From Oscillospiraceae bacterium (GTDB lineage: Bacteria; Bacillota; Clostridia; Oscillospirales; JAAYXM01), in contig JAFSEA010000110.1 of the NCBI GenBank assembly GCA_017435965.1, positions 1 through 52,434 of the forward strand: a stretch of DNA of 52,434 bases, written 5' to 3'. Within the stretch, counting starts at the first letter, position 1, and the number at the start of each line of letters is the position of its first letter. The notes beneath the pieces are model-generated. The model had not been told where the DNA came from. It searched no databases and saw only the letters and a program-made list of their open reading frames with translations. This document shows positions 1 to 52,434 of the stretch, piece by piece. Both the position numbers and the translations under genes were made by a program.

Positions 1-124
1 CCTTGCCCTCGGTATAGTTCATAATGAACATATGGTCGGTAAAAACCTTGCCGAAGCCAAGCTTTGACTCGTCTGCAGGACGGGCTTTCGGGTTTGTTGT
101 TTTTGTTACCGGAAAATTGTACAT
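1..124 (-). CDS. ilvE: Branched-chain amino acid aminotransferase, N-terminal part (cut by window edge)
   Basis: Only the first 41 codons are present. The protein starts MYNFPVTKTTNPKARP and continues with LGFGKVFTDHMF, which is the typical N-terminus of the fold-type IV branched-chain aminotransferase (IlvE/BCAT) of Firmicutes. The enzyme exchanges the amino group between glutamate and the oxo-acids of Val, Ile and Leu, using PLP. The start ATG at 122-124 has a strong AAGGAG site about 9 bases upstream (133-138). It lies 81 bases after the stop of the T-box-controlled acyl-CoA synthetase and on the same strand, so it is probably co-transcribed, although a TATAAT-like -10 (154-159) sits in the gap. 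The catalytic lysine lies outside the window. The family call rests on a short N-terminus, but the match is distinctive. Confidence 0.8.
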   Translation of the reverse strand, partial: MYNFPVTKTTNPKARPADESKLGFGKVFTDHMFIMNYTEGK

Positions 125-205
125 TTCAAACACTCCTTTGAGATTTAGAATAGATTATATATTGTCTGTCCTGCTATTGCAGGATACACGATATTTACAT
201 AGATT
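125..205 (-). promoter_or_regulatory. Gap before ilvE: small hairpin and possible -10 box
   Basis: The 81-base gap holds a short perfect hairpin (TCCTGC/GCAGGA, 169-184) without a T-run, and a TATAAT on the minus strand (154-159). No matching -35 box is visible. The hairpin could mark processing or weak termination between the two genes. Weak evidence. Confidence 0.3.
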
Positions 206-2494
206 TTAGAGCTTATTTCGCTGAATCTTTCCGCTTACGGTTTTGGGAAGCTCATCACGGAATACAACAAGTCTCGGATACTTATAAGGTGCAGTATGCT
301 CTTTTACATATGTCTGGATTTCCTTTTTAAGCTCCTCAGTCGGCTCTGTTCCCTTTGTGAGGACAATGCTTGCCTTAACAATCTGTCCTCTTACTTCGTC
401 GGGAGCAGCGGAAACGCCGCACTCAAGAACATAGGGAAGCTCCATTATAACACTTTCAATCTCAAACGGTCCGATGCGATAACCCGAAGATTTGATAACA
501 TCGTCAACACGTCCGACATACCAATAGAAGCCGTCTTCATCCTTCCATGCAGTATCACCCGTATGGTAATATCCATCATGAAGGACCTCCTCAGTCTTCT
601 CCTTATCACGATAATAGCCGGTGAAGAGACCGCAGGGCATTCCGTCTTTAACATTGATTACGATTTCGCCTGTTTCACCAACTGCAACCTGATCACCGTT
701 TTCATTGACGAGCTCAACATTATATATCGGAGCAGGCTTTCCCATAGAACCAATTTTATGTGGTGCACCAACCATATTACCGATAATCATTGTGCTCTCG
801 GTCTGACCGAAGCCTTCAATTATCTGAAGTCCCGTTGCCTTTTCAAATTGCTTGTAAACTTCGGGGTTGAGTGCCTCACCTGCTGTTGACATATGCTTTA
901 CAGAAGAGAAATCATACTGCGAAATATCCTCTTTTATAAGCATACGAAGCATTGTTGGCGGTGCACAGAAGGTTGTTATATGATGCTTTGCAAACATCGG
1001 AAGAATTTGCTTTGCATCAAATCGATCAAAGTCATATACAAAAATCGGTGCTTCGCAAAGCCACTGACCATAGAGCTTACCCCACATAGACTTTGCCCAT
1101 CCGGTATCGGAGATTGTGAAGTGAAGACCATCAGGATCAACATTATGCCAATATTTTGCAGTATGGAAATGACCGAGAGGATATTTATGGTTATGTGCCG
1201 CAATCTTCGGATATCCTGTTGTTCCCGATGTGAAGAACATAAGGAGAAGATCATCTCCGCAGGGTGAATCCTCGTTTCTCTCAAAGTGAGAACTATAGAG
1301 AGGATATTCATCGTGGAAGCATCTCCAGCCCTCACGGCTTCCTCCAACGATAATCTTGTTTAAAAGCTCCGGACAATTCTTTGCCGCCTCATCAACATTT
1401 GCTGCGACCTCACCATCCGCAGTACAGAGAATTGTATTTACCCCAGCTGCCTTGAAGCGATATTCAATGTCGTGAACAAGAAGCTGATTTGTTGCGGGAA
1501 TCGCAACCGCACCAAGCTTATTAAGTCCAATCATTGCATACCAGAACTCATAGTGACGCTTGAGAATAAGCATTACTCTGTCGCCTTTTTTGATGCCGAG
1601 AGATTTGAAATAGTTTGCGCATCTTGCACTCTCACGCTTTATATCGGTAAAGGTAATACGACGCTCCGTGCCGTCCTTTGAGATGTGGAGCATTGCAAGC
1701 TTCTCGGGCTCACGCTCTGCAAGAGCATCAACAAGATCAAAGGCAAAGTTGAAGCCTTCCGTATTCTTAAACTCAATCTTTGTGGGAGTTCCCTTTTCAT
1801 TTTCTTCGGTGGTTATATATTTCTTATAAATTCTGTCTTTCGTGTCACGGGTTGCAACACGGAAGTCGTCAATCGCCTTTGTTGGCGCAAGCTCCGGAAT
1901 CGGCTCACCGGACGGATTGAGAACAATTGCATAAAATTCACAGTCGCGACCGTTTACGGCAATCATACCGTGGGGGGTATTACTGTCAAAATAAATGCTG
2001 TCTCCTGCTCCAAGGGTTACACGGTGCTCACCGATCTGCACCATAAGCTCACCTTCAATAACGATATCACATTCCTGTCCGTCATGGGAAGTAAGCTCAA
2101 TATCGCGGTTCTGGGCAGCTTCATCATAAACGCTCTTTACATAAAGCGGCTCTGCGATTCTGTTTTGAAATGCATATGCAAGGTTAAAATAGGTCATACC
2201 ATGTGCATTTGAAATCTGCTGACCCGATCCTCTGCGTGTTACGGTGAATGATTTAAGAGTCGGGCTATGACCTTCGATAATATCCGTGACATTTACCCTG
2301 AGTGCAAGGGCGCAACGGTAAAGAAAGGTGAAGTTAAGGTCAGCCTTTCCCGCTTCGCAGAGAAGATATTCCTCAACGGAAATATCTGTTTTTGCAGCCA
2401 TCTCCGCAGGTGTGAGACCTTCGATTTCACGAAGCTCACGGATACGGGAAGCCATTTCCTGAATTTTGTAGTCAAGTCCTGATATTGGTTGCAT
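206..2494 (-). CDS. XRE-cupin-acyl-CoA synthetase fusion (copy 1, Val-type T-box)
   Basis: 762 residues in three parts. Residues about 10-75 are an XRE-like helix-turn-helix (ASRIRELREIEGLTPAEMA). Residues about 130-200 are a cupin of the XRE-cupin regulator type (GDSIYFDSNTPHGMI). From about 255 to the end is an AMP-forming acyl-CoA synthetase with P-loop FTSGTTGYPK, adenylate motif GFGQTEST, hinge motif YRIGPFEIESV and the C-terminal lysine motif PKTVSGKIQ. The synthetase part is most like medium-chain (ACSM-type) enzymes, which make acyl-CoA from a free acid, ATP and CoA. The start at 2494 is chosen because AAAGGA lies just upstream; the frame runs upstream but into the leader terminator. 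A T-box leader precedes it and ilvE follows, so a branched acid such as isobutyrate is a plausible substrate (inference). The HTH may allow self-regulation or be vestigial. Close paralogue of the next gene. Confidence 0.85.
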   Translation of the reverse strand: MQPISGLDYKIQEMASRIRELREIEGLTPAEMAAKTDISVEEYLLCEAGKADLNFTFLYRCALALRVNVTDIIEGHSPTLKSFTVTRRGSGQQISNAHGMTYFNLAYAFQNRIAEPLYVKSVYDEAAQNRDIELTSHDGQECDIVIEGELMVQIGEHRVTLGAGDSIYFDSNTPHGMIAVNGRDCEFYAIVLNPSGEPIPELAPTKAIDDFRVATRDTKDRIYKKYITTEENEKGTPTKIEFKNTEGFNFAFDLVDALAEREPEKLAMLHISKDGTERRITFTDIKRESARCANYFKSLGIKKGDRVMLILKRHYEFWYAMIGLNKLGAVAIPATNQLLVHDIEYRFKAAGVNTILCTADGEVAANVDEAAKNCPELLNKIIVGGSREGWRCFHDEYPLYSSHFERNEDSPCGDDLLLMFFTSGTTGYPKIAAHNHKYPLGHFHTAKYWHNVDPDGLHFTISDTGWAKSMWGKLYGQWLCEAPIFVYDFDRFDAKQILPMFAKHHITTFCAPPTMLRMLIKEDISQYDFSSVKHMSTAGEALNPEVYKQFEKATGLQIIEGFGQTESTMIIGNMVGAPHKIGSMGKPAPIYNVELVNENGDQVAVGETGEIVINVKDGMPCGLFTGYYRDKEKTEEVLHDGYYHTGDTAWKDEDGFYWYVGRVDDVIKSSGYRIGPFEIESVIMELPYVLECGVSAAPDEVRGQIVKASIVLTKGTEPTEELKKEIQTYVKEHTAPYKYPRLVVFRDELPKTVSGKIQRNKL

Positions 2495-2525
2495 AATTAA
2501 GACATCCTTTCCCGGGACGGTGTAA

Positions 2526-2569
2526 TTAAAAAGCACCCGTCCCAAAGCTGATAATCTTTGAGACGAGTG
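2526..2569 (-). terminator. Intrinsic terminator of T-box leader 1
   Basis: The minus strand reads CTCGTCTCAAAG, a loop, then CTTTGGGACGGGTG followed by a run of five T (arms 2569-2556 and 2547-2534). It lies directly after the T-box sequence and ends about 30 bases before the ATG of the synthetase. Confidence 0.88.
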
Positions 2570-2849
2570 TTATTATAATCTCAACACACCCGCGGTACCA
2601 CTCAAATTGCGCACTATGCGCCACTCAGGCTCTATTAAGCCTTATGCATTAACGCAGCATTCACGGAAAGGTTCTACTCACCTCAAAAAGGGTTTTCTTC
2701 CTCTCGGCTCGGAAGCTACAATCACAGAAAACATTACCGACAACTCACACCTACCGTTGTCTCTCTGAGGGTCTGCATATCTGTGCCCTCTTCGTCGAAG
2801 CCTTTTATTCTATTGTAAATATTATATATCAGCAGTTCGGGATTGTCAA
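2526..2849 (-). promoter_or_regulatory. T-box leader 1 with its promoter (probable Val specifier)
   Basis: Read on the minus strand. A promoter TTGACA (2849-2844), 17-base spacer and TATAAT (2826-2821) begins 18 bases after the stop of the upstream synthetase. The leader then has Stem I with the GACGAAG kink-turn strand, an AGAGAG bulge and a distal loop GGTAGGTGTGA. It also has the T-box proper (TGGTACCGCG, 2600-2591) and an intrinsic terminator. The lower Stem I helix GAAG/CTTC and upper helix CACAGA/TCTGTG leave a 3' loop ATTGTAG. By analogy with the clear Leu leader in this window, where the specifier lies one purine before the lower helix, the specifier is GTA (Val) at 2719-2717. ATT (Ile) is the main alternative. 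Uncharged tRNA would stabilise the antiterminator and turn on the synthetase and possibly ilvE. Confidence 0.9.
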
Positions 2850-2866
2850 TACTTTTATATTGTAAA

Positions 2867-5134
2867 TTACAGTTTATTACGCTGGATTTTTCCGGAAATA
2901 GTCTTGGGAAGCTCATCACGGAACACCACAAGACGGGGGTACTTATAGGGAGCAGTATGCTCCTTGACATAGTTCTGAATTTCCTTCTTAAGCTCTTCTG
3001 TCGGCTCCGTTCCCTTTGTGAGAACAATGCTTGCCTTTACAATCTGGCCTCGAAGCTCATCGGGAGCAGCAGAAACGCCGCACTCAAGAACATAAGGAAG
3101 CTCCATGATGACGCTTTCAATCTCAAAGGGTCCGATGCGATATCCCGATGACTTGATAACATCGTCGATACGGCTTACATACCAGAAGTAACCGTCCTCA
3201 TCACGCCACGCAGTATCGCCTGTGTGGTACATACCGTTTCTCATACACTCTTCCATCTTTTCCTCATCATCGAGATACTGATTGAAGAGACCTACCGGAA
3301 TACCATTATCAAGACGGATAGCGATTTCGCCAACTTCGCCGTTTGCAACAGGATTATCATCCGGGTCAACGATTACAATGTCATACTGAGGAGACGCCTT
3401 GCCCATTGCGCCGAGTCTCGGTGTTGTTCCATAGAGGTTCGCGATTGCGAGAGTAGTCTCCGTCTGACCGAAGCCTTCCATTATCTTAAGACCTGTTGCC
3501 TTTTCAAATTGCTTGAAAACTTCGGGGTTAAGTGCTTCACCTGCAGTTGTCATATGATGAATTGAAGAAAGGTCGAATTTTGAAAGGTCTTCCTTTATGA
3601 ACATACGAAGCATTGTGGGAGGTGCACAGAAAGTTGTGATGTTGTATTTCGCAAACATGGGAAGGATTTCGTTTGCATTGAAACGGTCAAAGTCATATAC
3701 AAAGACCGCACCTTCACAAAGCCACTGACCGTAGAGCTTGCCCCAGAGGGACTTGCCCCAACCGGTGTCGGAAATTGTGAAATGAAGACCATCTCTTTCG
3801 CAACAATGCCAGTATTTTGCAGTAACAAAGTGTCCGAGACCGTATGTGTGCTTATGCTCAACCATTTTCGGGTTTCCGGTTGTGCCGGAAGAGAAGAACA
3901 TAAGAGCCGGTTCCGATCCCGAAGGTGTTTCCTCTGTTCTCTCAAAGTTGCTTGAATACATTGGATATTCGCTGTCAAAATCGTGCCATCCGTCACGCTT
4001 TCCTCCAACGAGGATAAGCGTTTTCACGCTGGGGCACTTCTTTGCAGCTGCTTCCGCAATCTCTGCAGTACCGTCATCGGCAGTACATACGATTGCTTTT
4101 ACATTTGCAGCCTCATAGCGGTATACAAAGTCGTGGTCCTTGAGCTGATGCGTTGCAGGGATTGCAACTGCGCCGAGCTTATGAAGAGCAACCATTGAGA
4201 ACCAGAACTGATAGTGGCGCTTGAGAACAAGCATAACTCTGTCGCCCTTCTCGATTCCGAGAGATTTAAAGTAGTTTGCACAGCGTGCCGACTCACGCTT
4301 TATATCCTCAAAGGTGAAGCGGCGTTCTGTCAAATCCTTTGCAACATGGAGCATTGCAAGCTTTGTGGGAGTTTTCTTTGCAATCTCATCAACAACGTCA
4401 AATCCGAAATTGAACGACTCTGTGTTTGTGAATTCAATCTTCTCTAAAACTCCCGGCTCACTCTCCGTGCATTTTACAAACTTGTCGCAAACAAGGCTTG
4501 TTGTGGGACGGAGCGATACAACGCTCTCCAAAACTTCATTTTCCTTTGCATCCTCTCCGGGAAGAACGACTGCACAGAAAGTACAATCCTCACCGCCTAC
4601 GGCAATCATACCGTGAGGGGTTGAGCTGTTGTAGTAAATGCTGTCGCCCTCATTAAGAACTTCCGTGTGCTCGCCGACCTGAACCTTAAGTGAGCCGCTG
4701 ATAACAAGGTCAAATTCCTGACCGCTGTGCTTTGTAAGATGGATGGGTTTATTCTGAAGCTCTTCTGAATATTCATATTTAACCCAATGGGGTTCTGCGA
4801 TTTTGTTTTTAAATTTCGGGGCGAGGTTCTGGATTGTGATGCCCTCCTCCTTTGCGGTCTCCTGACCTTTGCCCTTACGGGTTACGGTGTAGGACGAAAG
4901 ACGCGCATTCTTTCCCTCCAAAAGCTCTGAAAGCTCCATACCGAAAGCAAGTGCGCATTTATGAACAAATGCAAAAGGCATATCCGCCGCACCGTTTTCA
5001 TATTTTTCGTATTCTTCAAGTGTTACTTCGGTTTTCTTTGCCATTTCCTCGGCACTCATACCTAAAACATCACGCATTTCACGGATTCGGGAAGCCACCT
5101 CATTAAGCTGTGCCATAGTTTTTTGTGTGCTCAT
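2867..5134 (-). CDS. XRE-cupin-acyl-CoA synthetase fusion (copy 2, Ile-type T-box)
   Basis: 755 residues with the same order as the downstream copy: HTH (about 12-70, ASRIREMRDVLGMSAEEMA), cupin (about 125-195, GDSIYYNSSTPHGMI), then an AMP-forming acyl-CoA synthetase of the ACSM type with FSSGTTGNPK, GFGQTETT, YRIGPFEIESV and PKTISGKIQ. All catalytic motifs are intact. The start at 5134 follows AAAGGAG by 8 bases; an in-frame ATG 18 bases upstream lacks this spacing. The last 90 residues are almost identical to those of copy 1, while the middle differs, so the pair is a tandem duplication with diverging substrate or regulator regions. Its own T-box leader reads best as isoleucine. The inferred substrate is therefore 2-methylbutyrate, giving the precursor of 3-methyl-2-oxopentanoate by reductive carboxylation. 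The substrate is inference only. Confidence 0.85.
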   Translation of the reverse strand: MSTQKTMAQLNEVASRIREMRDVLGMSAEEMAKKTEVTLEEYEKYENGAADMPFAFVHKCALAFGMELSELLEGKNARLSSYTVTRKGKGQETAKEEGITIQNLAPKFKNKIAEPHWVKYEYSEELQNKPIHLTKHSGQEFDLVISGSLKVQVGEHTEVLNEGDSIYYNSSTPHGMIAVGGEDCTFCAVVLPGEDAKENEVLESVVSLRPTTSLVCDKFVKCTESEPGVLEKIEFTNTESFNFGFDVVDEIAKKTPTKLAMLHVAKDLTERRFTFEDIKRESARCANYFKSLGIEKGDRVMLVLKRHYQFWFSMVALHKLGAVAIPATHQLKDHDFVYRYEAANVKAIVCTADDGTAEIAEAAAKKCPSVKTLILVGGKRDGWHDFDSEYPMYSSNFERTEETPSGSEPALMFFSSGTTGNPKMVEHKHTYGLGHFVTAKYWHCCERDGLHFTISDTGWGKSLWGKLYGQWLCEGAVFVYDFDRFNANEILPMFAKYNITTFCAPPTMLRMFIKEDLSKFDLSSIHHMTTAGEALNPEVFKQFEKATGLKIMEGFGQTETTLAIANLYGTTPRLGAMGKASPQYDIVIVDPDDNPVANGEVGEIAIRLDNGIPVGLFNQYLDDEEKMEECMRNGMYHTGDTAWRDEDGYFWYVSRIDDVIKSSGYRIGPFEIESVIMELPYVLECGVSAAPDELRGQIVKASIVLTKGTEPTEELKKEIQNYVKEHTAPYKYPRLVVFRDELPKTISGKIQRNKL

Positions 5135-5175
5135 TGGAAATTCTCCTTTCAAATTAAAAAATATTTTTTAATTGA

Positions 5176-5507
5176 ATAACAAAGACTCGTCTCAAAGCTT
5201 TTACTTCTTTGAGACGAGCCGAATAAACTATATCCGATACCCGCGGTACCACTCAAATTGCACTTATCGTGCCACTCAGGCTCTATCAAGCCTTATGCAT
5301 TAACGCAGCAATCACGGAAAGCATCTACTCATTCTTCTTTGGGAATTTTCGGGCTTTCGGCTCAGAAGTGATAGGTTTCAAAAGCACTCTGCTATCGGGA
5401 TCGCACCATCCCCGACTCTCTGAAAGTTTCGTTACTTTTCCGTCTTCGTCATAGCCTTTGCTATTCAATTTTGTTGATATTATACTCCTGCATTTTTTGT
5501 TTGTCAA
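5176..5507 (-). promoter_or_regulatory. T-box leader 2 with its promoter (probable Ile specifier)
   Basis: The promoter is TTGACA (5507-5502), 17 bases, TATAAT (5484-5479) on the minus strand, just past the rhamnosidase stop. Stem I has GGCT/AGCC at the base, the TGAC/TGAG kink-turn, helix GAAG/CTTC, an AGAGAG bulge and a distal stem closed by TCGGG/CCCGA around GATGGTGCGAT. The T-box GGTACCGCGG is at 5250-5241 and a terminator follows. The 3' side of the specifier loop reads GAAACCTATCA. The triplet one purine before the lower helix is ATC (Ile, 5372-5370). An ACC (Thr) reading after GAA is the main alternative. The antiterminator region is nearly identical to that of leader 1, consistent with duplication of leader and gene together. 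Confidence 0.9.
5179..5220 (-). terminator. Intrinsic terminator of T-box leader 2
   Basis: The 14-base arms GGCTCGTCTCAAAG (5220-5207) and CTTTGAGACGAGTC (5197-5184) pair almost perfectly on the minus strand. The T tract is short and interrupted (TTTGTT). It follows the T-box element directly. Confidence 0.85.
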
Positions 5508-5536
5508 GAGTTTTTTGAAAAAATTTTATTCTTATT

Positions 5537-7756
5537 CTATCGCACAAAATGATGTTTCCCGCTTTCCAGCACAAGAACTTCTTCGCCGGGTAAGGTGAAT
5601 CTTGCAGCTACACCCTCGGGCAACTCTATGTCATAACATATATGTTCATCTTCATAATACCATTTTGCACTGATTTCGCCATACGCCGTTTTAATGCTTC
5701 CTTCCGAAAATCCCATTTTTTCCAACGGATGCGGAGTGATTTCAACCTCGCTGTATCCCGGCTTTATCGGCTTTATTCCCACAGCAACACCGAAAAGCCA
5801 ATCAAACACGGCTCCGTATGCATAGTGATTGAACGAATTCATATCCGAACTCCAGAAAGTTCCGTCTTCCCTGATGCCATTCCAATGCTCCCACATAGTT
5901 GTTGCACCATGATTTACCGAATATAACCATGACGGATATTCCTCACGGAAAAGAAGCTTATAGGCAATATCCGTATATCCGTTTTCGGATAAGGCGTGAA
6001 GGATATACGGTGTTCCGAGAAAACCGCAGCTGTTACTTTCTCCCTTTTCCTCTATAAGCTCAACAAGCCTTTTTGCAAAAGTAGTTCTGTCCTTTTCTTC
6101 ACAAAGCCCGAAACAGAGAGCAAGCACATACGCAGTCTGCGTTTCGATAGTCGGTTCATCATCGCCGTTTTTCCAATCATCAGGAACAAGGTGTACCTTT
6201 CCGTCTTTTATATATTTAGACCGAAATGCAAAAAGAATCTTCTCATAAAGCTTCTCATATTCAAACATATCTTCGCCGAGCACTTTTCCTGCTTTTATGA
6301 GGATTGACGTGGAATACGCAAAAAACGCACTTGCAATGAAATATGTCGGAGTAATTCCTTTATATCCGTCCGGGTTTCCGTCAAGCGCAAGCCAATCTCC
6401 GAAGTGCTTACCGAAGCTCCACAAATACTCGCTTCCGCTTTCCTTTTTCAGATATTCGACCCATTTTTTCATCATCGGGTAATGCTCTTGCAAAAGGTTT
6501 TTATCTCCGTAAGCAAGATAAAGCTCCCACGGGATTATGCACGCAGCGTCACTCCAACCGGCAGACGGATTGATTTCTCCGGGAGTATTTCTGCAATCCG
6601 GAATAATAAAGCTTACCGCGCCGTCATCACCCTGCTCTTCCGCCATATCACCGAGCCATTTTGTGAAGAACTTCTTTACATCATAATTTATCATCGCAGT
6701 TCGTGCAAAAACCTGTGCATCCCCAGTCCACCCCAGACGCTCGTCACGCTGGGGACAATCGGTGGGAACATCAAGAAAATTGGATTTCTGCCCCCACAGA
6801 ATATTGCTGTAAAGCTGATTTATTTTTTCGTTGCCGCAATTAAAGAAGCCTGTTCTTTTCATATCGGAATAAACTGCAACCGCACAAAATCTTTTCGGGT
6901 CAATCTCTTCAAAGGGATACTCCGTAAGTCGCACGTATCGAAATCCCTGAAAGCAGAATCCCGGCTTGAACACATCGTTTTCGCCACTGAGAATATATAC
7001 GTTTTCGTTTCTTGCCGAACGCATATTCTCCGTATAGAAATTGCCATCATAGTCAAGTACCTCGGCGTGATGCAAAACGATTTTTTTACCGCGCTCTCCG
7101 CAAATTTTAATTTCCACATAACCTGTGAGATTCTGCCCGAAATCAAGAACGAGCTCTCCCTTTGGAGTATGAATAATCTCACACGGTAAAATGCGTTCAT
7201 GCTCCAAAATTAACTCTCCCACTGTAGGGATAAGTCTTGTTTTAAAATCGGATATCTCCGCCTTCCCAAGTAACCTTTCCGATGCCGTCATATCCACAGT
7301 CTCTCCGTGATATATTTCAGAAAAAGTCACTTTTGAAGTGTATACATCCCACAAATCATCCGTGCACAAGTCATCTTCATCACCATCTGTATACAAGATA
7401 TGCAAATTTGCGATTACAAGCGGTTGTTCCGTCTGATACGGATACGGATTGTTGCATCCCACACTTCCGACAGCCCATCCTCTTCCAAGCTCAATGTCAA
7501 TGATATTATCAGAAGCCAGCAAATCCGTAATGTCATACTCTCTGTATTGAACTCGTCTGTTATAACTTGTCCAGCCCGGTGCAAGAACATCATTCCCTAT
7601 TCGTTTTCCGTTTATGTATGCATTAAAAATCCCTATTGCAGAAATTTGTATAATACATTTTTCTATATGTTTTTCACAGCAAAAATTACGACGAAATTTC
7701 ACTACTGCCGCTTCAACATCAACCGGAGATTTTATCCAATTTGCTTTTTTTATCAC
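5537..7756 (-). CDS. GH78 alpha-L-rhamnosidase
   Basis: 739 residues without a signal peptide, so probably cytoplasmic. The N-terminal part has the Bac_rhamnosid_N-type beta domain (NAYINGKRIGNDVLAPGW, about 50-70). A concanavalin-like domain with VLDFGQNLTGYVE follows. The (alpha/alpha)6 catalytic barrel carries the GH78 signature DVPTDCPQRDERLGWTGDAQ around residues 330-350, which includes the acidic catalytic residues, then the C-terminal beta domain. The family removes terminal alpha-L-rhamnose from plant or bacterial glycans. The start is GTG at 7756 with AGGGGTGA upstream. It has its own promoter and stands alone, divergent from the M20 peptidase. The length is somewhat shorter than many GH78 enzymes (about 850-1000) but all core parts are visible. 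Confidence 0.9.
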   Translation of the reverse strand: MIKKANWIKSPVDVEAAVVKFRRNFCCEKHIEKCIIQISAIGIFNAYINGKRIGNDVLAPGWTSYNRRVQYREYDITDLLASDNIIDIELGRGWAVGSVGCNNPYPYQTEQPLVIANLHILYTDGDEDDLCTDDLWDVYTSKVTFSEIYHGETVDMTASERLLGKAEISDFKTRLIPTVGELILEHERILPCEIIHTPKGELVLDFGQNLTGYVEIKICGERGKKIVLHHAEVLDYDGNFYTENMRSARNENVYILSGENDVFKPGFCFQGFRYVRLTEYPFEEIDPKRFCAVAVYSDMKRTGFFNCGNEKINQLYSNILWGQKSNFLDVPTDCPQRDERLGWTGDAQVFARTAMINYDVKKFFTKWLGDMAEEQGDDGAVSFIIPDCRNTPGEINPSAGWSDAACIIPWELYLAYGDKNLLQEHYPMMKKWVEYLKKESGSEYLWSFGKHFGDWLALDGNPDGYKGITPTYFIASAFFAYSTSILIKAGKVLGEDMFEYEKLYEKILFAFRSKYIKDGKVHLVPDDWKNGDDEPTIETQTAYVLALCFGLCEEKDRTTFAKRLVELIEEKGESNSCGFLGTPYILHALSENGYTDIAYKLLFREEYPSWLYSVNHGATTMWEHWNGIREDGTFWSSDMNSFNHYAYGAVFDWLFGVAVGIKPIKPGYSEVEITPHPLEKMGFSEGSIKTAYGEISAKWYYEDEHICYDIELPEGVAARFTLPGEEVLVLESGKHHFVR

Positions 7757-7773
7757 AAAATCACCCCTATTTT

Positions 7774-7802
7774 ATTGTATCACAATAATTACCACACAAC
7801 AA
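7774..7802 (-). promoter_or_regulatory. Promoter of the rhamnosidase gene
   Basis: On the minus strand TTGTTG (7802-7797), a 17-base spacer and TACAAT (7779-7774) precede the GTG start by about 20 bases. Confidence 0.5.
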
Positions 7803-7829
7803 GAGCCAACGCATTCTTTCACCAATGGC

Positions 7830-7857
7830 TTGAAAAACATTTTTAATGTGGTATAAT
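7830..7857 (+). promoter_or_regulatory. Promoter of the M20 peptidase gene
   Basis: TTGAAA (7830-7835), a 16-base spacer and TATAAT (7852-7857). The transcript would start near 7864, which argues against the ATG at 7869 as the start codon and for the GTG at 7887. Confidence 0.6.
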
Positions 7858-7886
7858 TTATTCATTATATGAAAGCGGTGATGGTT

Positions 7887-9035
7887 GTGAAATGCGAAAA
7901 GATTTTTGAGGTCATTGACTCACTTAACGATGAATATATTGGGCTCTGGGCTGATGCCTGCAGTATCGAAAGCCCCACAAACTTCAAAGAGGGCGTTGAC
8001 AAATGCGGAGAGCTCTTTATCAAAAAGGCAAAAGCTCTCGGCTTTGATATTGACATACATAAGGAAGAGGTTTCGGGAAACGCAGTATGCATAACGATGA
8101 ATAGCGATTCCGATCTTCCTCCCGTGGTATTCTCCGGGCATCTTGACACGGTTCACCCCATCGGCTCTTTCGGAAATCCCCCTGTTAGCCTAGACGATGA
8201 ATATATCTACGGTCCCGGTGCAAACGACTGTAAGGGCGGCATAGTCGCCGCGCTTCTTGCAATGGATGCACTTTCAAAGTATGGCTTTAAAGACCGTCCC
8301 ATAAAGCTTCTTCTCCAGAGCGACGAAGAAAACGGAAGCCGTTTCTGTGACAAAAGAACAGTACAGTATATGTGTGAAAAATCAAAGGGTGCAGCAGCCT
8401 TTTTAAACTGTGAAGGATATGGTCCTCATCACGTGGTAATCGAAAGAAAGGGCATACTTAAATATTCTTTCGAGGTCACAGGTCGTGCGGCACACGCATC
8501 TGTATGCTATAACGGCGTGAGTGCAATTGCCGAGGCTGCACGCAAAATTTCAGAGCTTGAAAAGCTCAAAAACCCGGATGGTCTCACCTGCAACTGCGGA
8601 CTTATAAGCGGCGGTACTGCGGAAAATTCCGTCCCCGAAAAATGCACCTTCACCGCCGATATCCGTTTTAAGACCGTTGATGAGATGGAGGAGGCAAAAA
8701 GGCTCGTTGCAGAGATTGCAAGCACAGCTTTTATAGAAGGTTCAACCTGCAAAGCAACTCTTGTAAGCTACAGAACACCAATGGAGAAAAGAGAAAGAAA
8801 CTACGCTCTTCTCGATAAGGTCAACGAAATATTCAAAGAAAATAACATACCCACGGTTTGCACATTTTTCGGAAACGGCGGTTCCGATGCGGCAGACCTT
8901 TCTCAGTTCGGAGTTCCGACAATAGACGGTCTCGGCACCGAAGGCAAATTCATCCATTCCATAAACGAAAGAGGATTACTCTCCTCCCTCGCAAGAGCCG
9001 CAAAACGCCTCGCATCAATTGCGTATTGTATATGA
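7887..9035 (+). CDS. M20-family metallopeptidase / deacylase (ArgE/DapE-like)
   Basis: 382 residues. Metal-site motifs of the M20 family are present: GHLDTVHP (first His), GANDCKGG (bridging Asp), SDEENGS (catalytic and metal Glu) and the C-terminal FIHSINE (last His). The central lid or dimerisation domain holds GRAAHASVCYNG. The family hydrolyses amide bonds in small substrates such as N-acyl amino acids, dipeptides or succinyl-diaminopimelate; the exact substrate cannot be read. The GTG start at 7887 is preferred because GCGGTGATGG lies about 6 bases upstream, the same arrangement as the TTG start of the GntR gene at 11153. The ATG at 7869 would add six residues and sits almost at the promoter start point. 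Monocistronic, ending in a shared terminator. Confidence 0.85.
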   Translation: MKCEKIFEVIDSLNDEYIGLWADACSIESPTNFKEGVDKCGELFIKKAKALGFDIDIHKEEVSGNAVCITMNSDSDLPPVVFSGHLDTVHPIGSFGNPPVSLDDEYIYGPGANDCKGGIVAALLAMDALSKYGFKDRPIKLLLQSDEENGSRFCDKRTVQYMCEKSKGAAAFLNCEGYGPHHVVIERKGILKYSFEVTGRAAHASVCYNGVSAIAEAARKISELEKLKNPDGLTCNCGLISGGTAENSVPEKCTFTADIRFKTVDEMEEAKRLVAEIASTAFIEGSTCKATLVSYRTPMEKRERNYALLDKVNEIFKENNIPTVCTFFGNGGSDAADLSQFGVPTIDGLGTEGKFIHSINERGLLSSLARAAKRLASIAYCI

Positions 9036-9040
9036 AACTT

Positions 9041-9073
9041 AAAAGCTGTGACGAAAATTTCGCCACAGCTTTT
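9041..9073. terminator. Bidirectional terminator between M20 and aldolase genes
   Basis: AAAAGCTGTG (9041-9050) pairs with CACAGCTTTT (9064-9073). A-run and T-run flank the stem, so it can serve both converging genes. It overlaps the aldolase stop codon. Confidence 0.85.
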
Positions 9074-9839
9074 ATTTCTTCCCAAATTCTTCACACAACG
9101 CCTTATAGCTTTCCGAAAGGAGTGAAAGCTCTGTTCCTGTCCAGAAGAAGTTTCCACCGAGGCTTCGGTATCTTTCGATAAGAGTTTTATCATCAACAAA
9201 GCTTCCGCAGGTTATTTTTTCCTTATTACAGACAGAGAACACCTTTCCGACAAACTCCGTCATTTCATCGCTTAATATATCAAGAGGTGTGCCGAGCATT
9301 ATTGATGCATCATACGGTCCTATGAGAACGCCGGATATCTCATCCTTATAGTTTTTGAGAATGTCGGGCAAAACCGAAAGTCCTTCCTTTGATTCCATCT
9401 GCACAAAAAGGAGACGGTTATCGTTATATTTATCGGTACTTCCGCAGTCCTCGCGGCGAAGGTTTGAAAAGCCTCCGCAGCCTTTTCTTCCTCTCGGAAA
9501 ATAGCGCATTGCACGGATTGCGGTTTCTACCTGCTCAACACTTTCTACTCTCGGAAGGATTATTCCGTCAGCACCCATATCGAGAGTTTTTGAAATGAGA
9601 TTCGGCACACAGTCGGAAATTCTCACAATACCGGGCAAATCGCAAAGACGGCAGGTGCGAAGAAGAGCTTCTGCGCTCTCAACGGAGAGTGTTCCGTGTT
9701 CAAGGTCAATCACAACCCCATCAAAAGGAAAACGTGAAATCAGCTCAATAATTCCCGACCAAGCGACATTGCCGAGATTTGTTGTGAGTATTTCTTCCCT
9801 GTTCTTTAGCTTTTTATGTAAATTTTCAAATCTGCTCAT
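9072..9839 (-). CDS. HpcH/HpaI-family aldolase
   Basis: 255 residues. It matches the HpcH/HpaI (class II, metal-dependent) aldolase family: VVIDLEHG near residues 42-50, a GIVRISD strand, GADGIILPRVES, RYFPRGRKGCGG, FVQMESKEGL (metal Glu region) and LIGPYDASIMLG. Members split 4-hydroxy-2-oxo acids into pyruvate plus an aldehyde (for example KDG, rhamnonate or heptenedioate types); the substrate is not decidable here. The ATG at 9839 has GGGTGG six bases upstream. An alternative ATG at 9851 overlaps the stop of the aminotransferase (TAATG), so the two genes are translationally coupled. The pairing with an aminotransferase suggests catabolism of a hydroxy-amino acid or an oxo-acid intermediate (inference). 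Confidence 0.82.
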   Translation of the reverse strand: MSRFENLHKKLKNREEILTTNLGNVAWSGIIELISRFPFDGVVIDLEHGTLSVESAEALLRTCRLCDLPGIVRISDCVPNLISKTLDMGADGIILPRVESVEQVETAIRAMRYFPRGRKGCGGFSNLRREDCGSTDKYNDNRLLFVQMESKEGLSVLPDILKNYKDEISGVLIGPYDASIMLGTPLDILSDEMTEFVGKVFSVCNKEKITCGSFVDDKTLIERYRSLGGNFFWTGTELSLLSESYKALCEEFGKK

Positions 9840-9850
9840 AATACCACCCA

Positions 9851-11017
9851 TTAAAGACTATTCACAAACTCACGGATACGGGAAAGTCCCTCTAAAAGGT
9901 CTTTCTCGGAAAGTGCATAGGACATTCTCACGTGCCCCGCACCGTTTGTACCAAAACCTGAGCCGGGTGTTACGGAAACACGCTTTTCCAAAAGAAGTCT
10001 CTCACAAAATTCATCATCTGAAAGACCTGTGCCCCTTATATCAACAAAGGCATAGAACGCACCCTGAAGCTTTGGGCAGGAGAGCATCGGAATTTTGTTT
10101 ATCTCCTCCACCATAATATCACGGCGGCGTTCAAAGGACTTCACCATGGCCTTCGCTTCGTCCTGAGGGCCTAAAAGTGCTTCAACTGCGGCATACTGGG
10201 CGAAAGTTGTGGGGCTTGCGAGAGTGTTTTCGTTTATGCGGAGCATTGCGTTTATTATCTCTTCAAGACCTGCGGCATAGCCTATTCTCCAGCCTGTCAT
10301 TGCATAGGATTTTGAGAAGGAATTACAGATAACCGTTCTCTCACGCATACCGTCAAACATAACGGGACTACAGAACTTTATATCGTCATAGATTATATGG
10401 TCATAGACCTCATCGCTTATGAGAATAACGTCGTGCTCTTTGCAGACCTCGCAGAGACGTCGCATTGTATCTTCATCCATAACCCGTCCCGTGGGATTTG
10501 AGGGGGAATTTAAAATTATCGTTTTAGTTTTATCTGTTATATATTTCGGAAGCACATCGGGGTCATACATAAAGTTTGTCTCTTCACTGACGGGGACACA
10601 CACCGCTTTGCCAAGCTCCATAAGGGGATGGTGGAAATGGTTGCACCAGTAAGGATCCGGGACAATCACTTCATCATCGGGGTTTATAAGTGCCTCACTT
10701 GCGGCACGGAGAGCGTTCATACCGCCTGCGGTGATGAGAATTTCCGTTTCGGGGTTATATCTCACACCGTGGGTTTTGAATATCGTGTCGGAAATAGCAC
10801 GGCGAAGCTCAAGCACACCCTGATTTGCGGCATAGCCTGTTTTGTGCTCCGCAAGTGCTTTTTCACAAGCCTTTACAACATTCTCCGGAGTGTGAAAATC
10901 AGGCTCACCTACTGTGAAGGAAATTACATTATCAAGAGTTTTTTCAAGCTCATACATTTTTCTGATTTTAGTTCTGCCAACGCTGTTTGCACGGCGTGAA
11001 ATAAGGTTTTCTTTCAT
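9851..11017 (-). CDS. Class I/II PLP aminotransferase (AspC-like)
   Basis: 388 residues, fold-type I. Visible landmarks are FTVGEPDFHTP near residue 30, GYAANQG, the cofactor strand ITAGGMNALR, NSPSNPTGR (substrate-binding Asn), DEVYDHIIYDD and the PLP-lysine motif SFSKSYAMTGWRIGY. It transfers amino groups between an amino acid and a 2-oxo acid; aspartate, alanine or aromatic substrates are all possible. The ATG at 11017 or the one at 11023 fits the AAAGG ribosome site; longer reading upstream enters the promoter region. It forms an operon with the aldolase, and a GntR/FCD gene is transcribed divergently 130 bases away, probably as local regulator. Confidence 0.87.
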   Translation of the reverse strand: MKENLISRRANSVGRTKIRKMYELEKTLDNVISFTVGEPDFHTPENVVKACEKALAEHKTGYAANQGVLELRRAISDTIFKTHGVRYNPETEILITAGGMNALRAASEALINPDDEVIVPDPYWCNHFHHPLMELGKAVCVPVSEETNFMYDPDVLPKYITDKTKTIILNSPSNPTGRVMDEDTMRRLCEVCKEHDVILISDEVYDHIIYDDIKFCSPVMFDGMRERTVICNSFSKSYAMTGWRIGYAAGLEEIINAMLRINENTLASPTTFAQYAAVEALLGPQDEAKAMVKSFERRRDIMVEEINKIPMLSCPKLQGAFYAFVDIRGTGLSDDEFCERLLLEKRVSVTPGSGFGTNGAGHVRMSYALSEKDLLEGLSRIREFVNSL

Positions 11018-11102
11018 CTTCATCAATCCTTTCATTAACACTACGATTATAAACCATTCACGGCAAGATGTCAACAGATTGTTCAACAATCCTACAATGC
11101 TC

Positions 11103-11131
11103 TTGAAAAATTTTCCGTCAGGTGGTATAAT
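11103..11131 (+). promoter_or_regulatory. Promoter of the GntR gene
   Basis: TTGAAA (11103-11108), 17 bases, TATAAT (11126-11131). The start codon TTG at 11153 follows GGCGGTGAGG. Confidence 0.7.
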
Positions 11132-11152
11132 AAGAGAAAAGGCGGTGAGGTT

Positions 11153-11806
11153 TTGGGAGAGATACAAATTAAGACAATTTCCGTTGTCGATGCGGTAATA
11201 TCGGCACTTGAAAAGGATATATTTTTTACTTTTGCACCCGGTGAGAAAATGACGGAGAATGTTCTTATCTCACGTTATGGGGTAAGCCGCAATACTTTGC
11301 GTGAAGCAATGTCACAGCTTGTTTCCTGCGGTCTTCTTGTTAAAATCCCGAACCGCGGTGTTTTTGTCCGTGAAATAAACCGTGAGGATGTCCGTGAGAT
11401 TTTTTCACTTCGTGCTCTGCTTGAGACCGAGGCTGTTTGCAGAATAATAAAAAACGACACAGACACAAAGCCTCTTCTTGAAAAGGCAGAGTTTCTGCAA
11501 CGCGAAACTCCCCGTGATAACTGGGATGAATATGTCAGTGCGGATATTGATTTCCACACACTTCTCGTTTCCCTGTCGGAAAGCACCCGTCTCATTCGGC
11601 TTTATGATGCCATAATCTCCGAGGTGAAGCTCTGCATCTGCCAGTCAAAGGAGCATATTCCACCTACTGCAGTCAATAAAATCACGCACAAAGAAATTCT
11701 CGATGCAATTTCCGAAAAAAACTCAGTTCTCGCCTCAAAGCTTCTTTCAAAGCACATAGAAAACGCAATTTCAAACTACGAAAAGGGCTTTGATGCAAAA
11801 AAATAA
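11153..11806 (+). CDS. GntR-family regulator, FCD (FadR-type) ligand domain
   Basis: 217 residues, TTG start with a strong GGCGGTGAGG site. Residues about 10-75 are the winged helix (VLISRYGVSRNTLREAMSQL, then LLVKIPNRGVFV). Residues about 85-210 are the all-helical FCD domain with SADIDFHTLLVSLS holding the metal-binding Asp and His, and later His residues at THKEI and KHIENA. Such proteins repress metabolic operons and release on binding organic acids. It is divergent from the aminotransferase-aldolase operon, which is its likely target (inference from position). Confidence 0.88.
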   Translation: MGEIQIKTISVVDAVISALEKDIFFTFAPGEKMTENVLISRYGVSRNTLREAMSQLVSCGLLVKIPNRGVFVREINREDVREIFSLRALLETEAVCRIIKNDTDTKPLLEKAEFLQRETPRDNWDEYVSADIDFHTLLVSLSESTRLIRLYDAIISEVKLCICQSKEHIPPTAVNKITHKEILDAISEKNSVLASKLLSKHIENAISNYEKGFDAKK

Positions 11807-11835
11807 CTGTTGCCCGTAAGCAACAGTTATTTTTG
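11803..11835. terminator. Bidirectional terminator, ATAACTGTTGC stem
   Basis: ATAACTGTTGC (11803-11813) pairs perfectly with GCAACAGTTAT (11820-11830), flanked by A-run and T-run. It separates the converging GntR and giant surface protein genes. The same stem recurs at 22252-22279. Confidence 0.9.
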
Positions 11836-11837
11836 TT

Positions 11838-14800
11838 TTACTTGTTTGTCTCAAAAAATCTGTGGAGGATTGCGGCACATTCTGCTCTTGTTGCAGTATC
11901 CTTCGGACAGAGAGTCTTTTCACTTCTTCCTTTGATAAGTTCTGAACCGACCGCCCAATTCATTGCAGAAATTGCATATTCCGAGATCTCGTCTGCATCG
12001 TCAAAGTGCAGGTTTTCTTCAAGCGTTACAGCCGACATTCCTTTATATTCCGCATACCTTAACATAATTGCAGCAAACTGTTCACGGGTGATATTCACAT
12101 TGGGTGCAAATTCGTTTTCGGATATTCCCTTTACAATACCGTTCTGCTTTGCCCAGGAAACTGCATTTCCGTAATAGCTTTCCATATCCACATCACCAAA
12201 CGGAGAGCTTTCGTTTGTTGTCGGTTCACCTTCCATTCGGTAGAGAACCGTGACAAGCATTGCTCTGGTAACATTTCTGCTCGGTGCAAAGAGTTTTTCC
12301 GATACGCCCTTCATCAAACCGTTTTCATTCACAAAACGTACATCGTCATAGAACCAATGCTCAAGCTTTACATCTTCAAAGGGATTCTGCCATCCGGACG
12401 GTGAATTTCCGGAGAACTCTTTCCACTTCGCATAGAGTGTTAAGCTCTTTGATACAGTTGCATCAAAATCATAAGCAGTTGTAAGTTCTTCGTCTGTGTA
12501 CCAACCGTCAAAGGTGTAACCGTCTTTGGTCGGAGCATCGGGAATTGTTACCTTGCCGCCGAGACTTACTGAAACTGATTTAATTTCGCTTCCGCCGTTT
12601 GTTTCAAAGCTGACAATATAGGTAGGTGTGGCATCGCCACCGCCACCACCACCGCCGCCTCCGCCGGAGGAACGGGCAGTAAATGTCGCGTTAATCAAGA
12701 TTCGTTCATCCTCAGGAACGACTGTGTAAGTATTGCCGCTACTGATTGTATTTCCGTTGAGAGTCAGGCTTGAAAGCTTGTAGTTTTTATCAGCTTCGGC
12801 ACGGATTACAATTTCATCACCGAAGTTCAGAATACTGTTATTGGCAATAACTTCGCCACCCTTTGTGATGACAATCTTACCGCCTGCACCGCAGGTAACT
12901 TCCAGCTGTTTGCCTGATACAACAGTTGGGGTGAGCTCGATGTCCGCCTTGACGTTCTCAACAGTTACATCCCACTTATTTACTGCGGTCTTCTTGGCAT
13001 CAACTCTGCTTCCGGCACCTGCCGCAACCTGCAGCTCTGTGATGATGTTATTATCCTTGCTTTCTACCACAAAGGTGACAGTTCCGCGGTCACGAACCTG
13101 CTTATCTGTGCCATATTCAACCGGAGTTTCCAAGATGTCTGTGACAACATAGCGACCTTCCGCATCATCTGCAGGCAGATTATGGAGCAAAATCTCCACG
13201 CACTCAACGCGGACGGTTGTATCCTTGTCGATAGCTTCAATCATAAGAATGTTATCCAGATAATCGGTCATTTCCTCGCCGTTTACTATCCACTTATCCA
13301 CCATCATACCGGAATCCGGAGTAACAGTGAGCTCAACATTCTGGCCTTTATGAATAACAATGCCTGTTTCGGGATTGATGTATTCAAGCTGATCTCCAAA
13401 GCCTGCTTTGATTTCGATAGAGCCGTTTACAACTTCTGTTTTCAGTTCTATGTTCTGGCTTGCCATAAATTCTGCTGTAACATCGGTATTTTCCGTTACA
13501 TCCGTAAGAGTCAGGCTGAGCTGATTTCCGGAAGCTGTCTCGTTGACTGTCCAGCCGCTGAGATACTGATGTTCGGAAGGTACTGCGGTGAGAACCACAT
13601 CGTCATATCTCCATACAATGATGCTTCCGTTTTCTATTGTTGCTTCTTCACCGTTGACCGTGGCGGTTATTGCGCCAAGACCGATGGTATCAATGCTTAC
13701 GGTATACTGAGGAATGGGTTCAAACTTAACATACACTGACATAGGTGCCGTAATATGCTCTACATCATATGTGTTCTGCTCAACAGCTGTGCCGCTGATA
13801 GGCATAGTGCCTTCGGCATCGCTGTACCAACCTTCTACGCGATAATAAGCATCGGGAACAGCTGTGAAGGATATATCGGAGCCTGCATAAACGGAAGCAG
13901 GATTTGTTCTATAGTCCTTGAGGGTAAGAACACCGTTCATTCCGCCGTCAGTCTCGCCGTTTGTATCAACAACGCCGTAGGTTACCTGATGTGTAACGGC
14001 ATCCAGTCTGTAGGTTGCCTCTACTGTGAGATTCTCGGTAACACTCAGACTTAAGGTTTCGGAAGTTTCATCTGAAGGAGCTCCGTTCACTGTCCAGCCG
14101 AGGAAGGAGTATCCGGTAGGTAACTTAGCTTCTGCGGTGAAAGTAACAACGCTGTCGCCTACCACCAAATCTCCGGAAGCGATAGCATTACCGGAAACAA
14201 CTGCATTCACAGTTCCTTCGGTTGCGGAGAAGTTCACGGTATAGGACTTGCGTATGATATTCACGGTAATATCAGCACCCATGCCGACAGTTGCCGCATA
14301 ATCAAAGGCTTCAGCAATGATCTGCTGTTTTTCGCCGTTTACATACCAACCTTCAATCTCATAGTTATTATCCAGATCATTTACAATAATAGTAACTGTG
14401 CCGTCCACAGCAGGCTTGTTGCCGGAGGCGAAATCCTGTGCAACACCGCCATCGGGAACGAAGACTGCGGTCAGTAAAGCCTTATCGGCAGCACCTGTAA
14501 CAGCGAAGCTGATGTCTTCACCAACATAGTCAAACTGTGCAAGGATATTCTGGTCAGCCATACCGTCTGTGACGGTGATTACGGGAGCAACAGTGGTTTC
14601 CTCGCCGTTTACAAACCACTTGGAAACCTTATAGCCTGCCTCGGGTGCAGGTGCGAAGGTCACGGTGCTGCCTTCATATACTGTGGAAACAGTGCCTGTG
14701 GTATCAGTTTCGGAATAAGCCTCCATACCTTTTCGCTCCACAATTGCGGAGAGTGTACCGTTGAGACCGCCTGCCTCAGCATCGTTCTTGTCGATAACGC

Positions 14801-17800
14801 TGAAGGTCACGGAGGTAGTATCAAGTGCCTTGTAGGTCACTGCAATAGCGGTATTCTCCTGAACATCTGATATTGTAAAGCTCTTATTATCACTGTTTGC
14901 AATTTCTGTCAAAGTGACCTCATTGGTGTTTACGGTAACGTTATCTATTACATATCCCTTAACAGGGGAGATTTCTGCTTCTATATCGCTTCCGAAGTCA
15001 ATATAGCTGCCGGAGGTGATTTCGCCTTCGGTGAAGTCTCGGGTTGCAGACATAGTCACTTCGCCGTTTGCATCATTGTCTACTGTTACAACAGGCTTTG
15101 CCTTGTAAGTGATTTTGACGGTGGTATTGTTGGTAACATCGGTCAGTACAAAGTAGCGGATGTCCTTGTCGGATGTCAGGACAACTGCAGAATCGTTTAC
15201 GGTAACATCGTCTACCACATAACCTGCAGAAGGAACGATATTTATCTGTATGCGGCTACCGAAGTCCACAACAGTTTCTTTATCTGTTGAGGTGACATCT
15301 CCGACCTGCAGGTTGGCATTTCCGCCACTGCCATTATCAAGAACGATGGTAGGCTTCTTTTCAAAGTGAACCTTTACCTCTGCATTCTGATCCATGGTAA
15401 GCTGATAGGATTCAACGCCTTCTCCTGCTACTTGATATGCACCAACGGTCCACTTGGCGATGCGGAAACCGTCCGAAGGCTTGGCTGTGAAGTTTACAAC
15501 TGCGCCCTGAGGTACATTTGTACCTGATGTGATTGCATTACCGGAACGGGTGGCAGTGATGGTGCCTGCTTCTGCAACTGTTCCGCCGTTAGTTCCGATA
15601 AGCTCGGTGCCGAAGGTAAGACCGCGCTGGTTGGGAGTTACGCAAATTACAGTATATTCCGCACTGCTTACCAGGTCATATACAGTTAATTCATCAACTG
15701 CATTGGCAACTACCTGACCGTTAAGCTCCCAATGGTCAATCAACATATTATCGGGAACTGTGACCTTGATATCAAGATTTGCATGATTGTGAGTATTCAG
15801 AGTAAAGACATTATCTGTACCTGCAACGTTCTGCTGATTGATGTTCACGCTGCCTCCGGCAACGGGAGCACCGCTCTTATCAACAAGCTTTACTGTGGCA
15901 TTAAGCTGTTCTTTCTTTTCAAAGGTTACAAAGTAATTCACAGTTTCAGATACATGGTCCACCGTGATTTTATTGCCTGTGAAGAAGCTTGTGCCGTTAT
16001 CTGCCATAACGCTTTCACCGTTGCGCGTCCAGCCTGCAACAACATAGCCATCAGAAGGAACAGCCGTAAGCACAACAGACTGATTCAGATTGATGCTGTC
16101 GCCGCTGTTAAAGACAGAGTTTCCTCCGGCATAAGTTCCGATGACCGAGCCACCGCCGGGAGTTCCGTCAAAGTTCAGCGTGTTGAAGGTTTGAGTGAAA
16201 TAGACCTGGATATTGCAGGCTTGCTGCAGGTTATCAATGGTATAATTAAGATTTCCGCCTGCCTTATTCTTACCGTCAACGACCCATTTTTCAACGCCAA
16301 AGCCGGCATTGGGAGCGGCGGTAACAGTAACATCTGCACCTATGGGAAGAAGTGTTCCGCTTTCTACTCTGAGGGGTGAGCTGGTATATGTGCCATTGGA
16401 GTCTGAAACCGTGGTAGTGTAGGAAATGTTTACAGAGCCGTTGGAAACAGCTTCGGCATAGACACGGACACTGCCTTGCTCCAGGGTAAAGACACCGGGT
16501 GTGAGTACCAGGCTGTATTTCTTTTCAAGCTCAGCGCGGACATCGGAATCCACCTTGACATCAATACGGTAGTTGCCGTTTGCGACAGCGGTAGTTGCAT
16601 CACTGGTAACGCTGTATTTAAGGAGATGAGTGTCTGCGGATGTTATACCGGTGACTGTTGCAACAAGCTGTGCCTCACGGGTTGCCTTGTCATCACGAAG
16701 CGATGCCTTGGCAGGCTGAGCTGCAATCTGTACGGTTTTGGGATGCACCTTTATTGCTACAGAAGCGGTGTAGTCCTGGGTACCGTCGTTGTATGTGGCA
16801 GTGACGGTGTAGTTGCCCACCTCTGTCGGGGTAAACATATTTTTGCTTATAAGTCCGGAGTTCTCTTTGCCGTCCCTCTTTACGGTATAGGTTACGGCAT
16901 TGTCGGAAGTGACAGGGCTCTTGCCGTCTTTGGAAACAATAACAGGGGCAAGATTGAGAGAAGAACCGTAGGTTATAGCTCCTCCGGAGATGCTGAGAGA
17001 CTTGCTTGCATTGACAGCATATATCTTTATGGGTTCGGAATTGCTTCCGAAGTAAACGCTGTTGCCATTGTAGGCAGATTTGACCTCATAAACTCCGGCG
17101 GAGGGGAAGGTGTATTCTGCCGTCCATTTATCACCGGACTTTTTAGCATTAACACTCTGGGTAGAGCCGGTGGTTAAGTCTGTAATCTGGAAATAAACAC
17201 TTCCGGTGATTTCAGCAGGAGCAACAGATGCGCTGAGAGTCAGCTTGTCGCCATCCACGGTAGTGACATTCTGTCCCGTAACAATCTTGGAAACAGTGGA
17301 AGTCTGCATGGGTACGAGATTGTTGGGTTTGCACTTTTCGCTACCAACCATAATGTAGCCGGCAGATTCATCATGGAATACTTCCACATACTCAGCACCG
17401 GATTTGTAATAATACTTTGTGGCGGTGCTGTTTTCTCCGGATATGTTAACGGTAACCTCAGCCACATAGACATAGGTATCGCCTACCTTATAGCCGCTTG
17501 TGGATTTGATATCGGTGGCTATTTCCACTTCCGGAAGTCCGGTGGTGAGGGTAGCTGATGTTTCTACCGCCAAATCGCCCTGAGTACCGTCGTCTTTTCT
17601 GTCATGGAATACGCGGTAAGCATCGGTATATTCTGCGCCGATGGCATTTCCGGCATCAACGGCATACAGTTTGCCGCTTTCATCTACCCAAAAATAGGGA
17701 GCTGTGTAGGTATAATCTGTTACAACACCGTTGGCATCTGTTGTTGCCTCTTCTGATGTTGCCATCATAGTGTAGGTTTTGCCTCCGTCGGTTTTGGTCA

Positions 17801-18029
17801 CGGAATTCCACTCGAGGATGGTCTCAATGATATCCTCGGAGACAGAGGAGCTTGACTGTACCGTATCGCCGTTAACGACAGATTCTGCACCGTTGGCAAC
17901 GGTAAGAGTTGCAGAAGTAGGTGTTTTGGAAATAGTCAGGGTAGCGGTTCGGGTATAGACATAGTCAGCACCCTGGCTGATACGGCATCGGAATTGTCTG
18001 CCGTCCATTTCGGCTGTTACATTCTCCAC
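11838..18029 (-). CDS. Giant surface protein, C-terminal part: Ig-like, InlB-type repeats, SLH
   Basis: 2063 residues from the first usable start, but the frame is open up to 18179, directly after the TAG that ends the upstream gene. The 50 extra codons form the start of an Ig-like domain (FYEWQYNDGESW), so this is the continuation of one long protein. Parts in order: Ig-like domains (to about 345); an MBG-like segment (about 430-525); about 15 divergent InlB/Flg_new-type repeats, each with a core such as GWTVNG or KWFVNGEE (about 530-1780); a run of ten glycines (near 1790); a classical InlB B-repeat (DGYTFDGWYTDEEL); three SLH domains (about 1875-2063, e.g. NPFEDVKLEHWFYDD). SLH domains anchor to pyruvylated cell-wall polymer. 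No ribosome site supports an independent start at 18029, so it may not be expressed alone. Confidence 0.75.
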   Translation of the reverse strand: MENVTAEMDGRQFRCRISQGADYVYTRTATLTISKTPTSATLTVANGAESVVNGDTVQSSSSVSEDIIETILEWNSVTKTDGGKTYTMMATSEEATTDANGVVTDYTYTAPYFWVDESGKLYAVDAGNAIGAEYTDAYRVFHDRKDDGTQGDLAVETSATLTTGLPEVEIATDIKSTSGYKVGDTYVYVAEVTVNISGENSTATKYYYKSGAEYVEVFHDESAGYIMVGSEKCKPNNLVPMQTSTVSKIVTGQNVTTVDGDKLTLSASVAPAEITGSVYFQITDLTTGSTQSVNAKKSGDKWTAEYTFPSAGVYEVKSAYNGNSVYFGSNSEPIKIYAVNASKSLSISGGAITYGSSLNLAPVIVSKDGKSPVTSDNAVTYTVKRDGKENSGLISKNMFTPTEVGNYTVTATYNDGTQDYTASVAIKVHPKTVQIAAQPAKASLRDDKATREAQLVATVTGITSADTHLLKYSVTSDATTAVANGNYRIDVKVDSDVRAELEKKYSLVLTPGVFTLEQGSVRVYAEAVSNGSVNISYTTTVSDSNGTYTSSPLRVESGTLLPIGADVTVTAAPNAGFGVEKWVVDGKNKAGGNLNYTIDNLQQACNIQVYFTQTFNTLNFDGTPGGGSVIGTYAGGNSVFNSGDSINLNQSVVLTAVPSDGYVVAGWTRNGESVMADNGTSFFTGNKITVDHVSETVNYFVTFEKKEQLNATVKLVDKSGAPVAGGSVNINQQNVAGTDNVFTLNTHNHANLDIKVTVPDNMLIDHWELNGQVVANAVDELTVYDLVSSAEYTVICVTPNQRGLTFGTELIGTNGGTVAEAGTITATRSGNAITSGTNVPQGAVVNFTAKPSDGFRIAKWTVGAYQVAGEGVESYQLTMDQNAEVKVHFEKKPTIVLDNGSGGNANLQVGDVTSTDKETVVDFGSRIQINIVPSAGYVVDDVTVNDSAVVLTSDKDIRYFVLTDVTNNTTVKITYKAKPVVTVDNDANGEVTMSATRDFTEGEITSGSYIDFGSDIEAEISPVKGYVIDNVTVNTNEVTLTEIANSDNKSFTISDVQENTAIAVTYKALDTTSVTFSVIDKNDAEAGGLNGTLSAIVERKGMEAYSETDTTGTVSTVYEGSTVTFAPAPEAGYKVSKWFVNGEETTVAPVITVTDGMADQNILAQFDYVGEDISFAVTGAADKALLTAVFVPDGGVAQDFASGNKPAVDGTVTIIVNDLDNNYEIEGWYVNGEKQQIIAEAFDYAATVGMGADITVNIIRKSYTVNFSATEGTVNAVVSGNAIASGDLVVGDSVVTFTAEAKLPTGYSFLGWTVNGAPSDETSETLSLSVTENLTVEATYRLDAVTHQVTYGVVDTNGETDGGMNGVLTLKDYRTNPASVYAGSDISFTAVPDAYYRVEGWYSDAEGTMPISGTAVEQNTYDVEHITAPMSVYVKFEPIPQYTVSIDTIGLGAITATVNGEEATIENGSIIVWRYDDVVLTAVPSEHQYLSGWTVNETASGNQLSLTLTDVTENTDVTAEFMASQNIELKTEVVNGSIEIKAGFGDQLEYINPETGIVIHKGQNVELTVTPDSGMMVDKWIVNGEEMTDYLDNILMIEAIDKDTTVRVECVEILLHNLPADDAEGRYVVTDILETPVEYGTDKQVRDRGTVTFVVESKDNNIITELQVAAGAGSRVDAKKTAVNKWDVTVENVKADIELTPTVVSGKQLEVTCGAGGKIVITKGGEVIANNSILNFGDEIVIRAEADKNYKLSSLTLNGNTISSGNTYTVVPEDERILINATFTARSSGGGGGGGGGGDATPTYIVSFETNGGSEIKSVSVSLGGKVTIPDAPTKDGYTFDGWYTDEELTTAYDFDATVSKSLTLYAKWKEFSGNSPSGWQNPFEDVKLEHWFYDDVRFVNENGLMKGVSEKLFAPSRNVTRAMLVTVLYRMEGEPTTNESSPFGDVDMESYYGNAVSWAKQNGIVKGISENEFAPNVNITREQFAAIMLRYAEYKGMSAVTLEENLHFDDADEISEYAISAMNWAVGSELIKGRSEKTLCPKDTATRAECAAILHRFFETNK

Positions 18030-18179
18030 TGTAAGTACAGATGTGTTGCTTCCCGAAATTTTTGTCCAGCTCTCGCCGTCATTATACTGCCATTCATAGA
18101 AAATGGTCTTGTTGCTGTCGGAAGCAATTTGTGTAGAGAAGGTAGCGTTAAGTCCCTTGGCAGCCGAGGTGTCCTTGGG

Positions 18180-21100
18180 CTACTCGGCAATACTGAATTT
18201 GCCGTCGCTTCCAAGAGTTGTGCCGACTACCGGTGCGGTCTCGAGGCTTCGAACACCGTAAGCGTTGGCAGCAACCACACGGAAATAGTAGGTAGTGCCG
18301 GCATTAAGCTCGCTGACCGTATAGCTGATTTTACCGTTAGAATCCGCTGTAGTAGAGGGAATCGGGTCAAGGGGAAGCCATGTATCCTGGTCACGGCTGA
18401 CATAAACCTCAAACATAGCCGCATCATTTTCGGCCTTCCATTCCAGAGCGACGGAATTATCTGTAATATCGGTTACTGTCAGTTCCTTGGGAAGGGAAGG
18501 TGCCTGCTTTACGTTGGAGGTAATATAGCCGACAACAATAACATCTTCGCCATTGAGCTTGGTATTGGAAATACCGAACTGCCAGTTGAAGGCATATCCT
18601 GTCACGCCTGCCGGAAGATTGTCAACAGCACCGGTATATGTAGCACCGGACATATCGCTGTATACACCGCCGGCGCTGAAGTGAGAACCCTGCTGCACAC
18701 CGACGACTGCATCATTGCCGAGCGCACCGCCGCCGAATCCGACTTCCAGATTTTGCTCAACACCAACGGCAAAGCTGTTCTCTTCGCTGTTTGAAGCGGT
18801 CTGACTGATGGTAGTGAGAGATCCACTGTTGGAACCTGCATTGGTGAGAAGCTGTACATCACCGATGGATGTCCACTTGCCCTTTGGCGCTATCGTGTAG
18901 GAGGAAGGATCTCCCGGTGTGCTTGTGAGAATATTGCCGCGGATAGGCTCAAGACCTTCTGTCCTCTCGGCAATAGCATCATAAGTCTCAACAGGTACGA
19001 TGACCGTTGCCGGAATCATTGGCTCTTCGATAACAAACGGACCTTTTGTTCCGTCAGGCCAGGTTGCATTATAGTAATAGCGATGATAAGGAACGGTATA
19101 CATAATCACATAGTCATCACCGGCATCACCGGAGCGTTCCACGCTGGTTTCAACCTCGGTGGAGGTCATATGCTCGTAATCCGTTGTGACGGAAATATCA
19201 AACTCAACTTCCGACGCAACACCGGTGGACACTTCCACAGAGGTGAACATACCGAGAGATGCGCCAACACTGACCGTTGAGCCCTCCATAGAGCCTTCCA
19301 CCTTGCCATAGGCGGTAGCACCGTTGTTCAGATAGTTGTCATATGTATCCGCAACATCGGCAAAGTAAGGTGCCGACTGAAGGATTGCCTGTACCTCAGG
19401 CTTTGTGTAGTAGCTTGATGTGCCGACATATTCGAGGAGCACGCCGTCGTTGTCCACATCGGGGCAAGCAACGGAAACATAGGTAGAGGCGCGTGAGGTA
19501 TCGGTTCTGTTTATGTAGCTGCGTCCCTGGTTGATGATACCTTCGCACTGGGCACAGATCTTATCGTCATACTCTGCTACATAGCTCATATAGTACCAGT
19601 AGAAGTCATCGTCTTCCTGTTTACAGCCGATAATGGCGATAAACTGCTCTGCACCTTCATCATTGCCGATGAAGTTTCCGACCACAACATCTGAGACCCA
19701 GTGATCGGTCTTGTCTTCGCCTTCGTCGGCATTATTCTTCTGATTTTTGATGGTGTCCAGATACTTGCCCTTTCCGGTAAAGCTTCTGGTGCTCGGATCA
19801 AAGGTAAAGAGCTCTGCAAAGAAAAGGCAGGTTGGAGCATCTGAACCGATACCGTCAAGATCTGCAACTGCGAGAGCTACCGGCGGGAAATAGCGGATAG
19901 ATCTGCTGCTGCCGTTGCGCAGAATATCGTCTCCGTCATATTCATCCAACTCGATCTGGAAGGGTTTGCCAACACTGTAGTTTTTAGAGCCCTGGTCATA
20001 TTTAACGTGTATAAGAGCGCCAACGCTCCAATCCTCGCCGTCTGTTTCGGATGCAGCACCGAGGCGGCCGCCGATGAGAAGGTCCATGCAGGCGTTGCCG
20101 TCGATATCCGCAACGGTAGCATTTGCCGCACGGAAAACCTGAGGCTTACTTGTGTCGCCTTGCAGGTCATCTGTTCGCAGAGGAACTTCTAAATCCTTGG
20201 TAAACTCTCCGGAAGAAATATAGCTGTCGGAAGAGTTTGCACCGTAGACATATGCATGGGGATTCTGCTGCTGAGCATTGATACAGCTGCTGTCATTATC
20301 AACAGGCATAGAAACCGTGATAACAAGATCATCGGTATAATCCTTCTTAAGATCGCCTGCAGCCAAAGCTACAATAGCGGCACGCATAACTCCGCCGTCA
20401 GTGCTGTCAGCAGTCTTCTTGGCAGAAATGTTCTGATCCTTCAGAATTTCGGAAGCACCGATGGTCTTCCAGAGGCTCAGGGAATCGCCCTTGGAGCCGG
20501 TATCGTAGATTCTGACCTCGTTTGTGCCGAAGTAAACAGCAATTTCATCGATTCCGTCGCCGTCAAAGTCGCCGGCGGCCACTTCAAAGAGCGCATCAAA
20601 AATGGGATTGTAGATGCTGCCGGCTTCGTCCAGTGCCGGAATCTTACCCAAGACAACATTTCTTACAACAGATTCTGAGTATTTGCCGTCGGACTCAACA
20701 AACCTGACGATTTCAAGACAAGCTGTAAAATCCGCACGCTTATCACTGGATTTTACATAAAGCTGAGCCACTCTGTCCTCTTTGCCGCTGACAGAGCGGA
20801 AGGCCACCGATGTTTCGTAAGTGCGGAGCAGGTGGCTGTTTTTGCTCTCAATGCCGCTGCCGATAACTGAAGCCTCACCGCCGGTCTGACCGTTGGTATA
20901 GCCGTTACCTTCGTTGAGGTGTGCCCAGTCGCCGTTGCGGTACTGACCGTAGAGCTTGTAAGCACCGATGGTTTCGTAACTGCTCCAGCTGGAGTGATTC
21001 AGGTTGAGATTATCTCGGAGAACCCAGCCATAGTGGCTTGAGCCGTTATAGTTGAGATAAAGCTCGTTTTTCACATTCATTGTGCTGTTGCCGGGACCTA

Positions 21101-21299
21101 TGTAGGACTCGTCTGTCGTTTCAAGACCAAGGTCGAAGCCGAGAGCCTCATAGTCCGCGCGGCTCATCTCTCCCTTTTCGGAAGAGCCGGCCGCCGCAGC
21201 CGCCGCTACATTCGTCGCTGCAACCGTCTCGAGACCCATTGGAAACATTCCCACAACCAAAACGATGGCTAGCAACAGGCTCACTAATCTTTTTTTCAT
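18180..21299 (-). CDS. Giant surface protein, N-terminal part: signal peptide, FG-GAP-like repeats, FN3
   Basis: 1039 residues to an in-frame TAG (18180-18182). The ATG at 21299 has AGGAGG 8 bases upstream. Residues 1-29 are a signal peptide (MKKRLVSLLLAIVLVVGMFP, cleavage near VAA). Residues about 240-640 hold several FG-GAP/VCBS-like calcium-binding repeats (DFDGDGIDEIAV, DIDGNACMDLLIGG, DVDNDG), as in integrin-like propellers. A region of unrecognised fold rich in Ser, Thr and Val follows (about 660-920). A fibronectin type III domain lies at about 935-1025. Without the downstream part the protein would be secreted but not anchored, because SLH domains lie beyond the TAG. The TAG probably replaced a Gln codon (GAG-TAG-CCC-AAG). 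Real nonsense mutation, phase variation, readthrough and sequencing error are all possible. Confidence 0.78.
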   Translation of the reverse strand: MKKRLVSLLLAIVLVVGMFPMGLETVAATNVAAAAAAGSSEKGEMSRADYEALGFDLGLETTDESYIGPGNSTMNVKNELYLNYNGSSHYGWVLRDNLNLNHSSWSSYETIGAYKLYGQYRNGDWAHLNEGNGYTNGQTGGEASVIGSGIESKNSHLLRTYETSVAFRSVSGKEDRVAQLYVKSSDKRADFTACLEIVRFVESDGKYSESVVRNVVLGKIPALDEAGSIYNPIFDALFEVAAGDFDGDGIDEIAVYFGTNEVRIYDTGSKGDSLSLWKTIGASEILKDQNISAKKTADSTDGGVMRAAIVALAAGDLKKDYTDDLVITVSMPVDNDSSCINAQQQNPHAYVYGANSSDSYISSGEFTKDLEVPLRTDDLQGDTSKPQVFRAANATVADIDGNACMDLLIGGRLGAASETDGEDWSVGALIHVKYDQGSKNYSVGKPFQIELDEYDGDDILRNGSSRSIRYFPPVALAVADLDGIGSDAPTCLFFAELFTFDPSTRSFTGKGKYLDTIKNQKNNADEGEDKTDHWVSDVVVGNFIGNDEGAEQFIAIIGCKQEDDDFYWYYMSYVAEYDDKICAQCEGIINQGRSYINRTDTSRASTYVSVACPDVDNDGVLLEYVGTSSYYTKPEVQAILQSAPYFADVADTYDNYLNNGATAYGKVEGSMEGSTVSVGASLGMFTSVEVSTGVASEVEFDISVTTDYEHMTSTEVETSVERSGDAGDDYVIMYTVPYHRYYYNATWPDGTKGPFVIEEPMIPATVIVPVETYDAIAERTEGLEPIRGNILTSTPGDPSSYTIAPKGKWTSIGDVQLLTNAGSNSGSLTTISQTASNSEENSFAVGVEQNLEVGFGGGALGNDAVVGVQQGSHFSAGGVYSDMSGATYTGAVDNLPAGVTGYAFNWQFGISNTKLNGEDVIVVGYITSNVKQAPSLPKELTVTDITDNSVALEWKAENDAAMFEVYVSRDQDTWLPLDPIPSTTADSNGKISYTVSELNAGTTYYFRVVAANAYGVRSLETAPVVGTTLGSDGKFSIAE

Positions 21300-21340
21300 A
21301 CATAATTCCTCCTTCGGGTTTATTTGAGAATTTATCTTTT

Positions 21341-22039
21341 CTAAGTTACAATGTCGTTATCAAGTCTTTTTACGAATTTATCGAACATCGTTTTTCCGAT
21401 ATTTTCATAATCGGTTTTAAGAACCCTTTCGATAGTCCGCTTTCTCTGGTCTTCGGGAATATCGTATATCTTCATAATTGAATCAAGCACATCACTTATT
21501 TTATGTTCCAATGTATAATGCCTGTCCGTCGGACTTGTGAACGCGGAAAGCTCAATGCAGCTTGTGATATTTTCAATTTCTCTAAACCTCGACTCATCCC
21601 ATCCGGGAACGAAATCTTTTAGAAGCATATAGTTTTTCTTCGCCGCCCAATCCTTAATCAGAATAAAAGTTGCCGGATGGGTGTATGCGGAATAATATAA
21701 ATCCCAGACCATATCGTTTCGGTCACATATGGAAATCTGCGCCACTATCTCCATTGCATAAGCAAAAAGATTGTCATCCGTTTTTTCATAGGTTTCATCA
21801 ACCATATCGCCGTGAAATGCCATCAGCTCCTGAATGAGAATGTGGAGCATATCCTCTTTTGTATGGAAATAATATGCAACACGTCCCTGAAGCATTCCGC
21901 AATCATCGCTTATCTTTCTTAAAGTCGTTTTTGAATAACCGTTTTCAAGAAACAGATTTATTGCAGAACGGATTATCTTGATTTCCGTTTCATTAAACGG
22001 TTTTGTAAGCTTATTTCGTTCAATAATACTGTTAATCAT
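21341..22039 (-). CDS. TetR-family transcriptional regulator
   Basis: 232 residues. The N-terminal helix-turn-helix spans about residues 18-65 (IIRSAINLFLENGYSKTTLR, then GMLQGRVAYYFHTKEDML), typical of TetR proteins. The all-helical C-terminal part is the ligand and dimer domain and is not specific enough to name an inducer. The ATG at 22039 follows GGGGGC. It lies 42 bases upstream of the giant surface protein gene on the same strand, so it may be co-transcribed with it. A palindromic site overlaps its own promoter, so autoregulation is likely. Confidence 0.85.
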   Translation of the reverse strand: MINSIIERNKLTKPFNETEIKIIRSAINLFLENGYSKTTLRKISDDCGMLQGRVAYYFHTKEDMLHILIQELMAFHGDMVDETYEKTDDNLFAYAMEIVAQISICDRNDMVWDLYYSAYTHPATFILIKDWAAKKNYMLLKDFVPGWDESRFREIENITSCIELSAFTSPTDRHYTLEHKISDVLDSIMKIYDIPEDQRKRTIERVLKTDYENIGKTMFDKFVKRLDNDIVT

Positions 22040-22062
22040 TTCGTGCCCCCTTTTGTTTGATT

Positions 22063-22107
22063 TTTGGTCGTTACCAAAACTATATCATAACGTAGCCAAA
22101 AAATCAA
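22063..22107 (-). promoter_or_regulatory. TetR gene promoter with palindromic operator
   Basis: On the minus strand TTGATT (22107-22102), 17 bases, TATAGT (22084-22079). Immediately downstream lies TTTGGT-AACG-ACCAAA (22078-22063), a perfect 6-base inverted repeat overlapping the start point. A related TTTGGCTACG lies in the spacer. This is the usual arrangement for TetR self-repression. Confidence 0.6.
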
Positions 22108-22251
22108 TAGTAAAAAGAAATTTTTAATAATTATCCGCCGTCCCATCGGCGAACCAACCGTAAAGCAAGGGGAATTTTTCCCGAACCGCCCAAAGCCGTC
22201 CAAGCAGATACAACTAAATACAAATACCGGAAACCCGTAAAAGTACAAAAA

Positions 22252-22284
22252 ATAACTGTTGCCCAACGGCAACAGTTATTTTTT
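22252..22284. terminator. Terminator with the same ATAACTGTTGC stem
   Basis: ATAACTGTTGCC (22252-22263), loop CAAC, GGCAACAGTTAT (22268-22279), with A-run before and T-run after. It lies at the stop codon of the TIM barrel-acyl-CoA synthetase gene, and its stem matches the terminator at 11803. Confidence 0.85.
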
Positions 22285-24742
22285 ATTTCTTAAGTCCTAA
22301 AATTTCTTCCGATTCTTCACGCATTTTGTATTTGAGAATCTTTCCTGCGGCATTCATCGGGAATTCCTTTACGAACAGGAAGTATCTCGGAACTTTATGA
22401 CGGGCGATTGAAGCATAACCAAACTCTTTCATTTCTGCCTCGTCTGCTTCTTCTCCCTTATGGAGGATTACCCATGCACAGCACTCCTCTCCGTAGCGTT
22501 CATCGGGAACACCGACAACCTGAACATCACGCACCTTGGGGTTTGTGAGGTAGAATTCTTCAATTTCACGGGGATAAAGGTTTTCACCGCCGCGGATAAT
22601 CATATCCTTAAGTCTGCCCGTTACCTTATAATAGCCATCGGGTGTGCGGCAACAAATATCTCCCGAATGAAGCCAGCCGTCCTTATCAATGGTCTGTGCC
22701 GTTGCATTCGGCATCTTATAATAGCCCTTCATAATGTTAAAGCCACGTGCTACAAACTCGCCGCTCTCGCCATCGGGAAGCTCTTCGCCGGTTTCCGGGT
22801 CAATAATCTTACATTCAACTCCGGGGAATGCACTTCCGACAGTTTCAACACGGTGGTCGAGGTCTTCGTTTACCTCGCCCATTGTACAGCCGGGAGAGGC
22901 CTCGGTCTGCCCGTAAACAGAGATAATCTCACGCATATTCATTTCAACGGAAGCACGGCGCATAAGGTCTGCCGGGCAGTTTGCACCTGCCATAATTCCC
23001 GTTCTCATATACGAGAAGTCTGTCTTTGCAAAGTCAGGGTGATTGAACATTGCGATAAACATAGTGGGAACGCCGTTAAAGCAGGTTATATGCTCATCGT
23101 TTACGCAAGCAAGGGACGACTTCGGCGAGAAATAAGGCATGGGGCAAAGTGTTCCGCCGTGAGTCATCATAGATGTCATTGAAAGCACCATTCCGAAGCA
23201 ATGGAACATAGGAACCTGAATCATCATACGGTCAGCTGTGGAGAGATCCATTCTGTCACCGATGGTCTTACCGTTGTTTACAATATTTCTGTGGGTAAGC
23301 ATAACACCCTTGGGGAATCCCGTTGTACCGGAGGTATATTGCATATTGCATACATCCTCGGGCTTTACAAGGGATGCACGACGGCGGACTTCCTCGCCGG
23401 GGATGAGCTTTGCACGGTCTAACATCTGCTCCCAGGTAAGGCATCCGGGCATCTCAAAGCCAACAGTTACAACATTGCGAAGGAACGGGAGATTCTTTGA
23501 ATAGAGAGCATCGCCGGGATTCATATTCTGAAGCTCGGGGCAAAGCTCAGAGATAATCTCACGGTAGTTTATGTCCTTGCAATCCTCAATCATAACGAGG
23601 GTATGAGTATCGGACTGCTTTAAGAGATATTCAATCTCGTGGATTCTGTAAGCCGTGTTTACGGTGACAAGAACTGCACCAATCTTTGTGGTTGCCCAGA
23701 AGGTTATAAACCACGCAGGAACGTTTGTTGCCCAGATTGCAACGTGGTCACCTGCCTTGACACCGAGAGAAATAAGTGCTGCCGCACATTCATCAACATC
23801 ACGACGAAATTCCGCATAAGTTCTTGTATAATCAAGAGTTGTGTATTTAAAGGCATACTGGTCGGGATAGTTCTCAACCATCGTATCAAGAACTTCAGAA
23901 AAAGTCTTTTCGATAACATCATACTTTTTCCAGACATATGTCCCCGTCTTTGCACGGTTATAGTATGCATGATCATATTCCACTTTTGTCCTTGAAAGAT
24001 TTCCGATATAATTTGCAAAGTGGGTGAGAACGATATCCGCATCATTTATCTCCTCGTTCCACGCAACGGAAACAAAGCCGTCAAAGTTAAGAGAAGTAAG
24101 AGCGTTTATGAACTCGTCAACAGGAAGAGTTCCCTCTCCGATAAGAACGGTTTTTCCGTCCTTCATATCACCGAGACGAACATACTTTATATATGCACCG
24201 AGGTTTTTGATTGTGGCTTCCGCACTCTCCCCTGCTCCGAAATATGTTTCACGGATGTTCCAGGAGGCACCGAGAGCCGCCGAGGAAAAGAGATTTATAA
24301 TATCAATTACATTCTCTGTTGCGGAGAGATATCCCGAGGTTTCGAGAAGTATCTCAACGCCTGCCTTTTCTGCACGCTTTATGGCTGCAGAGAGCTTTTC
24401 TTCGAGAACGCTATTCTCTGTTTTGTTTTCAATGCGGACAATAACACGCTCAACGCTTGCCTGATCCGCCATATTAACGTATTTTAAAATCTCCTCGCCC
24501 GTGGCATCAGAGCTGTCTACGGGATAAGGATAAACAAGAGCCGAAACCGAAAGCGTGCGATTTAAAAGTTTTCTCTTTGCATCTGCAACACGGTCACTTC
24601 TGAGAACGCTGTCATAATGCTGTTTTCTTTCCTTTACCGCATCATAAATCTCAAAGCCCGAAAATCCATAGTCATAGGCATATTGACAGAGGTCAAGAAA
24701 CGTAGGTCTGCTTACGTTCTTTGTTGAAAAAGTCAGTTTCAT
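22283..24742 (-). CDS. TIM barrel (xylose isomerase-like)-acyl-CoA synthetase fusion
   Basis: 819 residues. Residues 1-255 resemble the sugar phosphate isomerase/epimerase TIM barrel (FLDLCQYAYDYGFSGFEIYD, EILLETSGY, LIGEGTLPVDEF). The usual DxxH metal position reads GASWNIRE, so the barrel site looks partly lost. Residues about 275-815 are a complete AMP-forming acyl-CoA synthetase of the ACSF2/FadD-like type: YTSGTTGFPKGVMLTHRN, VYGQTEASPG, WLHSGD, GRLKDMIIRGGENLYP and the catalytic lysine motif NAAGKILKYKM. It starts two bases after the stop of the LeuA-like gene (TGA-AA-ATG), so the two are coupled and both lie under the Leu T-box. Isovalerate is therefore a reasonable substrate guess. 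The fusion of an epimerase-like barrel with a synthetase is unusual. Confidence 0.85.
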   Translation of the reverse strand: MKLTFSTKNVSRPTFLDLCQYAYDYGFSGFEIYDAVKERKQHYDSVLRSDRVADAKRKLLNRTLSVSALVYPYPVDSSDATGEEILKYVNMADQASVERVIVRIENKTENSVLEEKLSAAIKRAEKAGVEILLETSGYLSATENVIDIINLFSSAALGASWNIRETYFGAGESAEATIKNLGAYIKYVRLGDMKDGKTVLIGEGTLPVDEFINALTSLNFDGFVSVAWNEEINDADIVLTHFANYIGNLSRTKVEYDHAYYNRAKTGTYVWKKYDVIEKTFSEVLDTMVENYPDQYAFKYTTLDYTRTYAEFRRDVDECAAALISLGVKAGDHVAIWATNVPAWFITFWATTKIGAVLVTVNTAYRIHEIEYLLKQSDTHTLVMIEDCKDINYREIISELCPELQNMNPGDALYSKNLPFLRNVVTVGFEMPGCLTWEQMLDRAKLIPGEEVRRRASLVKPEDVCNMQYTSGTTGFPKGVMLTHRNIVNNGKTIGDRMDLSTADRMMIQVPMFHCFGMVLSMTSMMTHGGTLCPMPYFSPKSSLACVNDEHITCFNGVPTMFIAMFNHPDFAKTDFSYMRTGIMAGANCPADLMRRASVEMNMREIISVYGQTEASPGCTMGEVNEDLDHRVETVGSAFPGVECKIIDPETGEELPDGESGEFVARGFNIMKGYYKMPNATAQTIDKDGWLHSGDICCRTPDGYYKVTGRLKDMIIRGGENLYPREIEEFYLTNPKVRDVQVVGVPDERYGEECCAWVILHKGEEADEAEMKEFGYASIARHKVPRYFLFVKEFPMNAAGKILKYKMREESEEILGLKK

Positions 24743-24744
24743 TT

Positions 24745-26130
24745 TCAGTTCTCCTCTGCAACAATTTTATTGAGTGCGTTGATATATGCACGAACACTTG
24801 CCGCTACAATATCGGTGGAAATTCCGTTGCCGGAATAGAGCTTACCACGGTTGCGAAGCTTTACGATAGCAGAGCCGAGAGCCTCTTTTCCCTCGGTTAC
24901 TGCCTGAATCTGGAAATCGTCAAGCTCATAATGATAGCCGATACTCTGCTCGATTGCACGGAAAACAGAGTCAATTGGACCATCACCGGTGCTTACGCCG
25001 CAGATAATTTCATCTCCGCATTTGAGGGTCACCTGAGACATTGATGCACCGAGATTTGTGCAGTTTGTGGTATAGCTTTCAAGGTGATATGTTGACGGTG
25101 CCTGCATGGCAGAGCCTGCGATAATCGCTTCAAGCTCCTTTGCGCTGATCGAGCTTTTTGTTTCGCAAACTGAAGCTATCGCTTTCTTCACATTTCCGTT
25201 ATCTTCATCAGAAAGGTCATAGCCAAGAATCTTTGCCGCCTGAGCAATTTCGGAGATTGTGCTGTCTGCATCGAGAACGATTTTCTTCTTTTCGCTCACA
25301 TCCGCAAAATCTGAGCTTTCGTGGCTTATTTTTGAAAGCATATCATCAATGCTTGCGTGAATCTTTGTGTTTGCAAGGTCTGTTTCTGCACCGATAACAT
25401 CTCCACGTGCAGAAATCGCATCGGAAAGAGCTCCCATAGAAAGAGCATCACCGCCTGCCATAGCACACTTGATACCGTCTGCATCAGCCTTTATCGCCGC
25501 AATGGCAGAAGCGACAGCCATACTGATTTTATCTGAAACCTGAACATATACGGGGACGGAAACAGAAGCCTTTATCTTCTTTACAAGCTCTGCAATCTCC
25601 TCGGGAAGTGAGACACCTGCATCATCGCAGATTGTGATGATGTTTGCACCGCATTTTTCTGCCGCCTTTGCCGCAGAAATGATAAAGTCAACATCTGCAC
25701 GTGTTGCATCCGATGCCGCAAATTCAACATCATTACAAAGTGCCTTTGAAGCCTTTACAAGCTCTTCTATCTTTCCGAGCATCTTTTCAGCCTTGATGTG
25801 ATAAATATACTCCATCTGCACGGTGGAGGTGGGAACCTCTACCTGAAGACGGGGAGAAGCTGCATCCTTTACGCACTCCCATGCGGCGGCTACATCTTCT
25901 GCCACAAAGCCTACGGGAATTGCAACAATGCTTTTCTTTATATTCTGTGCAATAGTCTTATATATAATTGTGTCCTCGCGAACATTCTTTATGGGTGCGA
26001 GCTCAACTGCATTTGCACCGAGAGAGTCTGCCGCCTCTGCGATTGCAGTCTTCTCACGGAAAAGCAGAGAAACACCTCTTTCTCCTGCAAGCTTTTTTAA
26101 TGTGATGTCGGTAATGCTGATTTTCTTCAT
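24745..26130 (-). CDS. LeuA-like protein lacking catalytic metal ligands, with LeuA regulatory domain
   Basis: 461 residues. The overall pattern follows 2-isopropylmalate synthase: an N-terminal HMGL-like TIM barrel (SITDITLKKLAGERGVSLLF, VEFAASDATRADVDF, ITICDDAGVSLPEE) and a C-terminal LeuA allosteric domain (from about 335, with LESYTTNCTNLG and SGNGISTDIVAASVRAYI). However, the canonical DTTLRDGEQ reads DITLKKLAG, so the catalytic Arg and metal Asp are gone. The HxHND metal site reads VQVSDK, so both His are gone. The GIGERAGN loop reads AGGDALSMG. It is unlikely to condense acetyl-CoA with oxoisovalerate. The intact regulatory domain could sense leucine. The start at 26130 follows AAAGGGG; the frame upstream runs into the leader terminator. 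First gene of the Leu T-box operon. Confidence 0.8.
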   Translation of the reverse strand: MKKISITDITLKKLAGERGVSLLFREKTAIAEAADSLGANAVELAPIKNVREDTIIYKTIAQNIKKSIVAIPVGFVAEDVAAAWECVKDAASPRLQVEVPTSTVQMEYIYHIKAEKMLGKIEELVKASKALCNDVEFAASDATRADVDFIISAAKAAEKCGANIITICDDAGVSLPEEIAELVKKIKASVSVPVYVQVSDKISMAVASAIAAIKADADGIKCAMAGGDALSMGALSDAISARGDVIGAETDLANTKIHASIDDMLSKISHESSDFADVSEKKKIVLDADSTISEIAQAAKILGYDLSDEDNGNVKKAIASVCETKSSISAKELEAIIAGSAMQAPSTYHLESYTTNCTNLGASMSQVTLKCGDEIICGVSTGDGPIDSVFRAIEQSIGYHYELDDFQIQAVTEGKEALGSAIVKLRNRGKLYSGNGISTDIVAASVRAYINALNKIVAEEN

Positions 26131-26173
26131 TTGGTCGAAACCCCTTTCCAAAAAATATTTTTTCGGGTGCCAA

Positions 26174-26220
26174 CAAAAAAACACTTTCATCTCTTTGCTG
26201 ACTTAAAGAGACGAAAGTGT
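26174..26220 (-). terminator. Intrinsic terminator of T-box leader 3
   Basis: The minus strand reads ACACTTTCGTCTCTTT, loop, then AAAGAGATGAAAGTGT and seven T. The arms (26220-26205 and 26196-26181) pair almost fully. Confidence 0.92.
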
Positions 26221-26497
26221 TAAACTCAAAATTTTAAACCTTCCGCGGTACCACTCTTTTTCATCCTTTGCGGATGCCCTCAGATGCTATTACATCTTAA
26301 CTCTGTAACGGGAGTTCCCGTTCGCCCCTACTGACTTTTCACGGCGACCGCTCCGCGGTGAGTTCTGCAGTTTCTTCTCAATGTCTCGCACCAACCGACA
26401 TCTCTCTTCAAAGCAAGAAATGTTGCATACTATTCCGCATCACTGCGTTTGATATTAAATTATGAGCTATTATATCATTACAGCCACCGTTTGTCAA
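26174..26497 (-). promoter_or_regulatory. T-box leader 3 with promoter (Leu specifier CTC)
   Basis: The promoter TTGACA (26497-26492), 17 bases, TATAAT (26474-26469) starts seven bases after the stop of the upstream TIM-barrel gene. Stem I is classical: GTGATGCGGAATAGTA, an AGAGAG bulge and a distal loop GGTTGGTGCGA closed by ATGTC/GACAT. The 3' specifier loop GAACTCACC contains CTC at 26362-26360, which is the leucine codon read by many LeuA-type T-boxes. The T-box GAGTGGTACCGCGG is at 26256-26243, followed by the terminator. This leader is less similar to leaders 1 and 2 than those are to each other. Confidence 0.93.
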
Positions 26498-26503
26498 GGT
26501 GTT

Positions 26504-27427
26504 TTACGTATTTTTTATTGCTTTTCCGAATTCTTTTCCCAATTCTGCCAGATACTTCAGCATGACAGGAACAACCTCCGGCATAACACGATTTAAGTCG
26601 TAATATGAGTAGGTTTCAAAATTAAGCGTCCCATCGTATTCTATTTCCTTCAGCAGATTGCAAAGTTCTTTCCAATTCACGGTCCCCGACCCGGGAAATC
26701 CGTGCCAGTCCCCTTTTCCGTCGTTGTCGTGGAGATGCAACGCTTTAATTCTATTTCCAAGCTTCCTTATATATGATGACATTTCCCAACGAAGAAGATT
26801 GCAATGACCTACATCAAAGCAAAGTCCAAAGCATTCCTCCCCCGCAATATCATTTAGTGTGTCAATAAGCTCAACAGCCTCATCGGGGTCGGAGCAGGTT
26901 GCATCATAGAATTTTTCATCAAGATCCCAGAAAATATTTTCAAGAAGCACCATAACTCCCGTTTCTTTTATCGCAGAAATCATTGACGAATAAAGCCCGA
27001 TGTTTTTCTCCATCATTTCTCTTCTCGTCATATCGGCTCCGTTATATGCTCTCGAAATTCCGTGAATGACCAGATACGGTATTTTCACAGCTCCGCATAA
27101 ACGGATGCAGTTTTCATATATTTTCGGCACTCTTTTGCTCAGTTCGGGAAACCCCGGAACATAAGCAGGAAAAGGTGCGTGTGCCTGAAAAACACGAAGT
27201 CCGCTTTTTCGTATTGCAGAAATCCGTTCTTCATAAGCTTTTAAAACGACCTCTGTATTTTCCTCAAAAATACAATATCCCAATCTTCCCTGTCGTACTT
27301 CTTTCTGGTCCCAGACATCATTAAAATTCCAGTCTATCCCGTCAAAGCCTGCATCGCAAATCATCCTGCAGCCTTCTTCAAACCCAAAAAGATTTACAAG
27401 TTTTCCTGTATGCACACTAATTTTCAT
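26504..27427 (-). CDS. Sugar phosphate isomerase/epimerase-family TIM barrel protein
   Basis: 307 residues of the AP_endonuc_2/xylose isomerase-like fold. The four metal-site strands look intact: VLLENIFWD (Glu), GLCFDVGHCNLL (Asp and His), LHLHDNDGKGDWH (His and Asp) and LNFETYSYYD (Glu). This contrasts with the degraded site of the barrel fused to the synthetase downstream. Such proteins isomerise or epimerise small sugars or inositol derivatives; the substrate is unknown. The ATG at 27427 overlaps the stop of the YaiI gene by four bases (ATGA), with GAGAGG upstream, so the two are translationally coupled. The Leu T-box promoter begins just after its stop. Confidence 0.85.
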   Translation of the reverse strand: MKISVHTGKLVNLFGFEEGCRMICDAGFDGIDWNFNDVWDQKEVRQGRLGYCIFEENTEVVLKAYEERISAIRKSGLRVFQAHAPFPAYVPGFPELSKRVPKIYENCIRLCGAVKIPYLVIHGISRAYNGADMTRREMMEKNIGLYSSMISAIKETGVMVLLENIFWDLDEKFYDATCSDPDEAVELIDTLNDIAGEECFGLCFDVGHCNLLRWEMSSYIRKLGNRIKALHLHDNDGKGDWHGFPGSGTVNWKELCNLLKEIEYDGTLNFETYSYYDLNRVMPEVVPVMLKYLAELGKEFGKAIKNT

Positions 27428-27864
27428 TTGCAAAACCTCTCTGTTATCTCCACCAGTTTTTCCGAAAATCTCACGTCCTGCTCCTTTGTTCTTTTCGGAG
27501 GTCCTTTTATTCTGCCTCCGGCATTTCTTACCTTCTTTGCAGTGTGTCTTGCAAAGAGAAGACCGTCGATATTCTCCTCGGTATATTCGCATCCGTCCTG
27601 ATTTATGCAGATTGCGTCACGGGAGAGTACCATCGAAGCAAGTCCGTAATCCTGGGTTATCACTATATCTCTGCACTTCACAAAATTTGCAATGGCAAAA
27701 TCTGCGCTGTCTGCGCCCTTTGGCACAACGTGGGTCTCTGCCCCGTCTTTTTCAAAAACGTGGCAGGTATCGCAGAATATATGAGCTTCGATATTTTTCT
27801 CTCTTGCTGTCTTCAAAGCAATATCCACAACAGGACACCCGTCCGCATCAATAAGAATCCGCAT
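27424..27864 (-). CDS. YaiI/YqxD family protein (DUF188, UPF0178)
   Basis: 146 residues starting MRILIDADGCPVVDIA, the hallmark of the YaiI/YqxD family, with THVVPKGADSADFAI, DIVITQDYGLA and GGRIKGPPKRT, all family-conserved. The fold resembles PIN-type nucleases, with clustered Asp residues near residues 6-8, 50-55 and 72, but the biological role is not established. AAGGAGGTGATTTT precedes the ATG. It leads a two-gene unit with the epimerase-like gene; a TATAAT (27891-27886) lies about 22 bases upstream with no clear -35. Confidence 0.88.
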   Translation of the reverse strand: MRILIDADGCPVVDIALKTAREKNIEAHIFCDTCHVFEKDGAETHVVPKGADSADFAIANFVKCRDIVITQDYGLASMVLSRDAICINQDGCEYTEENIDGLLFARHTAKKVRNAGGRIKGPPKRTKEQDVRFSEKLVEITERFCK

Positions 27865-27921
27865 AAAATCACCTCCTTGTGAAAGATTATATCACGGTTT
27901 CTTATGTTTTAAAAGTCAATT

Positions 27922-28299
27922 TTAATTCTCTGCTACTTTTCTTAGCTCCGGCACAAATTTTCCTTCCGAGTATTCCTGCATAAATACTATAATCGGAATC
28001 CTTGTCGCCATTCCATTTTCCCTGCAGAATGTAAAATAACGATCCCGTACCTCTCTGTTTACCGTTGTTCGCAAAAGTTCCTTTTCTCCTACATATTCTC
28101 TAAAAAAAAGGACATTTTCTTCATCCAACAAGATTTTTCCAAGAACATACTGCCTCATGAAAATTTCAAGCATGACATTCATAGGATAGCCGTATTTTGC
28201 GAGACTGTCTCTGAATTTCCTGAACGCATATTTATTGACTTCCATATGCAAAGCCACCGTTTCTTCTCTTTTTACCTTGCTGTTGACAGGTCTACCCAC
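27922..28299 (-). CDS. Small protein with ribbon-helix-helix-like N-terminus
   Basis: 125 residues from a GTG at 28299, which has GAGGTG six bases upstream; an upstream ATG in frame lies within the divergent promoter region. Residues 1-45 read GRPVNSKVKREETVALHM followed by a helix, a YGYPMN turn and a second helix. This is suggestive of a ribbon-helix-helix DNA-binding or antitoxin-type fold. The remaining 80 residues are not recognised. It is divergent from an XRE regulator and its -35 lies inside a perfect inverted repeat, so one of the two neighbours probably controls it. The function is unknown; the family call is tentative. Confidence 0.6.
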   Translation of the reverse strand: MGRPVNSKVKREETVALHMEVNKYAFRKFRDSLAKYGYPMNVMLEIFMRQYVLGKILLDEENVLFFREYVGEKELLRTTVNREVRDRYFTFCRENGMATRIPIIVFMQEYSEGKFVPELRKVAEN

Positions 28300-28361
28300 A
28301 CGCAACACCTCATTTGTACACCATGCGAATCGCAGCTGTATTTTTTGTACATTATGCAACA

Positions 28362-28398
28362 ATAATAGCATAAACTTGTATATGATGCAAGTTTATGC
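28362..28398. promoter_or_regulatory. Perfect inverted repeat over the promoter between XRE and RHH-like genes
   Basis: GCATAAACTTG (28368-28378) and CAAGTTTATGC (28388-28398) are exact reverse complements, 9 bases apart. The minus-strand promoter TTGCAT (28390-28385), 17 bases, TATTAT (28367-28362) is covered by the repeat. Binding here would block the small RHH-like gene. Candidate operator for the XRE protein or for the RHH-like protein itself. Confidence 0.65.
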
Positions 28399-28434
28399 TA
28401 AGAAAATTTCTCGAAGTGCAATAGAGGTACGGTT

Positions 28435-28794
28435 ATGTATGATTTTGGATTAACACTCAAAAGTTACAGAACAGCAAAACAGCTTACACAGACAGATCTT
28501 GCAAAAAAAGTAAATATCAGTGTAAGTATGATTTCACGTTATGAAAAAAATGAAGTTTATCCCCCTTTTGAAATTTTACGTTCACTTTCTGTCGCTCTCA
28601 GCGTTTCCCTCGACGAGCTTTGCGGCACAAAAGCACGTGGGACAGTTTCACTTTATGGACTGACCGAGGATCAGGAAACAGTCGTCAAAACTCTAATCGA
28701 TGAGTTTCGAAACCACAACTCTGCTTTCAAGAAAGAAACCACCCCAAAGCAACTTGAACTTCTCGGCAAGATAGTTGTTGAGTTTTCAAAGTAA
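28435..28794 (+). CDS. XRE-family helix-turn-helix regulator
   Basis: 119 residues. Residues about 6-60 are the HTH (LTLKSYRTAKQLTQTDLA, then VSMISRYEKNEVYPPFEIL and LSVALSVSLDELCG), typical of the XRE/Cro family. The C-terminal half is helical and has no known domain. GAGGT precedes the ATG. It is divergent from the small RHH-like gene across the 31-base inverted repeat at 28368-28398. Not obviously phage-related. It ends in a shared terminator. Confidence 0.85.
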   Translation: MYDFGLTLKSYRTAKQLTQTDLAKKVNISVSMISRYEKNEVYPPFEILRSLSVALSVSLDELCGTKARGTVSLYGLTEDQETVVKTLIDEFRNHNSAFKKETTPKQLELLGKIVVEFSK

Positions 28795-28800
28795 AGAAAA

Positions 28801-28836
28801 ACTCTCCGTCTCATCTTCAAAGGCGGAGAGTTTATT
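28801..28836. terminator. Bidirectional terminator
   Basis: ACTCTCCG (28801-28808) pairs with CGGAGAGT (28824-28831); A-rich before and T-run after. It lies between the convergent XRE and EamA genes. Confidence 0.8.
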
Positions 28837-28842
28837 TTTTAT

Positions 28843-29736
28843 TTACGGATTTATGATTATTGCGACAAGGGCGAGGATCATTGCGAAGATTGCGCCCTTT
28901 GTCTGCTTTTCGCGGAATATAAGAGCTGAAGCAAGACCTGTTCCCACAAGGCAGATTGACGAGCTGAGAACAGAGAAGGTTGAAGCCGACATTTCGGCAA
29001 GTACAAGCACCTGTACTATTGATGCAACGTTTACAACAGCGGTTTTTGATACGATGTTTAGAAGCTGTATGGGTGAAAAAGCGCGGAACACCTCTTTAAA
29101 GCCATAGTTCTTATTTCTTATCATATATATTGCAAGAGCCACGAAGCATATCACCACTATTGCAACGTTCGTGAGGAAAAACATTGATGTTGAATCACAC
29201 ACGGATGTGTCAACGGCGTAGAGCTTAACGAGAATTGTGGAGACACCTGCAAGAACAGACATCATAAAACATATCAGCATTGCCGCAAGAGAAAATCTCT
29301 TCTTTTCGTTCTTATCTTCATTTTTTGAAACGAAGGGCAATATGGATGCGGCTATAATAAGAATAGAAGAAACCACAAGCTGCCACGTTATATTATCGTC
29401 AAACCACATTATTCCGAAGATTGAGGGAAAGAGTATTCCTCCCGCCATGGAAACAACTGTGACAACGGAAACCGAAACCTTTGAAAATGCCACAATCTGC
29501 GCCGACAGATTTATGCATATTATAAGTGCATACACCACGGCATAAATGATCGTGGGCAGGTTCAGATTTATTTTAAAGCCTGCGGACACGAAGAAGAAGC
29601 CGCAAGCAAACAGCGCATTTATAATGTTGTACATAATCAGATAAAACATCCCCGAGGATGTTGTTTTCTGAAATATTTTCATAAGCACCGTGCCGCCAAC
29701 AGTCAGCGCACAATACAGAACAAGCATAAGATACAT
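28843..29736 (-). CDS. EamA/DMT-family membrane transporter
   Basis: 297 residues and about ten hydrophobic segments arranged as two halves. They begin MYLMLVLYCALTVGGTVLM and end SALIFREKQTKGAIFAMILA, the terminal EamA feature in which a Glu-containing loop follows a small-residue helix. DMT family members export or import small metabolites such as amino acids or nucleosides; the substrate is unknown. A charged loop (KNEDKNEKKR, about residues 140-150) links the halves. GAGG precedes the ATG. It is divergent from the AraC regulator that follows on the plus strand, 105 bases away. Confidence 0.8.
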   Translation of the reverse strand: MYLMLVLYCALTVGGTVLMKIFQKTTSSGMFYLIMYNIINALFACGFFFVSAGFKINLNLPTIIYAVVYALIICINLSAQIVAFSKVSVSVVTVVSMAGGILFPSIFGIMWFDDNITWQLVVSSILIIAASILPFVSKNEDKNEKKRFSLAAMLICFMMSVLAGVSTILVKLYAVDTSVCDSTSMFFLTNVAIVVICFVALAIYMIRNKNYGFKEVFRAFSPIQLLNIVSKTAVVNVASIVQVLVLAEMSASTFSVLSSSICLVGTGLASALIFREKQTKGAIFAMILALVAIIINP

Positions 29737-29770
29737 ATCAAAACCTCTTTTCTGTCTTAAATTCTACATC

Positions 29771-29807
29771 ATTTGTCCTTTACAATTCAAGACAAATAAT
29801 ATATAAT
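29771..29807 (+). promoter_or_regulatory. Promoter of AraC gene 1 with inverted repeat
   Basis: TTTACA (29779-29784), 17 bases, TATAAT (29802-29807). The flanking ATTTGTC (29771-29777) and GACAAAT (29791-29797) form a 7-base inverted repeat around the -35, a possible operator shared with the divergent EamA gene. Confidence 0.55.
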
Positions 29808-29841
29808 TTTAGCAATTAAAAGAGATTCGGGAGGTGAGTGT

Positions 29842-30603
29842 GTGCCTGATGAAAGAAAATTCATAATGTTCCGCGGTCCCGGAGGGCTTCTTTGCCGTCC
29901 TCATGTAAATTCGGAGCTTGAAGTCATCGTTGTCACCGATGGCGTTATTGATGTCACCGTGGGCGGAAACGTCATTTCCGCAAAAAAGAATGAAGCGGTT
30001 CTCATCCTTCCCTATGAAATGCACGCCTTCACTCCCATCGGCAATTCTCACGGCAGAGTGTATATGTTCTCTTTTCAGCTTGTTGAAAGCTTTTATGACA
30101 GATACGGCGGAGGAAGCATTGAGTCGGGAAAGTTTTCACTTCCACGTGAGCTTTCGGAATATCTTTCCTTTGCAACACCTCATGTTGAAGAATCTCCCGA
30201 TGAATTTTCGGCAAAAAGTCTCTTTTTCCCTCTCGTCTCGGAGTTTTTAAAAACAAATCCCATTTCCCTTGCCCGAAACAAGCACACCCTTTCCGTCAGG
30301 CGGATCGCGGACTATGTTCACGAAAATATAACGGAGAAGATAAGCCTAAAATCTGCATCTCAGGCTCTCGGCATAAGCTCTGCTTCCTTAAGCACAATAC
30401 TCAAAGAATATATAGGTCTTTCTTTCACGGATTTTGTGAACAACCTCCGTCTTGAAAAAGCAGTCCACCTTCTTTATGATTGTGATATCTCAATAACGGA
30501 AGCGGCATACTTAAGCGGATTCGGAAGCATCCGCAATTTTAACCGGATTTTTTACGACACATTGGGCATAACACCAAGTGAATACAAGAAAACCAAAACC
30601 TAA
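29842..30603 (+). CDS. AraC-family regulator with cupin sensor (copy 1)
   Basis: 253 residues, GTG start with GGGAGGTGAG upstream. Residues about 15-75 are a cupin-type sensor (LCRPHVNSELEVIVVTDGVI, AVLILPYEMHAFTP). Residues about 150-250 are the double HTH of AraC proteins (ISLKSASQALGISSASLSTI and ITEAAYLSGFGSIRNFNRIF, ending LGITPSEYKK). Such proteins usually activate nearby sugar-utilisation genes. The next gene downstream in the same direction is a GH95 glycosidase, which has its own promoter, so it is the likely target (inference). A terminator follows this gene immediately. Confidence 0.88.
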   Translation: MPDERKFIMFRGPGGLLCRPHVNSELEVIVVTDGVIDVTVGGNVISAKKNEAVLILPYEMHAFTPIGNSHGRVYMFSFQLVESFYDRYGGGSIESGKFSLPRELSEYLSFATPHVEESPDEFSAKSLFFPLVSEFLKTNPISLARNKHTLSVRRIADYVHENITEKISLKSASQALGISSASLSTILKEYIGLSFTDFVNNLRLEKAVHLLYDCDISITEAAYLSGFGSIRNFNRIFYDTLGITPSEYKKTKT

Positions 30604-30636
30604 ACCACCTTTTGTCCAGAAAAAGGTGGTTTTTGT
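30602..30636 (+). terminator. Terminator after AraC gene 1
   Basis: AACCACCTTTT (30603-30613) pairs with AAAAGGTGGTT (30621-30631), ending in a T-run. Confidence 0.88.
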
Positions 30637-30649
30637 CTACCTGTGATGA

Positions 30650-30678
30650 TTGACATTCGCAAGGTTAAGATATATCAT
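30650..30678 (+). promoter_or_regulatory. Promoter of GH95 copy 1
   Basis: TTGACA (30650-30655), 17 bases, TATCAT (30673-30678), 33 bases ahead of the ATG. Confidence 0.55.
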
Positions 30679-30711
30679 TTAGATATGTAATTTCAATATG
30701 AGGTGAATATT

Positions 30712-32994
30712 ATGCGTGAGTATATTATAAGAAACAATACCCCCTCTGCCCGATGGGAAGACAGCTACCCTGTCGGCAACGGCAGAATGGGTGCAACCGT
30801 TATGGGTTATGTTGACGAAGAGGTTCTTTTCCTCAACGAAGAAACCGTATGGTCATCCCAGGGCAAGGGCATTCCCAACCCCAATATGGCAGATAAGCTC
30901 AAGGCAATCCGTGACCTTTTCATAGAAGGTCGTGAAGCCGAGGGCGACAAGCTTGCAAAGGAGATTTTCGGTGACTGCCATTCCCGTATCCGTTCATACG
31001 AAACTGCAGGAAAGCTCAAGGTTTCTCTCCACGATAACGGAAAATGCAAAAACTACATAAACAATCTCGACCTTATGCGTGGTGTTGCAAAGGTTGAATA
31101 CGACAAGGACGGTTCACATTATGTGAGAGAATGCTTTGCATCCTATCCCGATGATGTGATTGCATACAGAGTGACCTCTGACAAAGCTTCTCTTTCCGCT
31201 TGTATTTCATATGAGCGTGAAATGCTTCTCGATGTGAAGTCCGATGGTGCAGAGCTTTGTGCCGTTGCAAAAACAGTTTTCGGAAACCACAAGTTTGCAG
31301 TCCGTGCCCGTGTGTATACCGACGGAAAGATTGACTGCCGTGACGGCGATATCTATGTTTCCGACACACAGAGCTTCACTCTTCTCATTTCCATTTCAAC
31401 AGAATTTAGAAACGGCGAAAGCTTTGCCGATGCAATCAAGTTCCCCGAAAACGATGATTATGATATGCTGAAGCTTCGCCACGAGAAGGATTTCCTTTCT
31501 CTTATGTCAAGTGCAGACATTCAGTTCCCTGAAGTCGAGGAGCTTGAAACCGTCACAAATCCCGAGCGCAGACGAATCCTTGATTTCAACAAGCCTTCAG
31601 ACGGCAAGCTTGTTTCAATGCAATGGCATTTCGGAAGATATATTATCGCATCTTCAAGCCGCCCCGGTTCACTTCCCGCAAACCTCCAGGGACTGTGGGT
31701 AAAGAGTCTCGGAAACGAATGGAGTGCAGATTATCACACAAACATCAATATTCAGGCAAACTACTGGCCTGCAGAGGTCACAAACCTTTCCGACTGTCAC
31801 AAGCCGCTTTTCGATTATATGAATGAATATCTCTTGGAATCAGGCAAGGAGACTGCAAAAATAGGCTACAAAGCACGCGGAACAGTCGTTCATCACTTAA
31901 GCGATATATATAAGTTCACAACTCCTGCAGACGGGCTCTGGGGAATATGGCCTCACGGCGCAAGCTGGCTTTCTTATCATATGTGGGAGCATTATCTTTT
32001 CACGCAGGATAAGGAATTTTTGAAGAACGAGGCATATGAATTTATCCGTGATTCTGCAATCTTCTTTGTTGATACAATGATTGAAAACAAAGACGGATAT
32101 CTCGTTTACGGTCCGTCCACAAGCCCCGAAAACCGCTACTGGGTAAAGGATGAAAACGGTGAAGATTACGCCTGCTATCTCACCCTTTCTTCCACTATGG
32201 ATGTAGGAATCATCGGCGGTCTCTTCAGAAACTTCCTTCAGGCAAGCGAAGTTCTTGGAATTGAGGATGAATATGTAAAAGAAATAAGAAAAGCACAGAA
32301 GAAGCTTCCGCCCTTTAAGATTTCAGCATCGGGAAGAATTCAGGAATGGATTGAGGACTATGAGGAAACAGAAAAGGGGCACTTCCATATTTCCCATTCC
32401 TTTGCACACTTCCCCGATTGTGCTATCAACCATTCAACCCCCGAGCTTCTTGAAGCAATGAAGAAAACGATTTACGGACGTCTCAACGGCGGAAACAATG
32501 CACAGGGATACAGTGCTTTGACTGTCGGTTGGTCGATCGGATGGATGATGAATCACCTTGCACGTTTCCGCCACGGTGACGGAGCATACGAACTTATTCA
32601 AAACTACCTCAACTTAACAAATCCCCGAAACCTCTGGGATTTACACGCAAAGTGCTGGCAGATAGACGGAAACTGCAGTTTTGTTGCAGGTGTTTCCGAA
32701 ATGCTTATTCAGAGCCACGAGGGTTATATCGCCCTTCTCCCCGCGCTCCCGAAGCAATGGGATCACGGCTCATTCCGCGGTCTTCGTGTTCGTGGCGGTG
32801 CAGAGCTTGATATCAAGTGGGAGAGCTATGAAGTCCGTGAGATTTGCTTCACTCCCGATATTGAAGGTAAGTTTATCATAAAGCTTCCGGAAAATCAGAA
32901 AACAACAACCTTTAAAGGAAATGACGGCAACACATATACCGCAGTTGACGGCAAGATAGAACTCAACAAGAGAATTCAGCTTATCGCAGAATAA
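30712..32994 (+). CDS. GH95-family glycosidase (alpha-L-fucosidase type), copy 1
   Basis: 760 residues, no signal peptide. The start ATG at 30712 has GAGGTGA six bases upstream; an in-frame GTG nine bases earlier overlaps that site. The N-terminal GH95 beta-sandwich begins with PVGNGRMGATVMG and LNEETVWSS. The (alpha/alpha)6 barrel holds HTNINIQANYWPAEVTNLSD (the paired Asn residues that assist the base), STSPENRYW (general-acid Glu) and the late QIDGNCSFVAGVSEML Asp. The family removes alpha-1,2-linked fucose or L-galactose by inversion. The lack of a secretion signal suggests action on imported oligosaccharides. It is one of three paralogues in 10 kb, with copy 3 visibly closest (shared PSSSPENRYWVKDENGE-like stretch). 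Confidence 0.9.
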   Translation: MREYIIRNNTPSARWEDSYPVGNGRMGATVMGYVDEEVLFLNEETVWSSQGKGIPNPNMADKLKAIRDLFIEGREAEGDKLAKEIFGDCHSRIRSYETAGKLKVSLHDNGKCKNYINNLDLMRGVAKVEYDKDGSHYVRECFASYPDDVIAYRVTSDKASLSACISYEREMLLDVKSDGAELCAVAKTVFGNHKFAVRARVYTDGKIDCRDGDIYVSDTQSFTLLISISTEFRNGESFADAIKFPENDDYDMLKLRHEKDFLSLMSSADIQFPEVEELETVTNPERRRILDFNKPSDGKLVSMQWHFGRYIIASSSRPGSLPANLQGLWVKSLGNEWSADYHTNINIQANYWPAEVTNLSDCHKPLFDYMNEYLLESGKETAKIGYKARGTVVHHLSDIYKFTTPADGLWGIWPHGASWLSYHMWEHYLFTQDKEFLKNEAYEFIRDSAIFFVDTMIENKDGYLVYGPSTSPENRYWVKDENGEDYACYLTLSSTMDVGIIGGLFRNFLQASEVLGIEDEYVKEIRKAQKKLPPFKISASGRIQEWIEDYEETEKGHFHISHSFAHFPDCAINHSTPELLEAMKKTIYGRLNGGNNAQGYSALTVGWSIGWMMNHLARFRHGDGAYELIQNYLNLTNPRNLWDLHAKCWQIDGNCSFVAGVSEMLIQSHEGYIALLPALPKQWDHGSFRGLRVRGGAELDIKWESYEVREICFTPDIEGKFIIKLPENQKTTTFKGNDGNTYTAVDGKIELNKRIQLIAE

Positions 32995-33012
32995 AAGAAA
33001 AAAAGAAGAATG

Positions 33013-33076
33013 CGGGAGGAGCAAAGCCCCTCCCCTACAAAAAATCGCGACTCTCCGGATAAAGGAGAGTCGTTAT
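33013..33076. terminator. Two hairpins between GH95 copy 1 and opine dehydrogenase
   Basis: First, GGGAGG/CCTCCC with a GCAAAGC centre (33014-33034). Second, CGACTCTCC (33048-33056) pairs with GGAGAGTCG (33064-33072), followed by a T-run on the plus side and preceded by A's. The second can terminate both converging genes. Confidence 0.8.
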
Positions 33077-33078
33077 TT

Positions 33079-34320
33079 TTATCTGTTGTATACGCCGTTG
33101 TTGAGATAGTCGAGAAGCTCTTCACGACTCATACCGTCGATACCGAGGTATTTGAGGTTATAACGGCTTTCCTCAAAGAAGCTCTTATTGTGCATTGCAC
33201 CTGCAAGAACTATCATTGAATCTATAATCGGTGTGGGAACACCATACTGAACACCGAGGTCGTGATAGATTTTACAACCTATCGGAACGTCCTCTGTCAT
33301 ATAGCGGTGGTGGATGGAGTTAGGACCTGTGTTACCCTCATTTGAAGGCTGGTCAAGGGGGAATACAACATTATCGTTGCCCTCATCGTCGAGTCCCATA
33401 TATTCCTGAGTGAGAACACTGCGGCGCGAGAAGAACATTTCATATTTATATCTGGGGCAACCTACGCCGATTGCATCTGCAAGTGCGATTTCTTCGTTAT
33501 AGAACTTATACTGAACCTCACAGATTGAAGGACAAAGACCGTGGGAGTACATAGAATATGTTGTCTTATCGTGACCGCAGAAGATAACTCCCCAGTTTTC
33601 CATTGTGGAAACACCGAGAACTGTTGCAGGAACGTGAATAACCGGATTTACGTTTGCAAAGTCAACATCGAGGATTGTATTTGCCGCAACCGGACCGTCA
33701 CCCTGTGTTACCGCATCCATACAGGGAAGGTATTTGATTGATTCGATAAAGTCTTCGGTATCGGTCATCGGAAGTGCTGCACCGCGGAGAGTTATTGCAC
33801 GGTATTTTGCACCAACGTGGGGGAACTGGAACTTTCCGATGCTCTCTATTCTTGTGCCATAAGGAGCAGAAGACCAGCCACCGATTATTACCTTCTTTGT
33901 GCAACCCAGCTCGCGCATAAGACGACGGAAGAGAAGGCAAGCAAAGTTATCTGTGAAAACATGAATAACCTGACCATCTTCAAGATGGGGGATAAGCTCA
34001 CGGAAAACAGGCTCGTGACCCCAGGAGCCCATAGCAACAACAATGAGACCTGCACCCTTTACAGCTTCTGCCATATCCGAGGTTACCATATCAAAATGTG
34101 CTCTGCCGCTTCTTTCAAAGCAGTATTTATTTCTCTGAACACCGTCGAGAAGAATACCTGTTTTGTCGATATCCTTAAGGGATGACTTTGCAAAAGGCAT
34201 CATATCAAAAAGTCGGACCTCACGGCCTGCAAGCTTCATATCTGCCGCACAGGTCTTACCTACTGCACCGCCGCCGAGAACGGCTATCGGCATATCCTTT
34301 AAATATTCCATTTTACTCAT
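33079..34320 (-). CDS. Opine (octopine/nopaline) dehydrogenase-family oxidoreductase
   Basis: 413 residues. The N-terminal Rossmann motif is IAVLGGGAVGKTCAADM. The C-terminal half resembles the octopine dehydrogenase domain, with NPVIHVPATVLG and a conserved His in NSIHHRYMTEDVP. Opine dehydrogenases join an amino acid and a 2-oxo acid with NAD(P)H, or the reverse, but many bacterial members have unknown substrates. The start at 34320 follows AAAGGAAG; the frame upstream is less well placed. It lies between GH95 copy 1 and AraC gene 2 on the opposite strand. A promoter lies at 34356-34384. Its metabolic link to the glycosidases is not apparent. Confidence 0.78.
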   Translation of the reverse strand: MSKMEYLKDMPIAVLGGGAVGKTCAADMKLAGREVRLFDMMPFAKSSLKDIDKTGILLDGVQRNKYCFERSGRAHFDMVTSDMAEAVKGAGLIVVAMGSWGHEPVFRELIPHLEDGQVIHVFTDNFACLLFRRLMRELGCTKKVIIGGWSSAPYGTRIESIGKFQFPHVGAKYRAITLRGAALPMTDTEDFIESIKYLPCMDAVTQGDGPVAANTILDVDFANVNPVIHVPATVLGVSTMENWGVIFCGHDKTTYSMYSHGLCPSICEVQYKFYNEEIALADAIGVGCPRYKYEMFFSRRSVLTQEYMGLDDEGNDNVVFPLDQPSNEGNTGPNSIHHRYMTEDVPIGCKIYHDLGVQYGVPTPIIDSMIVLAGAMHNKSFFEESRYNLKYLGIDGMSREELLDYLNNGVYNR

Positions 34321-34355
34321 TATTATACTTCCTTTCATATGTCAATACATAAATG

Positions 34356-34384
34356 AGTATACTCTCACCCTTTCCCCATCGCAA
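34356..34384 (-). promoter_or_regulatory. Promoter of the opine dehydrogenase gene
   Basis: On the minus strand TTGCGA (34384-34379), 17 bases, TATACT (34361-34356). Confidence 0.5.
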
Positions 34385-34436
34385 TATGCAAAACGATTGC
34401 ACTTTGATATTTTCGATACTTTTTATGTTTTTTTGA

Positions 34437-34464
34437 TTGATTTTTTTGATAAAAACAGTATAAT
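34437..34464 (+). promoter_or_regulatory. Promoter of AraC gene 2
   Basis: TTGATT (34437-34442), 16 bases, TATAAT (34459-34464). A second TTGATT four bases earlier gives a 20-base spacer. It is 20 bases ahead of the ATG. Confidence 0.55.
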
Positions 34465-34484
34465 CTAAATGAGGTGAGCTTATT

Positions 34485-35249
34485 ATGACAGATATTCCGG
34501 ATAGCATCACAATAACTGATGTAACCGACATTATAACCTTTTCTTCTCCAAAGGGAAGATTCCGAAAGATAGATAATCGCCCTTCCTATGGTCTTTCCTT
34601 TTGTACGGAGGGGCAGATTACATATACCCTTGACGGGAAGGAATATATTTCCGATACCTCAAATGCAGTTATTCTCCCCCAGGGAAAAAGCTACACCTTA
34701 CACGGAGACAAAAAGGGCACTTTCCCTGTTATAAATTTTAAATGCACCGATTTTTTATGTGATGAGATTCTCCTATTCCCCATTGAGAATCCCGAGCCCT
34801 ATCTCACCGACTATGAGCAGATGAAATCCCTTTCGCTTTTTAAGAAGAACAGAACAAAAATCATCAGCATTTTCTATAATATACTCCACAGGCTTTCCCA
34901 TTCATCGGAAAACTCCGCAGCCTCCCTTGCGCCTGCCATAAAGTATCTTGAAACGAATTTTTCCGATCCCCAGCTTAAAAATGACGATCTCGCAAAGCTT
35001 TGCAACATAAGCGAGGTATATTTCAGAAAGCTTTTTTCAAAGCAGTATGGCACAACACCGAAGCAGTTTGTTACAGACATACGCATAGACCGAGCAAAGC
35101 AACTTCTCACAGACGGCGGACTTAAAATCAATGCTGTTTCCGACAGATGCGGTTTTTCAAATCCATATCACTTCTGCCGTGTTTTCAGACAGAAAACGGG
35201 ATTTACTCCAACAGAATATATGCGTCTTAATAAGATAAGAAAGATATAA
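34485..35249 (+). CDS. AraC-family regulator (copy 2)
   Basis: 254 residues, ATG start with GAGGTGAGC upstream. Residues about 30-90 are a cupin-like sensor (TYTLDGKEYISDTSNAVILP). Residues about 150-250 are the AraC double HTH (DDLAKLCNISEVYFRKLFSK, VSDRCGFSNPYHFCRVFRQK and the closing TGFTPTEYMR). It lies 116 bases upstream of GH95 copy 2 on the same strand and probably activates it. Distinct from AraC copy 1, so the two glycosidase genes may respond to different sugars. Confidence 0.88.
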   Translation: MTDIPDSITITDVTDIITFSSPKGRFRKIDNRPSYGLSFCTEGQITYTLDGKEYISDTSNAVILPQGKSYTLHGDKKGTFPVINFKCTDFLCDEILLFPIENPEPYLTDYEQMKSLSLFKKNRTKIISIFYNILHRLSHSSENSAASLAPAIKYLETNFSDPQLKNDDLAKLCNISEVYFRKLFSKQYGTTPKQFVTDIRIDRAKQLLTDGGLKINAVSDRCGFSNPYHFCRVFRQKTGFTPTEYMRLNKIRKI

Positions 35250-35303
35250 CTTTGTCATATCCGGCAAAATTTAATATCATATAGCTTTCAGCCCGATTAT
35301 GTA

Positions 35304-35332
35304 TTGATTTTCTCTTTTTGCTGTTATATGAT
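35304..35332 (+). promoter_or_regulatory. Promoter of GH95 copy 2
   Basis: TTGATT (35304-35309), 17 bases, TATGAT (35327-35332), 33 bases ahead of the ATG. Confidence 0.5.
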
Positions 35333-35365
35333 AGGCATAGATATAATCAATGTGAGGTGAGCCTT

Positions 35366-37648
35366 ATGCATAACTATAATATCTTTAACGATTCCCCTGC
35401 CACCGATTGGCTTGATTCCTATGTTATCGGCAACGGCAGAATGGGTGCTTCCGTTATGGGAAGTGTTTCTCAGGAGGTTATTTATCTCAATGAGGAAACC
35501 GTTGTTTCGTCACGTGAGGGTACTACCGACCATTCTCCCGAAATATATGATAAAATTCAGCACATAAGAAACCTTCTTATGGAAGGTCGGGATATTGAAG
35601 CAGATAAATATGCAAAGAGTGAGGCAGTTGCAAGTGAATATAAGAGAATAAGCTCTTATTGCAGTGCAGGTCTTATTAAAATTGCGCTTCATAATTCGGA
35701 GACCTTTGAAAATTACCGCCGTGAGCTTGACCTTATAAACGGAAAGGCTGTTATTTCCTATGACATAGGAGATAAGCACTTTAAACGTGAATATTTTGCA
35801 TCATATCCCGATGATGTGATGGCTTTTCGCATAACCTGCGATGGCGGAAAGTTTGATGCCAGAGTTAATTATGAATATGTAAAATGTCTTTCAAGAGAAA
35901 TTTCGGGCAATGAATTCCGCGCAGTTTCCGAAACCCTTTTCGGAAATCACCGATTTGCTGTGGGATATCGGGTTGAGTCCGACGGTGAGGTTGTTTCAAA
36001 AAACGGAATGACAATTATAAAGGATGCGACAAGCCTTCTTGTTCTCTGCGATATCAAAACAGAGTTTAAAAAGGGAGAGAGCTTTCTCAGTGAGCTTTCC
36101 TTCCCCAACCTTTCATATGATGAGCTTATAAAACGCCACACCGAGGACTTTTCCACCCTTATGAACCGCGCAGATATTGAGCTTCCTAAGCTTTCAGATG
36201 CGGAAACAATTTCCATGCACACCCGTCTTCATCCCACCCTCCGCGGGCTTGTTCCCGATGGCGGAATGCTTGCCCTGCAATGGCAGTTCGGTCGTTATCT
36301 TCTCGTTTCTTCAAGCCGACCGGGTTCTTTCCCTGCAAACCTTCAGGGAATATGGGCAAATGACCTCATCTGTCCCTGGAACGGAGATTTTCACCTGAAT
36401 GTAAACATTCAGATGAACTATTGGGCATCGGAAACGGTAAACCTCTCCGAATGTCACACTCCGCTTTTTGATTTTATGAAAAATATCCTTCTTCCCTCGG
36501 GAAAGGAAACCGCGAAGTTTATATACCACTCCCGTGGTGCTGTTATCCACCATTTGAGCAACATCTATGGCTTTACGGGAATGGCTGACGGAGTATGGGG
36601 CATATGGCCTATGGGCGGCGCCTGGCTTGTAAACCATATGTGGGAGCACTACCTTTTCACAAAGGATGAAGCCTTTCTCCGTGATTGCTATGAATACATC
36701 CGTGAGATTGCGATATTTTTTATCGACAATGCAACAAAATGTCCTGACGGATATTATGTGACCGTTCCCTCCACTGTGCCGGAGCACGAATACATAACAA
36801 AGGATGAAAACGGCGAGGACTACCGCGGTTGGGTAACAATCAACTGCACTATGGACATTGAAACAATAGATATGGTTATGAAAGTCTTTGAAGAGGCATC
36901 AATGATTCTTGGCATCAATGATTCCGATGTTCGCTTTGCACCTGTTTTGAGAAACGGGCTTCCACCGCTTAAAACAGGACGTTTCGGACAGCTCCGAGAA
37001 TGGATAAAGGACTATGATGAAAGCGATATAGGTCACAACCACATTGCTCACGGCTATGCGCTGTTTCCCTTTGGTACAGTCACCCGTGAGATGAAGGAAA
37101 TCCGCGATGCCATAAACATCTCGGTAGAGCGCAGGACAAAGACTCCTTCATACACTATGGGCTGGTGCATCATCTTCCCTGCCCTTATGTATGCACGACT
37201 CCGCCGTGGTGATGATGCATTCCCCTTCCTTCACAAGCTTATCGCCACCTGCTCAAGCAATTCGCTTCTTGCCACTTTTGTGAATCCCGGACTTCCGAAG
37301 GGCTTTCAGATTGATGCAAACTTCGGCTTTACCGCTGCAGTTTCTGAAATGCTTCTGCAGAGCCACGAAGGAATGATTTCACTTCTCCCGGCGCTTCCGA
37401 AAAAATGGGATCACGGCTCATTCCGGGGGTTCCGCGCAAGAGGGGGCTATGAAGTCAGCGCAAAGTGGGAAGATTTCTCCGTCACGGAATTTACCGTAAA
37501 GGCAGATTCCCCCGCCGAAGTCACAATAGAGCTTCCTAAGACACAAAAAAACACTGTCTTAAAAGACAGTGACGGAAAAGCTTATTCTTTGGTTAACGGA
37601 AGAGTTACTGTTTTTGTTGAAAAGGAACTTAAGCTTATTGCAGAATAA
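35366..37648 (+). CDS. GH95-family glycosidase, copy 2 (divergent)
   Basis: 760 residues, no signal peptide. The ATG at 35366 follows GAGGTGAGCC; the frame is open upstream but without a ribosome site. GH95 landmarks are VIGNGRMGASVMG, YLNEETVVSS, LNVNIQMNYWASETVNLSE (paired Asn), PSTVPEHEY (general-acid Glu kept but context changed from SPENRYW) and FQIDANFGFTAAVSEML (late Asp). It differs from copies 1 and 3 around the substrate pocket, including GGAWLVNHMWEHY against GASWLSYHMWEHY and a shorter post-acid loop. This suggests a different linkage or sugar (for example L-galactose or a branched fucoside). It probably belongs to the regulon of the preceding AraC gene. Confidence 0.88.
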   Translation: MHNYNIFNDSPATDWLDSYVIGNGRMGASVMGSVSQEVIYLNEETVVSSREGTTDHSPEIYDKIQHIRNLLMEGRDIEADKYAKSEAVASEYKRISSYCSAGLIKIALHNSETFENYRRELDLINGKAVISYDIGDKHFKREYFASYPDDVMAFRITCDGGKFDARVNYEYVKCLSREISGNEFRAVSETLFGNHRFAVGYRVESDGEVVSKNGMTIIKDATSLLVLCDIKTEFKKGESFLSELSFPNLSYDELIKRHTEDFSTLMNRADIELPKLSDAETISMHTRLHPTLRGLVPDGGMLALQWQFGRYLLVSSSRPGSFPANLQGIWANDLICPWNGDFHLNVNIQMNYWASETVNLSECHTPLFDFMKNILLPSGKETAKFIYHSRGAVIHHLSNIYGFTGMADGVWGIWPMGGAWLVNHMWEHYLFTKDEAFLRDCYEYIREIAIFFIDNATKCPDGYYVTVPSTVPEHEYITKDENGEDYRGWVTINCTMDIETIDMVMKVFEEASMILGINDSDVRFAPVLRNGLPPLKTGRFGQLREWIKDYDESDIGHNHIAHGYALFPFGTVTREMKEIRDAINISVERRTKTPSYTMGWCIIFPALMYARLRRGDDAFPFLHKLIATCSSNSLLATFVNPGLPKGFQIDANFGFTAAVSEMLLQSHEGMISLLPALPKKWDHGSFRGFRARGGYEVSAKWEDFSVTEFTVKADSPAEVTIELPKTQKNTVLKDSDGKAYSLVNGRVTVFVEKELKLIAE

Positions 37649-37663
37649 ATCCCCCATATAAAA

Positions 37664-37721
37664 CAGAAACACCCTCGACTGTTGTAATCTTTCACCTTAC
37701 ATCAATCGAGGGTTATTTCTG
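37664..37721 (+). terminator. Long imperfect hairpin after GH95 copy 2
   Basis: CAGAAA and CCCTCGA (37664-37678) pair with TCGAGGG and TTTCTG (37706-37721) around a loop of 27 bases. No strong T-run follows directly (AATTTTTAA), so termination is possible but not certain. Confidence 0.5.
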
Positions 37722-38222
37722 TGAATTTTTAATATCTAACATTATTTCAACCTCTGCTTTCTGCAGTTTCCGCATTTCTCAAAGTCCTTTGCACAATCCG
37801 TCATCCTTCGCAATTCAAATTTTATTTATCATACTGCTTGAAAAGCAAGCTCTTCATTTGTTCTCGGGAATTTGTAATTGCTGCATCACACTTTGTGCGG
37901 TTTATTGTTTTTTGAGGTCCTGCCCATCTTCTTATAAGCACGCCCAACGTCTTTCCGAAATGTTATTTTTTGTTTTTTATTTCGTCTTTTTGCTTCTCTT
38001 TCAATCTATATCATCTTTCGGAAACCGTTGACCTGATGCTCACTAAAACCTCGGGTTTTTATCTGAACATTGGTCTGTCCTCCTTTCTTGTCTAAAGTTT
38101 AACACACTATTTACCCATAAACAAGTGGTATTCTGCACAAAGTTCACACGATTTCTTTATTTAAAACAGAGATTCTTCTTCAACCTTGCAAAAAAGTATT
38201 GCCAACGCACTACTTTTCGTGT

Positions 38223-38290
38223 TATAATATTTATGTTGTTCGCGAAATCGGCAGAAACGTTCTTGGAGGTCCGTTTCTGCTTTTTATTAT
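38223..38290 (+). ncRNA. Candidate very short RNA: promoter followed at once by a terminator
   Basis: TTGCCA (38199-38204), 18 bases, TATAAT (38223-38228) is followed 22 bases later by a perfect 9-base hairpin GCAGAAACG/CGTTTCTGC (38251-38280) with a run of five T. The product would be only about 50 bases. The 12-base loop TTCTTGGAGGTC contains a ribosome-site-like GGAGG. It could be a small RNA, an attenuator for the following small gene, or a chance arrangement. Confidence 0.4.
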
Positions 38291-38371
38291 GGCAAGCTAA
38301 AGCACTATATAATAGCAACCTGTACAGGCAGAAAGAGTTGCATAAATAAGAATTTGTTGAGGAGAAGCACT

Positions 38372-38686
38372 ATGGAAATAGAAATACAATTAGATGGGAT
38401 TTGGTATCATGGTTCTAATAGAATTTTCTCAGAATTAAGAACAAACAGCACTATTACACAGTGGAAAGAACTTGCTGAAGCATTTTCACATCAACCAAGT
38501 GGCTTAGGTTATGATGATAATGGCATAATTAGTCATAACGGAACAGAAAAAGGATATTTATATATAATTGACGAACCTATTACAGTAGGTGTTGATATAT
38601 ACCAACATCCAAGGACAACTATGGATGAAAATGCCGAGTTTTTAACTAAAAGACCGTTAAAAGTAAGAATGATTTGTGAACTGTAA
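38372..38686 (+). CDS. Small orphan protein resembling ADP-ribosyltransferase folds
   Basis: 104 residues; the ATG at 38372 has GAGGAG nine bases upstream. The start IWYHGSNRIFSEL, then STITQWKELAEAFSHQPS, resembles the N-terminal His strand and following helix of ADP-ribosyltransferase-like proteins. KGYLYIIDEP and a C-terminal ENAEFLTKRPLKV with a Glu could complete an H-Y-E-like set. This is a weak, pattern-based suggestion and no activity is implied. The codon use is AT-rich and unlike the neighbours, the gene has its own terminator, and it sits alone between two GH95 genes, so horizontal acquisition is likely. Confidence 0.55.
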   Translation: MEIEIQLDGIWYHGSNRIFSELRTNSTITQWKELAEAFSHQPSGLGYDDNGIISHNGTEKGYLYIIDEPITVGVDIYQHPRTTMDENAEFLTKRPLKVRMICEL

Positions 38687-38718
38687 ATTCCAATTTGTTG
38701 AACTAAATATATTGACAG

Positions 38719-38750
38719 GAGCAAGGTTTAAATGCACCTTGCTCTTTTTG
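38719..38750 (+). terminator. Terminator after the small orphan gene
   Basis: GAGCAAGGT (38719-38727) pairs with ACCTTGCTC (38736-38744), followed by TTTTTG. Confidence 0.88.
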
Positions 38751-38842
38751 TTTTTCAATGCATTTATATGTACAAATACTTATCTCATGCAAAAGCTTTT
38801 TATTAAATATGAAAATCGGCAAAGTTTATATCGGTTTTATGC

Positions 38843-38871
38843 TTGCTTTTTTATATAAAACAGAATATAAT
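38843..38871 (+). promoter_or_regulatory. Promoter of GH95 copy 3
   Basis: TTGCTT (38843-38848), 17 bases, TATAAT (38866-38871), 42 bases ahead of the ATG. Confidence 0.55.
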
Positions 38872-38912
38872 TCATAAAGACAGCAAACCCCGTAATAAGG
38901 AGGATTTTATTT

Positions 38913-41210
38913 ATGCGCGAATACAGATTATTTGACGTTACCCATGCAACAAGACTTCTCGACAGCATCCCTGTCGGCAACGGCAGAATGGGCGGCACGC
39001 TTATGTGCGGTGTCGGCGAAGAGGTTATGTTTTTAAATGAAGAAACAATATGGGCATCCCAGCCGGGCGGTGAGCCGAATCCGAAAATGCCCGAAAAGCT
39101 TGAGGTTATAAAAAACCTTTTCCGTGAGGGCAAGCCTGCAGAGGCAGACAAGCTTGCAAACACGCTTCTCTCCGACTGCTTCACGAGAATACGTTCATAC
39201 GAAACGGCAGGAAAGCTCAAAATCTCTCTCCATGAAAACGATCAGAGTCGCAACTACCGTCACGAGCTTGATATTATGCGCGGTGTTGCAACGGTTGAGT
39301 ATGACAGATTGGGCACTCACTATACCCGTACCTGCTTTGCTTCATATCCCGACAATGTTATTGTCTATAATGTAAAGAGCGATGGCGATAAGCTCAATGC
39401 CGCAATCGGCTATGACAAGGAAAGAAAGCTTTCCCACAAGGCAGAGGGTAATGAGATCTGTGCTATCGGAAAAACAATCTGCGGAAATCACAAATTCTGT
39501 GTTAAAATCCGTGTTGTGACCGACGGAACAGTAGTTGCAAAAAACGGTGAGCTTTTAGTCTCCGATACAAATGAGTTTACTGTATTTATAAACATCGGAA
39601 CAGAGTTCCGTCTCGGTGATAACTTTGCAGAAAAGGTAGTGCTTCCCGAGGACACACGCTTTGATATGCTGAAGCTCCGCCACGAGAAGGATTTCCTCTC
39701 GGTTATGAACCGTGCTGATATCGCAGTTCCCGAAGCTCCCGAAATGGAAGAGGTTTCAATGACTGTGAGAAAGCGTGCACTCACCTGCAACAGACCAAAT
39801 GATGGCGGTCTTGTTATGATGGTATGGCAGTTCGGACGTTATCTTCTCACCTCTTCAAGCCGCCCGGGCACACTTCCTGCAAACCTTCAGGGTATGTGGG
39901 TACAGTCAGACGTATCGCCCTGGAGCTCCGACTATCACACAAACATAAATCTCCAGATGAACTACTGGCCGGCAGAGGTTGCAAACCTTTCCGATCTCAG
40001 TATGCAGCTCTTTGAATACATAAGGGATTATCTCCTTGAATCCGGAAAGAACACTGCAAAAGTCGGCTATAACGCACGCGGAAGTGTTGTTCACCACTTA
40101 AGCGACATCTATGGCTTCACTTCCCCTGCAGACGGTCTTTGGGGAATATGGCCTCACGGTCTTTCCTGGCTCTGCTTCAATGTATGGGAGCATTATCTCT
40201 TCACAAAGGATGAAAGCTTCCTCCGCGATATGGCGTATGAAATGATTCGCGAAAGCTCACTTTTCTTCCTCGATACAATGTTTGAGGATAAGGAAGGAAG
40301 ACTTGTTTATGCACCTTCTTCAAGCCCCGAAAACCGCTATTGGGTAAAGGATGAAAACGGTGAGAATTATGCCTGCTTCCTTGCAATGAGCTCCACTATG
40401 GATACATCAATTATCGGCGGACTCCTCAGAATGTATCTTGAGGCATCAAGTATCCTCGGTATTTCCGATGACGATACAAAGGCTGCAGAGGCAGCAATCA
40501 AGAAGCTTCCGAAGCTCTTTGTGGGCAAACACGGTCAGCTTGCAGAGTGGATTGAGGATTATGAGGAAACAGAAATTGGTCACCGTCATTTCTCAAACAC
40601 CTTCGGTTTCTTCCCCGATAATGCAATAACAAGAAATACTCCCGAGCTTTATGAGGCGATTAAGGTAACCCTCAAACGTAGAATTTCGGGCGGTCTTGAT
40701 GCTCACGGTCAGGGCGCAACAAGCGTTGGCTGGAGCCTTACCTGGCTTATGTGCGAGTTTGCAAGACTCCGTGACGGAAACCGCGCCTTCGAGATGATTG
40801 AAAACTACATCACACGTTGCACATCACCGAATCTTATGGATCTCTACACTGCATCCAACAATGTTTTCCAGCTTGATGCAAGTATGTGTTATGTCGCAGG
40901 TGTTGCCGAAATGCTCATTCAGAGCCACGAAGGGCTTATCGCACTTCTTCCGGCACTTCCGAAGAAGTGGAACAAAGGCTCTTTCCGCGGTCTTCGCGCA
41001 CGCGGCGGATATGAGCTTGAAATCCGTTGGGAGGACTATGAGGTACGTGAGCTCTGCATCGACGCAGACAAGCCCGGTTCTGTAGTAATTGAGCTTCCCG
41101 AAACACAGAAAAAACTCTCCTTCATTGACAAGAACGGAAAGGTTTATACTGCAGAAAACGGAAAACTCACCCTCGATATTGATAAGCGACTTATGCTTAA
41201 AATTCAGTAA
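38913..41210 (+). CDS. GH95-family glycosidase (alpha-L-fucosidase type), copy 3
   Basis: 765 residues, no signal peptide; AAGGAGG lies upstream of the ATG. GH95 landmarks are all present: IPVGNGRMGGTLMCG, FLNEETIWASQ, HTNINLQMNYWPAEVANLSD (paired Asn), PSSSPENRYWVKDENGE (general-acid Glu) and FQLDASMCYVAGVAEMLIQS (late Asp). It is clearly closer to copy 1 than to copy 2. Like the others it appears cytoplasmic. No regulator lies immediately beside it. It ends in a very strong terminator. Confidence 0.9.
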   Translation: MREYRLFDVTHATRLLDSIPVGNGRMGGTLMCGVGEEVMFLNEETIWASQPGGEPNPKMPEKLEVIKNLFREGKPAEADKLANTLLSDCFTRIRSYETAGKLKISLHENDQSRNYRHELDIMRGVATVEYDRLGTHYTRTCFASYPDNVIVYNVKSDGDKLNAAIGYDKERKLSHKAEGNEICAIGKTICGNHKFCVKIRVVTDGTVVAKNGELLVSDTNEFTVFINIGTEFRLGDNFAEKVVLPEDTRFDMLKLRHEKDFLSVMNRADIAVPEAPEMEEVSMTVRKRALTCNRPNDGGLVMMVWQFGRYLLTSSSRPGTLPANLQGMWVQSDVSPWSSDYHTNINLQMNYWPAEVANLSDLSMQLFEYIRDYLLESGKNTAKVGYNARGSVVHHLSDIYGFTSPADGLWGIWPHGLSWLCFNVWEHYLFTKDESFLRDMAYEMIRESSLFFLDTMFEDKEGRLVYAPSSSPENRYWVKDENGENYACFLAMSSTMDTSIIGGLLRMYLEASSILGISDDDTKAAEAAIKKLPKLFVGKHGQLAEWIEDYEETEIGHRHFSNTFGFFPDNAITRNTPELYEAIKVTLKRRISGGLDAHGQGATSVGWSLTWLMCEFARLRDGNRAFEMIENYITRCTSPNLMDLYTASNNVFQLDASMCYVAGVAEMLIQSHEGLIALLPALPKKWNKGSFRGLRARGGYELEIRWEDYEVRELCIDADKPGSVVIELPETQKKLSFIDKNGKVYTAENGKLTLDIDKRLMLKIQ

Positions 41211-41224
41211 CTAAAACTTAAAAT

Positions 41225-41262
41225 CAGCCACATTCCGAGATCTCGGAATGTGGCTGTTTTTG
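41225..41262. terminator. Terminator, perfect 32-base palindrome
   Basis: CAGCCACATTCCGAGA (41225-41240) is followed directly by its exact reverse complement (41241-41256) and TTTTTG. It lies between the converging GH95 copy 3 and the SLH protein gene. Confidence 0.92.
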
Positions 41263-41266
41263 TTTC

Positions 41267-44200
41267 TTATTTATTTACCATACGATACATAAATGTTACG
41301 ACCTGTGCTCTTGTGCAAGGGTTGTTCGGAGAGAATGTTGTTTTGCTTGTTCCTCCCGTGATGCCTTCTTCAACTGCCCAGAGAACTGCTTTGTAGTCAT
41401 AGCTGTCGGATGAAATATCTGTAAAATCGCATTTATCCGATTTCGGGTCGGGTTGACCGGCGCATCTCCACAGGAATGTAACGACCTGACCTCTTGTGCA
41501 GGTTGCATCGGGACTGAATGTGGTTGCACTTGTTCCTCCCGTGATGTTGCTTCCCACAGCCCACATAACGGGCTTATAATAGTAAACTCCTGTTTTTACA
41601 TCTGTAAAGGGATTTGTTATTGCCGCAGGCTCGGGAGATCCAATCATTCTGTGGAGGAAGGTTACAACCTGTGCTCTCGTGCAAGGAGCATCGGGGCTGA
41701 ATGTAGTAGCACTCGTTCCGCCCGTTATGCCCTGTTCTACTGCCCAGAGGACGGGTTCGTAGTAATATTCGCTGCTCTTTACATCAACAAATGGGTTTTC
41801 TTTGCCCTCTGTCTGTTCAGCTCCGTTCGTCTTTTCGGTTTCTGTGGGATTTTCTGTTGTTACTTCTTTTTCTTCTTCAAGAGTCGGGAATTCAAATGTA
41901 AGCACAACAGTAGTATCATGCAAGCGGTCAATGTTCTCGGTTTTAACGTTAAAACCGTCAACCGTTGCGCAAAGACTGTTATTGAACGTTGCAACATAAT
42001 CCCAACCGACTTTTACGGCATCAACATAAAGCTTGATTGAATATGTCTTGCCTGCCTCAAACTTTGAGGTTTTGTCCATATACTCACCGTCTACATACCA
42101 GCTGACTGCTCCCGAATCATCATTCAATCCATAGTATTCGGGGATTGCGCTTTCTACGGTGCAATCGGGCGTGTTTCCGATTTCAGGCCAATCAATTCCG
42201 CACATATCTATGCTCGAAACCACAACATCATCAGTAGTGTACTCATAATATACCGTTATGGCATTTCCGTCAACTTCATATTTCGCTTCGCTGCCGTTTA
42301 CATAAACATATGTGTCATACTCATCCTTTTCATTTTTAGATAAAGCATAGTCATCTTCTATGTCAAGATAAATATTTGCCTTATACCACATACTGCTTGC
42401 AAACAAATCATCCTTGCCGACCTCAAAGCCCGTGCCTGCCTTTATCCACTTGACGCCATCCTTGGTATACGTGTCGTTAATCTTTGCAACGGACACACCT
42501 TCGCCTGCGGATATGCTGCTTTGATAATCGGGCTTTTTGCCAACTTCAGGATTGACAATCCGCAAATCTATATATTGAATCTTGATTTTGCCGTCGTCTT
42601 GCTTTTCAATATAGTAATCACAGGTTTGGCAGTTATACCTCATATATCCGTCCTGCACCTCTCCCTGACTGAAGGAGTGCTTTTCCGACACAAGCTTTTC
42701 ACCGCAGACTGTGCAAATCTGATAGTGGTTTTCTTCATCAAAATGAATTGATGGATCTTCATTAAGGCTGTGGTCACATTCAAAGCTATATACCTTTGAC
42801 CGGATATATGCACGCTTTCCTGTTGAGGAAATCTCAACATCCTTTGCATTGTATCCCATAACAGTAAATTGAGAGCTGTTTGTGAATTTATAGCCTGCAT
42901 CTGCAGTCAGAGTTATCTTTGCCTGATAGTCGCCTGCGCCGACCAATGCATCTTCTTCTGCAGGGCTTCCGTTGTGATACCACTCCACATCCATTTTCCT
43001 GACGTTTGATGCGCTGAGCTCGAGTACATCGGAAGCAAGCTCCATTCCCTGTGCCATTGTTCCGAGAACTGCCGCAGAGGTGATTTCCTTATCCTCGATG
43101 TTGCCTCTCATGTAATTACGTCTGTCGGAATTGCTTAAATGATGGGTAATGACGACAGTTGTCGCTCCGTCATCCCCGGTGAAAGCAAGGTTTTTCCACT
43201 CGCTGACAGGTAAGATTTCACCATTAAGCTCGGCTGTGTTTCTCTGCGGGTCGAGCATATCTGATTTAAGATTGATGCTTCCCGCATCTGATGCAGGGTG
43301 ATATTTATAGCCGTATCTTTGTTCGTGACCTATGACATACGGGCACCAATAACCGTATGTGGTTACACTTATAGTAGGAACCAATAAAACACGAAGATGG
43401 TTTGTGCTGAACGTTCCGTTCTTTACGGTGACATTTGCTTCGCTCTCAGTTGCTAAAACATCTGAATTTCCCTTGCCGTGGAATGTGCCGCCGTTGATAA
43501 TAGTATTGCCGCCGAGAAGACGGAGACAAGCCGAACGTGAAAACTCAACATCAACGTCGGTATCGTCCGGCTTTACAAATGTTTCGAGATGCGAAAAGCC
43601 GCGGCCGAGGAATATACCGTCGTTTACCATAAGCGTTCCGTCTTTTACCGTTATGCAATCGCCGTTTACCTGCTGCCATGCATAGCCATCATATCTTGCG
43701 CCGATTGCAAGACCGAGGACGCCGAACTGGATGGTATATCCAAGAAGATGTCTTAAGTTATAGACGTCCTTGCCGTCAAATACCCACATTTTTTTGGAGC
43801 GACCTGCTTCAAGAGTACCGCCGTTGATGGTCACCATACCGCCGTCAATCTCAAGTACGTTTCTGTATTTTACACCGCTGTTAAAATATTCGGGCATTCC
43901 GGCTCCCGCCGCTTCAGAATATGCAGACTCCATTTTCCCGTAGCAGAAAAGTGTACCCGAATTGTCGCCGCTTGTGTCCTTGATTATAAGATTTGCACCG
44001 ACAGGAACTCTTATCATGGTTGTTTCCACACCCGTTTCGGCATTCAGCTCAACGGACCTACCGTTTAAGTTAAGTGTTTTTTCACCCTTGCCAAGGGTAA
44101 TCCAATATTCACCCACATCGGAAACCTGACAGGTGTATATGATGTCTTTTGTTACAACAATATTTTTATCGCCATTACTTTCGAGAGCTTTCTTGAAAGC

Positions 44201-44305
44201 CTCGGCTGTTGCCACCTCTGTGTATTCGCTTTCAGCAGAGGCAAAAGTCGGAACCATTGATAATATCATCGCAAGGCTTAATATTATGCTTAAAAATTTT
44301 TTCAT
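41267..44305 (-). CDS. Secreted SLH protein with beta-helix-like region
   Basis: 1012 residues from the ATG at 44305 (AAAGGATGG upstream; the longer frame is not preferred). Residues 1-24 are a signal peptide (KKFLSIILSLAMILSMVPTF, cleavage after ASA). Residues about 60-350 contain stacked short beta segments (LNLNGRSVEL, MVTINGGTLEAG, LLGGNTIINGGTFHG), as in right-handed beta-helix surface proteins. Residues about 520-560 hold a CxxCG...CxxC zinc-ribbon-like segment (HYQICTVCGEKL). Beta domains follow, then an acidic Thr/Glu linker (about 835-855). Three SLH domains close the protein (from about 858: NPFVDVKSSEYYYEPVLWA and two more, each with CTRAQVVTF or CTRGQVVTF). The SLH type differs from those of the giant protein. 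Its ligand is unknown. It may be transcribed with the lipoprotein upstream, but a hairpin intervenes. Confidence 0.82.
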   Translation of the reverse strand: MKKFLSIILSLAMILSMVPTFASAESEYTEVATAEAFKKALESNGDKNIVVTKDIIYTCQVSDVGEYWITLGKGEKTLNLNGRSVELNAETGVETTMIRVPVGANLIIKDTSGDNSGTLFCYGKMESAYSEAAGAGMPEYFNSGVKYRNVLEIDGGMVTINGGTLEAGRSKKMWVFDGKDVYNLRHLLGYTIQFGVLGLAIGARYDGYAWQQVNGDCITVKDGTLMVNDGIFLGRGFSHLETFVKPDDTDVDVEFSRSACLRLLGGNTIINGGTFHGKGNSDVLATESEANVTVKNGTFSTNHLRVLLVPTISVTTYGYWCPYVIGHEQRYGYKYHPASDAGSINLKSDMLDPQRNTAELNGEILPVSEWKNLAFTGDDGATTVVITHHLSNSDRRNYMRGNIEDKEITSAAVLGTMAQGMELASDVLELSASNVRKMDVEWYHNGSPAEEDALVGAGDYQAKITLTADAGYKFTNSSQFTVMGYNAKDVEISSTGKRAYIRSKVYSFECDHSLNEDPSIHFDEENHYQICTVCGEKLVSEKHSFSQGEVQDGYMRYNCQTCDYYIEKQDDGKIKIQYIDLRIVNPEVGKKPDYQSSISAGEGVSVAKINDTYTKDGVKWIKAGTGFEVGKDDLFASSMWYKANIYLDIEDDYALSKNEKDEYDTYVYVNGSEAKYEVDGNAITVYYEYTTDDVVVSSIDMCGIDWPEIGNTPDCTVESAIPEYYGLNDDSGAVSWYVDGEYMDKTSKFEAGKTYSIKLYVDAVKVGWDYVATFNNSLCATVDGFNVKTENIDRLHDTTVVLTFEFPTLEEEKEVTTENPTETEKTNGAEQTEGKENPFVDVKSSEYYYEPVLWAVEQGITGGTSATTFSPDAPCTRAQVVTFLHRMIGSPEPAAITNPFTDVKTGVYYYKPVMWAVGSNITGGTSATTFSPDATCTRGQVVTFLWRCAGQPDPKSDKCDFTDISSDSYDYKAVLWAVEEGITGGTSKTTFSPNNPCTRAQVVTFMYRMVNK

Positions 44306-44342
44306 ATCAAACCATCCTTTAAAGTTTAATAAAAGTCCGCAA

Positions 44343-44374
44343 AACCGAAAGAAGAAAATACTCATCTTTCGGTT
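44343..44374 (-). terminator. Hairpin between lipoprotein and SLH genes
   Basis: AACCGAAAG (44374-44366 read on the minus strand) pairs with CTTTCGGTT (44351-44343); only a short T-run follows. It could give partial termination. Confidence 0.55.
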
Positions 44375-44401
44375 TCGCGCTTGATTCGCCTTATATTAAA
44401 T

Positions 44402-44785
44402 TTATTTCTTGATATAAGTTATCATCTCGCCGAAGCTGTCTTCAATCTGAAGAGTTTTTCCGTCGATTGTATACTTGAATGTATTAGGCTCGGAGCCATT
44501 GTCATAATAAAGAGTTACTTCCTCTCCTGTATCTCCATAAGAGAAGGTGAGCTCTCCGCCAAGGAAGAAGTATGAGCCTGTAGCATCCTCATTGAATACA
44601 TAATACATATCATCTGAATCTTCATATACCCATTTTCCGACAATCGGAGCTGCATTTGAAACTTCTTCCGTCTTTGTTTCTTCTGCCTTTTCTTCTTTCT
44701 TCGCTTCATCTCCGCAAGCTGCAAAAGCAAAGAACATAATACCTACGCACAAGATAGCCAATGTCATCATAAATATTTTCTTCAT
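44402..44785 (-). CDS. Small lipoprotein
   Basis: 127 residues; AAGGAG lies upstream of the ATG. The signal peptide ends in the lipobox FAAC (Cys at about 24), followed by an acidic, Lys/Glu-rich spacer (DEAKKEEKAEETKTEE) and a beta-rich domain starting IVGKWVYEDSDDMYYVFNED. The domain resembles small lipocalin-like DUF families of clostridia (GKW... pattern), with alternating strands to the end. Extracytoplasmic and membrane-anchored. The function is unknown. It lies between a lipoprotein and an SLH gene on the same strand. Confidence 0.75.
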   Translation of the reverse strand: MKKIFMMTLAILCVGIMFFAFAACGDEAKKEEKAEETKTEEVSNAAPIVGKWVYEDSDDMYYVFNEDATGSYFFLGGELTFSYGDTGEEVTLYYDNGSEPNTFKYTIDGKTLQIEDSFGEMITYIKK

Positions 44786-44955
44786 TTTTTCTTCTCCTTT
44801 TCAACATTATTAAAGTTTTTTATTGTTAGCCCCTTATATATAATTCATATCTATTGTACTTACAGAATCACAGGAAACAAGAATGCAAATTTCATTATTA
44901 AAAAGGCGAACCAGACTTTGCTTCCTGAAATGTCCCGAAGTTTTCTATGATATTT

Positions 44956-45597
44956 TTATTCTGTCATTGCCACATAATCAGTTATGTCCCACACGTCAGG
45001 GTTTGGAACAAACTTTCCGTCTCCACCCATTTGGGGCGAGAACTTGTGTCCGCTTAAGTTTCGTTCTGTGCTGATTTCAATGTTTGAATGCAAATCGGAA
45101 AGGTTACATTTTACGGTAAATGCTTCACCATTATATACGGTATGCACCTCGCCCGTGTCAAGATTTGTAATATCCACATCCTCCATATATCTCGGAACGA
45201 CAAGATACCATTCATCACCCTCAAAGTCTATATGTCCGATGTTCTCAATTGCGAAATCGTCCAAATCCGAAAAAATGCCTGCGATGTACGTATTTCTTGC
45301 TTCCATTCTGTCACCGTAACCGAGAAACGCTACCGCAAAGTATGGAGACCCGTCATATGAATCAAAGTCGAATACATTTGCATACTCGGTGCGATAATCG
45401 GCATCGTGATACACCATACCCGGGCCATCCGACACCTCAATTTCAATATCGCCCGTTGTCTCTTCCTCAACTTTGTCTAAAACTTCATTCTCAATATTAT
45501 CCGATGTTGTTTCCGACTTGGCTGTTTCTTCCGATTCGCAACCGAGAAGACTTGCAATAATCATCAAAAGTACAGCTGTCTTTAAAATATTTTTCAC
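44956..45597 (-). CDS. Lipoprotein of unknown function
   Basis: 213 residues with a GTG start; GGGGTGATC upstream overlaps the stop of the preceding gene (TGA), so translation is coupled. The lipobox LLGC puts the lipid-modified Cys near residue 20. An acidic spacer is followed by an aromatic- and Asp-rich beta domain (GPGMVYHDADYRTEYANVFD). No domain family is recognised. It is probably exposed on the outer face of the membrane. It belongs to the surface operon running from 51134. Confidence 0.7.
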   Translation of the reverse strand: MKNILKTAVLLMIIASLLGCESEETAKSETTSDNIENEVLDKVEEETTGDIEIEVSDGPGMVYHDADYRTEYANVFDFDSYDGSPYFAVAFLGYGDRMEARNTYIAGIFSDLDDFAIENIGHIDFEGDEWYLVVPRYMEDVDITNLDTGEVHTVYNGEAFTVKCNLSDLHSNIEISTERNLSGHKFSPQMGGDGKFVPNPDVWDITDYVAMTE

Positions 45598-45602
45598 TCA
45601 GA

Positions 45603-47207
45603 TCACCCCGCATACATTATGTTTTCAAAGCACTCTTCTTCCGGAATACCATTTACGGTTGTCGGTCGTACAGATGTGTCAACTCTGATTCTGAAAATTT
45701 CATCATCGGTTTTTGCATCGACAAAGCTTTCACCATCTGTCTGATACGGGAAGAGTTCAGTTCCCGAAGGAATTTGTGTTTTCCCCATATCGGGCAGAAG
45801 CTCTGCATCAAGTGACATTTTTGATGTAATATTATGCCCGTCACAGAGGGTGTATACCTTGTCCATCATTTCCGGGATACCGTTTTTTTCATTTGCCTTA
45901 AAGTTTGCCCATCCTGCTCTCGTTCCAAGAATTTCAAATTTTTTCGTGAGCCTGAAGGATGTGGGATCATTGATTACCTGTTTATACTTCAAATTTTCGG
46001 CTTCAATGAATTCATAATAGCGCTGAACATCATAAAGCTCATCTGCTATTTGCGGTTCTTCACCATTTAAATCCCATGTGTCAAGCATATGAAAATCGCC
46101 GTCCGACCACAATTCGGAATACAGATATGCTTTATCTCCGACACGAGCCAACGATACATCAAAATCATAAGCATATTTTATTTCATCCGTAACGGTTTTC
46201 CCGTTTACCGTAACCGAAAGCATATTGTAATTACCATATTCTTCAGTCCGTGTTGTGATTTCAACTGAATCCCTTTCGCCGTCTGTCGGATCAAGGTCGA
46301 AGTCTATCTTCTGTCCCATCGGCAATACCATTCCGTAGCTTTCGATGTCTGTCACGCTGTATTTGTCGTTGAACATCTCTGCGAAGTCTTCAAAATATAC
46401 TTTTGCGGAAAGCGGGCCTACGGTATACGCTGCAATGTCATATGGGCTGAACCAGATTGTGATACCCTGATAATCAACCGTCCAGTTGTAATCTTCTTCG
46501 GAATATCCTTTTAGAATCTCCAAAAGTGTTTCTTTATCAAATTCTACATAATCATATTTTTTGATAATTTCATCAACGAGAATTTCGGGCAGGTTTTCGA
46601 AATCAAAAACTACATCCGAAAGTGCAATTTCTTCGCCCGTTTCGGGATTCAGATTGACAGTTGCATAGTAGTAGTCGGGATGCACGCCGCCGCTGTATAC
46701 GGATGTTCCGTTCAGAACACTTACGATTGCAGAGTCTGCTCTTTGAATGTATGTATTTGTCTCACCCGAAATATATGTGGGGTTAAACTCATCTCCGACA
46801 AGGTCTTTTGCTGCATTGTCGAGCTCATACATCAAAGCCTTTGCACTTTCCTCGGCATCGGCATTGTGCTTATCAAACGCATTTTGGAGCTTCGGATACT
46901 TTTTTGCATCTGCATCGGCAAGGCGAAGCTTGTTCCAGAACGCACGTTCTACAACATTGTTTTCCTTACATTCCTCAATGAATTCGTCGCCGAGCATCAC
47001 GGAAAGCAATGCCACTTCATCCGGTTTGTAGTTTTCCTCTTCCCCAGAGCTGTCTGTATTGTCTTCAGGCGATATTTTCCCATCGGTTTGCTCTCCTGTG
47101 GAGTTGTCTGCGTTTTCTTTAGGGGAAGTATCGGATGTCTCCCCACATGAACAAATCAAAAGAAGTATACACACAGATAACATCAGACATAGTATTTTTC
47201 TCAACAT
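45603..47207 (-). CDS. Lipoprotein with DUF4163/DUF3298 (RsiV-like) domains
   Basis: 534 residues. The signal peptide ends in LLICSC (lipid Cys about 21), then comes a Ser/Asp/Glu-rich spacer. The centre has the DUF3298-type pattern seen in RsiV and PdaC N-terminal regions: NTYIQRADSAIVSVLNGTSV, YSGGVHPDYYYATVNLNPE, GEEIALSDVVFD and ITIWFSPYDIAAYTVGPLSA. In those relatives the domain binds lysozyme or acts beside cell-wall enzymes; the role here is unknown. The last 200 residues form a beta-rich extension not recognised. It is six bases from the next gene's GTG and shares the surface operon. Confidence 0.78.
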   Translation of the reverse strand: MLRKILCLMLSVCILLLICSCGETSDTSPKENADNSTGEQTDGKISPEDNTDSSGEEENYKPDEVALLSVMLGDEFIEECKENNVVERAFWNKLRLADADAKKYPKLQNAFDKHNADAEESAKALMYELDNAAKDLVGDEFNPTYISGETNTYIQRADSAIVSVLNGTSVYSGGVHPDYYYATVNLNPETGEEIALSDVVFDFENLPEILVDEIIKKYDYVEFDKETLLEILKGYSEEDYNWTVDYQGITIWFSPYDIAAYTVGPLSAKVYFEDFAEMFNDKYSVTDIESYGMVLPMGQKIDFDLDPTDGERDSVEITTRTEEYGNYNMLSVTVNGKTVTDEIKYAYDFDVSLARVGDKAYLYSELWSDGDFHMLDTWDLNGEEPQIADELYDVQRYYEFIEAENLKYKQVINDPTSFRLTKKFEILGTRAGWANFKANEKNGIPEMMDKVYTLCDGHNITSKMSLDAELLPDMGKTQIPSGTELFPYQTDGESFVDAKTDDEIFRIRVDTSVRPTTVNGIPEEECFENIMYAG

Positions 47208-47295
47208 TGAGTTTTCAGCTCCTCTCTCGTTGCATTTCCCGTATAATTATATTGCTCGTCGATTACTCCTTTTTCTCATTTTGATTAACATTAAA

Positions 47296-48717
47296 TCAGT
47301 TTATGATGTCGCTTGTATCAACAACGTGCATCGGCTGATATTTAACTACGATATCACCCGTTGACGGTGCTGCACCTTCTTCTTTGTCAAATACTATTCC
47401 CACATTGTCGCCCTTGCAGGTTTCATCTAAAGACTTATTGAACATCTGCAGATCTTCAGCAACACCGATTGCAATTACCTTATCGTTTCTGATAACGGAA
47501 ACCTTATCGCCTTTTCTGAGGATACCGTCTGCAACGCTTCCGACAACCTGATATGTCTTTCCAGCAGAAACGATTGAGTAACTGTCAACAGGCATTGAGA
47601 AGGGACCGTATACCTTGACGGCATCTGTTGTTATCGTAGTGCCTTCACTATCTGTGATTTTACAGGAAATAGCTTTGCCGAGAAGTGTGTTCTCCGCTTC
47701 AACCGAAAGAACGAGTGCCGAGGTAGATGCATCCTTTGCATAATCACCGTTTTCAATTTTCGTCTTCTGATTTCTGTAGCTGTTATACTGCCATTCGTAA
47801 GTATAAGGGCCTTTTCCTCCGAAAACCTGAACTGAAAGCTCATGCTTCACACCATAGGAGTCAAGCTCTGCACCTTCGGGCTGTTTATGAATGGTAAGCT
47901 CTGACTGAATCGGAGACTCTGTATTCGCTTCATGTTCTTTATTCGGAAGAACTTCTATCGCACCTTCTGTCACCTCGTCACCTTCAACAGTCGGAACTTT
48001 TATTTCCGGGTCATAATTCGTTTCCGGAAGAACTTCATATTTTGTTTCATCATTATCTGCGGTCTCTTCACCTTTCCCGGAATCTCCCGGTATATCAAAT
48101 TCAATTCTTCTGTCTTCATCCATCATACGGACAAGGATTGTTGCAACCTCACCTCTCTTGATATTCGCATGTGGGTTGCAGTTATGCTGAGCATCTACTC
48201 CCTGCAAAATTCCTGCACGATACATTTTATACACATAAGGAGCATAAACCGCTGTCATCGGAACATCGGGAATGGCATCATCGCTGATTGTGTTGATTGC
48301 CTTGAGTGCGTCATCTGTAAGTGCATTTGCAAAAATTTCTATATAACCTGCACGAGTTGCTTTTTCGTTGTAGTTATATTCCTTTGAGATAATCTTATTC
48401 TCTTTGCAGTAGTCAACGTATGTCTGATACCACGGATTTCCGTTTGCAAGCGTTACCTTACCCTCAACAGAGAGCTGATTCATACAAGCTGCAAGCTTGA
48501 TAGCTTCCGCATATGTGAGGTTATCATCCGGAGCAAATTTATCGGGTGACTTGCCATTTATGAGATTAAGCTGAGCCGCCGCAACAACATCGTCGTGATA
48601 CCAGGCGTTTTCCGGTACATCCGTAAAAGGATTGACGAAGTCCGATTCACCGTAAGCCACACCTGCCATTGTGAAAAGCATTGTAATTGCAAGAACGACT
48701 GATAATAATTTTTTCAT
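47296..48717 (-). CDS. SLH protein with Ig-like and EF-Tu domain II-like domains
   Basis: 473 residues; AGAGAGG lies upstream of the ATG. Residues 1-23 are a signal peptide. Residues about 27-200 hold three SLH repeats (NPFTDVPENAWYHDDVV, then YQTYVDYCKENKIIS, and a third with VYKMYRAGILQG). An acidic linker follows. Residues about 275-370 are an Ig-like domain (GGKGPYTYEWQYNS). Residues about 372-460 resemble domain II of translation elongation factors: VVGSVADGILRKGDKVSV, LQMFNKSLDE and GDNVGIVF, in the same order and spacing as EF-Tu GTVATGRV..., VEMFRKLLDE and GDNVGVLL. No G domain is present. It is 32 bases downstream of the larger paralogue and in the same operon. Confidence 0.82.
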   Translation of the reverse strand: MKKLLSVVLAITMLFTMAGVAYGESDFVNPFTDVPENAWYHDDVVAAAQLNLINGKSPDKFAPDDNLTYAEAIKLAACMNQLSVEGKVTLANGNPWYQTYVDYCKENKIISKEYNYNEKATRAGYIEIFANALTDDALKAINTISDDAIPDVPMTAVYAPYVYKMYRAGILQGVDAQHNCNPHANIKRGEVATILVRMMDEDRRIEFDIPGDSGKGEETADNDETKYEVLPETNYDPEIKVPTVEGDEVTEGAIEVLPNKEHEANTESPIQSELTIHKQPEGAELDSYGVKHELSVQVFGGKGPYTYEWQYNSYRNQKTKIENGDYAKDASTSALVLSVEAENTLLGKAISCKITDSEGTTITTDAVKVYGPFSMPVDSYSIVSAGKTYQVVGSVADGILRKGDKVSVIRNDKVIAIGVAEDLQMFNKSLDETCKGDNVGIVFDKEEGAAPSTGDIVVKYQPMHVVDTSDIIN

Positions 48718-48749
48718 TTTTATTTACCTCTCTTCTTTGTTTTTTATAG

Positions 48750-51134
48750 TTATGGCATTATAACTATCATACTGTCTTTGGTCGAGCTTTTCTCAAAGCT
48801 CACATTCGGATCGCTGGCGATGATTATATAAGCTTCTTTACTCGTCGCCTTTCTTCCCGTAGCATCCGTTACTGTGCAACGGAACTTGCAATCGGAATCC
48901 ATTTTTGTACCATCAACTAAAACTGTTAATGTGTCGGTGGTTTCACCTTCTGCCCATTCATAGTCCTTGTAAACCTTAAGATATCCGCCGCCTAACACAT
49001 CACTCGGATATGTGAACTCCCATTGATATTTGTAAGGTGCTTTTCCGCCCTCGCTGGCTACCTTAAACTGCACCTTTTCGCCGTGTTTTCCAACAACGTT
49101 TTCGGGATTAGCAGTTATATACATTGATTTCGGAAGAATTTTTGCAGAGTTTGAAACTATGCCATAAGTGCCATTTTTGATTCCGCATCTGTATTCGCAG
49201 TGACTTACAAAATCGGCCTTCTCAACCTGTATTTTAAGATTTTTTGTAGTTGCTCCTTTTGCCCAAGTATCGGTAGTCTCGATTTTTTTCCAACCATTTG
49301 TGTTGTCGTTTTTATAGTACCACTGATATGTTGCATTGCTGCATCGTGAGTAAGCATAGAACTGAACTTCATCACCGACATCCGCATAAACGTTACTCGG
49401 CTGATATGCAAGATACGGCGTTGTTTTTGGAACAACATACATGGTATTTGGTGTTTTTGTAAATCCCGTTGCATCGGTTACTTCACACTTATATTGTACA
49501 CGGTTTGTAAACTCAGCTTCATCAACGAGAATTTCAACCCTGTCTCCATTTACTTTATGCTTGCTATCGTTCTTAAGCTCTATATATCCGCGTGAGTTTT
49601 CGCTCATATACCATTTATATGTGTAGGGACCCTTGCCACCAAAAACATTGACTTTTACTTGTGTTTTCTCTCCTACATCCGCATTGTATACGCAAGGAGT
49701 TACATGCATCCATGCCTTAAAGCCGTAATCGCCCATATCTGTGAGTCTTTTTGCGAGTGTCTCGCCGAGGTTTTCAACCACCCATTCGTCATATGGGATT
49801 TTCTCGGGGTTTTCGATGTAGATTTCGCAGTTATCGCCTTCGGCTACGTCATCAATGCTCTTTTTGAACATTTCGAGTCTCGTAACGACACCGAAAACCT
49901 CGATGCCCTTCGACGGCATATGTATTGATACCGTCTCACCAACTCTGAGAGCACCCTTTTGAACTCTGCCGGAGAAAACATATCCGGAATTGTATTTGGT
50001 AACATTCTCAGGCTTGAAAATAAATACCTTTTCGGGTAATGTAACATAGTCGGAGATAACCGTCTGACCAAGTGCATCTGTGACTATGCAGCAGAACTGA
50101 CTTGAGGTGGAGTTATCAAGGTCAAACACCATGGAAAGCGTGTTGGTCTTCACGCCCTTGACATATTGAGATTCTGTAAATTCAGCCTTTTGGTTATATT
50201 TGCTGCGTACTTGCCAGCTGTATGTATAAGGAGATTTTCCGCCCGCTGCCTTGACTGTGTAGGTAAGTGTGTCGCCTTCGTCTGCAGAATCAATTTTTTC
50301 AGGCTCGACCACAATTTCAAGAGGCTCATACATATCGGGAGTTTCGACTATTTCTTCCTCTACCTTCGGCTCTTCCGGAACCTCGGGGAGAATTTCGGCA
50401 TCCTTCGGAATTTCGAAAAGCGGTTCTTCAGTCTTTGGTTCTTCGGTCTTTGGTTCTTCTTCGGGATTCTCACCGGTCATTGAGAACTTCATTCTTGCAT
50501 CTCTGTTCATCATTCTTGTGATGATTGCCGCAACCTCACTCCTCTTTATATTCACATTGGGGTTGAGGTCGTGCTTTTCATTTACGCCTGCGAGAATACC
50601 GGCACGATAAAGCATATATATTTCTTTTGCAAAGGAATTAGCACCGTGATAATCCGGGATGGAACCCATCGGAACTTCGTTTATGGCAACGAATTCTTCC
50701 TCGGGAAGTGCGTGGGCAAAAATATTGAAAAACTGTTCTCTGGTTGCAAATGTCGTGTAGTTGTATTCTGTAAATTTTGATATAATTTCTTTTTCCCTGC
50801 AGTAATCAAGATATGTCTGATACCAGGGCGTTCCATTTACAAGCGTTACCTTTTTGTTTGCGTAATATTCGTTCATACAAGCCGCGAGTTTTATTGCCTC
50901 GGCATATGTAAGATTGTCGTCCGGTGCATAGGTTGTGGGAGACTTTCCGTTGATAAGCCCCATTTCAACTGCACTCTTTACATCCTCATAGTACCATGCG
51001 GCAGGTGCAACGTCTTTAAAGAAATCGGCACTATCTTTTTCTTCCGCCATTGCCGGAATAATCATAAAGGACAAAGCGAGCAGGAAGCATAGCAGAAGTG
51101 AAATGCCCCGAAAAATTTTCTTCGACTTTCTCAT
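48750..51134 (-). CDS. Large SLH protein with several Ig-like domains and an EF-Tu domain II-like domain
   Basis: 794 residues. Residues 1-30 are a signal peptide (Arg/Lys start, hydrophobic core, AMA cleavage). SLH repeats lie at about 33-90, 100-150 and 155-210 (FKDVAPAAWYYEDV, FATREQFFNIFAHAL, YRAGILAGVNEKH). A Glu/Pro/Thr-rich linker follows (EEPKTEEPKTEEP). Ig-like domains begin at about 270-365 (GGKSPYTYSWQ) and recur three times after 470 (GGKGPYTYKWYMSE, NATYQWYYKN, GGKAPYKYQWEF). Residues about 370-445 resemble elongation-factor domain II (FSGRVQKGALRVGETVSI, RLEMFKKSIDD, EGDNCEIYI). The protein is anchored by SLH and likely exposed. First gene of the surface operon, about 40 bases from the palindromic promoter. 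Confidence 0.82.
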   Translation of the reverse strand: MRKSKKIFRGISLLLCFLLALSFMIIPAMAEEKDSADFFKDVAPAAWYYEDVKSAVEMGLINGKSPTTYAPDDNLTYAEAIKLAACMNEYYANKKVTLVNGTPWYQTYLDYCREKEIISKFTEYNYTTFATREQFFNIFAHALPEEEFVAINEVPMGSIPDYHGANSFAKEIYMLYRAGILAGVNEKHDLNPNVNIKRSEVAAIITRMMNRDARMKFSMTGENPEEEPKTEEPKTEEPLFEIPKDAEILPEVPEEPKVEEEIVETPDMYEPLEIVVEPEKIDSADEGDTLTYTVKAAGGKSPYTYSWQVRSKYNQKAEFTESQYVKGVKTNTLSMVFDLDNSTSSQFCCIVTDALGQTVISDYVTLPEKVFIFKPENVTKYNSGYVFSGRVQKGALRVGETVSIHMPSKGIEVFGVVTRLEMFKKSIDDVAEGDNCEIYIENPEKIPYDEWVVENLGETLAKRLTDMGDYGFKAWMHVTPCVYNADVGEKTQVKVNVFGGKGPYTYKWYMSENSRGYIELKNDSKHKVNGDRVEILVDEAEFTNRVQYKCEVTDATGFTKTPNTMYVVPKTTPYLAYQPSNVYADVGDEVQFYAYSRCSNATYQWYYKNDNTNGWKKIETTDTWAKGATTKNLKIQVEKADFVSHCEYRCGIKNGTYGIVSNSAKILPKSMYITANPENVVGKHGEKVQFKVASEGGKAPYKYQWEFTYPSDVLGGGYLKVYKDYEWAEGETTDTLTVLVDGTKMDSDCKFRCTVTDATGRKATSKEAYIIIASDPNVSFEKSSTKDSMIVIMP

Positions 51135-51164
51135 AAAATCTCCTCCTCAGAAGTTGATCCAATA

Positions 51165-51214
51165 TGCCTTTGACTAAGTTATTATATTGTGGTATAATAA
51201 CTTAGTCAAAGGCA
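51165..51214. promoter_or_regulatory. Perfectly symmetric divergent promoter
   Basis: A 22-base arm beginning TGCCTTTGACTAAG (51165-51186) and its exact reverse complement (51193-51214) are separated by TTGTGG. On the plus strand TTGACT (51170-51175), 17 bases, TATAAT (51193-51198) form a promoter toward the LuxR gene. By symmetry the minus strand has TTGACT (51209-51204), 17 bases, TATAAT (51186-51181) toward the SLH operon. Each -10 lies in the other's spacer, so the two directions compete or are controlled together. Confidence 0.8.
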
Positions 51215-51258
51215 GAACTGCTATTCTGTACCTTTGTTGCTTTAATTATACCCCCTCC

Positions 51259-51340
51259 CCACACCAAATCCGCCACCCTTATTCCAAAAAAAGTGTGGGA
51301 TTTGAATTTTTTCTTTCAAAAAGTGTGGCAGAAAGTGTGG
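51259..51340 (+). repeat. Three direct copies of AAGTGTGG (plus one inverted partial copy)
   Basis: AAGTGTGG occurs at 51291-51298, 51321-51328 and 51333-51340. GTGTGG also occurs inverted at 51264-51259. They lie in the 5' untranslated stretch of the LuxR gene, 44-125 bases before its ATG. Candidate protein-binding repeats. Confidence 0.5.
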
Positions 51341-51383
51341 GGTGGGTGTTTAGTATATTCACAAAATTCGAGGTGTCCCTGTT

Positions 51384-52430
51384 ATGAAAAAAACAATACT
51401 GCTTGTTGCAGTTTTATTTATGATGCTATCGTTCTTTTCGGGATGTGCTCCCATAGGCGACAAAACAATGAACATATCGATAATCTACGGAGCAATGTCT
51501 GTAATCTCACTTTTGCTCCTTATTGCATACAGATTTTTAATCAAAAAGAGAACTCCCTGGTTTTATCTGCTGTTTTCATCAGTCCTCATAGTGAACATAG
51601 GATATTTTCTTCTTTCTGCTTCCGAAACACTCAATACGGCACTTATCGCAAACCGCATTTCCTATTTCGGCTCGGTTTTCCTTCCGCTTTCAATGCTTAT
51701 GATAATTCTTAAAACGGCAAACCTCGGTTATAAGAAGTGGTTTCCGCCCACACTTGTGGCTATCAGCATAATCGTCTTTCTCGTTGCCGCAAGTCCCGGA
51801 TATCTCGATATCTACTACAAATCAACTTCAATAGAAAAAGTAAACGGAATAACCATTCTTTTAAAGGAATATGGACCTCTTCACTGCATTTATCTTTTCT
51901 ATCTGCTCATATATTTTTCTACAATGGTTGCAGCAATCATTTATGCTACTGTCAAAAAAAAGGTCAAATCAAATGCTCATTCCGTCATTCTTGCAATCAC
52001 CGTATTTGTAAATATCGGCGTGTGGCTTTTGGGTCAGCTTTCAAGAATAGAATTTGAATTTCTCTCCGTCTCCTACATAATCAGCGAGCTTTTCCTTTTA
52101 GGTCTCTATCTTATGCTCCAAGGAGAAACAGACATCCGGTCGGCAGAAGCACCCGTTTCTGTGCCCATCCCCACTCAGCCCGAACATATGCCGAACCCAT
52201 CTCAATCGGAATTCTTCATAAATAACCTCAAAACACTCACAAATACCGAGCGAAAAATATATGACCTGTATCTTAACGGTGCTACCACAAAAGAGATCAT
52301 GGCAAATCTCAATATAAAAGAAAACACTCTTAAATTCCACAACAAAAATCTCTATAGCAAACTCGGAGTCTCCTCCAGAAAAGAACTTATAGCAATAGCC
52401 ACGAGTATTAAAAATTCAAATCATATATAG
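51384..52430 (+). CDS. Membrane-bound LuxR-type regulator with 7TM-like sensor
   Basis: 348 residues; GAGGTGTCC precedes the ATG. Residues 1-250 contain about eight hydrophobic segments, resembling the N-terminal 7TM sensor of some clostridial histidine kinases; the first could be a signal with a lipobox-like FFSGC. A Pro/Ser-rich linker leads to a LuxR-type HTH at about 285-345 (LTNTERKIYDLYLNGATTKE, then NTLKFHNKNLYSKLGVSSR). There is no receiver or kinase domain, so this would be a one-component regulator that binds DNA from the membrane. It is divergent from the SLH operon across a shared palindromic promoter, and so is its likely controller. The stop is TAG followed at once by TAA. The gene ends four bases before the window end. 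Confidence 0.82.
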   Translation: MKKTILLVAVLFMMLSFFSGCAPIGDKTMNISIIYGAMSVISLLLLIAYRFLIKKRTPWFYLLFSSVLIVNIGYFLLSASETLNTALIANRISYFGSVFLPLSMLMIILKTANLGYKKWFPPTLVAISIIVFLVAASPGYLDIYYKSTSIEKVNGITILLKEYGPLHCIYLFYLLIYFSTMVAAIIYATVKKKVKSNAHSVILAITVFVNIGVWLLGQLSRIEFEFLSVSYIISELFLLGLYLMLQGETDIRSAEAPVSVPIPTQPEHMPNPSQSEFFINNLKTLTNTERKIYDLYLNGATTKEIMANLNIKENTLKFHNKNLYSKLGVSSRKELIAIATSIKNSNHI

Positions 52431-52434
52431 TAAA

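Follow-up and report, generated by a model that had tools for sequence, protein, structure and literature searches.

The perfect palindrome at positions 51165-51214 of the window, the whole 52,434-nucleotide stretch of DNA analysed here, is somewhat likelier than otherwise to be an overlapping bidirectional promoter that was made from an old luxR promoter, with the divergent SLH operon gaining a new promoter and each direction excluding the other. The observation made in an earlier note is confirmed and the interpretation given there is partly supported, with the comparative evidence as to which half of the element is the older, namely the promoter directed towards luxR, being unusually clear. 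The window is one whole contig (G000:C107) that ends just past the luxR gene, with the run of minus-strand genes to the left of the palindrome beginning with both SLH genes, and luxR lying to its right. The features of this region are as follows.

47296-48717, minus strand: second gene of the divergent operon, encoding a 473-aa SLH protein
48750-51134, minus strand: first gene of the divergent operon, encoding a 794-aa protein with an SLH domain and Ig-like domains
51140-51146, minus strand: ribosome binding site GGAGGAG of the first SLH gene
51165-51186, plus strand: left arm of the palindrome, TGCCTTTGACTAAGTTATTATA
51170-51198, plus strand: promoter TTGACT-17-TATAAT towards luxR, predicted start about 51205, the conserved one of the two
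51181-51209, minus strand: promoter TTGACT-17-TATAAT towards the SLH operon, predicted start about 51174, in this genome only
51187-51192, plus strand: centre TTGTGG, giving the TGN of an extended -10 for the plus promoter only
51193-51214, plus strand: right arm, the exact reverse complement of the left arm
51384-52430, plus strand: luxR, encoding a membrane regulator of 348 aa with a HisKA_7TM sensor region and a GerE/LuxR DNA-binding domain

Both SLH proteins (48750-51134 and 47296-48717) also give a weak match to GTP_EFTU_D2, the EF-Tu domain 2 fold, which is odd in a surface protein.

The earlier note had described 22-base arms around a 6-base centre, with TTGACT-17-TATAAT on both strands and each -10 inside the opposite spacer, and this description is exact. 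The arms of the 50-base palindrome are complementary at 22 of 22 positions, with perfect mirroring also at TGCCT and AAGTT, which lie beyond the hexamers. The 34 specified bases were unmatched, even with three mismatches, in 100 dinucleotide shuffles of the window, and the 22-nt arms make this the longest tight palindrome of the 52-kb window, with the runner-up having arms of 17 nt; a chance palindrome was ruled out by the shuffles and by this comparison with the other palindromes of the window. Matches to the arm were found at eight places in the genome, including both arms themselves, compared with seven for a reversed control, indicating a single copy. A dispersed repeat or MITE was rejected on this control-level count and on the lack of any match in plasmids, and an intrinsic terminator on the lack of a T-tract past either arm and of any call at the palindrome in a terminator scan. 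An Rfam search of the palindrome returned sub-threshold chance matches only. Elsewhere in the window, two near-identical terminator-like palindromes (AAATAACTGTTGCC...GGCAACAGTTATTT) lie at 22247-22284 and 11799-11834, about 10 kb apart.

The hexamers of the plus promoter are TTGACT at 51170-51175 and TATAAT at 51193-51198, and those of the minus promoter are TTGACT at 51209-51204 and TATAAT at 51186-51181, read on the minus strand. Both promoters match 11 of 12 consensus bases, and each -10 sits within the spacer of the opposite promoter, with the -10s 6 bp apart and the predicted starts 31 bp apart, so close that RNA polymerase could bind in either orientation but not in both at once. The earlier note called the two promoters identical, which is not strictly right: the hexamers and 11 spacer bases are common to both, however the centre differs by strand, supplying an extended -10 (TGG-TATAAT, TGGTATAAT) at 51190-51198 on the plus strand only. 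The minus promoter lies 40 nt before the SLH start codon, which is preceded by a good ribosome binding site. We infer the activity of either promoter from its sequence, with the plus direction of transcription supported by conservation.

The comparison set consisted of 21 orthologous 7TM-LuxR loci in the order, in most of which a divergent surface-protein or SLH gene adjoins the regulator. All 20 loci with enough upstream sequence carry a promoter towards luxR, of the TTGAN or TTGCN type with a TATAAT-like -10 and a spacer of always 17 bp, and TGN directly precedes the -10 in 18 of these 20 relatives. The score of this promoter was reached by none of 100 shuffles of a 330-bp stretch in 17 relatives and in the window, and likewise in G355, with the plus promoters of G003 and G185 lying just outside the stretch and G196 cut by a contig end. 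The TTGACT...TTGTGG-TATAAT of the window is, as judged by this comparison, plainly the same element as the plus promoter of the relatives. On the plus side, then, the earlier reading of the palindrome as two promoters is strongly supported by the 20 loci, whereas on the minus side it draws on a near-consensus sequence and a position before the SLH start, with a counterpart in none of the relatives.

Perfect inverted repeats that touch the plus promoter reach at most 4-7 bp in the relatives, compared with 22 bp in the window, and a minus-strand TTGAC (GTCAA) downstream of the -10 of the plus promoter was found at the orthologous locus of no relative. Because no relative has a GTCAA-like sequence in this position, the AGTCAA of the right arm, and with it the minus promoter, is taken to be derived. 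A family search of nine genomes found no palindrome in close relatives, and in the nearest relatives that carry the SLH gene (G002, G004, and G006) the contigs stop short of the palindrome region, so that its origin is without a date or polarity from a near neighbour.

In the proposed origin, the plus promoter with its extended -10 would drive luxR through a leader of about 180 nt crossing an array of GTGTGG boxes, and a replication template switch within the short ATTATA/TATAAT pair would have copied the left arm, with its TTGACT, onto the right. The short seed ATTAT...TATAAT is present in at least one relative (G302, ATTATTTGTGATATAAT). Template switching is an established process that turns imperfect inverted repeats perfect (PMC7202029, PMC8604942), and the quasipalindrome mutations described there resemble the window in that one arm is copied onto the other to give a perfect repeat, however the event here is one that we infer from a single sequence and distant relatives, and its product is a promoter. 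As the copying mechanism, a template switch would probably yield the palindrome in one step, and a perfect arm can also persist by selection for a protein site. The symmetrising would have provided the SLH operon with a strong promoter close to consensus on the opposite strand, alongside the decay of the older operon promoter that was linked to the boxes. As the -10 elements are only 6 bp apart, one bound polymerase would cover both promoters, with initiation at the SLH operon excluding initiation at luxR, and the reverse.

The old promoter of the operon lies nearer luxR, and in the relatives consists of a box (GTGTG, GGGTG, or GTATG) that merges into GNGAC(A/T), followed after 16-17 bp by a TATAAT-like hexamer. 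This pattern is matched in 20 of the 21 relatives, with G355 matching with one change, and has no match in the window, where the -35 is degraded and the -10 is perfect. The remnant and the neighbouring boxes are as follows.

51245-51278, minus strand: remnant of the conserved operon promoter, GGGTG, GCGGAT, 17 bp, TATAAT (relatives: G-box, GNGACA-17-TATAAT)
51245-51250, minus strand: -10 of the remnant, TATAAT, after a 17-bp spacer
51259-51264, minus strand: inverted GTGTGG box, inside the spacer of the remnant
51268-51273, minus strand: -35 position of the remnant, GCGGAT
51273-51278, minus strand: box of the remnant, GGGTGG
51293-51298, plus strand: direct GTGTGG box 1, a putative LuxR site
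51323-51328, plus strand: direct GTGTGG box 2
51335-51340, plus strand: direct GTGTGG box 3

Having kept a perfect TATAAT, the remnant could still function if helped by an activator. The promoters of regulator and operon are convergent in 18 of 20 relatives (L075, L077, L086, L112, and others) and their leaders overlap, with predicted starts lying 1 to 142 nt past each other, whereas G027 and G143 have the plus promoter beyond the boxes, on the side of luxR. Facing promoters with overlapping 5' leaders would be suited to transcriptional interference.

The GTGTGG array (51259-51340 in the window; L075-L078, L086, and L112-L127) is found upstream of luxR in all orthologous loci, usually as a single inverted box accompanied by as many as three direct ones, and the box sequence differs between species, being GTGTGGG, GGGTGGG, or GTATGGG. 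The boxes are thus conserved upstream of the orthologues and vary with the recognition helix of the regulator: with box classes assigned by eye, a Phe in this helix (ENTLKFHN) accompanies GTGTGGG in 11 of 11 cases and, of the 11 cases with a Tyr, 9 have GGGTGGG or some other box (Fisher p = 2e-4). At least six changes of this residue are needed on the best tree, where support is good for few branches and firm for only one independent pair. Since the sequence of the box varies with the recognition-helix residue, LuxR most likely acts at the array and not at the palindrome, which suggests that it regulates itself and the operon from there. The array is a likely autoregulatory operator of an undescribed group of 7TM-LuxR regulators.

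The earlier note had also considered that a symmetric protein at the palindrome might switch both promoters at once, and an operator of this kind, with the protein repressing or activating the pair and keeping the arms perfect, is possible but unlikely. Whilst the mirrored identity extends beyond the hexamers to TGCCT and AAGTT, and shared operators are frequent in divergent pairs of regulator and target, copies of the arm occur in the genome at the control level and are absent from the orthologous loci, leaving neither a regulon nor a conserved site. Furthermore, the neighbouring LuxR has its own conserved boxes elsewhere, so that joint switching at the palindrome is not supported and this separate array is the putative operator.

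A role in RNA appears improbable. Transcripts of the SLH genes starting at the old promoter (about 51238) would carry the 22-bp hairpin, which would protect the mRNA, with the minus promoter being incidental. The predicted fold of the palindrome RNA is strong (-32.2 kcal/mol, z of -10) and the old operon promoter upstream keeps its perfect TATAAT, however a comparable hairpin is absent at this place in the relatives, the -35 position of the old promoter is poor in the window (GCGGAT), and a near-consensus minus-strand promoter within the stem would be a large coincidence. As a terminator, the hairpin is without a U-tract. A search of the literature on HisKA_7TM-LuxR proteins and S-layer leader hairpins found nothing usable.

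Less probable still is that the two promoters overlap by ordinary chance and do not interact functionally. When 84,980 species genomes were scanned for TTGACN6ATTATAN6TATAATN6GTCAA, the interlocked geometry was found in 20 other contigs, all carrying the label Clostridia, Clostridium, Oscillospiraceae, Ruminococcus, Eubacteriales, or Bacilli. These fall into about eight unrelated gene settings, in most of which a regulator (HxlR, AraC, HTH, or response regulator) belongs to a divergent pair. These numbers are roughly what the frequency of TTGACN18TATAAT sites allows, with some 10 to 310 such sites per genome in this order; on this rough estimate a handful of interlocked pairs would be expected by chance, and the geometry itself is not remarkable. 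A special status for the 6-bp centre was likewise rejected, with viral contigs giving 1, 6, 1, and 1 matches for centres of 6, 3, 9, and 5 bp respectively, so that 6 bp is no commoner than 3, 5, or 9. Chance overlap cannot, however, yield 22 perfect arm bases, and near-consensus promoters 6 bp apart must sterically exclude each other if both are used. Promoters of HxlR-type regulators interlocked with a perfect opposite-strand TTGAC-17-TATAAT, with the same length of centre, were seen at L092, L097, L099, L104, L105, L108, and L111.

Tyrosine-recombinase core sites have inverted arms around a 6-bp centre, and the resemblance of the palindrome to this plan is what speaks for the inversion or recombination site with a flipping centre raised in the earlier note, an explanation that is very improbable given that the palindrome is single copy, that its best match to the B. 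subtilis dif sequence is 13 of 28 positions and no better than the AT-rich expectation, that the arms are accounted for by promoter elements and a flip would only move the extended -10, and that TTGTGG, in the one genome of the species, has the orientation of the relatives' conserved TTGTGN-TATAAT.

Overlapping bidirectional promoters are already known, and the palindrome of the window is a variant of them. The HxlR, AraC, and other Clostridia regulator loci share with it TTGAC-17-TATAAT on both strands, -10s exactly 6 bp apart, and mostly divergent genes, however their arms match at the promoter hexamers only, with none of the 20 contigs perfect beyond 6-8 bases from the centre, compared with 22 here. 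The bidirectional promoters with a symmetric -10 described by Warman et al. (2021 and 2026, PMC12825309) are similar in that a short piece of DNA binds polymerase either way, that the divergent mRNAs are often those of a regulator and its neighbour, and that the directions compete at high activity. In contrast to those promoters, where one -10 is shared and starts are mostly 10, 18, or 23 bp apart, the window has two full -10/-35 pairs interlocked, more widely spaced starts, and long perfect arms. At their basal activity the natural bidirectional promoters of E. coli are too weak to compete, but an increase in one direction represses the other (PMC12825309). The Pc/Pr promoters of pLS20 (PMC4207663) are likewise an overlapping, divergent pair of regulator and operon in a Gram-positive system, with intergenic operator sites away from the core promoters, however their strengths are strongly unequal and their regulator is of the Xre type with looping, whereas the two promoters of the window hardly differ and their regulator is of the 7TM-LuxR type and sits in the membrane. 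The idea that polymerases at the palindrome would exclude one another is plausible, being sound steric reasoning with direct precedent in these systems (PMC12825309, PMC4207663), and competition is plausible because both promoters are so near consensus. That the symmetry is itself a device, with the near-consensus promoter pair, mirrored in all but the extended -10, forming a stochastic single-site switch between the regulator and the surface-protein operon that arose in one template-switch step, is a tentative and rather unlikely extension of the bidirectional promoter.

If the proposed origin from the luxR promoter is right, the palindrome would record the birth of a bidirectional promoter, dated in principle, with the one-way ancestor present in 20 relatives and the mirror copy in one. 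It would also offer a nearly symmetric natural template for competition between RNA polymerases, with the two directions differing in the 6-base centre and the outside sequence. As a by-product, the comparison exposes a conserved regulatory region for the undescribed membrane 7TM-LuxR group. Between the regulator and operon promoters, six distant relatives (L010, L016, L020, L112, L116, and L125, upstream of luxR) carry a leader motif, GGGGCGG...TTGGCGCG...GGGNACCCC, which the window does not have; the motif gave no match in Rfam and no covariation with RNAalifold in the six sequences, and second copies of TTGGCGCG are present in G027 and G143.
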